Shown here piece after piece: positions 1 through 26,335 of a stretch of DNA of 26,335 bases; the stretch's first letter is position 1; the number at the start of each line of letters is the position of its first letter. The notes below the pieces were generated by a model that saw only the letters and a list, made by a program, of their open reading frames with translations, did no database searches and was not told the origin of the DNA. This DNA comes from a virus. The translations under genes were made by a program, and so were the position numbers. Location of the stretch: IMG/VR virus record IMGVR_UViG_3300036760_000874, positions 1 to 26,335 of that record. One strand, given 5' to 3'.

Positions 1-1179
1 GACGGCAAGGTCGTCTTCCACGACCGCTCGTCGATGCTCTCCACCACCGGCTCCCACGGCGTCTCGCAGGCAACCTACGGCGACGGAGGGGGCGCGGAGA
101 TCGCATACGAAGACCTCGGCATCGGAAACGACGACCAGGACCTCTGGCCGACCGTCTCGGTTTCCCGTTCGGGAGGAGCCACCATGACCGCCTCCGACGC
201 TGCAGGGGTCATCGCCGACGGACCCCGCGTGCTGCCGATCTCGGCGGATCGCCTGGCTTTCGACGATGACGCGGAGCTGATCGCGCAGTATCTGAGCTTC
301 CGCTATCGCAAGTACGCCTCGCGCCCTCTGTCGGTTGACCTGGATCTCACGAACGACATCACCGCGAACGCAGCGATCCTGTCACGGGACACGCACCATG
401 ACCGGGTGACGGTGCTTCGCAGACCTCCTGGCGGTGGGGCGACCGACACGCTCGACTGCCACGTCGAGGGGATCGAGTTCGCCTTCACGCCTACGGGGAT
501 CTCCAAGCTCAAGCTCGGCCTGGTCCCCGATCCCGGCATCACGTTCCCCTTCGAGGAGTGCCTGGTCGCCTCGCCTCTGAACTCCGGGGTCACCTCGTCC
601 GTATCGGGCGCCGGGTCGTCCGCGGCGTTGCTGGGGACGGCGATCCCGAATCGCCCCGGCATCATCGAGCTCATCACAGGCACGACCACCACGGGACGCT
701 CAGCCCTGATCGGTATCACGGATGCGGTGCAGCTCGGAGCCTTGGACTGCGTCTATCAGGGTGCTGTGGCCATCCCGACGGCCTCCGACGGCACCAACCG
801 CTTCACGTTGCGTATGGGCCTCGGCGACTCCGCTTCGGCCGAGAGCGTCGACTTCATCGGCTTCAGGTACACCGACAACGTGAACGGCGGCAAATGGCAG
901 GCGGTCACGCGGAAGAACTCGGTCGAGACAGCCGTGGATACGGGGCAGATCATCGAATCGCCCACACCCGCATGGCACAAGTGGGGGTTCCGCGTGAACA
1001 CCGCGGGCACCTCGGTCGTGTTCCTCATCGATGGCGTGACCGTGGCCACGATCTCGACGAACATCCCAACGGGCTCGAGCCGCAAGCTCACCTACCTGCC
1101 GGGCTTCATCCTCAAGTCCCTCGGCACCGCCGCCCGATCCTTCTACGTGGACCGCTTCGCCTACATCCTGGCTCCGTAG
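1..1179 (+). CDS. Phage tail (minor tail) protein, 5'-truncated, lectin-like C-terminus
   Basis: The reading frame is open from base 1 with no start needed, so the gene begins upstream of the window; an internal ATG at 34 is not a convincing start. The first ~180 visible residues are rich in beta-strand pattern and look like the core of an actinophage minor tail or baseplate protein. From about residue 195 a glycine-poor, strand-rich segment with alternating hydrophobics (ending in a YVDRFAYILAP-type tail) resembles a concanavalin/LamG-like sandwich, which in tail fibres often binds host glycans. It is followed by the lysis-type cassette, the usual place for the last tail genes. Tail-protein role is a moderately firm inference; the lectin fold is a guess from pattern. 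Confidence 0.6.
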   Translation, partial: DGKVVFHDRSSMLSTTGSHGVSQATYGDGGGAEIAYEDLGIGNDDQDLWPTVSVSRSGGATMTASDAAGVIADGPRVLPISADRLAFDDDAELIAQYLSFRYRKYASRPLSVDLDLTNDITANAAILSRDTHHDRVTVLRRPPGGGATDTLDCHVEGIEFAFTPTGISKLKLGLVPDPGITFPFEECLVASPLNSGVTSSVSGAGSSAALLGTAIPNRPGIIELITGTTTTGRSALIGITDAVQLGALDCVYQGAVAIPTASDGTNRFTLRMGLGDSASAESVDFIGFRYTDNVNGGKWQAVTRKNSVETAVDTGQIIESPTPAWHKWGFRVNTAGTSVVFLIDGVTVATISTNIPTGSSRKLTYLPGFILKSLGTAARSFYVDRFAYILAP

Positions 1180-1211
1180 TTCGGCGTGACGCAGCCACCA
1201 GCATCAGCCTC

Positions 1212-1400
1212 GTGAGATCCGACCGCGAAGGCCAGATCTACCGCCGCGAAGATTCGCTGTGGGACTGGCGCGTCCGCTCCGCCGGCAACCACGAGATCAC
1301 GTCGACGTCTGGCGGCCAGGGCTTCACCGAGCGCAACGACGCCCGGGAAGCCGGCGAGCGCGAGCATCCCGATGTCACCTTCGAGGACGTCGACGAGTGA
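1212..1400 (+). CDS. Small DUF1508/YegP-like protein
   Basis: A 62-residue protein starting at GTG 1212, 32 bp after the tail gene and ending inside the start of the next gene (GTGA overlap at 1397-1400). Its core reads Q-I-Y-R-R-E-D-x-L-W-D-W-R-V-R-S-A-G-N, then an S-G-G-Q-G-F-T-E-R-N-D-A-R-E-A segment. This matches the layout of the DUF1508 (YegP) domain: a W-R-W-R-type strand, an N-G turn, then an S-G-E-G-Y-x-x-K-x-D-A helix start. DUF1508 proteins are small alpha/beta proteins of unknown role. Here it sits between tail and lysis genes, so it may be a minor virion part or an accessory lysis protein. Family call is fairly good; function unknown. Confidence 0.6.
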   Translation: MRSDREGQIYRREDSLWDWRVRSAGNHEITSTSGGQGFTERNDAREAGEREHPDVTFEDVDE

Positions 1401-2098
1401 ACATCGATTCTTATCGTCGCCGCCGCAAGGACAAGGACGCCTGGACCATCCCGAGCACCGATGAGGCCGCGTTCCTGAAGGACTCGTTCGACCTGCTCGA
1501 GCGGGCGGGCAACCGCTACAAGCTCGCGGTGGCCCACGGCCAGTACGGTCCGGCGCGCACGCTGCCGTTCATCCGGAAGAAGCTCCCGGCGCTCCTCGCC
1601 TCCGAGAATCCCGGAACCTCGATCGTCGTCGCGTCCGATCGTACCGACGGGGCGGAGTTCGCGTTCCAGCGGATCCAGACGCAGCTGCGGCCGGCCAACA
1701 CCGAGGGCTCGCCGGCGATCGATCTGATCCACCCCGCGGTCGTGAACGAGTTCGGGCCGATGAACTGGGGCCTGTTCTCCGTCGGGATCTACGTCAACAA
1801 GCCCGGCGAGCACGGAGCCGTCGGATCCGGGTGGAGAGGCAATGCTGAGGATTGGGAGTTCTCCGACTCGCAGGCCGACACCGCCGAGAGCGATCGCAAG
1901 CTCGACGATCTGGCGAAGTGGCTCGCGGCCGAGCAACCCAAGGGCCTACCGGTCGGCGGCATGATCTCCCAGGGCGAATGGTGGTCACCGACCTCCGCCG
2001 GATGGCAGCCCTACCGGGTGGGCGAGAGCCGGTTCCTCCGCCACTTCACCCATCTGCACCTCTCGGGATCGCCCGAGAGGGTGCCGGGCTGGATCTGA
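1397..2098 (+). CDS. Putative endolysin-like peptidase (HxH motif protein)
   Basis: The 233-residue frame starts at GTG 1397, overlapping the previous stop. It follows the tail gene and precedes two small membrane proteins, the usual position of an endolysin. Near the C-terminus there is an F-T-H-L-H-L-S-G segment, similar to the metal-binding H-x-H of M15/ARB_07466-type cell-wall peptidases. Other histidine and aspartate residues (D-L-I-H-P at about 110, G-E-H-G-A-V at about 136) could complete a zinc site. No cell-wall-binding repeat and no signal peptide are seen. The catalytic assignment is inference from position and one motif. An alternative is a conserved phage protein of unknown function. 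Confidence 0.45.
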   Translation: MNIDSYRRRRKDKDAWTIPSTDEAAFLKDSFDLLERAGNRYKLAVAHGQYGPARTLPFIRKKLPALLASENPGTSIVVASDRTDGAEFAFQRIQTQLRPANTEGSPAIDLIHPAVVNEFGPMNWGLFSVGIYVNKPGEHGAVGSGWRGNAEDWEFSDSQADTAESDRKLDDLAKWLAAEQPKGLPVGGMISQGEWWSPTSAGWQPYRVGESRFLRHFTHLHLSGSPERVPGWI

Positions 2099-2545
2099 GT
2101 GCTCGCCGGGCTTCATGTCGTCGACATCAACATCCCGAAGACGATCACGGCGCTCGCCTTGCTCGCAGGCGCGCTCGGTGTCCCGGCGTGGCGCTCAGCT
2201 CGGCGTCGCCGGCGAACGGCGCTCGACACGAAGGACGCCGCCGAAGCCGCCCGCGACTCGGTACAACCCACCAACGGCGCGGTCTCACTCGGCGAGGAGA
2301 TCAAGGAGCGCTTCGACGATCTCCAGCGGGAGGTGCGTCTCGTGAACCAAACGCTCGAAGTCGTCGTCGCGCGTCAGCACGAACACGGGCGCGAGATCTC
2401 ACAGATCCGCGACGCCGTCAGAGCCACGAACGGGCGGGTCCGAGGGATGGAGACGCGCCTGCAGACCCATCTCGACACAGTCGATCCGCTCACCAAGTGG
2501 GCCATGGAGCAATCGGGGATCGAGATCCCCAGGGAAGGGAGCTGA
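2099..2545 (+). CDS. Membrane-anchored coiled-coil protein (DUF2746-like), lysis region
   Basis: 148 residues from GTG 2099, which directly abuts the TGA at 2096-2098. Residues about 12-30 (T-I-T-A-L-A-L-L-A-G-A-L-G-V-P-A-W) form one transmembrane helix. A basic stop-transfer stretch of R residues follows, then residues about 60-130 with heptad-like spacing (E-E-I-K-E-R-F-D-D-L-Q-R-E-V and later blocks) that should form a coiled coil. This architecture matches the DUF2746-type proteins found beside lysins in actinophages, proposed to act with holins. It likely sits in the cytoplasmic membrane with the coiled coil in the cytosol. Topology is visible; the lysis role is from context. Confidence 0.6.
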   Translation: MLAGLHVVDINIPKTITALALLAGALGVPAWRSARRRRRTALDTKDAAEAARDSVQPTNGAVSLGEEIKERFDDLQREVRLVNQTLEVVVARQHEHGREISQIRDAVRATNGRVRGMETRLQTHLDTVDPLTKWAMEQSGIEIPREGS

Positions 2546-2550
2546 CGCAG

Positions 2551-2814
2551 ATGTTCAGCAAGCACTTCGAGCTCGGGTTCACGAAGCAGGACCTCGTCCG
2601 GAGCGTCTGGGGGTTCATCGGTGGCTTCGTGGTCGCCTTCGGCGCCGGGGCCTTCGACATCCTCGCGAAGCTCTCGGACTCGTGCAAGGCCGGTCAGTGC
2701 GACTGGTCGACGGCCAAGACCGCAGGGGTCGGCCTCGCGTTCGGTACCGGATCGGCGATCTTCTTCGGCCTGAAGAACCTCGTGCTGAAGGACGGCTCGC
2801 CCTTCAAGGGGTAG
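2551..2814 (+). CDS. Putative holin (two transmembrane helices)
   Basis: 87 residues starting at ATG 2551, preceded by a strong purine-rich ribosome site (GGGAAGGGAG at about 2532-2541). Two hydrophobic helices are visible, residues about 17-40 (W-G-F-I-G-G-F-V-V-A-F-G-A-G-A) and 54-78 (A-G-V-G-L-A-F-G-T-G-S-A-I-F-F-G-L). A short charged loop with two cysteines (D-S-C-K-A-G-Q-C-D) separates them. Small size, two helices, charged C-terminus and position at the end of the lysis cassette fit a class II-type holin. It is the last rightward gene before the convergent lysogeny operon. Holin identity is inferred from topology and place only. Confidence 0.6.
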   Translation: MFSKHFELGFTKQDLVRSVWGFIGGFVVAFGAGAFDILAKLSDSCKAGQCDWSTAKTAGVGLAFGTGSAIFFGLKNLVLKDGSPFKG

Positions 2815-2884
2815 GGGTTCGGCTGTCATCGCCTGCGGATAGGGTTGCCTCGGCGAGTCGACACGCGGACCAATGAACCGTCGC

Positions 2885-2918
2885 CCGGTCCTGCCGACCG
2901 GATCCCGGTGGGGCCGGG
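2885..2918. terminator. Paired GC-rich hairpins at convergent junction (possible bidirectional terminator)
   Basis: Between the rightward holin candidate and the leftward lipoprotein gene lie two adjacent stem-loops: CCGGTC/GACCGG (2885-2890 with 2896-2901, 5-nt loop) and CCCGG/CCGGG (2904-2908 with 2914-2918, 5-nt loop). No T-run follows on either strand, so this is not a classic intrinsic terminator. Its place between converging genes makes a termination role reasonable. The rest of 2815-2931 holds nothing else I recognise. Confidence 0.35.
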
Positions 2919-2931
2919 CGGGCTCGCCTCA

Positions 2932-3297
2932 CTAGGTGATCGTCCGGCAGTCCGCCTCGAGATTCGCGAGATCCTGCGCTACGTTCGCGACGGTGCCCGA
3001 GATGATGTCGAGTTGCAGCGTCGTGCCGTCAAGCGACAGCGTCACCCCCGATGACTTGTCGCGAACGACGGCGTCGATCTCGGCGAGCAGCCGCTTCTTT
3101 ATGGGCTTCGTGTAGTGCTTCTTCCCGGCATCGGCGATCGCCTCGGCGTCCAGACCAAGGCCGATCGTGGAGCACAGCGCCTGCTCGGTCGTGGTGCCGG
3201 ACGCTGGCGGTACCGCCGACACGGATCCGGAAGGACCGTCGCACCCGATGAGGAGCACCCCCAGGACCACCAGGCCTATCGTGATCGTCTGCTTCAT
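2932..3297 (-). CDS. Predicted lipoprotein of the lysogeny operon
   Basis: 121 residues. The N-terminus M-K-Q-T-I-T-I-G-L-V-V-L-G-V-L-L-I-G-C is a lipoprotein signal peptide with lipobox L-L-I-G-C, giving a lipidated Cys19 on the outer face of the membrane. A Ser/Gly/Thr linker and a mixed alpha/beta domain with two further cysteines (C42, C117) follow. Its ATG overlaps the TGA of the integrase gene (ATGA at 3294-3297), so it should be translated from the repressor-integrase transcript in lysogens. Small phage lipoproteins made in the lysogen are known to block superinfecting phage DNA entry or alter the surface; that role here is inference. The signal and lipobox are plain in the sequence. 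Confidence 0.75.
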   Translation of the reverse strand: MKQTITIGLVVLGVLLIGCDGPSGSVSAVPPASGTTTEQALCSTIGLGLDAEAIADAGKKHYTKPIKKRLLAEIDAVVRDKSSGVTLSLDGTTLQLDIISGTVANVAQDLANLEADCRTIT

Positions 3298-4148
3298 CCC
3301 ATCAGACTCCTTTCGAGGGCTGCCTTCATGTTCGAATCCTTCACGCGAGCGTAGCGCTGCACCTGTCCGAGGTCGGCGTGGTTCAGGAAGTCCTTCACCA
3401 GGAGCGGGTCCCGCGTGCGCTCATAGAGGATCGTCGCGGCAGTGTGCCTCGCGAGGTGAGCGTTCACCCTGCCCTCGGGCAGCCCCGCGTCGCGGGCGGC
3501 ATCGCGGAACCAGTCGCCGATCGTATCCTCGTGCCGCCCGATCAGGGTCGATGTCTCTCGGTGTAGCGCCTGGAGCTCCGCGCATGCCTGCAGCGCCCGC
3601 GGCGTGAGCATCACCGAGTAGGGCCGGTCGTTCTTCGCCTTGCGAAAATAGATGTGGTCCCCGGCGCAGTCCTGTGGACGCACGGCCGCCAAAGATCCGA
3701 TACGAGCTCCGGTCTCGAACAGAAGCACGACCGCCCAGCGTCGCATCGCTGGCAGCCGGCGCGCAGCCGCCTCGACGATCGCGGCGATCTCCTCAAGAGA
3801 GAAGTAGTCCGGCGGCGGGTACTTCGGTGCGCGGGCCCGGAGCTCAAGCGTGGGGTTGTGGTCGACGTAGCCCTGGACGGTGGCGAACCGATAGAAGCTC
3901 CGGAGCGCTGCAACGTAGGCCTCTCGCTTCGAGGATCGGGGCGTGACGGATGCGAGGAACCGCTCGCAGACCTCCTCGGTGACCGATTCCGGCGACGTCC
4001 GCGTCCGACGGTAGAACCTCAGCAGGTAGGACTCACGCTGCTCCATCGTCTCCGCGGTGAACTCCCGCGCCGCCATGTGATCGACCCATGCGTCGAGGAG
4101 CGCCCAGAACGAATCGAGCGATCCGGCGATGTGAAGGTGCGCGGGCAC
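3294..4148 (-). CDS. int: Tyrosine recombinase (phage integrase)
   Basis: 284 residues from GTG 4148, chosen because GAGGAAAG lies just upstream and the start follows the repressor stop by one base (TGA-A-GTG). An ATG at 4229 in frame would overlap the repressor by 80 bp and is less likely. Residues about 10-105 are the SAM-like core-binding domain; the catalytic domain follows. Visible catalytic residues are R149 (E-T-G-A-R-I-G), K172 (K-A-K-N-D), H231 and R234 (H-L-A-R-H), H257 (L-N-H-A-D-L) and nucleophile Y266 (Q-R-Y-A-R-V). There is no clear arm-site DNA-binding domain, so it is compact and Xer-like in build. It should integrate and, with a directionality factor not identified here, excise the phage genome. 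Co-expression with the repressor suggests it is made during establishment of lysogeny. Confidence 0.93.
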   Translation of the reverse strand: MPAHLHIAGSLDSFWALLDAWVDHMAAREFTAETMEQRESYLLRFYRRTRTSPESVTEEVCERFLASVTPRSSKREAYVAALRSFYRFATVQGYVDHNPTLELRARAPKYPPPDYFSLEEIAAIVEAAARRLPAMRRWAVVLLFETGARIGSLAAVRPQDCAGDHIYFRKAKNDRPYSVMLTPRALQACAELQALHRETSTLIGRHEDTIGDWFRDAARDAGLPEGRVNAHLARHTAATILYERTRDPLLVKDFLNHADLGQVQRYARVKDSNMKAALERSLMG

Positions 4149-4149
4149 T

Positions 4150-4611
4150 TCACTTTCCTCGCCCCGGCTGTTTATCCCGGCGTTGAGCACGGCGCACGGA
4201 ATCCTGAACCACCTTAGGCTGGGGCGCAAGCTGCATCCCTGGGAGCGCGAGAACCCCTGGCGGTGTTCTCACCGGGTCATCGGGGTTCACGATGACCTCG
4301 AGGTGAGGTCTGCCGGCGGATTTGCCTCCGGCATATGGGGGCGTTTCCCGGAACAGCTCAGCGATGGGCACGCGAAGCGCTCCGGCCAGATCAGCGATTG
4401 TATCGAGCTGCGGCCAACTCGGTAGCGGTTTGGCCGGATCACGACTCGCCTCCAGGGCCCAGATCGTGTTCTTCGACACTCCCGATTCCGACGCGAGCCC
4501 ATCCTGGGTCAACTTCGGGACTCGCTGAGTTCGGAGGCGGTGGACGTTACGGCCCAAGACGCGTCTGGGGTCGGGACCTCGTTCCTGTAGCGGCTCGATG
4601 GGAGATTGCAT
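4150..4611 (-). CDS. XRE-family (Cro/CI-type) repressor
   Basis: 153 residues from ATG 4611; the frame continues upstream to 4833, but this start sits right after a G-rich ribosome-site-like run and just below the leftward promoter. Residues about 18-86 form an HTH_3 domain: R-N-V-H-R-L-R, L-T-Q-D-G-L-A-S-E-S-G-V-S-K-N-T-I-W-A-L-E, then a helix ending V-P-I-A-E-L-F. The last ~65 residues are proline- and arginine-rich and show no LexA/S24 autopeptidase motif, so RecA-driven self-cleavage is unlikely. It is transcribed away from the Cro-like gene and translationally linked to int. It probably binds the palindrome at 4646-4664 and controls both promoters. An 8-7-8 inverted repeat (4275-4297) lies inside its 3' half. 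Confidence 0.85.
   Translation of the reverse strand: MQSPIEPLQERGPDPRRVLGRNVHRLRTQRVPKLTQDGLASESGVSKNTIWALEASRDPAKPLPSWPQLDTIADLAGALRVPIAELFRETPPYAGGKSAGRPHLEVIVNPDDPVRTPPGVLALPGMQLAPQPKVVQDSVRRAQRRDKQPGRGK
4275..4297. repeat. 8-7-8 perfect inverted repeat inside the repressor gene (candidate attP core)
   Basis: Arms GGTCATCG (4275-4282) and CGATGACC (4290-4297) are exact reverse complements around a 7-bp centre GGGTTCA. Tyrosine recombinase core sites are commonly two inverted arms around a 6-8 bp crossover region. This one lies about 130 bp from the int start and codes for repressor residues 105-113, beyond the HTH. In integration-dependent-immunity phages such as BPs, attP lies inside the repressor gene next to int. 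The symmetry is seen; the att role is inference. Confidence 0.35.
4553..4570. promoter_or_regulatory. Near-palindrome CCCAAGACG/CGTCTGGGG, possible weak second operator
   Basis: An 18-bp near-perfect palindrome (one mismatched pair) with the same CAAGAC half-site as the main operator. It lies about 50 bp inside the repressor coding region. A further half-site CCAAGAC follows the operator at 4682-4688, inside the Cro-like gene. Three related sites would allow cooperative repressor binding, but short CAAGACG words also occur by chance in this genome. Confidence 0.3.
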
Positions 4612-4620
4612 CGCCCCCCG

Positions 4621-4649
4621 AGGATAACCACCCAAAATACCGTTGACAA
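4621..4649 (-). promoter_or_regulatory. Leftward repressor/integrase promoter
   Basis: On the minus strand TTGTCA (4649-4644) and TATCCT (4626-4621) are separated by exactly 17 bp, a good sigma-A match. The predicted start point is near 4614, only about three bases before the repressor ATG at 4611, so the message would be nearly leaderless. That is common for phage repressors and in actinobacteria. The -35 box overlaps that of the opposing promoter. Confidence 0.55.
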
Positions 4650-4671
4650 GACCCAAAGTCTTGTGAATACT
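4643..4671 (+). promoter_or_regulatory. Rightward early promoter
   Basis: A consensus TTGACA at 4643-4648 is followed, after 17 bp, by AATACT (4666-4671, four of six matches to TATAAT). The predicted start is near 4678, coinciding with an in-frame GTG of the Cro-like gene. The palindromic operator covers the -35 end and the spacer, so bound repressor should block polymerase here. Confidence 0.55.
4646..4664. promoter_or_regulatory. Palindromic operator of the lysogeny switch
   Basis: ACAAGAC (4646-4652) and GTCTTGT (4658-4664) are perfect inverted 7-mers around CCAAA. The site sits between the divergent repressor and Cro-like genes and overlaps both -35 boxes. It is the natural binding site for a dimeric HTH repressor or the Cro-like protein. 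Confidence 0.65.
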
Positions 4672-4677
4672 ACCCAT

Positions 4678-4881
4678 GTGTCCAAGACGCGGTCCCAACC
4701 CGATGTGACCTTCGGCCCCAAACGAGGCGCAGGGAAGACTCGAGCGATGGTGCTCGAACTTTGGCGGGAGGGAAAGAACACCCGCAAGATCGCCACGGAC
4801 CTCGAGATCTCGACCCAGGCGGTCAATCAGCATCTTCGCCGGCTGCGACTGGACGGCGAGCTCGAGGAGAAGGCCTCGTGA
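4678..4881 (+). CDS. Cro-like small helix-turn-helix protein
   Basis: The HTH reads L-W-R-E-G-K-N-T-R-K-I-A-T-D-L-E-I-S-T-Q-A-V-N-Q-H-L-R-R-L-R, a typical three-helix unit resembling sigma-region-4 or LuxR/MarR-type folds. Start choice is open. The frame is open from ATG 4606, but that would lie upstream of the promoter and overlap the repressor start. GTG 4678 coincides with the predicted transcription start (leaderless), and ATG 4747 has GGGAAG about 9 nt upstream. I use 4678 (67 residues). It is the first gene of the rightward operon and divergent from the repressor, the classic position of Cro, an early regulator that opposes repressor synthesis or controls excision. It lacks sequence features specific to Cro itself. 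Confidence 0.7.
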   Translation: MSKTRSQPDVTFGPKRGAGKTRAMVLELWREGKNTRKIATDLEISTQAVNQHLRRLRLDGELEEKAS

Positions 4882-4883
4882 GA

Positions 4884-4964
4884 TCAGCGCGATCGACGAT
4901 CGAACAGCTGAACCAGGGCCACTGCGAGGGTGAGTGTCGCGACGATCAACAGCGCGAGATCCAC
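4884..4964 (-). CDS. Possible 26-residue single-helix membrane peptide
   Basis: Read leftward from GTG 4964, the frame encodes a short peptide whose middle (D-L-A-L-L-I-V-A-T-L-T-L-A-V-A-L-V-Q-L-F) is a clean transmembrane helix, ended by the basic stop D-R-R-S-R. A perfect AAGGAG-type ribosome site (GGAAGGAG, complement of 4971-4978) lies 6 nt upstream. It runs opposite to the early operon and ends 3 bp from the Cro-like gene's stop. A chance frame is possible at this length, but the ribosome site plus helix is better than expected by luck. It could be a small regulator of membrane or holin function. Confidence 0.4.
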   Translation of the reverse strand: MDLALLIVATLTLAVALVQLFDRRSR

Positions 4965-4973
4965 CTGGATCTC

Positions 4974-5012
4974 CTTCCGGCGGGGGGTCGTGAGAGTTCT
5001 TCCCGCCGGAGG
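4974..5012. promoter_or_regulatory. Long hairpin covering facing ribosome sites
   Basis: CTTCCGGCGGG (4974-4984) pairs with CCCGCCGGAGG (5002-5012), 10 of 11 Watson-Crick with the other a G-U in RNA. The leftward small-peptide ribosome site lies in one arm and a GGAGGGA for the rightward gene in the other. It could act as a translation block or a terminator; no T-run follows. Confidence 0.4.
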
Positions 5013-5039
5013 GAGTCTCTTCGTCCGGTCACGCGAGTC

Positions 5040-5540
5040 ATGAAGACCGCACTCGCACTCGCGATCGTGCTCGGGATGATGTCTGCGGCGCCGCCGGCCG
5101 AGGCCTCCGGCTTCGGGCCAGTGCTCGATACAGACACGGCGCGTGGACGCCACAAGACGGTCGTCGTGGAAGCGACGCACACCCTTCGAGAGACGACCAG
5201 CACCGAGACGGCATTCGTCGTGATCGTGGCGACGATGCGACCGCAGACGCTCGACGGCCTCTCGGCCGTCCGCTGCATCGACGCCACGGGTACCTACACG
5301 CTCGAGGCGGACTTCACGCTCCGGTCGGGGCAAGCGGCGATCCTGCCGACCGACCCGACCGGCATCCACCAAACGTACCCGCGTCGCTGCATCGCCTACG
5401 TGCAACTCACGTCTCGCAAGCGCGGCTGGATCCAGGCCGACCTCGGCATCTGGGTGGAGAGCCTCTCGCGTCCTGTCCTGGAAGGGAGTCTCATGAACAA
5501 GCAGATCTCGCGCATCACCATGCAGGCGGTTCAGCTCTGA
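5040..5540 (+). CDS. Secreted protein of unknown function, early operon
   Basis: 166 residues from ATG 5040. The first ~23 residues (M-K-T-A-L-A-L-A-I-V-L-G-M-M-S-A-A-P-P-A-E-A-S) are a Sec signal peptide with an A-E-A cleavage end. The frame is open upstream to a GTG at 4878 that overlaps the Cro-like stop, but that extension would bury the signal. The mature part is beta-rich with two cysteines (R-C-I-D-A and R-R-C-I-A-Y) that may form one disulphide. It shows no motif I recognise. As the second gene under the early promoter it would be exported soon after infection, which would suit surface alteration or superinfection exclusion, but that is inference only. GGAAGGGAG-ATG-like bases near 5480-5495 sit inside its 3' end. 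Confidence 0.65.
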   Translation: MKTALALAIVLGMMSAAPPAEASGFGPVLDTDTARGRHKTVVVEATHTLRETTSTETAFVVIVATMRPQTLDGLSAVRCIDATGTYTLEADFTLRSGQAAILPTDPTGIHQTYPRRCIAYVQLTSRKRGWIQADLGIWVESLSRPVLEGSLMNKQISRITMQAVQL

Positions 5541-5827
5541 TGCCCAAGGACAAAGCGCTCTTCGATCGGCGCGAGTTCCAGGGCTCAGTGGTTCTCAAGG
5601 AGTGGTGGACCGCGCTCGACGGAGGCAAGTACCTCGGCATCTCGGGCACCGTCTCGATCCTCACGGACTCCGAGATCGTTGGCTTCGAGGTGAACGACCG
5701 CGATAGCAAGTGGGTCGCGCGCGTCGAAGGCCCCACGGAATCGGTGGTCGTGCTCGGGTGCCAGGTACGTGGAGTCCACGTGCACGAACGCACCACGGGG
5801 CCGCGCGACTACTACGAGGTCCCATGA
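5540..5827 (+). CDS. Conserved-type phage protein, unknown
   Basis: 95 residues starting in a TGATG stop-start overlap with the secreted protein, so translation is likely coupled. It is a compact, mixed alpha/beta, mildly acidic protein (K-E-W-W-T-A-L-D-G-G-K-Y-L-G-I-S-G-T then alternating strands). The spacing of V and F residues in E-I-V-G-F-E-V-N-D and K-W-V-A-R-V-E-G suggests a small beta-barrel. No signal, helix or metal motif is seen. Function unknown. Confidence 0.6.
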   Translation: MPKDKALFDRREFQGSVVLKEWWTALDGGKYLGISGTVSILTDSEIVGFEVNDRDSKWVARVEGPTESVVVLGCQVRGVHVHERTTGPRDYYEVP

Positions 5828-6258
5828 CCCACGACTGCCCGGACTGCGGGCGTTCGTTCGGCGGCACGGCCGCCTACGACCGTCACCTCGACCGCCGGCG
5901 TGATCGCTGCAAGTCGAATGCCCAACTGCATCGGATCGGGATCGTGCCCAATGCCTCCGGCGTGTACGTCCGCGGACCGATCAACACGCAAGCGACGCTC
6001 ATCGACCTCCGGTCGGTTGCACGTACGCCCAAAACAACCCGACGGGGTAAGACGCTCGCGCTCGCTGAGGCGGCGGGCGTACGAAGTACCGGGGACGCGG
6101 AATCGCGCGCTCCTGGGCGCTGTGGGAGCCATTGTCGGGACGCGACGACTCTCGCATGCGTGTGCTCATGCGGCGGTCGCTACCACGGTGCCGGACGTCG
6201 CGCGGGTGAGCTCGAGGCGCGCGATCGCGGTCAGATCTCGCTCGGAGCGGCGTCGTGA
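5824..6258 (+). CDS. Zinc-finger protein with N-terminal C2HC finger and C-terminal CxCxCGG motif
   Basis: 144 residues from ATG 5824, overlapping the previous stop by an ATGA. Residues 5-29 form a C-x2-C-x12-H-x7-C finger (C-P-D-C-G-R-S-F-G, then H and C), the kind found singly in actinophage early proteins. Near residues 98-125 a second cysteine group, R-C-G-S-H-C then L-A-C-V-C-S-C-G-G-R-Y-H-G, resembles the C-x-C-G-G-x-x-H-G motif of small phage proteins. The middle is basic and probably flexible. It could bind nucleic acid or a host protein; the two motifs might also reflect a fusion of two usually separate small proteins. Role unknown. Confidence 0.6.
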   Translation: MTHDCPDCGRSFGGTAAYDRHLDRRRDRCKSNAQLHRIGIVPNASGVYVRGPINTQATLIDLRSVARTPKTTRRGKTLALAEAAGVRSTGDAESRAPGRCGSHCRDATTLACVCSCGGRYHGAGRRAGELEARDRGQISLGAAS

Positions 6259-6562
6259 GCTCCCCGGCGATCGGTCTCGTGATCTACGCGGTCGTGCTCA
6301 CCATCATCGCGGCGTTCCTGTTCGTGTGCATGTGGGCCGACTACCGCGACGAGCAGCGCTGTTCGTGTGCATGTGGGCCGACTACCGCGACGAGCAGCGC
6401 GAGAGCGCCGAGTGGGAAGGCCTCGGGATCTTGAACGAGAACGTCGTCCCGCTGAATGTCTTCGCCCGCGCTCGGCGCCCCTACGACTGGGAGATCGACG
6501 ATCTGCCGCTCGATCCGATGGAGCTGCTCGGCCTCGCGCGCGATCCGCAGGACACGGTCTGA
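6255..6562 (+). pseudogene. Small membrane protein gene broken by a 41-bp tandem duplication
   Basis: From GTG 6255 the frame encodes a transmembrane helix (G-L-V-I-Y-A-V-V-L-T-I-I-A-A-F-L-F-V-C-M-W-A-D-Y-R-D-E-Q-R), then shifts frame at the second copy of a 41-bp repeat and stops at 6434. In the other frame, the second copy restores C-M-W-A-D-Y-R-D-E-Q-R followed by E-S-A-E-W-E-G-L and an acidic tail ending at 6562. Removing one copy gives one clean 88-residue protein: a single-span membrane protein with a cytoplasmic acidic tail. As written, either a 59-residue chimera or a restart product from ATG 6371 could be made. The break may be a real mutation or an assembly error. Confidence 0.75.
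6319..6400. repeat. Perfect 41-bp tandem duplication
   Basis: Bases 6319-6359 and 6360-6400 are identical; 6318 also matches 6359, giving a one-base ambiguity at the junction. Because 41 is not a multiple of three, it shifts the reading frame of the gene around it. No other duplication of this length was noticed in the window. Confidence 0.95.
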
Positions 6563-6771
6563 TGCCGCGCCAACGAAAGCACTCGACGTCGACCGATCAC
6601 CGCCAGGTCTATGAGGCACTGATCGAACTCTCCGACGTCGAGCGCCACATCATCTCCCCGGGCGAGCTCTTCACGCAGACGAAGCTCGATGAGAAGGATC
6701 CGCCATACCGCGTCGGCTTCTGGCCCGTCTGCCAGGAGTGCCGGCCCTTCAAGCTCCAGGAGTCCGCGTGA
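6562..6771 (+). CDS. Small phage protein, unknown
   Basis: 69 residues from ATG 6562, joined to the broken membrane gene by a TGATG overlap. The N-terminus is basic (P-R-Q-R-K-H) and the middle is an acidic helix (Y-E-A-L-I-E-L-S-D-V-E-R-H). The C-terminus carries one C-x2-C pair (P-V-C-Q-E-C-R-P-F), half of a zinc knuckle, which might pair with another subunit. It belongs to the run of small, overlapping early genes. No function can be given. Confidence 0.55.
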   Translation: MPRQRKHSTSTDHRQVYEALIELSDVERHIISPGELFTQTKLDEKDPPYRVGFWPVCQECRPFKLQESA

Positions 6772-7070
6772 GTCTCCTCCACCGCATGACGCCGGCGGAG
6801 ATCCTCGACTTCGAATCGATCTCCGATCACGGCGTGCCGAAGGACCGCGCGATCCGCGAGCGCTTCGATTGCTCACCGTTCGTCTACACCGCGCACCTGT
6901 TCCGCGTGGTGGATCTCCCGGAGGCGCTCCTGATCGCTCCCGAGCTGGTGGCACGGCTTCGCCGGCGTCGCGAGCGTCTCCGAGCTCTGCGGACACCCGG
7001 CGTGTCCGACATCCCGCGCGCCCACATCGGGCAGCGCCGGTTGCCGTTCGACGGAAGGAGCACGGCGTGA
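6768..7070 (+). CDS. DUF3263-like protein
   Basis: 100 residues from GTG 6768, a GTGA overlap with the gene before. The pattern M-T-P-A-E-I-L-D-F-E-S, then A-I-R-E-R-F-D-C-S, then Y-x-A-H-L-F-R-V-V-D-L-P-E-A-L, then P-E-L-V-A-R-L-R-R-R-R-E-R-L-R follows the DUF3263 family closely. That family is small, all-helical, found in actinobacteria and their phages, with an HTH-like look (a recognition helix around R-E-R-F-D-C-S-P-F). A DNA-binding regulatory role is likely but not shown. Family membership is fairly sure; about 35 basic residues follow the domain. Confidence 0.7.
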   Translation: MSLLHRMTPAEILDFESISDHGVPKDRAIRERFDCSPFVYTAHLFRVVDLPEALLIAPELVARLRRRRERLRALRTPGVSDIPRAHIGQRRLPFDGRSTA

Positions 7071-7201
7071 AGGGCTTGTTGAAGTTCGTGCAATTCCTGC
7101 TCGAGATTGGTATCCCCGTCGGGATCTTGTTGGCGGTGTGGGCGATCGTGCTCGACCAGATCGACACGTATCGCTGGCGGAAGGCCAAGCGCTCCGCATG
7201 A
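7067..7201 (+). CDS. 44-residue single-span membrane protein
   Basis: Starts at GTG 7067 with a strong GGAAGGAG ribosome site 6 nt upstream, one of the few genes in this run with a clear one. A helix V-K-G-L-L-K-F-V-Q-F-L-L-E-I-G-I-P-V-G-I-L-L-A-V-W-A-I-V-L spans the membrane, and the basic end Y-R-W-R-K-A-K-R-S-A sets the C-terminus inside. Tiny membrane proteins in phage early regions can act in host membrane targeting or exclusion; nothing here identifies which. It overlaps the next gene by an ATGA. Confidence 0.6.
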   Translation: MKGLLKFVQFLLEIGIPVGILLAVWAIVLDQIDTYRWRKAKRSA

Positions 7202-8019
7202 GCAAGCCTCGCCGGGATTCGACCGGGATGGGGGAGCGCCTAACCTGGTGCCGCAAGGCGCGCCCGCAACCATCGAGCGTGGGCGGCCGCACGGTGGCGG
7301 CCGCGGCGCAGAAGGCGGTGCTGTGGTGTCTCGTCGACCACTCCAACGCCGACGGCACCTCCTACCCGAAGCAGGACACCATCGCGGAGGAGGCCTGTCT
7401 TTCACGTCAGAGCGTGAACGCCGCGATCTCCGCGCTCGAGGCCCAGGGCTTCCTCACGGTCGCGATCGACCCCGAGGCCCGGCGCTCGAGGATCTACTGG
7501 CTCGATCTGTCGCATATCGCGACAGATGCCGGATCCGAGCCTGTCGCAGGAGGCGACACGTCCTCTGACCTGCAGGCTTCCGTCGACCGTCCCAGCCCCC
7601 AGGAGCATCTGTCGCAGGAGGCGACACGTCGCCAGGTGGGACGTGTCGCCTCCTGCGACACCGATCTGTCGCAGGAGGCGACACCCTATAAGAAGCCTCT
7701 TCTGAACCCTGCTCTTGCTTCGGCTAGCGCCGAAGGCAAGAGCGCGCCGAAGACGACAAACCAGATCCTCGCCTCGATCCTGCTCGATGAGAGCTCGACC
7801 GCCCAACACTTCCTCCGTCGCCTCGTCGAGGTCGACGAGCGTTGGGCTGAAATCACGCCCGGCGTGCTGATCAAGCTCGGGCGGACCTACGGCGCGCCGA
7901 CCCTCGTCGAGGCCCTCGGTTACATGCGCGAAGAAGGCCGCGGCGGCATCGACCCGTACCCGTACCTCGAGTCGGTCTGCGTTCGGATCGATGGCGAGCA
8001 TCAGGCGGTCTCGGCATGA
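7198..8019 (+). CDS. Replication-initiator-like winged-helix protein containing an iteron array
   Basis: 273 residues from ATG 7198 (ATGA overlap). Residues about 30-100 form a helix-turn-helix of the HTH_36 type seen in phage replication proteins: A-Q-K-A-V-L-W-C-L-V-D-H-S, then Y-P-K-Q-D-T-I-A-E-E-A-C-L-S-R-Q-S-V-N-A-A-I-S-A-L-E, then a wing. Residues ~105-165 are an unstructured stretch encoded by the palindromic repeats. A helical C-terminal domain (residues ~180-265) follows, with a P-Y-P-Y-L-E-S-V ending like primosome-type proteins. By analogy with lambda O, it would bind repeats in its own gene and recruit the host helicase. No helicase or primase is seen in this window, so it would depend on host machinery. 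Domain call moderate; initiator role supported mostly by the repeats. Confidence 0.7.
   Translation: MSKPRRDSTGMGERLTWCRKARPQPSSVGGRTVAAAAQKAVLWCLVDHSNADGTSYPKQDTIAEEACLSRQSVNAAISALEAQGFLTVAIDPEARRSRIYWLDLSHIATDAGSEPVAGGDTSSDLQASVDRPSPQEHLSQEATRRQVGRVASCDTDLSQEATPYKKPLLNPALASASAEGKSAPKTTNQILASILLDESSTAQHFLRRLVEVDERWAEITPGVLIKLGRTYGAPTLVEALGYMREEGRGGIDPYPYLESVCVRIDGEHQAVSA
7505..7683. repeat. Iteron array, candidate phage replication origin
   Basis: Five copies of a 17-bp palindromic unit TGTCGC-N5-GCGACA start at 7508, 7542, 7610, 7644 and 7667. Four have AGGAG/CTCCT in the centre (the copy at 7644 inverted); the first has ATATC and longer 9-bp arms (7505-7527). Start spacings are 34, 68, 34 and 23, so the array is phased. 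The copies fall in different codon frames and encode unlike peptides, so selection acts on DNA rather than protein. Their place inside the initiator-like gene parallels lambda ori within O. A slightly AT-richer run (ccctataagaag) follows. Confidence 0.75.
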
Positions 8020-8357
8020 GGCACGGGACGCGCGCGGCATGGGATGCGGGCTGCCGTTGTGACGGATGCCGGCTCTGCACGCTGCTCGACGATCGCCCGG
8101 TGATCCACCGCGAGCGCGCCGTCCGTCGTCCGCCCAACGCCTACGAGGCGCTCCTGCCGGCGGCACCGTACACGAAGGTGATCCGCGCCCTGCTCGACGG
8201 CGGCGCGACTGCTCGCCAGCTCGCGGAGATCACCGGCCTGTCGATGACCGCGATCCGGCTCCTGGACCGCGGCGCGACGCTCTGGGTCTACCCGGCCACG
8301 GCCGAAGGGATCCGCCGGCTCCTGCCGCTGCTGCAGAGCGAGAAGGCCCCGGCATGA
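8016..8357 (+). CDS. HGT/GC-x-C motif protein with helix-turn-helix
   Basis: 113 residues from ATG 8016 (ATGA overlap). Residues 3-21 read H-G-T-R-A-A-W-D-A-G-C-R-C-D-G-C-R-L-C, the H-G-T-x6-G-C-x-C-x2-C zinc motif common in small actinophage proteins. The second half, A-R-Q-L-A-E-I-T-G-L-S-M-T-A-I-R-L-L-D (about residues 67-85), is a helix-turn-helix. The two together suggest a zinc-stabilised DNA-binding regulator. It follows the initiator-like gene in the same operon. Its target is unknown. Confidence 0.65.
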   Translation: MRHGTRAAWDAGCRCDGCRLCTLLDDRPVIHRERAVRRPPNAYEALLPAAPYTKVIRALLDGGATARQLAEITGLSMTAIRLLDRGATLWVYPATAEGIRRLLPLLQSEKAPA

Positions 8358-8617
8358 GCGATCCGCGCTCGCGTCACGACTTCCTCAACGCGGTGACGTC
8401 CGATGCCGACCTCGCGGTGCAGATGTACGACGAGCTCCTCACGATGCTCGGGAACGCGGTGACCACGGCTCGACTCGCCACGCGAGGGCAGGACGATTGG
8501 CGCCGACGGTTCCACGATCGCGACGCCTATGCGCGACTCCTCGAAGCCGAGCTCCGTCCGCTGAGGCTCGCGCAGATGCAAGGCAGCGACGGCGAGCAGG
8601 AGGCGCTCTCGGTATGA
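8354..8617 (+). CDS. Small helical phage protein, unknown
   Basis: 87 residues from ATG 8354 (ATGA overlap). Largely alpha-helical, charged, with heptad-like segments (D-L-A-V-Q-M-Y-D-E-L-L-T-M-L-G and A-Y-A-R-L-L-E-A-E-L-R-P-L). No cysteines, no membrane helix and no recognised motif. It sits among small early genes and is coupled to its neighbours on both sides. No function can be given. Confidence 0.5.
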   Translation: MSDPRSRHDFLNAVTSDADLAVQMYDELLTMLGNAVTTARLATRGQDDWRRRFHDRDAYARLLEAELRPLRLAQMQGSDGEQEALSV

Positions 8618-8847
8618 GCGACCTCGAACACATCCGGTCTGCGCTCGCGTTCTATTCGCCGCGCCTGCGAGATCTGCTCGGCGAGGTGCTCGATACGGCA
8701 GAGCAGGAGCACTGGCGGCTGCCGAACTCGAGATCAACGCAGATGCAGTCTTCACCGGGCGGGACCTTTCGGATGCGAGCGGCGCTCGATGACCTCGACG
8801 CCGCGATCACTCGGGAGGTGAGCGATGTCGACGTGCAGGTCGTGTGA
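8614..8847 (+). CDS. Small helical phage protein, unknown
   Basis: 77 residues from ATG 8614 (ATGA overlap). The first half is a predicted amphipathic helix pair (H-I-R-S-A-L-A-F-Y-S-P-R-L-R-D-L-L-G-E-V-L), and a second helix lies near the end (A-A-L-D-D-L-D-A-A-I-T-R-E-V). Its end overlaps the next gene by 23 bp, a longer overlap than the others in this run, with the reading frame changing. Function unknown. Confidence 0.5.
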   Translation: MSDLEHIRSALAFYSPRLRDLLGEVLDTAEQEHWRLPNSRSTQMQSSPGGTFRMRAALDDLDAAITREVSDVDVQVV

Positions 8848-9067
8848 CGCCGAGGTGATCTTCGTCAAGAGCGCGACGACGGGCAGAGCGATGATCCTCG
8901 ACGCGAATCCCGCGAAGGGCATCGTCCGGACGCTGACCGCTGACGACCTGGTGCTCGCCGGCCAAATGGACGAGGGCGACTACGTGCGCGCTCGCGTCGT
9001 GCCCGTGTTCACCGATCACCACGTCACCTGCCCCGACGCTTCGGCGTGGAAGGGGAAGACGCGGTGA
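8825..9067 (+). CDS. Zinc-ribbon protein
   Basis: 80 residues from ATG 8825; a GGGAGG-like purine run just upstream makes this start likely. It begins S-T-C-R-S-C-D-A-E-V-I-F-V-K-S-A-T-T-G-R-A-M-I-L-D, the layout of actinophage zinc-ribbon proteins (C-x2-C, a hydrophobic strand, then T-x-x-G-x-x-M-x-x-D). A later H-H-V-T-C-P can supply further metal ligands. Such proteins are common, single-copy early genes of unknown role. It may bind nucleic acid. Confidence 0.6.
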   Translation: MSTCRSCDAEVIFVKSATTGRAMILDANPAKGIVRTLTADDLVLAGQMDEGDYVRARVVPVFTDHHVTCPDASAWKGKTR

Positions 9068-9171
9068 AGATGTTCCTCCGTCGCTGGCTGACCCTGTTCC
9101 GATACGGGCCGCTCCGCGTGTTCCGCGCCGGCTATGCGCTCGGCTGGCTGAAGGGACGGCGGTCGCGATGA
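9064..9171 (+). CDS. 35-residue basic aromatic peptide
   Basis: Starts at GTG 9064 overlapping the previous stop and ends in an ATGA overlap with the next gene at 9168. The frame fills the gap between two genes exactly, which supports it being real. It is highly basic with aromatic residues (F-L-R-R-W-L-T-L-F-R-Y, L-R-V-F-R-A-G-Y-A-L-G-W-L-K-G-R-R), which could form a membrane-lying or nucleic-acid-binding amphipathic helix. Too short to assign. Confidence 0.45.
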   Translation: MKMFLRRWLTLFRYGPLRVFRAGYALGWLKGRRSR

Positions 9172-9458
9172 TCGACTGCCCCTTCGACGACTGCCTGAGC
9201 TTCGAGCCGCCGGCCAAGCTCGCCGACCACATCGACCTCGCGCATCTGACGGGGCGCGATCCGGCGGACGAGCTCTCGCTCGAGCAGATCGAGTCGGCGA
9301 TCTCGAACCTCGGCGCACAGACCGTCACCGGCATGGAGATCCTGCAGCTGCCCAGCGCCCACGAGCTCCTCGGCCGCGCTCGCATCGATGCGCGCCCCGA
9401 AGCCGAGATCGTGCTCCGCCTGGTGCTCGGCCGCGCGCTCCTGGAGGCCTCGGCGTGA
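9168..9458 (+). CDS. Single C2H2 zinc-finger protein
   Basis: 96 residues from ATG 9168 (ATGA overlap). The N-terminus C-P-F-D-D-C-L-S-F, followed by A-D-H-I-D-L-A-H, forms a C-x4-C-x12-H-x4-H finger. The acidic helical remainder (L-S-L-E-Q-I-E-S-A-I-S-N-L) resembles no domain I know. A single finger with an acidic tail may serve protein binding more than DNA binding. It belongs to the zinc-rich run of early genes. Confidence 0.6.
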   Translation: MIDCPFDDCLSFEPPAKLADHIDLAHLTGRDPADELSLEQIESAISNLGAQTVTGMEILQLPSAHELLGRARIDARPEAEIVLRLVLGRALLEASA

Positions 9459-9658
9459 TGCACGTCTACCGACTCGTCATCGAGTACTGGCCGGGAGAGC
9501 TCTACCGTCCGATCCGACGCGATGTGCACGTTCTCGCCGGCGATGGGGCCGAGGTATTCGAGGCACTGGATGCGTTCCTCGGCGATTCGAAGTACCGGAT
9601 CCACGGCTTCGTTCGGTTGGCTGATCGCCCCCGCGTGCTGATCGGGGTCGGCGCATGA
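9455..9658 (+). CDS. Small phage protein, unknown
   Basis: 67 residues from GTG 9455 (with ATG as second codon), overlapping the preceding stop by GTGA. It has a beta-strand start (H-V-Y-R-L-V-I-E-Y-W-P) and the run R-R-D-V-H-V-L-A-G-D-G-A-E-V-F-E-A-L-D-A-F-L-G, giving a beta-alpha-beta look with no cysteines. It lies directly before the RusA resolvase and is coupled to it by ATGA. A link to recombination is only suggested by position. Confidence 0.5.
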   Translation: MMHVYRLVIEYWPGELYRPIRRDVHVLAGDGAEVFEALDAFLGDSKYRIHGFVRLADRPRVLIGVGA

Positions 9659-10218
9659 AGGTCGAGATCCCGATGATCTCGCAACCCTGGCCCACCGGCG
9701 AGCCGGCGGTCGCCTGGCACGGCCAGATCCAGCCGGTGCCACTTCACCGCCCGCAGACCGTGCAGTTCGGTCGGAACCAACGCGGCGCGCGGACGATCCC
9801 GCACATGAACGACGTCGCGTTCCGCTCCGAGCTGCAGATCGCCTGGTTCCAGGCGCGCCTCGATCGCTCACCGCTCGAGGGCCCGCTCGCGGTCGTGATG
9901 GAGTTCTCGGGCAACACGGTGACGCGGTGGAACAAGCGCGCGCCTCGGCCCGATCTGTCGAACCTGATCAAGTCGGTTGAAGACGCCGCGAACGGCGTGC
10001 TGTGGGATGACGACCGCAACGTCATGCAGCTCGTCGCCTCGATCCGGCGCTGGGACAAAGACGCGCAACCGCTCGTCGCGCTGTGGATCTGGACGATCCC
10101 GGCATGGCCATCGCTCGGGGATCCGGGCGACGCTCGACTGGCGACGATGAACGCTGTCGACCACCCGGGTTCCCGAGCCCACTCGGGAGGTGAGGCCCTG
10201 AGAAACCGTTCCGCCTAG
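9655..10218 (+). CDS. rusA: RusA-family Holliday junction resolvase
   Basis: 187 residues from ATG 9655 (ATGA overlap). The family signature is plain: R-P-D-L-S-N-L-I-K-S-V-E-D-A-A-N-G-V-L-W-D-D-D-R-N-V, holding the catalytic aspartates and the conserved lysine. An upstream strand (V-V-M-E-F-S-G) completes the fold. RusA enzymes are dimeric, Mg-dependent nucleases that cut Holliday junctions during phage recombination, and are common in temperate phage early regions. The last ~35 residues, beyond the usual domain, look disordered and contain a 7-bp hairpin at DNA level (10171-10188). Function confident; the tail is unexplained. Confidence 0.85.
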   Translation: MKVEIPMISQPWPTGEPAVAWHGQIQPVPLHRPQTVQFGRNQRGARTIPHMNDVAFRSELQIAWFQARLDRSPLEGPLAVVMEFSGNTVTRWNKRAPRPDLSNLIKSVEDAANGVLWDDDRNVMQLVASIRRWDKDAQPLVALWIWTIPAWPSLGDPGDARLATMNAVDHPGSRAHSGGEALRNRSA

Positions 10219-10221
10219 CGA

Positions 10222-10240
10222 CCCTCCTCACGGTGGAGGG
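10222..10240 (+). other. Hairpin between the resolvase and SLT genes
   Basis: CCCTCC (10222-10227) pairs with GGAGGG (10235-10240) around a 7-nt loop, just after the resolvase stop codon. Together with the 7-bp stem at 10171-10188, it could slow polymerase or protect upstream RNA; no T-run follows. The strong GGAGG at 10253 downstream shows that the next gene has its own translation signal. Confidence 0.35.
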
Positions 10241-10268
10241 CGACGACTCGACGGAGGTGCCGAACCCC

Positions 10269-10823
10269 ATGAACCGACTAGTCCGCATCGCACTAGCAGC
10301 CACCATCACGATCGGATCGTTATGGACCTCCTTGCAACCGGCGGCCGCGCTCGAACCCAAGACGGCCATAACCCACACGAGCAGATGGGAGGGCCCATGC
10401 CAGGGTTTCGCCCTCGGGGAGACGCTCAAACCGGCGTTCTCACTCGCGCACCACGGCATCGCGATGAAGCGCGAACACGCGCTCGCTCGCTGCATCTTCG
10501 CAAAGTGGGCGCCGGGCCTGTTCGCCGGCGCGCAAGCGGTGATCGATCGCGAGTCATCGTGGTGGATCTGGGCCAAGAACCCCGACACCGCGACGGCGTG
10601 CATCGTGTGGGGCGTCAACTACGTCCCGTTCGGCTCGTGCGGTCTCGCGCAGCATCTCGCCCGCTACTGGCCGGGCCGCGTGATCGCCTACCTCAAACCC
10701 GAATGGTTCCCGACCTCATGGCCGCAGATCTCACCTCTCGACGCGCGAGCGAACCTCATCGCGATGGCGAAGATGGCACACGCCTCCGGCGGGTTCTGTC
10801 CCGGCGCGTGGTGCCCGACGTGA
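10269..10823 (+). CDS. Secreted SLT-fold (lysozyme-like) cell-wall hydrolase
   Basis: 184 residues from ATG 10269, 11 nt after GGAGG; an upstream GTG at 10233 is less likely because it would precede the signal peptide. Residues 1-29 are a Sec signal (R-L-V-R-I-A-L-A-A-T-I-T-I, cleavage near P-A-A-A-L-E). The mature part has the SLT-type pattern: A-V-I-D-R-E-S-S-W with candidate catalytic E95, S-C-G-L-A-Q at 123-128, and the helix N-L-I-A-M-A-K-M. This would cleave glycan strands of peptidoglycan outside the membrane. It lies in the early region, away from the lysis cassette at 1397-2814, so it may serve DNA entry, exclusion or lysis. Fold moderately sure; role not. Confidence 0.7.
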   Translation: MNRLVRIALAATITIGSLWTSLQPAAALEPKTAITHTSRWEGPCQGFALGETLKPAFSLAHHGIAMKREHALARCIFAKWAPGLFAGAQAVIDRESSWWIWAKNPDTATACIVWGVNYVPFGSCGLAQHLARYWPGRVIAYLKPEWFPTSWPQISPLDARANLIAMAKMAHASGGFCPGAWCPT

Positions 10824-10848
10824 ATGCGAAGACACGGAGGCCTCGCGC

Positions 10849-11019
10849 GTGAAGTGCGCGGAGAAGCGGCGCTATCGCTCGCAGGCCAAGGCCCACCAGG
10901 CCCTCGTCCGCGTCAAAGCAGTCGCCACGAGACGCGGGTTCAAGACGCCGACGCACACCTACGGATGCTCCGAGTGTGGCGGCTGGCACATCACCACGAC
11001 GGCGAAGAGGCCGGCGTGA
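10849..11019 (+). CDS. Small C-x2-C-G-G-W-H zinc protein
   Basis: 56 residues from GTG 10849, with GGAGG 8 nt upstream. It is basic (E-K-R-R-Y-R-S-Q-A-K-A) and ends with Y-G-C-S-E-C-G-G-W-H-I-T-T, a very common actinophage small-protein motif that likely makes a half zinc site with an N-terminal Cys (V-K-C). It overlaps the next start by GTGA. Probably nucleic-acid binding; role unknown. Confidence 0.6.
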   Translation: MKCAEKRRYRSQAKAHQALVRVKAVATRRGFKTPTHTYGCSECGGWHITTTAKRPA

Positions 11020-11219
11020 GCGTCGGTATCGCGCATCCGTGGGTGACCGTCGACACGATCACCGAGACCGTCGCCTGCGATCGGTGCGGCAAGGCCGAGT
11101 ACGTCCGCGATCGTGCCGCCGAGATCTTCCTCGACGTGATCGATGCGTTCCTCAAGGTCCACAAGACCTGCCGCCCCACCGGCGAGATGTTCGATCTGAA
11201 CCGCAAAGACCTCCAGTGA
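11016..11219 (+). CDS. Small zinc-ribbon protein
   Basis: 67 residues from GTG 11016 (GTGA overlap). It has V-A-C-D-R-C-G-K-A-E-Y, then a helix A-E-I-F-L-D-V-I-D-A-F-L-K-V-H-K-T-C, supplying C-x2-C plus H and C as ligands. This is the typical single-ribbon build of phage early proteins. Part of the same coupled group as its neighbours. Role unknown. Confidence 0.55.
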   Translation: MSVGIAHPWVTVDTITETVACDRCGKAEYVRDRAAEIFLDVIDAFLKVHKTCRPTGEMFDLNRKDLQ

Positions 11220-11314
11220 GGGGGTTCCGCTCGCTCTCGGCCGTCTTCGACGATGACGAGATGCGAGAGGCCGATGCACGCGCGAGCGTGCTGACGAGAG
11301 GGAGGCAAGACGAG

Positions 11315-11668
11315 ATGGCGAAGTGCAGCGATCCGAGATGTGCGGAGCGTGGCGGCAAGGCCGGACATCGCGGACGCCACCGCGGCACGCAACTGGCTCG
11401 AAGAGGCCAGGTTCCAGGGCGCGGCCCGATCCCAACCCAACCCCCGAAGCAGACGCCCACGTCCTCAGGAGTACGTCAGGGCGTGATCGAGATCGGGGAC
11501 GGCCTAATGGTCGTCCTCACACGCAAGGCGACCGAATGGCTCCGCGATCTTGCGATCGCCGGCGCGGGCCCGCAACCGACCGACGTCTTCAGCGAAGAAT
11601 TCGACGCATGGCGGGAGCGCGCCCTCGTCGTTAAGGAGCTCACCGACGCACTCAAGGGAGACGACTGA
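11315..11668 (+). CDS. Phage protein, unknown, before parB
   Basis: 117 residues from ATG 11315, chosen because GGAGG lies 9 nt upstream (11301-11305). The frame is open further up and GTG 11216, which overlaps the previous stop, would add 33 residues. The first part has K-C-S-D-P-R-C and basic, proline-rich sequence. The second part (residues ~52-117) is a compact domain: G-V-I-E-I-G-D-G-L-M-V-V-L-T, then a helical end W-R-E-R-A-L-V-V-K-E-L-T-D-A-L. It joins parB by TGATG. No known family recognised. Confidence 0.5.
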   Translation: MAKCSDPRCAERGGKAGHRGRHRGTQLARRGQVPGRGPIPTQPPKQTPTSSGVRQGVIEIGDGLMVVLTRKATEWLRDLAIAGAGPQPTDVFSEEFDAWRERALVVKELTDALKGDD

Positions 11669-12987
11669 TGCAAGAGATGGTCCTGCTTGAAGATCTGCAC
11701 GTAGTGGCCACCAATCCGCGCCGCGGCGTGGGCGACGTTCGCGAGCTCGCGGCATCGATCAAGGCGGTCGGCATCATCGAGCCGCTCGTGGTTACGATGA
11801 CGAACGGCGTGATCGCGGGATCCAGACGACTCGCGGCGGCTCGCATGGCCGGCCTCCTGGAGGTCCCCGTCATCCGGCGCGACGCGGATGTGCGCGAGCT
11901 CCAGGAGCTGATGCTGATCGAGAATCTGCAACGCGCCGACCTGGCGCCACTCGAAGAGGCGGCCGCGCTCCAGGTGCTCGTCGACATCGGCGCGGAGCAG
12001 AAGGACATCGGCAAACGGATCGGGCGTTCGCAGTCCTGGGTCTCGAAGCGTCTCTCGCTCTTGGCCTTGCCGGAAAAGGCCCAGGAGGCCCTATATTCCG
12101 GGGGAATATCGATCCACGATGCCGAAGAGCTCGCGAAGATCGCCTCGACGCCCAAGATCGTCGATCGGATCGTCGATCGCATCGCCGCCGGCGAGAAGAT
12201 CACCGTCGGCGCGGCAGTCGGCGTGGAGCAGCGCTCTGAAGAGCTGCACGCCGAGCTCGAGGCGCGCAAGGCCGAGCTCGAAGCCGAAGGCAAGACGGTC
12301 CTCGTCGAGGAACGCGGGGCGCCGATCGGCGGGCTGCGCGATCTGTGGAACACAAGTGACCAGCAGAGGCATGAGAGCGAGCCGTGTGTCGCGGTCAAGC
12401 TGCGGATCGGCTTCAACCACATCGACGAGGAGCTCGTCTGCACCGATCCCGATCGCCACGCCGATGCTGATGACGTCCGCCAGCCCGACCGCGCGAGAGA
12501 ACGCGCCGAACGCGAGGCGGAGGAGAAGGTGCTCGAGCTCGCGAAGCAAGGCCGCCTCGCAGCCTCGCAGGAGATCTGCCGGAAGATGCCCATGAAGCAG
12601 ACCACCGAGCTCATCGAGCTCGCCATTATCGCAGGCGCCAGCGATGATTGGAACGACTACACGCGTGCTCTTGCCGTCCTCGAGCTGCCCGTGCCCGAGG
12701 ATGGCAAGAGCGATCCGCTCGGCCTGTCTGATAACGGCGAAGAGCAGGCGATCCTCGAACAGCACGCGGCGCACTCGGACAAGGCGCGCCACCACGCCGC
12801 GCTCGCGCTCAGCATGGCCCGCATCGAGGGACTCCTCACTTGGACGCTCTGGACGGAGACGCTCGTGCAGCGCTACTTCGCGCTGCTGGCGATCGCCGGC
12901 TACGAGCCGTCTGAGGCCGAACGCGCGAAGCTCGAGCCGCCGTCGGCGGAAGACGACGATGACGAGCCAGCCATAACCGATGGCTGA
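11668..12987 (+). CDS. parB: ParB/Spo0J-family protein
   Basis: 439 residues from ATG 11668 (TGATG overlap). The N-terminal ParB nuclease/CTPase domain shows N-P-R-R at 16-19, G-S-R-R-L at 51-55 and E-N-L-Q-R at 85-89, the motifs used for CTP binding in true ParB. The HTH follows (about 112-137: D-I-G-K-R-I-G-R-S-Q-S-W-V-S-K-R-L-S-L-L). The C-terminal half is longer than in chromosomal ParB and helical, with acidic tail E-D-D-D-D-E. No ParA is found beside it, so it may act as a transcription factor or host-takeover protein rather than as a segregation partner; or ParA may lie outside the window. Its 3' end overlaps the next gene by 8 bp. Family call is strong. Confidence 0.85.
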   Translation: MQEMVLLEDLHVVATNPRRGVGDVRELAASIKAVGIIEPLVVTMTNGVIAGSRRLAAARMAGLLEVPVIRRDADVRELQELMLIENLQRADLAPLEEAAALQVLVDIGAEQKDIGKRIGRSQSWVSKRLSLLALPEKAQEALYSGGISIHDAEELAKIASTPKIVDRIVDRIAAGEKITVGAAVGVEQRSEELHAELEARKAELEAEGKTVLVEERGAPIGGLRDLWNTSDQQRHESEPCVAVKLRIGFNHIDEELVCTDPDRHADADDVRQPDRARERAEREAEEKVLELAKQGRLAASQEICRKMPMKQTTELIELAIIAGASDDWNDYTRALAVLELPVPEDGKSDPLGLSDNGEEQAILEQHAAHSDKARHHAALALSMARIEGLLTWTLWTETLVQRYFALLAIAGYEPSEAERAKLEPPSAEDDDDEPAITDG

Positions 12988-13783
12988 GCGCATGGGGACG
13001 GCCGAGCTCACGGCACTCCTGCGTGCGACATACCCGGCTCCTGAGTGGTATTTCCTCACCGGCGTGCGATCGGATGCCGGCTACGGCTCGACCGGCGCGA
13101 CGGTGAGGACGGCCGACGCGATCGCGATGAACCTGTGGCCGTCGCGAGGTCTCGAGATCCATGGCTTCGAGCTGAAGGTCGACCGTCGGGATTGGCTGCG
13201 GGAGCTCAAGAACCCCGAGAAAGCCGAGGCCGTCGCGCGGTATTGCGATCGCTGGTGGCTCGTTGTCCCCGATCCGACGATCGTCGCCGAAGGCGAGCTC
13301 CCGGTGACATGGGGATTGCTCGCGCCGAGTCCACGCAAGGTCGGTGTGCGACCGGTCGTGGACGCTCCCGCCGTCGAGGCCACCACGCCCGATCGTGGGT
13401 TCCTGGCCGCGATGCTGCGGCGCGCTCTCGATGTGAAGCCCGACGACCAGGAGCTCCGCGCCGAGTTCGAACGCGGCGCAGAGGCCGCGCGACGCAAGCG
13501 CGCTGATCTCGATGAGCCGAAGGTCTTCAACGATCTCCGCGAGCTCGAGGGACTTCGGCGTGGGATCGCTAGGTTCGAAGAAGCCTCCGGGATCAAGATG
13601 CATCCCTGGGCCGCAGGTGACATCGGCAAGGCCGTGCAGGAGCTCGTGCGCGATCGAGCCGCCGGCGAGGCCGCGACGAATCGCCTGGCCAACCTCGCTC
13701 GCGAGGCCACTCGGATCGGCGAAGAACTTCAGCGCCGCGTGTCTGACCTCGATGCTGCGGCGCGGATGGCTAGGCCCACGTGA
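12980..13783 (+). CDS. MmcB-like PD-(D/E)XK nuclease-fold protein
   Basis: 267 residues from ATG 12980, overlapping parB. Residues ~25-105 resemble the MmcB DNA-repair fold: T-G-V-R-S-D-A-G-Y-G, R-T-A-D-A-I-A-M-N-L-W-P, then H-G-F-E-L-K-V-D-R-R-D-W-L. The D and the E-L-K lysine form the PD-(D/E)XK core, followed by Y-C-D-R-W-W-L-V-V-P-D. Residues ~180-265 are a long charged helix, longer than MmcB itself. It may process DNA ends or the host chromosome. Because MmcB's own activity is not well defined, the substrate is unknown. Co-location with parB suggests shared regulation. Confidence 0.6.
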   Translation: MAERMGTAELTALLRATYPAPEWYFLTGVRSDAGYGSTGATVRTADAIAMNLWPSRGLEIHGFELKVDRRDWLRELKNPEKAEAVARYCDRWWLVVPDPTIVAEGELPVTWGLLAPSPRKVGVRPVVDAPAVEATTPDRGFLAAMLRRALDVKPDDQELRAEFERGAEAARRKRADLDEPKVFNDLRELEGLRRGIARFEEASGIKMHPWAAGDIGKAVQELVRDRAAGEAATNRLANLAREATRIGEELQRRVSDLDAAARMARPT

Positions 13784-13986
13784 GCCTCGACGATGTCGAG
13801 ATCGCAGGCATCGCCCACCGAGGCGACACCGTGATCTTCCGGCTCCGCCGTCCTCTACGCCCTGCAGCGCTCGAGCATCTGCATGAGGCCCTCCGCGCGG
13901 TCGCGAAGAAGGGCGGCTGGGACGTCGTCATCATCGATCCGGACTCCTTCGACGTCGAGGTGATCGCAAGCGATGCGCCGGCGTGA
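13780..13986 (+). CDS. Small phage protein, unknown
   Basis: 68 residues from GTG 13780 (GTGA overlap). It reads as beta-alpha-beta: D-V-E-I-A-G-I-A-H-R-G-D-T-V-I-F-R-L, L-E-H-L-H-E-A-L-R-A-V-A-K-K, then D-V-V-I-I-D-P-D-S-F-D-V-E-V. No cysteines or membrane segment. This ferredoxin-like pattern is common in small regulators, but nothing points to a specific role. Confidence 0.5.
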   Translation: MSLDDVEIAGIAHRGDTVIFRLRRPLRPAALEHLHEALRAVAKKGGWDVVIIDPDSFDVEVIASDAPA

Positions 13987-14432
13987 CGCACGCTCGAAGA
14001 TTCGCGCGGATGAGTGCAACAAAACACCCGCAACAAAGGCCGCGCGATTGGACGACGAAGGAGATCGCGCTGCTCGAGGCTCTCGCGCCGCATGGTCGCG
14101 AAGCGGTCGCTCTCGCCGTGGGACGATCGATCTCATCGGTCGTCATGCAGGCGGCGCGGCGCGGGATCTCGCTTCGGCGTGTCGGCGAGACTCGCGGTCG
14201 GCGAGCATGTGGACCGACCATCCGGATTCGCGAAGGTATCGCGCTCTGTCCGCGATGCACGGTCGATCCCATCGAGGTCGAGGAGACCGGCCTCTGTAGG
14301 ACCTGCCATCTGAAGCAGCTCGCCGCTCAGCACGAGCGCGAGATCGCGGCGAAGGAAGCGCGCGAGGCCGAGGCCCAGCGCGAGCTCGACGCGGCGCGCC
14401 AGCGCAAACACCGCGCGAAGGTCGACGCCTGA
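13983..14432 (+). CDS. SANT/Myb-like and zinc-ribbon DNA-binding protein
   Basis: 149 residues from GTG 13983 (GTGA overlap). Residues ~22-65, W-T-T-K-E-I-A-L-L-E-A-L then V-A-L-A-V-G-R-S-I-S-S-V-V-M-Q-A-A-R-R-G-I, form a SANT/Myb-like three-helix unit. Residues 89-111 carry two C-x2-C pairs (L-C-P-R-C and L-C-R-T-C-H), a zinc ribbon. A long basic/acidic helix ends the protein (E-R-E-I-A-A-K-E-A-R-E-A-E). Likely a DNA-binding regulator or recombination-associated protein. It ends in a TGATG with the next gene. Confidence 0.6.
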   Translation: MTHARRFARMSATKHPQQRPRDWTTKEIALLEALAPHGREAVALAVGRSISSVVMQAARRGISLRRVGETRGRRACGPTIRIREGIALCPRCTVDPIEVEETGLCRTCHLKQLAAQHEREIAAKEAREAEAQRELDAARQRKHRAKVDA

Positions 14433-14611
14433 TGGATCGCGCAGCTCGTCGGCGTGTGGCTCGAGACATGGGTCGCAAGCGCGCCGGATCGAAGAAGGGA
14501 CGGCGCGAGGCGATCCGCACGCCGCCACACGAGGAGACGTTCGAACACCTCCGACACGCTGGCTTCGTGCCGGCGCGGCCGAGGATCATCCTTCCCGGCC
14601 AGAAGACGTGA
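14432..14611 (+). CDS. Small basic protein before the tRNA
   Basis: 59 residues from ATG 14432 (TGATG overlap). Its first half is very basic (R-A-A-R-R-R-V-A-R-D-M-G-R-K-R-A-G-S-K-K-G-R-R), which suits DNA or RNA binding; the rest (E-E-T-F-E-H-L-R-H-A-G-F-V) is helical. It ends 22 bp before the tRNA. Coupled placement supports it being real; no known family. Confidence 0.5.
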   Translation: MDRAARRRVARDMGRKRAGSKKGRREAIRTPPHEETFEHLRHAGFVPARPRIILPGQKT

Positions 14612-14633
14612 GGCTCGGCGTACCGTCCCACAT

Positions 14634-14709
14634 AGCTGAGTAGGGGAGCACGGTCGTCCCCATCGGCCTCATAAGCCGAAGATCGTGGGTTCGAATCCCA
14701 CCTCAGCAA
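14634..14709 (+). tRNA. tRNA with CAU anticodon, initiator-like features
   Basis: Cloverleaf by hand: acceptor 14634-14640/14702-14708, D stem GGGG/CCCC (14643-14646/14658-14661), anticodon stem TCGGC/GCCGA (14663-14667/14675-14679) with loop CTCATAA and CAT at 14670-14672, variable AGATC, T arm GTGGG-TTCGAAT-CCCAC (14685-14701), discriminator A at 14709. No CCA is encoded. Two marks of bacterial initiator tRNA are present: position 1-72 cannot pair (A-A), and the 11-24 pair is purine-pyrimidine (G-C). The 29-31 stem is GGC rather than the usual GGG, and the D arm has an extra possible A-T pair. It could be tRNA-fMet-like, elongator Met, or Ile2 after lysidine editing. The T-loop and anticodon arm are certain; charging identity is not. 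Confidence 0.85.
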
Positions 14710-14711
14710 CG

Positions 14712-14885
14712 ATGAAGCCTATGAACGAGCAGACCCTTCGTTGTCGTTGGTGCAAGTCCCCGATGCAAGCCGCGGGGCGCTGCCCTCATTGTGATCTTGA
14801 CGCCCATGCTCCCGCAAGCTGCCCGCTCTGCCATGCAGGAACGCGAGAGATAGAGCGCCTGCTCCGCGAGGAACGTCGAGGGTGA
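14712..14885 (+). CDS. Small multi-zinc-ribbon protein
   Basis: 57 residues from ATG 14712, two bases after the tRNA (ATG 14721 is an alternative). It holds three C-x2-C pairs: C-R-W-C, C-P-H-C and C-P-L-C, so it probably binds one zinc with a spare pair or forms a tandem ribbon. A GTG at 14685 in frame lies inside the tRNA and is not credible. It overlaps the HNH gene by a GTGA. Such proteins sit near terminases in many phages; function unknown. Confidence 0.55.
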   Translation: MKPMNEQTLRCRWCKSPMQAAGRCPHCDLDAHAPASCPLCHAGTREIERLLREERRG

Positions 14886-15271
14886 AGCGGCCCTGCATCC
14901 GGTGCGGCGTGCCCACCAGCGGATCGGCGTGTGCTAACTGTCGATCGCCTCGCAACCCCACCTATGCAGAGAAGCAGCGACGTCGAGCGACGATCGCGGC
15001 GTGGATCCTCGCTTATGGCTTCGTCTGCCCCGGCTACAACCGTCCAGCCCATGCAGCCCTCGACCTCACCGCCGACCATCTCAGACCGCGTGTCGTTGGC
15101 GGCGAGGCTGGACCGCTCGGCGTGCTGTGCCGTGGATGCAACGCGAGTCGGCGCGATGGATGGACAGTGGCGGGGGGAGGGGCCTCAACGGGTCTTGAAG
15201 AGGCCGCACCGACACCCAGCACCTTCGCCAGATTGCTTACGGGTTCGGGGGTTTTAGAATGCCCAGCTTGA
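14882..15271 (+). CDS. HNH endonuclease
   Basis: 129 residues from GTG 14882 (GTGA overlap). N-terminal C-I-R-C-G and C-A-N-C make a zinc ribbon. The HNH core shows C-P-G-Y-N-R, L-T-A-D-H-L-R-P-R-V-V-G-G and V-L-C-R-G-C-N-A-S-R-R, with the D-H of the first strand and the N of the helix. HNH enzymes beside terminase genes often stimulate DNA packaging by nicking; they can also be free-standing homing endonucleases. The ~30-residue C-terminal end is Gly/Pro-rich and disordered, and overlaps the next HNH gene by 13 bp. Confidence 0.75.
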   Translation: MKRPCIRCGVPTSGSACANCRSPRNPTYAEKQRRRATIAAWILAYGFVCPGYNRPAHAALDLTADHLRPRVVGGEAGPLGVLCRGCNASRRDGWTVAGGGASTGLEEAAPTPSTFARLLTGSGVLECPA

Positions 15272-15894
15272 TTTGTGCGGGTTGTCCGACCCCGCTCGAC
15301 CCTCGGCGCTATCGCGGAGGGCTACCGCGGAAGTGGTGCAGCGGGGCTTGCCGAGCGCGTGCCTTACGTCGCGCGACAGGCGCATGGATGGCGGAGCGGG
15401 CGCCGGATGGGACCTGCGCTCATTGCGGTGGCTCGTTCAGGCCCTCGAGGTCATACCAGCTCTTCTGCTCCGCACGATGCGGTTGGCTCGAGGCGCGCGT
15501 CGGCGGCCCGGGTGCCGGGGTCCGCCCAGCCAGGGCGGCCACCTGCGCGTACTGCGGGGACGCCGTCGAGACCCGGAGCTCGACAACCGCGATCTGCGAG
15601 GACTGCAGGGACGCGCGGCAGCGAGCGAAGAACAACCGCCGGCGCGGGGCCCGGCGGATCGGGATGTACCACCTGTCGGAGGTCGGCGATCGCGATGGCT
15701 GGCGCTGTCATCTGTGCAGGGAGCCGGTGGATCGCACGCTATCGGGCCTCGCTCCCTTAGGGCCGACGATTGACCATCTCATCCCGCTGATCGACGGCGG
15801 TCCAGACACCTTCGAGAACGTCTCCCTCGCACACCGGGTTTGTAACTGTGGCCGAGGCGCCCGCGGCACCGTGCAGATGAGGCTGGTGGGGTAG
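15259..15894 (+). CDS. HNH endonuclease with multiple zinc knuckles
   Basis: 211 residues from ATG 15259. Several C-x2-C pairs precede the nuclease core: C-A-G-C, W-C-S-G-A-C, C-A-H-C-G-G, C-S-A-R-C, C-A-Y-C-G and I-C-E-D-C. The HNH part follows: W-R-C-H-L-C-R-E-P-V-D, then T-I-D-H-L-I-P-L-I-D-G-G, then N-V-S-L-A-H-R-V-C-N. The D-H, the N and the H residues of the fold are all present. It abuts the small terminase gene (TAG-ATG), so a packaging role is plausible. Two HNH genes in a row is unusual. Confidence 0.8.
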   Translation: MPSLICAGCPTPLDPRRYRGGLPRKWCSGACRARALRRATGAWMAERAPDGTCAHCGGSFRPSRSYQLFCSARCGWLEARVGGPGAGVRPARAATCAYCGDAVETRSSTTAICEDCRDARQRAKNNRRRGARRIGMYHLSEVGDRDGWRCHLCREPVDRTLSGLAPLGPTIDHLIPLIDGGPDTFENVSLAHRVCNCGRGARGTVQMRLVG

Positions 15895-16338
15895 ATGGTA
15901 AAGGGACCGCCACCGAAGAAGCCTGCAGCTCGTCGGCGGACCAACGTGCCCGCCGCCGGCGAATGGAAAGCCGCATCCGGGATCGGCTGGCAACACAGCC
16001 CGAAGATCCCGTCATGCCCGCAGGGGTTGAAACTCGCCTCGCGGAGGGCCTGGAGGACATGGTTCACCTCGTGGTTCGCCGCTCACTGGACGCCGGCCGA
16101 TCTGCCCGGTCTGCGACACGTCATCATGCTTTACGACGAGGTCGAACGCGGCGAGATGCAGCGGATGGGCGAACTCCGGCTGCAGCAGAAGGGCTATGGC
16201 ATCACCCCTGAGGGGCAGCAGGCCCTGAGGTGGGAGCCACCGAAGGAAGAGCTCACCTCGACCGGCGCTCCAGCGCCGAAGCCGGCGGGCCCCTACGGTC
16301 ACCTCCGTGCGGTGCCCGGCCCCAACGCCGGCGCCTAA
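15895..16338 (+). CDS. terS: Terminase small subunit
   Basis: 147 residues from ATG 15895, directly after the HNH stop. Typical features: a basic N-terminus (P-P-P-K-K-P-A-A-R-R-R), then a helical domain (L-A-S-R-R-A-W-R-T-W-F-T-S-W-F-A-A-H-W-T-P-A-D-L-P-G-L-R-H-V-I-M-L-Y-D-E-V-E). This resembles P27/actinophage small terminases that recognise the packaging site and regulate the large subunit. The Pro/Ala-rich C-terminus likely contacts the motor. It sits 3 bp from terL. Call from pattern and place; good. Confidence 0.75.
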   Translation: MVKGPPPKKPAARRRTNVPAAGEWKAASGIGWQHSPKIPSCPQGLKLASRRAWRTWFTSWFAAHWTPADLPGLRHVIMLYDEVERGEMQRMGELRLQQKGYGITPEGQQALRWEPPKEELTSTGAPAPKPAGPYGHLRAVPGPNAGA

Positions 16339-16341
16339 CCG

Positions 16342-17904
16342 ATGCCCTGGCGCGGATCTGAGGACCCGGAGGCGTTCCCGACACTCGGGTGGGAAATCCT
16401 CGCCTGGTCTCACGCCTATCTGCCCTCGCCGGGAGACGAGACGCAGCCGCTCGTCTACACCGACGAGCAGGCTCTGCGGATCCTTCGGTGGTTCGAGATC
16501 GACCCAGACCTCGAGCGGTTCATCCACGAAACGATGATCCTCGAGGAGGCCAAAGGCTGGGGGAAGTCGCCGTTCGCCGGCTCGCTCGAGATCGCCAGTC
16601 TCGCCGGCCCGGTGTGCTTCGACGGGTGGGATGCGAACGGGGAGCCGGTCGGTGTGCCGTGGGGGACGGGCGAGCGCCCGCCGCCGTGGATCCAGATCGC
16701 GGCGGTCTCCGAAGACCAAACCGACAACACCTACGGCGCGCTCTACTCGATGCTCGTCGCGAACGACGGCCACGCCGCCGACGAGCTCCGGATCGACGCC
16801 GGCCGAACGCGCCTGTTCCTTCGCGATCGCCCCGGCCGGCTCGAGCCCGTCACCGCATCGGCCGGATCCCGCGAGGGCCAGCGCCTCACCGACGCGGTCC
16901 TTGACGAAACCTGGCTCTGGCTTCAGCGGAACGGCGGCGTGAAGCTCGCCGGCACGATCCGGAGGAACCTCGCGAAGATGGGCGGGCGTTCGATCGAGAC
17001 GACGAACGCCCCGATCCTGGGCGAGAAGTCGGTCGCCGAGCAGCGGAACCCCGACAAGCCGAAGCCCGGAGCGCTCTACTTCTCGCATCGGCCCTCGATC
17101 GCGCCGGCTCCGGATCTCCCCGAAGAGCAGATGCGGATCGCGCTCGAGGAGGTCTACGGCGATGCGTCCTGGGTCGACCTCGAGCGGCTCCTGCGCGAGA
17201 TCTCGAACCCGATCAACCCCTGGACGGACTCGGTGCGGTTCTGGTTCAACACGCGCGACGCCGGCGCCGGCATCGCCGTCGATCCGCGACTGTGGGATGC
17301 GCGCAAGGTGACCGACGTCGACGTGCCGGCGGGCACGAAGATCGGCCTCGGCTTCGACGGATCGATCTCGCGCGACGCGACGGTGCTCCGCGGCTGCACC
17401 CGCGAGGGCTATAGCTTCCTGATCGGCGCGTGGTACCCGAAGCCGGGCGATCCGATCGACTGGACGGTGCCCCGCCTCGAGGTGCACCAGGCGGTCGCCG
17501 AGGCCTTCGCGACGTACAAGGTCGGCCTGATGCTCTGCGACCCGCCGAAGTGGTACACCGAGATCGAGCAATGGGCCCAGCTCTACGGCGAAGAGACCGT
17601 GCTCGCCTCCGACACGAACCAGGCGCGCCGGTTCGCGCCGCAGGTCGATCGCTGGCTGACCGGCCTGCGCGAAGGCGCGCACACCCATGACGGGGATCCC
17701 CTCACGACCGAGCACGTCCGCGCCGCGCATCTGAAGAAGGTCCGGATCTCCGACCCGGATGACGACGAGCGCACGCTCTACGTGCTCGTGAAGGGCGAGG
17801 GCAGCCGACGGATCGACGCCGCGGTCGCCGACGTGCTCGCATACGAGGCCGCGATGACGATGCCGGACGCGCCCGAGCTCGAGCCGCTCTTCGGGTGGGC
17901 GTGA
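16342..17904 (+). CDS. terL: Terminase large subunit
   Basis: 520 residues from ATG 16342. The ATPase motor has an E-A-K-G-W-G-K-S-P-F Walker-A-type loop at about 68-77 and Walker B with D188-E189 (A-V-L-D-E-T-W). The RNase H-like nuclease domain begins near D339 (L-G-F-D-G-S-I-S-R-D-A-T) and has D400 (L-C-D-P-P-K-W-Y) and a late acidic residue around D492-D497 (I-D-A-A-V-A-D-V-L). It cuts concatemers and pumps DNA into the prohead. Length fits the family (~500). It is intact, with no inserted intein or intron. Confidence 0.95.
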   Translation: MPWRGSEDPEAFPTLGWEILAWSHAYLPSPGDETQPLVYTDEQALRILRWFEIDPDLERFIHETMILEEAKGWGKSPFAGSLEIASLAGPVCFDGWDANGEPVGVPWGTGERPPPWIQIAAVSEDQTDNTYGALYSMLVANDGHAADELRIDAGRTRLFLRDRPGRLEPVTASAGSREGQRLTDAVLDETWLWLQRNGGVKLAGTIRRNLAKMGGRSIETTNAPILGEKSVAEQRNPDKPKPGALYFSHRPSIAPAPDLPEEQMRIALEEVYGDASWVDLERLLREISNPINPWTDSVRFWFNTRDAGAGIAVDPRLWDARKVTDVDVPAGTKIGLGFDGSISRDATVLRGCTREGYSFLIGAWYPKPGDPIDWTVPRLEVHQAVAEAFATYKVGLMLCDPPKWYTEIEQWAQLYGEETVLASDTNQARRFAPQVDRWLTGLREGAHTHDGDPLTTEHVRAAHLKKVRISDPDDDERTLYVLVKGEGSRRIDAAVADVLAYEAAMTMPDAPELEPLFGWA

Positions 17905-17925
17905 CCTTCGCCCGAACATCGCAGC

Positions 17926-19362
17926 GTGGGCCTCTGGCACGATCTTCGAACCGCGCGCAAGCGTGCCGATGACCTCGAGTCGCGGTACTCCCTCGATCAG
18001 TGGGTCGCCGAATACTTCACGTTCGCCGGCAACACCTACGGGTTCATCCCGCGGCAGACGATCAGCGGCAACACCGAGCCGATCATCAACAACTTCGTCG
18101 GGATCGTGCAGGGCGCGCTCAAGGGCAACGGCGTCGTGTTCGCGTGCATGGTCGTTCGCCAGATGCTCTTCACCGAGGCGAGGTTCCAGTTCCAGCGGAT
18201 GAAGGACGGCCGGCCCGGCGATCTGTTCGGCACGCCGGAGCTCGCGATCCTCGAGACCCCGTGGCCCACGGGCACGACCGGCGATCTCCTGGCGCGCATG
18301 GAGCAGGACTCGAGCCTCGCCGGCAACGCATTCGTTCGGCGCGCCGGCTCGCTGCTCGAGCGCTTGCGGCCGGACTGGACGACGATCGTGATGGGATCGC
18401 AGAAGCCCGATGCGGAGCTTTGGGATCTCGGGACCGAGATCATCGGCTACATCTACCAGCCCGGCGGTCCGACCGGAGGCCGTCAACCGATCTCGCTCAC
18501 CGCCGAGGAGGTGGCGCATTACGCGCCGTTGCCGGATCCCGTCTCGCCCTACCGCGGGATGAGCTGGCTGCAGCCGGTCATCAACGAGATCCAAGGCGAT
18601 ACCGCCGCGATCGCGCATAAGCAGTCGTTCTTCGACAACGGCGCGACGATCAATCAGGCGATCGTGCTCGATCCGAGCGTGCCAAAGGAGATGTTCGAGT
18701 TCTACCGCGATAACTTCCGCAAGGAGCACGAGGGGCCGATGAACGCCTACAAGACGCTCTTCCTCGGTGGGGGAGCGGACATGAAGGCGATCGGCGCGAA
18801 CTTCCTGGAGATGGACTTCAAGGCGGTCCAGGGCGCCTCCGAGACCCGGATCTGCGCTGCCGCGAACCTGCACCCGACGATCGTCGGTCTGTCGGAGGGT
18901 CTGCAAGGATCCTCGCTCAACGCCGGCAACTTCGGCGCGGCTCGTCGACTCACCGCCGACAAGTGTCTTCGTCCGCTCTGGCGGAACGTGTCGGGCTCGC
19001 TCGCCCACATCATCAACGTGCCCGGCGGTTCCCGTCTGTGGTACGACCCGCGAGACATCGCGTTCCTGCAGGAAGACGCGAAGGATGACGCCGACATCCG
19101 CGCGGTCGAGGCGACGTCGATGAAGACGCTCATCGATGCCGGCTTCAAGGCCGAGACGGTGATCGAAGCGATCACCTCGGGCGATATGACCAAGCTCGTG
19201 CACACGGGTCTGTTTTCCGTGCAGCTGCAGGCGCCCGGCTCGACCAAGATGCCGACGGGCGAAGCGCCGGGTGAGACACCGGTCGCCGGCGGCTCTGCTC
19301 CGGTCGATGCCCCAGCTGTGCCGCCCACGAACGGAAAGCCGCCGGCGAAGACTCCGGCGTGA
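17926..19362 (+). CDS. Portal protein (HK97 type)
   Basis: 478 residues from GTG 17926. Features include an N-terminal helical start, the F-A-C-M-V-V-R-Q-M-L-F-T-E-A core (close to the conserved A-x-x-x-x-x-x-I-A pattern of HK97 portals), P-Y-R-G-M-S-W-L-Q-P, N-G-A-T-I-N-Q-A, and H-P-T-I-V-G-L at the crown/clip boundary. The last ~50 residues (P-T-G-E-A-P-G-E-T) are disordered. It forms the dodecameric ring at the vertex through which DNA enters. It is followed by the protease-capsid gene with GTGA overlap, as expected. Confidence 0.9.
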   Translation: MGLWHDLRTARKRADDLESRYSLDQWVAEYFTFAGNTYGFIPRQTISGNTEPIINNFVGIVQGALKGNGVVFACMVVRQMLFTEARFQFQRMKDGRPGDLFGTPELAILETPWPTGTTGDLLARMEQDSSLAGNAFVRRAGSLLERLRPDWTTIVMGSQKPDAELWDLGTEIIGYIYQPGGPTGGRQPISLTAEEVAHYAPLPDPVSPYRGMSWLQPVINEIQGDTAAIAHKQSFFDNGATINQAIVLDPSVPKEMFEFYRDNFRKEHEGPMNAYKTLFLGGGADMKAIGANFLEMDFKAVQGASETRICAAANLHPTIVGLSEGLQGSSLNAGNFGAARRLTADKCLRPLWRNVSGSLAHIINVPGGSRLWYDPRDIAFLQEDAKDDADIRAVEATSMKTLIDAGFKAETVIEAITSGDMTKLVHTGLFSVQLQAPGSTKMPTGEAPGETPVAGGSAPVDAPAVPPTNGKPPAKTPA

Positions 19363-21659
19363 CGCGGCGGCCACCATCGGACCCGATGGAGCCCAAGCGA
19401 CTTCCGCGCGAGAACCTCGTCCGAGCGATCTCCCAGGGCTTCGAGTTCCGGGAGATGGGCGACGGCAAGCCGCCGCAGATCTTCGGGCACTTCGCGAGGT
19501 TCTCGGAGTGGACGCTGATCGATTCGATGTTCGAGGGCAGGTTCATGGAGCAGATCGCTCCCGGCGCCTTCAAAAAGACATTCTCTGAGGGACGCGACCG
19601 CTTCCGCATCCTGTTCCAGCACGGGCAGGACCCGACGGTCGGCGACAAGCCGCTCGCATCGGTGACCGATCTCCGCGAGGACGACGAGGGCGCGTACTAC
19701 GAGGGCGACATGCTCGACACCTCGTACAACCGCGACCTCCTGCCGGGTCTTCAGGCCGGCGTGTATGGGGCATCGTTCCGGTTCCGCGTGATGCGTGAGG
19801 ACCTGGTCGAAGAGCCTGGTACCTCCGATCACAACCCCGCTGGCCTTCCCGAGCGCACGATCAGGGAAGCAGAAGTGATGGAGGCGGGGCCTTGCACATT
19901 CCCAGCCTACGCAGGAGCGACCGCCTCGGTGCGATCGCTCACTGACGAGTTCCTGTTCAGCGGCTTCACGCGCGATCCGAAGCGGCTCGTGGAGCTGATC
20001 GACAACGTGCGGGCCAAGGACAAGCCCGCAGTCGCACCACCCGCACCCTCGATCGATCCGGCGCCGGCAGTGGCCACCCCGGATCCCGAGCGCCGCGACG
20101 TCCCGACTCCGAAAGAAGATCCGAAGGAGGACGACGTGCCACCCGAAATCGACCGATTCAAGAGCCTCGAGGAGCTCCACGCTCGACACGCGGAGATCCA
20201 GGCGAGGCTGCAAGAGATCAGCGCCGAGTGGGGCGTGCGGGCACTCGACGCCGATACCTCGGTCGAGTTCGACGAGCTCGCCGAAGAGCGGTCCGCGATC
20301 GAGGAACGGGTCGCCGACGTCGAGCAGCGGCTGAAGGTCGTCGGCGAGACCGCGAAGGACGAGCGGAAGGTCGAGCGCGAGCCGGTCGGCCGGTCCTTCC
20401 AGGCGCCCAAGTCGCGCCTGCCCGACAACATCCACGACATCGAGGCCTACCGCGTGAACGCGCGCACGGCCGCGGAGCACACAATGCTGCTCCGCGATGG
20501 CGCGATGCGTTCGGTGGAAGGCGCGGACTTCCCCACCGCTCGATCGCGTGAGGAAGTCCAGACGCACATCGAGCGCCTGCTCCGCACGATCGACGAGCCG
20601 AACGAGGCGCTCGGCAAGTCCGGCTCCGAGCTCGCGCGGCGGATCCTATTGACAGGCTCCGAGGTGTACCGCCGGGCGTTCGGCAAGTTCGTGCTGGGCC
20701 GTCCGATGTCGCCCGAAGAGCAGCGCGCTCTGTCGTTCACATCGGCAGCCACCGGCGCGGCCGCGGTGGTGTACCAGCTCGACCCGACGATCGTGCCGAC
20801 CTCGAACTCGAGCGTGAACCCGATGCGGGCGATCGCGCGAGTCGAGACGATCTCCGGGACGAACGAGTTCAAGTTCGTGACCTCCGGCGCGATCACCGCC
20901 GCATACGGCGCGGAGGCGACGGAGGCGACGGACAACGCCCCGACACTCGCCCAGCCCGACATCATCGTGGAGAAGGCGCAGGCATACGTGCCGTTCTCCA
21001 TCGAGATCGGGCAGGACTGGGGCGCGCTCGAGACGGAGATGGGGGCGCTCTTCCAAGACGCGAAGGACGACCTCGAGGCGACGAAGTTCCTGCTCGGTGC
21101 AGGCCACGGCTCGACCGAGCCGAAGGGGCTCATCGTCGGCGCCACGGCCACGACCACGGCAGGCGGCGTGGGAGCCTTCGCGATCGCGGACCTCTACAAG
21201 GCGTGGGAGGCGCTGCCTCCTCGGTTCCGTCCGCGCGCGCAGTGGATCGCGAACCTGTTCACGTTCGACAAGGTCCGCCAGTTCGACACGGCGGGCGGCT
21301 CGGGCGTGTGGCAGTGGAAGACGAGCCTGAACGGTGGGCAGCTCGCGGCCGATCTGGCCTCGAACCCGTCGCTCGGACGCGGAGGTTCCTCGGGCAACCT
21401 CGGGGCGCTCCTGCTCGGGCGTGAGACGAACGAGGCGACCGCGATGGTCGCTGCACTCACGACCGGCTCGAAGATCCTCGTGGTCGGCGACATGCGGTAC
21501 TTCGTGATCGTCGACCGGATCGGGATGGACGTGGAGGTTGTGCCGCTCGTCGTGGGCACGAACCACCGTCCGACCGGGCAGCGCGGGCTCTACGCCTACT
21601 GGCGGAACAGCTCCGAAGTCTTGTCGGCGGCCGCGTTCCAGGTCCTGGTCACCGGATAA
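19359..21659 (+). CDS. Prohead protease fused to major capsid protein
   Basis: 766 residues from GTG 19359 (ATG 19386 is an alternative). Residues ~30-190 are an HK97-type (U35/S78) maturation protease with H88 (F-Q-H-G-Q-D-P) and S139 (G-A-S-F-R-F-R) as catalytic pair. A Pro/Ala-rich linker (~215-258) follows. Residues ~262-340 form a charged coiled coil like the HK97 delta (scaffold) domain. Residues ~375-766 are an HK97-fold major capsid protein (P-x-Y-x-variants: A-V-V-Y-Q-L-D-P-T-I-V, E-S/T-G-type turn, F-S-I-E-I-G-Q-D-W-G, G-A-G-H-G-S-T-E-P-K-G-L). An internal start at 20136 would give the capsid alone. The fusion is intact with no frameshift. Confidence 0.9.
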   Translation: MTRRPPSDPMEPKRLPRENLVRAISQGFEFREMGDGKPPQIFGHFARFSEWTLIDSMFEGRFMEQIAPGAFKKTFSEGRDRFRILFQHGQDPTVGDKPLASVTDLREDDEGAYYEGDMLDTSYNRDLLPGLQAGVYGASFRFRVMREDLVEEPGTSDHNPAGLPERTIREAEVMEAGPCTFPAYAGATASVRSLTDEFLFSGFTRDPKRLVELIDNVRAKDKPAVAPPAPSIDPAPAVATPDPERRDVPTPKEDPKEDDVPPEIDRFKSLEELHARHAEIQARLQEISAEWGVRALDADTSVEFDELAEERSAIEERVADVEQRLKVVGETAKDERKVEREPVGRSFQAPKSRLPDNIHDIEAYRVNARTAAEHTMLLRDGAMRSVEGADFPTARSREEVQTHIERLLRTIDEPNEALGKSGSELARRILLTGSEVYRRAFGKFVLGRPMSPEEQRALSFTSAATGAAAVVYQLDPTIVPTSNSSVNPMRAIARVETISGTNEFKFVTSGAITAAYGAEATEATDNAPTLAQPDIIVEKAQAYVPFSIEIGQDWGALETEMGALFQDAKDDLEATKFLLGAGHGSTEPKGLIVGATATTTAGGVGAFAIADLYKAWEALPPRFRPRAQWIANLFTFDKVRQFDTAGGSGVWQWKTSLNGGQLAADLASNPSLGRGGSSGNLGALLLGRETNEATAMVAALTTGSKILVVGDMRYFVIVDRIGMDVEVVPLVVGTNHRPTGQRGLYAYWRNSSEVLSAAAFQVLVTG
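20124..20138 (+). promoter_or_regulatory. Internal ribosome site and in-frame start for a stand-alone capsid protein
   Basis: AAGGAGG (20124-20130), a perfect Shine-Dalgarno, lies 5 nt before an in-frame GTG at 20136 (codon 260 of the fusion). It is placed exactly between the protease linker and the scaffold-like coiled coil. The product would be 507 residues: delta-like domain plus capsid, the normal HK97 gp5 arrangement. Confidence 0.65.
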
Positions 21660-21675
21660 CCAAGACGGGCTTGTG

Positions 21676-21699
21676 CCGGGGGGCTTCGGCTCCCCGGCC
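21676..21699 (+). other. Strong UUCG-capped hairpin after the capsid gene
   Basis: GCCGGGGGG pairs with CTCCCCGGC with one G-U, closed by a C-TTCG-G super-stable tetraloop, 17 bp after the capsid stop. No T-run follows and the next gene has its own GGAGGGAAGG site, so it is more likely a partial terminator or 3' RNA stabiliser raising capsid message relative to downstream genes. Confidence 0.55.
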
Positions 21700-21723
21700 A
21701 TCCCGGAGGGAAGGAACGGACGC

Positions 21724-22167
21724 ATGGCAAACGAGATCTACATCGCGGTCGAATCCGGCTCCTGCGACATCAAGGGCGAGTCGTTCACCTTCGCACGCGG
21801 CGTCACTCGCGTCCGTGCCGGCCATCCGCTGCTCAAGGCGGTGCCCGATTACTTCGAGCCGATCGACGACCACGTCACCTTCGAGCATGGCAAGGCGAAG
21901 GCTGAGGCCGACGCGAAGAGGCACGAGGAGAATCTGGCCACCGAGGCGGAGGCGGCCGCCCGGAGCGACGTCGAGCAAGCGACGGCCGCTCCTGGCGAGA
22001 AGCGCAAGGGGCGTCGCGGAAAGAAGACCGCCACCGAGGCGGAGGAGGAAGAAGCTCCGGCAGAAGAGCCCGGCGGCGATGACGAGACTCCAGCATCCGA
22101 GGAGCCAGCCGACGGGCCGGCGCCGGAGCCAGGCGGCCTCACGATGGCCTCGCTGAAGGGCGAGTAA
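21724..22167 (+). CDS. Head-associated protein with acidic tail
   Basis: 147 residues from ATG 21724 with a strong GGAGGGAAGG upstream. Residues 1-55 are a small folded domain (I-Y-I-A-V-E-S-G-S-C-D-I-K-G-E-S-F-T-F-A-R-G-V-T-R-V-R-A-G-H-P-L-L-K), similar in place and length to head-tail or capsid-stabilising proteins after the capsid gene in actinophages. The rest is a low-complexity Glu/Ala/Pro tail, likely disordered, with a basic patch K-R-K-G-R-R-G-K-K. Function not established. Confidence 0.6.
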   Translation: MANEIYIAVESGSCDIKGESFTFARGVTRVRAGHPLLKAVPDYFEPIDDHVTFEHGKAKAEADAKRHEENLATEAEAAARSDVEQATAAPGEKRKGRRGKKTATEAEEEEAPAEEPGGDDETPASEEPADGPAPEPGGLTMASLKGE

Positions 22168-22542
22168 GTGGCGGTCCTCGACACCTACGGCGACGCGATC
22201 GCACGGCTGTCGAATGCCCAGACCGGCAACGGCGATAGCACGAACACGGCGACCCGCAGCACGCGCGAGACCGCGCGCGGCGGCGGCGTTGTCATCACCT
22301 CGGCGATCGGCGCGACCCCGACAGTGACGGTGAACATCATGGGCTCGGTCGACGGCGTGAACTTCTTCAACATCCCGTACGCCCTCGTCGCGACCCCCAG
22401 GACCTTCGTCGTCAGCGCGATCGTGATCACGACAGCAGTGACGACGACGTACCTGCTCCAGGAGAGCGTCTTCTGGCGCTACATCAAGCTCGTCTACTCG
22501 GCGAACACCAACGTGACCCTGACCGTGGACGTTGTCCTGTGA
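22168..22542 (+). CDS. Virion structural protein, beta-rich, unknown
   Basis: 124 residues from GTG 22168, directly after a TAA. It is almost all beta-strand with many Thr/Val (G-G-G-V-V-I-T-S-A-I-G-A-T-P-T-V-T-V-N, S-V-D-G-V-N-F-F-N-I-P, N-T-N-V-T-L-T-V-D-V-V-L). The S-x-D-G-x-x-F-F turn is common in phage Ig-like or head-decoration proteins. Position between capsid and the next small genes fits a decoration or head-tail connector role, but no specific family is recognised. Confidence 0.55.
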   Translation: MAVLDTYGDAIARLSNAQTGNGDSTNTATRSTRETARGGGVVITSAIGATPTVTVNIMGSVDGVNFFNIPYALVATPRTFVVSAIVITTAVTTTYLLQESVFWRYIKLVYSANTNVTLTVDVVL

Positions 22543-22709
22543 GATGGCTGAAGCGGATCTTCGGGCTCAAGAAGCCGCAGAAGGGCGAGGCGGTGCTGCG
22601 GGCGACGGTCATCCGCGCCGACGGCACGATCGAGGAGCTCGGCGTGATCGCGCGAGGCGAGATCGACCTGAACGCCGACACCGTGCAGCACATCGGGAGA
22701 GCCGAGTGA
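22539..22709 (+). CDS. Small basic phage protein, unknown
   Basis: 56 residues from GTG 22539 (GTGA overlap both before and after). Begins R-W-L-K-R-I-F-G-L-K-K-P-Q-K, a basic amphipathic start, then two strands (E-A-V-L-R-A-T-V-I-R-A-D-G-T, I-E-E-L-G-V-I-A-R-G-E). Exact fit between two coupled genes supports it being real. Function unknown; in the head-tail region. Confidence 0.5.
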   Translation: MRWLKRIFGLKKPQKGEAVLRATVIRADGTIEELGVIARGEIDLNADTVQHIGRAE

Positions 22710-22900
22710 AGATCCCGACGCAGCGCCATTACGTTCGGACGGAGGTCCGTGAGGGGACGCCGATCGCCGTGTTGTACCGCGACAGCCCATGCACCGTCGA
22801 GGCAGGCCAGATCACCCACGACGAGTGGGAGGAGCTCGGATCCCCGCGCCTGGTCGACGTCGAGATGAACATCAAGCCCGTCGAGCCCGAGGCGGGCTAG
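22706..22900 (+). CDS. Small virion-region protein, unknown
   Basis: 64 residues from GTG 22706 (GTGA overlap). A strand-rich, acidic protein (Y-V-R-T-E-V-R-E-G-T-P-I-A-V-L-Y-R, then V-D-V-E-M-N-I-K-P-V-E). One cysteine, no membrane segment. It directly abuts the next gene (TAG-ATG). Could be a head-tail joining part; no motif confirms this. Confidence 0.45.
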   Translation: MKIPTQRHYVRTEVREGTPIAVLYRDSPCTVEAGQITHDEWEELGSPRLVDVEMNIKPVEPEAG

Positions 22901-23305
22901 ATGGCCGCCGGCATCGTCCTTACGAACAACGGCGAGGAGTGGGGCTCTGAGCGCCTCGCCGGCGTGCAGGGCGCGGGAACCAACAACGTCGCCGGCAACG
23001 CCGGGTCCCACATCGGCTGGGGGACATCGATCACGACGCCGGCGAAGGGTGATACCACCCTCACCGCCGAGAGCGGGGATCCCGCCACCCGCGTCGCGAC
23101 CTCGGTGACGGTGGTCGGCACGGGCTCAGCGGCGAAGTACCAGGCCACCGCGACGCTCCCGTCCACGACCACGCAGACGATCCAAGAGGCGGGCCTGTTC
23201 TCCGCGAACACGGCCGGGATCCTCTTCGTGCACGCGGCCTTCACCGGGATCGCGCTCTCGAGCGGCGACTCGATCGCGTTCACGCTCACCATCGATCCCG
23301 CCTGA
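22901..23305 (+). CDS. Virion structural protein, tail-fibre-like beta domain
   Basis: 134 residues from ATG 22901. The C-terminal half E-A-G-L-F-S-A-N-T-A-G-I-L-F-V-H-A-A-F then G-D-S-I-A-F-T-L-T-I is a pattern seen in phage structural proteins that carry a fibre-collar-like beta domain. The N-terminal half is Gly/Thr-rich. It closes the run of small virion genes before the hairpin-containing gap at 23306-23394. Structural role likely; exact part unknown. Confidence 0.6.
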   Translation: MAAGIVLTNNGEEWGSERLAGVQGAGTNNVAGNAGSHIGWGTSITTPAKGDTTLTAESGDPATRVATSVTVVGTGSAAKYQATATLPSTTTQTIQEAGLFSANTAGILFVHAAFTGIALSSGDSIAFTLTIDPA

Positions 23306-23322
23306 CCTTCGGCGTGACCTCA

Positions 23323-23382
23323 CCCCGAGCATCAGGCCCCTGATCGGGGATGCCCCCCGCGCCGCGTCAACGGCCGGGGGGC
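23323..23382 (+). other. Two hairpins before the DUF1996 genes
   Basis: First stem: CCCCG/CGGGG (23323-23327/23345-23349) enclosing ATCAGG/CCTGAT (23331-23336/23339-23344). Second: GCCCCCCG/CGGGGGGC (23352-23359/23375-23382). Both lie in the 89-bp gap before the secreted DUF1996 gene, so they may reduce read-through and set that pair apart. No T-run follows. Confidence 0.45.
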
Positions 23383-23406
23383 CGGCACAAGGAGATGACG
23401 CTCCTC

Positions 23407-25386
23407 ATGCGAGACAACCATCGGCTCTTCGGCTGGGCGAACCGTAGTCGGCAGTCTGTCCTACGGCGGATGACGGTCATCCTGGCGGCGCTCGTGATCG
23501 CGGTCGCATTCATGCCGGGGGCCGGCGCGCTTGAGACCGGGAACACTCACAACAAGTTCAGCATCGGGATCAACAACGCCGGAAGCAACCAGGGTGGCAT
23601 CCAGTTCAAGCGATTCCTCGACGGAGACGCCACGACTGCGACCGCCGGCTGGGTCTCAGGTGACCGGTGCAGCTACGGCGGTGCATACGCTTTCCTCGAG
23701 AACGATGGCGTTCTGATCGGTCGCGTGACGGTCGCAAGGATTAACTACGCCCAGATCGACGACAAGTACATGAGCGAGGGCGTCCGGTACTACAACGGCA
23801 CCGTGGCTCCTCCAGGGTCTCCACACGAGCTGAACGACTGTCCGGCCCCGGAGTTCTCCTACCCGACGCACAAGGGGTCTTTTCCCGCCGCTCCGGTCAT
23901 CACGCTCCACGGTCCATCGGAGACGTTCGACACCCAGAGCATCGCTTCCCCGACAGGCGCGGCGATGCCCCTGCGGTGGGACTGGGTCTCGACGACGGCA
24001 CACACCATCGCTCTCGTCGTCTACCAGGACACCCTCGGTGACAACGTGCAGATCCCCCTCGTAGCCCTCTACTTCGACGCGCTCGACCCATCCTTGACCT
24101 TCACCACGAACGCGCCGGCACCGCCCCCCCCGCCCCCAGCCGGCGGTGGTCTCTTCACGGTGTCTTGTCCGCTCGATCACATGGCATCCGACGATCCGAT
24201 CGTCTACCCCGGCCAGCCCGGAGCGGCGCACCTGCACCAGTTCTTCGGTGCGAAGAACGTCACCGCCTCCACGGTCGCCTCGAGCCTTCCGGGTTCGCCG
24301 ACGACGTGCGCCAACCTGGCCGACTCCGCGGGCTACTGGACGCCGGCGCTTGAGGGCCCCTCGCCCTCCAACGCTGTCGTGAACCCAGACAGCTTCACGG
24401 CGTACTACCTCGCTCCTGAGGGTCACACCGTGGCTCCGATCCCTGCGGGTCTCGTGATGATCTCCGACGCGGCATCTGCTCCCCTGGTCTCGGGGTGGTC
24501 GTGCTTCAACAACGTCACCGCGACCACGCCGCTGCCGCAGTCGTGCTCGGCGACCCAGACCAACGGGTTCCTGAAAGAGACGATCCACTTCCCGATGTTC
24601 TGGGACGGCGTGAACCTCGACTCGGCGAACCACCGTTCGCACCTGTCGTTCATCCAGGACGCGGGACATCCGGTCGAGATCGCGCATCTCGTCATCCAGG
24701 TCAGCTACACGCTGTTCTACGGCGCGACCTACCACCTTGCACCGAACCTCGACCAGACGATCCCGGCGGCCCACGCCGACTTCATGAACGGCTGGAACCA
24801 GGCCGCGCTCGCGAGCATGACGAACGTCTGCCTGAACGGTGGGCTCGACTGCAAGGGCGTCGTCCCGGCGGTCATCAACCCAACCGCGGCCGTCTCGGTG
24901 ACGCCGAGCTCCGGAACCGCTCCGCTCGCGGTGACGGCCGATGCATCAGCCTCGGTCGCAGGTTCCTCGCCGATCTCGACGTACACGTTCAATTTCGGTG
25001 ACGGCACCACGGTCGGGCCCCAGGCCGGTGCGACCGCTGCCCACACATACACGACGGCCAACATCTACACCGTGACGGTAACGGTCCTCGACACGGACGG
25101 CGGATCCGCGCAAGCGACCGCTGGGGTGACGGTGAACCCCGCCATCCCGCAATACGTGCTCCCGGCAGGTGGTCCGACGCGAGTGGACTGTCTCGCGGGC
25201 GGAACAGCGAAGGTGCCGATCGTCAACCAGCAGACCCCGACGTTCCTCGTGACCTGCCCGGGCGCGGGGTCGAACAACGGGAACGCTCAGATCCGCCTCG
25301 CCGACGGACAGTGGCAGCTCGTCTGCCCGCTCGGGGTGCTCCCGACCTACATCCAGACATCACCGCTGAAAGTGACCTGCCCATAG
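23407..25386 (+). CDS. Secreted DUF1996 protein with PKD domain
   Basis: 659 residues from ATG 23407 (AAGGAG 12 nt upstream; ATG 23395 and 23470 are alternatives). A long basic n-region then M-T-V-I-L-A-A-L-V-I-A-V-A-F forms a signal peptide ending A-G-A. Residues ~40-235 are a domain I do not recognise, followed by a PPPPPPP linker. Residues ~249-485 are DUF1996: D-D-P-I-V-Y-P-G-Q-P-G-A-A-H-L-H-Q-F-F-G, S-A-G-Y-W-T-P-A-L-E, H-F-P-M-F-W-D-G, H-A-D-F-M-N-G-W. Residues ~489-578 are a PKD repeat (N-F-G-D-G-T, H-T-Y). A Cys-containing tail closes it. DUF1996 occurs in secreted actinobacterial and fungal proteins; the conserved His and Asp suggest metal or sugar binding, unproven. Confidence 0.8.
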   Translation: MRDNHRLFGWANRSRQSVLRRMTVILAALVIAVAFMPGAGALETGNTHNKFSIGINNAGSNQGGIQFKRFLDGDATTATAGWVSGDRCSYGGAYAFLENDGVLIGRVTVARINYAQIDDKYMSEGVRYYNGTVAPPGSPHELNDCPAPEFSYPTHKGSFPAAPVITLHGPSETFDTQSIASPTGAAMPLRWDWVSTTAHTIALVVYQDTLGDNVQIPLVALYFDALDPSLTFTTNAPAPPPPPPAGGGLFTVSCPLDHMASDDPIVYPGQPGAAHLHQFFGAKNVTASTVASSLPGSPTTCANLADSAGYWTPALEGPSPSNAVVNPDSFTAYYLAPEGHTVAPIPAGLVMISDAASAPLVSGWSCFNNVTATTPLPQSCSATQTNGFLKETIHFPMFWDGVNLDSANHRSHLSFIQDAGHPVEIAHLVIQVSYTLFYGATYHLAPNLDQTIPAAHADFMNGWNQAALASMTNVCLNGGLDCKGVVPAVINPTAAVSVTPSSGTAPLAVTADASASVAGSSPISTYTFNFGDGTTVGPQAGATAAHTYTTANIYTVTVTVLDTDGGSAQATAGVTVNPAIPQYVLPAGGPTRVDCLAGGTAKVPIVNQQTPTFLVTCPGAGSNNGNAQIRLADGQWQLVCPLGVLPTYIQTSPLKVTCP

Positions 25387-25413
25387 CCGTGACCTGAGGG
25401 CGACTCTCGCCTC

Positions 25414-26196
25414 ATGACAGAGTTCGGATCCCGCCCGATGCGCCCGCGCGGAGCCGTCATCGCGGCGCTCGCCTTGGTTCTCGTCCTGTTCCCGAGCTGG
25501 CCGGCGTCGGCATCGACGGTCACGGAGCACTGCGGATTCTCCCACTTCGCCAATGACGACCCGATCGTTCACCCCGGAGAACCGGGTGCCTCCCACCTGC
25601 ATCTGTTCGCCGGCAACCCCACGACCGATGCCTTCTCGACGCCTGATTCTCTCTTGGCAGCAGGGCAGACGACCTGCCACGACCAGCCGCTGGACTTCTC
25701 CGGCTACTGGGTCCCCGCCGTGTACGTCGACGGTGTGCAGACCTCGATCAAGCTCTCGCCCTACTGGAAGGACAACGGGGTCTCGGTCGTTGCCCCCCCG
25801 TTCGGCATGGAGTTCGTCGCGGGCCACGACTGGGGCGTCTCGGCGGTCTTCGCCTGCACGCCGGGAGGGAAGTACCTCACGCCTCCTGATTGCATGGGTC
25901 GCGGCGTGGTGAAGCTCCGCGTGTTCTTCCCCTCGTGCTGGGACGGCGTCGGAACCTCCCAAGCCGACTTCGCCTATCCCGCTGCCAAGGTCTGCCCCGA
26001 CGGCTTCGCCATTCGGATCCCCGAGCTGTTCCTCCAGGTCGACACCAAGATCGTCGACGGAACCGCTCGCACCTTCGCCCTCGCCTCCGGTGCGGATGGC
26101 TCGGTGAGCGACTACACCACGATGCACGCCGACTTCATGGACGCCTGGACGCCGGAGGCGATGCAGACACTGATTGACCGCCTGAACGCGGGGTAG
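25414..26196 (+). CDS. Secreted DUF1996 protein
   Basis: 260 residues from ATG 25414 (ATG 25438 is possible). Signal peptide residues ~1-34 (G-A-V-I-A-A-L-A-L-V-L-V-L-F, ending A-S-A-S). The rest is a single DUF1996 domain: D-D-P-I-V-H-P-G-E-P-G-A-S-H-L-H-L-F-A-G, S-G-Y-W-V-P-A-V-Y, F-F-P-S-C-W-D-G, H-A-D-F-M-D-A-W. It shares these signature points with the first DUF1996 protein but differs widely elsewhere and lacks the N-terminal and PKD domains, so it is a divergent relative rather than a recent duplicate. The 27-bp gap implies shared transcription. Surface or virion-associated role is inferred. Confidence 0.8.
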   Translation: MTEFGSRPMRPRGAVIAALALVLVLFPSWPASASTVTEHCGFSHFANDDPIVHPGEPGASHLHLFAGNPTTDAFSTPDSLLAAGQTTCHDQPLDFSGYWVPAVYVDGVQTSIKLSPYWKDNGVSVVAPPFGMEFVAGHDWGVSAVFACTPGGKYLTPPDCMGRGVVKLRVFFPSCWDGVGTSQADFAYPAAKVCPDGFAIRIPELFLQVDTKIVDGTARTFALASGADGSVSDYTTMHADFMDAWTPEAMQTLIDRLNAG

Positions 26197-26199
26197 CCC

Positions 26200-26335
26200 G
26201 TGGCCGGTAGCATCACCAACCTTGACGCGCGCGATACCGGCACCACCAACCCCGCGGTCTCGAACTCGAAGACATTCACGAATGGCCGTCTGTATGTGAT
26301 CGCGCTCTCGGAGCGGATCAGTGGCGGTCTCACCG
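26200..26335 (+). CDS. Virion-region protein, 3'-truncated by window end
   Basis: Starts at GTG 26200, 3 bp after the DUF1996 stop, and remains open to the last base (45 codons). The visible part is Thr/Asn/Ser-rich with D-A-R-D-T-G-T-T-N-P-A-V-S and G-R-L-Y-V-I-A-L-S-E-R-I, a beta-rich style resembling tail-fibre or structural proteins. Too little is seen to name it. Confidence 0.45.
   Translation, partial: MAGSITNLDARDTGTTNPAVSNSKTFTNGRLYVIALSERISGGLT

Follow-up and report, generated by a model that had tools for sequence, protein, structure and literature searches.

Palindromic units within the gene of an O-like winged-helix protein form a candidate lambda-type origin in a viral contig

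Introduction

Few phages have a mapped origin of replication. The closest described systems are those of lambda (ori within gene O), P22 (gene 18), phi80 (gene 15) and the Stx phages, in which palindromic iterons lie in the middle of the gene for a winged-helix initiator. The iterons of lambda-type origins are spaced 20-24 bp apart and AT-rich DNA follows directly after them, as described (PMC7466680) and as seen in sequence comparison. Lambda O, P22 gp18 and phi80 gp15 match the family Phage_rep_O (PF04492) strongly. HTH_36 proteins have been listed as replication initiators of the small plasmids pYEE7 and pYEE8 of Paracoccus yeei (PMC6209633, a text in which the word 'iteron' is absent), and HTH_36 is named as a plasmid initiator also in PMC4224046. 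Where named phages carry members of the HTH_36 and PHROG O-like families, the annotation reads O protein or primosomal protein. For the HTH_36 family, no description of in-gene iterons was found in the literature; as subscription journals were poorly covered, this absence is no proof of novelty.

The locus studied here has the same arrangement as these origins. The window is the whole IMG/VR contig IMGVR_UViG_3300036760_000874 (26,335 bases), which is classed as linear and may be incomplete. Judged by sequence, the array that it carries is a new type of putative iteron within the known lambda-like origin design, with an initiator outside Phage_rep_O.

Results and discussion

Palindromic array in the window

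Profile searches identified a RusA-type resolvase on the contig, terminase, portal and head genes in its right-hand part, and the two minus-strand genes listed first below together with the features of the array and its surroundings.

3294-4229, minus strand: integrase (family and PHROG profile matches)
4150-4833, minus strand: helix-turn-helix regulator (family and PHROG profile matches)
7198-8019, plus strand: initiator gene, 273 aa; winged helix at about residues 27-102, a linker predicted to be disordered, and a small helical C-terminal region
7508-7524: iteron 1, TGTCGC-ATATC-GCGACA, with perfect 9-base arms ATCTGTCGC/GCGACAGAT
7542-7558: iteron 2, TGTCGC-AGGAG-GCGACA, exact match
7610-7626: iteron 3, TGTCGC-AGGAG-GCGACA, exact match
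7627-7643: decayed iteron, CGTCGC-CAGGT-GGGACG (CGTCGCCAGGTGGGACG), 9 of 12 bases
7644-7660: iteron 4, TGTCGC-CTCCT-GCGACA, exact match with inverted centre
7667-7683: iteron 5, TGTCGC-AGGAG-GCGACA, 23 bp past iteron 4
7684-7728: AT-richer stretch directly after the array, candidate unwinding element
7711-7743, plus strand: strong inverted repeat GCTCTTGCTTCGGC-TAGC-GCCGAAGGCAAGAGC, single-strand fold z -3.4

In agreement with the original prediction, all five TGTCGC-N5-GCGACA units are exact, with starts at 7508, 7542, 7610, 7644 and 7667 and spacings of 34, 68, 34 and 23; the first unit is indeed distinct in its centre and its longer arms, and one unit, the fourth, is inverted (centre CTCCT compared to AGGAG). 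The exact unit is absent from the rest of the contig, and not one copy was obtained in any of 100 dinucleotide shuffles. A decayed sixth unit had been overlooked. It lies exactly 17 bp from each neighbour, so that the units at 7610, 7627 and 7644 abut, and the full series of spacings is 34, 68, 17, 17 and 23. The spacings are best read as a 17-bp register (34 = 2x17, 68 = 4x17) followed by one 23-bp step. Helical phasing was considered and rejected: 34 and 68 bp correspond to 3.2 and 6.5 turns of 10.5 bp and hence not to whole turns, and the spacings follow 17 bp and 21-25 bp instead. Compared to lambda, both the unit (TGTCGC-N5-GCGACA versus an ATCCCTC-type unit) and the abutting of some units at 17 bp are different.

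The units had been described as lying in different reading frames and encoding unlike peptides, of which the first part stands and the second does so only in part. Two frames are used, three when the decayed unit is counted: units 1, 3 and 5 lie in one frame and encode LSHIAT, LSQEAT and LSQEAT, units 2 and 4 lie in another and encode VAGGDT and VASCDT, and the decayed unit occupies the third. The GC skew, suggested as a check, was uninformative about the start of replication: it has no inflection at 7.6 kb, and its cumulative curve turns at ~10.5-11 kb at the nearest.

The encoded protein

The assignment of the surrounding gene to an HTH_36-type protein was confirmed (PF13730, E 2e-10, 40.6 bits with a curated cut-off of 25). 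Its best PHROG match is phrog_391, 'replication initiation O-like' (E 2.8e-13), and all ten of its best PHROG matches are replication-initiation or primosomal families, whereas the Pfam profile search gave no match to Phage_rep_O. At the similarity limit used, none of the plasmid records encodes a relative. Most likely the gene starts at the ATG at 7198, so that the array would encode residues 104-162, i.e. the beginning of the linker. In an AlphaFold2 model calculated from ten aligned sequences, the winged helix has pLDDT values mostly above 90 and the linker values below 50, from which residues 104-162 are predicted to be disordered. The PDB folds closest to the model are mostly winged-helix MarR proteins. 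By eye the C-terminal part had given a DnaD-like impression, which was discarded after profile searches without any such match; this region matched no family in the profile searches. The recognition helix is LSRQSVNAAISAL. It has no basic residue two positions past the conserved V/I, while most other helices of the TGTCGC class have one; a rule that such a residue specifies TGTCGC was therefore dropped, as the window itself breaks it.

The unit in other viral loci

A viral collection was searched for two copies of the unit 2-32 bp apart, with a control of equal composition in which each arm was reversed. The tandem pair was found at 40 viral loci and the control at none. At 36 of the 40 loci the array lies within an ORF whose winged-helix domain is related to that of the window, and nine of ten representative proteins scanned had replication-initiation PHROG matches, the exception being L048. 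The 36 winged-helix genes fall into at least seven lineages (clustering at 50% domain identity), spot-checked pairs being 18-51% identical. As these loci were selected via the motif, the result ties the motif to initiator-like genes; it does not mean that the motif is a general feature of initiators. The nearest relative of the window in the viral collection, L015, has the helix LSSRTV and the half-site GTCGCAA.

Arrays in genes selected by protein similarity

Since motif-selected loci are circular evidence for the anatomy, a second set of genes was drawn from bacterial genomes (HTH_36 or PHROG profile) and from named phages with protein similarity as the sole criterion; the HMM that located the domain in them had been seeded with the window protein and the motif-selected proteins. 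The 360 nt from the domain end were scanned blindly for recurring palindromes of any sequence (arms of 5, spacer of 3-9) and compared with codon shuffles, calling an array at p <0.01 after removal of sequences with more than 70% domain identity. An in-gene array was detected in 38 of 122 non-redundant genes; for the control ORFs taken from these loci the figure was 2 of 121 (Fisher 7e-11). With a smaller set under less strict filtering, a previous run had yielded 28/128 and 3/132. Where the protein continues for at least 90 residues past the domain, the fraction is 33/82. The genes without array may encode regulators or plasmid Reps, or their arrays may be too decayed or located elsewhere.

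Run on known origins as positive controls, the blind scan recovered the four annotated iterons of lambda O at their exact positions and, in P22 gene 18, four units beginning at the annotated origin; in phi80 gene 15 the annotated sites came out as the second family, the best family being in an overlapping register. Together with the AT-richer step described below, this bears out the likeness to a lambda ori within O that had been noted for the window. The arms vary widely among the arrays (TGTGC, TGGTG, GGAAC, GGTCA, GGTCG, CGGCA and others), and most O-like lineages have arms other than TGTCGC. Homologous genes thus keep palindromes at the DNA level and in the same place, each with its own arm sequence; homologues keeping the peptide and losing the repeats had been named as the refuting outcome, and the opposite was seen. 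In 31 of 42 array genes the units are spread over two or three reading frames, which supports the earlier proposal that the repetition is maintained at the DNA level. Runs of about 17 followed by about 22 bp also recur in related genes, such as 34-17-17-22-22-22 (L085), 17-17-17-21-23-22 (L198) and 18-18-18-23-24 (L161), and of the 37 non-redundant arrays with at least three units, 31 end with a spacing of 21-25 bp.

Among named phages, SfV, RothD, ZF40, LESphi3, Labrenzia phage V1 and Pam5 all (6/6) have the winged-helix type and the array position of the window. Unlike the window they have their own arms, e.g. TGTGC, TGCCA, GTGCA or GGTCA; Labrenzia phage V1 comes nearest to the window unit, with 11 of 12 bases at two sites. 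In the public records of Pseudanabaena phage Pam5 (L187, 878-1480) and Pseudomonas phage PseuP_224 (L193, about 850-1310), the annotation lacks the part of the initiator gene that encodes the winged helix.

AT-richer step after the array

Directly after the last unit, the stretch 7684-7728 has an AT content of 0.49 compared to 0.33 gene-wide, which is modest in absolute terms but corresponds to the 99th percentile of the frame's 45-nt windows. The same step is seen in 34 of 35 protein-selected array genes, where the AT content of the 45 nt past the last unit exceeds that of the gene (mean +0.13, Wilcoxon 3e-9). At matched offsets, array-less winged-helix genes are AT-richer in 33 of 59 cases and so lack the step. 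In array genes it is limited to the first 45 nt past the array. Lambda has an inverted repeat at the place corresponding to that at 7711-7743. The idea that a conserved hairpin past the AT step is a third element of such origins in general was nevertheless rejected, since array genes showed no significant enrichment relative to array-less winged-helix genes. Six hairpins with a C(TANC)G loop and a stem of at least 5 lie in winged-helix genes, always 124-262 nt past the domain, out of 15 in 1.37 Mb on both strands; this pattern was spotted post hoc.

Recognition helix and half-site

If each protein reads its own gene, its half-sites are expected to follow its recognition helix, and agreement would be indirect support for binding. 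The similarity of the recognition helices was compared with that of the half-sites in a partial Mantel test controlling for the similarity of the rest of the domain and for GC difference. For the 38 protein-selected genes a partial r of 0.158 (P 0.001) was determined, which rose to 0.204 (P 0.0002) once the motif-selected genes were added, while an earlier subset had given 0.15-0.20 (P 0.0015-0.009); the main possible confounder of these values is common descent at a finer scale than the correction captures. The co-variation is small in size yet consistent. As examples, chosen post hoc and from different lineages, the helices VTDRTV and VTDRAV go with GGAAC, LSRRGV, VSRRTA and MSERQV with TGGTGAA, YSESSV and CSESTV with GGGGTCA, and HR[AS][ST]V with TGTCGC or GGTCGC, as does the window helix LSRQSV with TGTCGC. 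This suggests that the DNA-reading helix and the in-gene sites change together across distant phages. Whether the relation amounts to a readable code in HTH_36/O-like initiators of phages from several phyla, in which the residues at the helix start would set the half-site in their own gene and the TGTCGC, TGGTGAA and GGAAC classes would have been reached or kept independently at ~20-50% domain identity, we consider an even bet. If so, a phage origin would be predictable from the sequence of its initiator alone.

Proposed mechanism and alternative explanations

The array is in all probability (roughly 86%) the iteron cluster of a lambda-type origin located within the gene of its own initiator and bound by the encoded protein. 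A dimer of the winged-helix protein from 7198-8019 would bind each 17-bp palindrome, and several dimers on the array would form a nucleoprotein complex resembling the lambda O-some, which would strain and open the adjacent AT-richer DNA at 7684-7728. Recruitment of the host replicative helicase would then fall to the C-terminal region or to a partner protein that escaped recognition. Several observations weigh against this reading: the AT-richer stretch is only about half AT, the C-terminal region matches no family, the GC skew does not turn at the array, most O-like lineages have other arms, and the window helix lacks the basic residue of most TGTCGC-class helices. The anatomy of the array and the co-variation of helix and half-site make such a lambda-like working most likely, with helicase recruitment as the least supported step, because the scan of contig proteins, which took in less than the full set of small ORFs, recognised neither a helicase nor a loader of the P, DnaC or DnaB type. 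Compared with lambda, a P-like partner was thus not recognised. In RothD and ZF40, a helicase or P-like gene comes after the initiator gene.

The sites could instead be operators: this protein or another regulator would bind there, inside the gene, and adjust its expression or the copy number, with replication starting elsewhere. HTH_36 does resemble MarR-type regulators, and some bacterial TGTCGC-N5-GCGACA pairs sit outside initiator genes, as operators might. However, the array begins 310 bp into the coding region rather than at a promoter, a set of five to seven sites with an AT step behind it is more like an origin than an operator, the gene matches replication-initiation families, and the origins of lambda, P22 and phi80 have the same anatomy, so that we regard this explanation as unlikely. 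Less likely still is a parS-like partition site for the ParB homologue encoded at 11668-12987. Known parS sites are palindromes of a length similar to the array units, and a ParB-family protein is encoded on the contig, but the array lies ~4 kb from parB within the initiator gene, 36 viral initiator-like genes from distant lineages have its unit as well, and the half-sites track the recognition helix of the initiator itself.

Two further readings place the function in the transcript or the protein. Each unit could fold into an RNA hairpin with a 6-bp stem and a 5-nt loop that controls translation or attenuation; yet the spacer changes from 3 to 9 nt between families, the centres are variable, the arms co-vary with a DNA-recognition helix and the AT step is a feature of the DNA, which makes this very improbable. 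A repeat at the protein level might be read from the identical peptides encoded by units 3 and 5 and the similar one of unit 1. Against such a repeat, or a chance outcome of codon usage, stand the distribution of the units over two frames (three with the decayed one), the lack of the exact unit in all shuffled contigs and a codon-shuffle p of ~0.002-0.005, the smallest attainable value, and we consider it the least probable explanation of all.

With the lambda-type origin as the preferred reading, the anatomy common to the family and the relation between helix and iteron are the part worth following. Winged helix, palindrome array in the linker and AT step together offer a route to finding origins from sequence only, and this route covers a large, mostly uncharacterised initiator family that extends from Actinomycetota to Gammaproteobacteria, well beyond the lambdoid Phage_rep_O. 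As each gene holds both a DNA reader and its own targets, the target choice of winged-helix recognition helices could be learned from this family as a natural data set, which also supplies initiator-origin pairs that can be tested directly in mini-replicons.

The palindrome in bacterial genomes and other genes of the contig

A search of bacterial genomes gave 24 loci with the tandem pair, which were mostly other things and were left out of the evidence. In Treponema genomes the palindrome occurs in tandem with 48-bp spacing (L061 1268-1332, L069 3990-4054, L080 4813-4877), in genes that presumably resemble those of ORF6N proteins; all repeats are in one frame and repeat the peptide MSQ(F/I)ATS, and this repetition may be at the protein level. 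Pairs of TGTCGC-N5-GCGACA with 32-35 bp spacing and unlike centres lie outside recognised initiator genes in proteobacterial genomes (L066 1975-2023, L070 582-633, L078 502-550, L083 4663-4713) and are possible operators of regulators. Regular arrays of greater length, made of the palindrome or of close variants and with periods of 40, 46-47 and 51-52 bp, were seen in contigs of Pasteurellaceae, Oscillospiraceae and Myxococcales (L074 1-137, L081 4764-4980, L065 2641-2843, L075 7355-7681), with no tie to initiator genes seen.

The ParB-family protein of the contig (11668-12987) has ParB_N, HTH_ParB and KorB matches, and no ParA was recognised among the contig proteins scanned; a specific link of the array to this ParB was considered and set aside, its position giving no support. 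Upstream of the initiator gene, 6738-7070 encodes a DUF3263 protein (E 2e-14). As this family is mostly one of actinobacteria, it gives a weak hint of an actinobacterial host. The sole tRNA gene of the contig, a tRNA-Met with anticodon CAT, is located at 14634-14710. A 766-aa ORF at 19359-21659 matches a head maturation protease with its N-terminal part and a major head protein with its C-terminal part, and is probably a protease-capsid fusion.

Follow-up and report, generated by a model that had tools for sequence, protein, structure and literature searches.

The open reading frame (ORF) at positions 19359 to 21659 of IMG/VR virus record IMGVR_UViG_3300036760_000874 joins a prohead maturation protease to an HK97-type capsid protein, raising the question of whether one protein is made from it or two. 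The annotation "major capsid and protease fusion protein", common in phage records, implies one protease per capsid subunit. The comparison of this ORF with its relatives makes it very probable that the ORF is a nested gene with two products, its internal start having been kept from an ancestral, separate capsid gene. The features of the locus are given below, with coordinates referring to the window, the whole stretch of 26,335 nucleotides that was analysed.

19359 to 21659, plus strand: protease-linker-delta-capsid ORF, predicted long product of 766 aa, GTG start to stop
19359 to 19362, plus strand: GTGA in which the ORF start and the portal stop codon overlap, with no Shine-Dalgarno (SD)-like sequence (-2.1)
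19476 to 19934, plus strand: Peptidase_S78 prohead protease domain, residues 40-192, profile match E 4.9e-20
20019 to 20153, plus strand: linker modelled with low confidence, residues 221-265 (mean pLDDT about 35)
20101 to 20170, plus strand: RNA segment from -35 to +35 at the internal start, more open than at any other in-frame start of the ORF, MFE -7.8
20124 to 20130, plus strand: internal Shine-Dalgarno AAGGAGG, duplex -12.2 kcal/mol, coding Lys-Glu-Asp
20136 to 20138, plus strand: internal in-frame GTG start, codon 260, from the sequence and comparison with relatives
20136 to 21659, plus strand: predicted short product of 507 aa, delta domain plus HK97 capsid
20145 to 20357, plus strand: predicted coiled-coil delta (scaffold) domain, residues 263-333, AlphaFold
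20811 to 21650, plus strand: Phage_capsid (HK97 fold) domain, residues 485-764, PF05065 E 2.8e-32

A portal gene lies directly 5' of the ORF according to profile search, and since the ORF start overlaps the portal stop codon and lacks an SD of its own, its translation is probably coupled to that of the portal. Within the protease domain, His88, Ser139, Glu170 and Glu175 are invariant in an alignment of 8 sequences, and PDB 9lw6 matches residues 269-763 of the window protein (E 3.1e-55). The AlphaFold model, built with 25 sequences as input and reaching a mean pLDDT of 67, folds residues 263-333 into a coiled-coil hairpin directly after the low-confidence linker. The internal AAGGAGG is followed by ACGAC and then by the GTG of codon 260, which is in frame and, in this model with its low-confidence linker, stands at the linker end, three residues ahead of the coiled coil. 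A sequence-only reading of the locus had placed protease, coiled coil and HK97 capsid in one frame, with AAGGAGG 5 nt before an in-frame GTG at the domain border; the coordinates, domain matches and AlphaFold model bear out the former, and the latter is exact, the border being the edge between linker and coiled coil. Further downstream, profile search returned no family match for the ORFs at 21724-22164 and 22168-22539, while the right end of the window carries two ORFs with DUF1996 domains (23350-25386, which also has PKD, and 25414-26196).

IMG/VR, GTDB genomes and phage records were scanned and yielded 103 loci with both domains, the genome-collection scan contributing only 7, with 20 loci fused (18 distinct) and 83 carrying separate protease and capsid genes. 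The capsid start lies within 75 nt of the protease stop in 78 of these 83, with overlaps of 12 nt (30 loci) and 18 nt (17 loci) being the commonest and the chosen start falling from -42 to +33 nt relative to that stop. The median SD energy of the separate-gene capsid starts, -9.3, is biased upward, as starts were picked by the best SD within range. The scans also recovered a triple fusion (L005:2881-5949), a single frame that encodes an S78 protease, an S49 (SppA-like) peptidase (PF01343 E 1.5e-33) and an HK97 capsid and carries GGAGG-8-ATG at the capsid start.

The start position expected in the fusions was predicted from the separate-gene capsids only, with a search range of 15 codons. An in-frame ATG or GTG occurs near the predicted position in 18 of 18 distinct fusions, lying no more than 6 codons away in 17. 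The summed SD energy of these 18 sites is -135.6, compared with -47.9 ± 11.3 for a positional null drawn from other windows of the same fusion ORFs and -89.9 ± 9.5 for synonymous shuffles, with 0 of 1000 trials reaching the observed value in either case. Five fusions are individually significant against synonymous shuffles (L016, which is REQ1; L017, which is Jflix2; L018, L072 and L080); the p value is non-significant for most single fusions, the signal emerging once they are summed, and fusions that are related count as only partly independent. In absolute terms the site is weak in three (L062 at -3.1, L019 at -4.2 and L018 at -5.2). RNA at the fusion starts is open, averaging the 6.8th percentile of ORF positions, with an openness exceeding that of synonymous shuffles (z +4.3). 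The earlier proposal that an internal start frees a delta-plus-capsid protein is thus well supported at the level of sequence by the 18 fusions and the SD nulls, and it withstood the refuting test set for it in advance, conservation of the internal site in relatives with the same fusion, the start being present in all 18 and its SD weak in three.

The same reading had treated the internal start as a solution added to the stoichiometry problem of a pure fusion, and here the comparison reverses the order, a homologous start being already present in relatives with separate genes. The likeliest origin of the internal site, given its presence in these relatives, is the start of the ancestral capsid gene, retained when both genes entered one frame. 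A tree of 87 capsid rows requires 10 switches of layout between fused and separate, of which strongly supported branches force at least 6, and the window groups with three separate-gene loci (L031, L033 and L035; SH-aLRT 99). The protease of several separate relatives ends in K-E-x-P-x-W-x-(L/I)-stop, with the AAG GAG codons serving as SD of the capsid gene. The corresponding residues in the window are K-E-D-D-V, and the distance from motif to start is 12 nt, as against 14 nt in L033. A loss of two bases would be enough to join the frames, with sequence divergence precluding proof. In four relatives (L022, L038, L045 and L091) protease and capsid share a frame and are split by a stop codon only, representing a possible intermediate between the separate and fused layouts. 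One family would have seen overlapping genes turn into nested ones several times.

On this basis, ribosomes entering at GTG 19359 would produce the 766-aa protease-linker-delta-capsid protein, while initiation at the strong internal AAGGAGG-5-GTG at 20136 would produce the 507-aa delta-capsid protein, which is probably the main product, with the long protein in the minority. The ancestral capsid gene would have overlapped the end of the protease gene, with its start at what is now the internal site, and a small change within the overlap may have brought the capsid into the protease frame with that start retained. The long form probably enters the prohead by its delta-capsid part, bringing the protease along.

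The strongest competing explanation accepts that the internal start continues to yield the capsid protein and holds that the long form only supplies protease, the fusion being free of cost and coming and going by neutral frame drift. It is a serious contender, if held at somewhat less than even confidence, and its likelihood overlaps that of the two-product reading, the internal start being common to both and the difference concerning the purpose of the fusion only. The roughly 10 switches on the capsid tree, the four relatives divided by a stop codon alone, and the retention of a protease without capsid tail in separate relatives are all in keeping with drift. Conversely, clades that stay fused (L016-L019 with L112; L055, L062 and L072; and 83 of 83 loci of the AM-like family) hint that the fusion is kept.

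A pure polyprotein, in which only the 766-aa protein is made, every capsid subunit begins fused and the protease cleaves itself during maturation, is quite improbable. The single open frame, the conserved protease residues and the annotation of such genes as single products are compatible with it, but it leaves unaccounted for the in-frame start at the predicted place in every distinct fusion, with SD strength above both nulls and open RNA at the same starts, as well as the delta-capsid gene with a homologous start in separate-gene relatives.

The two-product reading must also be weighed against a chance SD, since lysine-, glutamate- and aspartate-rich coding in a charged linker can yield functionless GAAGGAGG-like strings. 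AAGGAGG is unique on the plus strand of the whole window, and the SD of codon 260 is the strongest among 46 in-frame ATG, GTG and TTG codons (-12.2, with the next at -6.6). Nevertheless, motif and start are retained in 44% of 5000 synonymous-codon shuffles over the ORF, and the SD energy is no better than these shuffles lead one to expect (p 0.24); the motif is cheap given the protein, because it spells K-E-D-D-V in common codons. The SD motif alone was accordingly dropped as proof of an internal start, being weak evidence by itself, and the case is carried by the comparison with relatives. The position of the window site is less easily obtained (positional p 0.002). RNA folding provides a second signal, with an MFE of -7.8 from -35 to +35 of codon 260 versus -19.5 at the in-frame start ranked second for openness. 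Against 3000 synonymous shuffles, openness gives p 0.001 at this span and p 0.056, 0.059 and 0.21 at three others, and with one of four spans significant the openness of the window alone is suggestive, short of conclusive. Across the fusions, most individual synonymous p values would suit a chance origin, yet the position agrees with the capsid start of separate relatives in 17 of 18 and the summed synonymous null is exceeded (0/1000), leaving chance with scant probability.

Least probable of all is an assembly or sequencing error merging two truly separate genes, which the metagenomic origin of the record and the separate genes of the window's nearest relatives might suggest, but which was dropped because the other two frames run open for 196 and 413 nt past the junction before a stop, compared with -42 to +33 nt in separate relatives, so that one indel fails to restore the usual layout, and because the isolated phages REQ1, Jflix2, Madraxi and Shagrat carry the same fusion.

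Internal starts recur beyond the relatives of the window. All 83 loci of the AM-like family are fused, and in 69 of them the internal start with the best SD falls in the stretch separating protease from capsid, with 25.7 expected from length. A conserved N[VLIMA]F[DE] motif is present in 57 of 60 representatives, and all 57 have an ATG or GTG no more than 8 codons before it. These starts have a median SD energy of -9.3, with 91% at or below -6, and the family as a whole departs from the synonymous null with z -3.5 to -3.6. Single-phage synonymous tests in these other fusions are mostly non-significant, and for this reason it is chiefly position and recurrence that support the wider claim. In AM-like loci (L026, L115-L194), the codons for Glu-Gly-Gly or comparable residues that precede a conserved MxxN[VL]F[DE] form GAAGGAGG-like SDs, and the protein sequence of this family may have been shaped by the internal ribosome site.

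Several fusions carry more than one such site. Arthrobacter phage Circum has internal sites at codons 165 and 242, a second upstream site occurring in several AM-like fusions. The S78-capsid fusion of Lactobacillus phage Lv-1 (L213:2357-4204) has two strong internal SD-ATG sites (AAAGGAGG) at codons 184 and 299, whose location at two domain borders suggests three nested products. The Lactococcus 1706 fusion has an internal start at codon 171, and unrelated Arthrobacter and Microbacterium fusions also have internal starts at domain borders. Lactobacillus ATCC 8014-B2, initially taken as a fusion, proved to have separate genes. It appears rather more probable than its converse that phage protease-capsid fusions are mostly nested genes that carry one or two internal starts where domains meet and yield the full fusion, a scaffold-capsid protein and sometimes the capsid alone, and that fused and separate layouts interchange easily, with the capsid start surviving every frame change.

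The consequences reach many records, as the Circum gene by itself has matches in 244 phage records and a hidden start of this kind is found again in many "fusion" genes annotated in databases as encoding a single protein. If such genes make free delta-capsid protein internally, the stoichiometry puzzle vanishes, the short product becomes the proper basis for annotation and structural work, and the fusion amounts to a natural tethering experiment for the entry of the maturation protease into the prohead.

Protease-(scaffold)-capsid fusion genes are known from actinobacteriophage clusters AM, AU, AN, EE, EL and CF and from RRH1, and the passages available from the papers concerned describe them as single proteins and leave an internal start unmentioned (PMC5513430, PMC7302621, PMC13313380); one of them also mentions the lambda scaffold-protease fusion (PMC5513430). 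For EpicDab gp9, a Gordonia study points out an ATG ahead of the protease and capsid domains, in discussing a holin-like N-terminal portion (PMC9671378). Like the window gene, the actinophage fusions place an S78-type protease and an HK97 capsid in one frame after the portal, and the closest annotated relatives of that gene are the CF phages REQ1, Jflix2 and Shagrat and the related Madraxi, at 35-39% identity (38.7% to REQ1 and 36.5% to Jflix2); unlike them, the window falls in a clade in which its nearest neighbours have separate genes. A search of the open-licence literature, with subscription journals outside its range, found no published internal start in protease-capsid fusions. Protease-capsid fusions and nested protease genes with a scaffold as short product are therefore known, while internal starts in protease-capsid fusions, of which no published mention was found, are apparently new.

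In phage lambda, the head protease gene C contains the nested in-frame gene Nu3, whose product is started internally, and the window resembles it at the sequence level in having an in-frame internal start with a ribosome site inside a protease ORF. The short products differ, Nu3 being a scaffold with the capsid protein E encoded separately, whereas the predicted short product of the window contains the capsid domain. Herpesvirus UL26 likewise fuses a protease to the assembly protein, the assembly protein's own short form, UL26.5, being abundant. That form is a scaffold made from its own transcript without an internal ribosome site, in contrast to the predicted capsid-bearing short form and internal ribosome site of the window. 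In HK97, as predicted for the window, an S78 protease acts on a capsid protein with an N-terminal delta domain, which in HK97 comprises 103 residues (PMC10275583). The window protein shares the HK97 fold with delta, as indicated by its PF05065 match, its PDB 9lw6 match and the helices at residues 263-333, with the difference that gp4 and gp5 of HK97 are two separate genes, whereas in the window protease and capsid occupy one frame.
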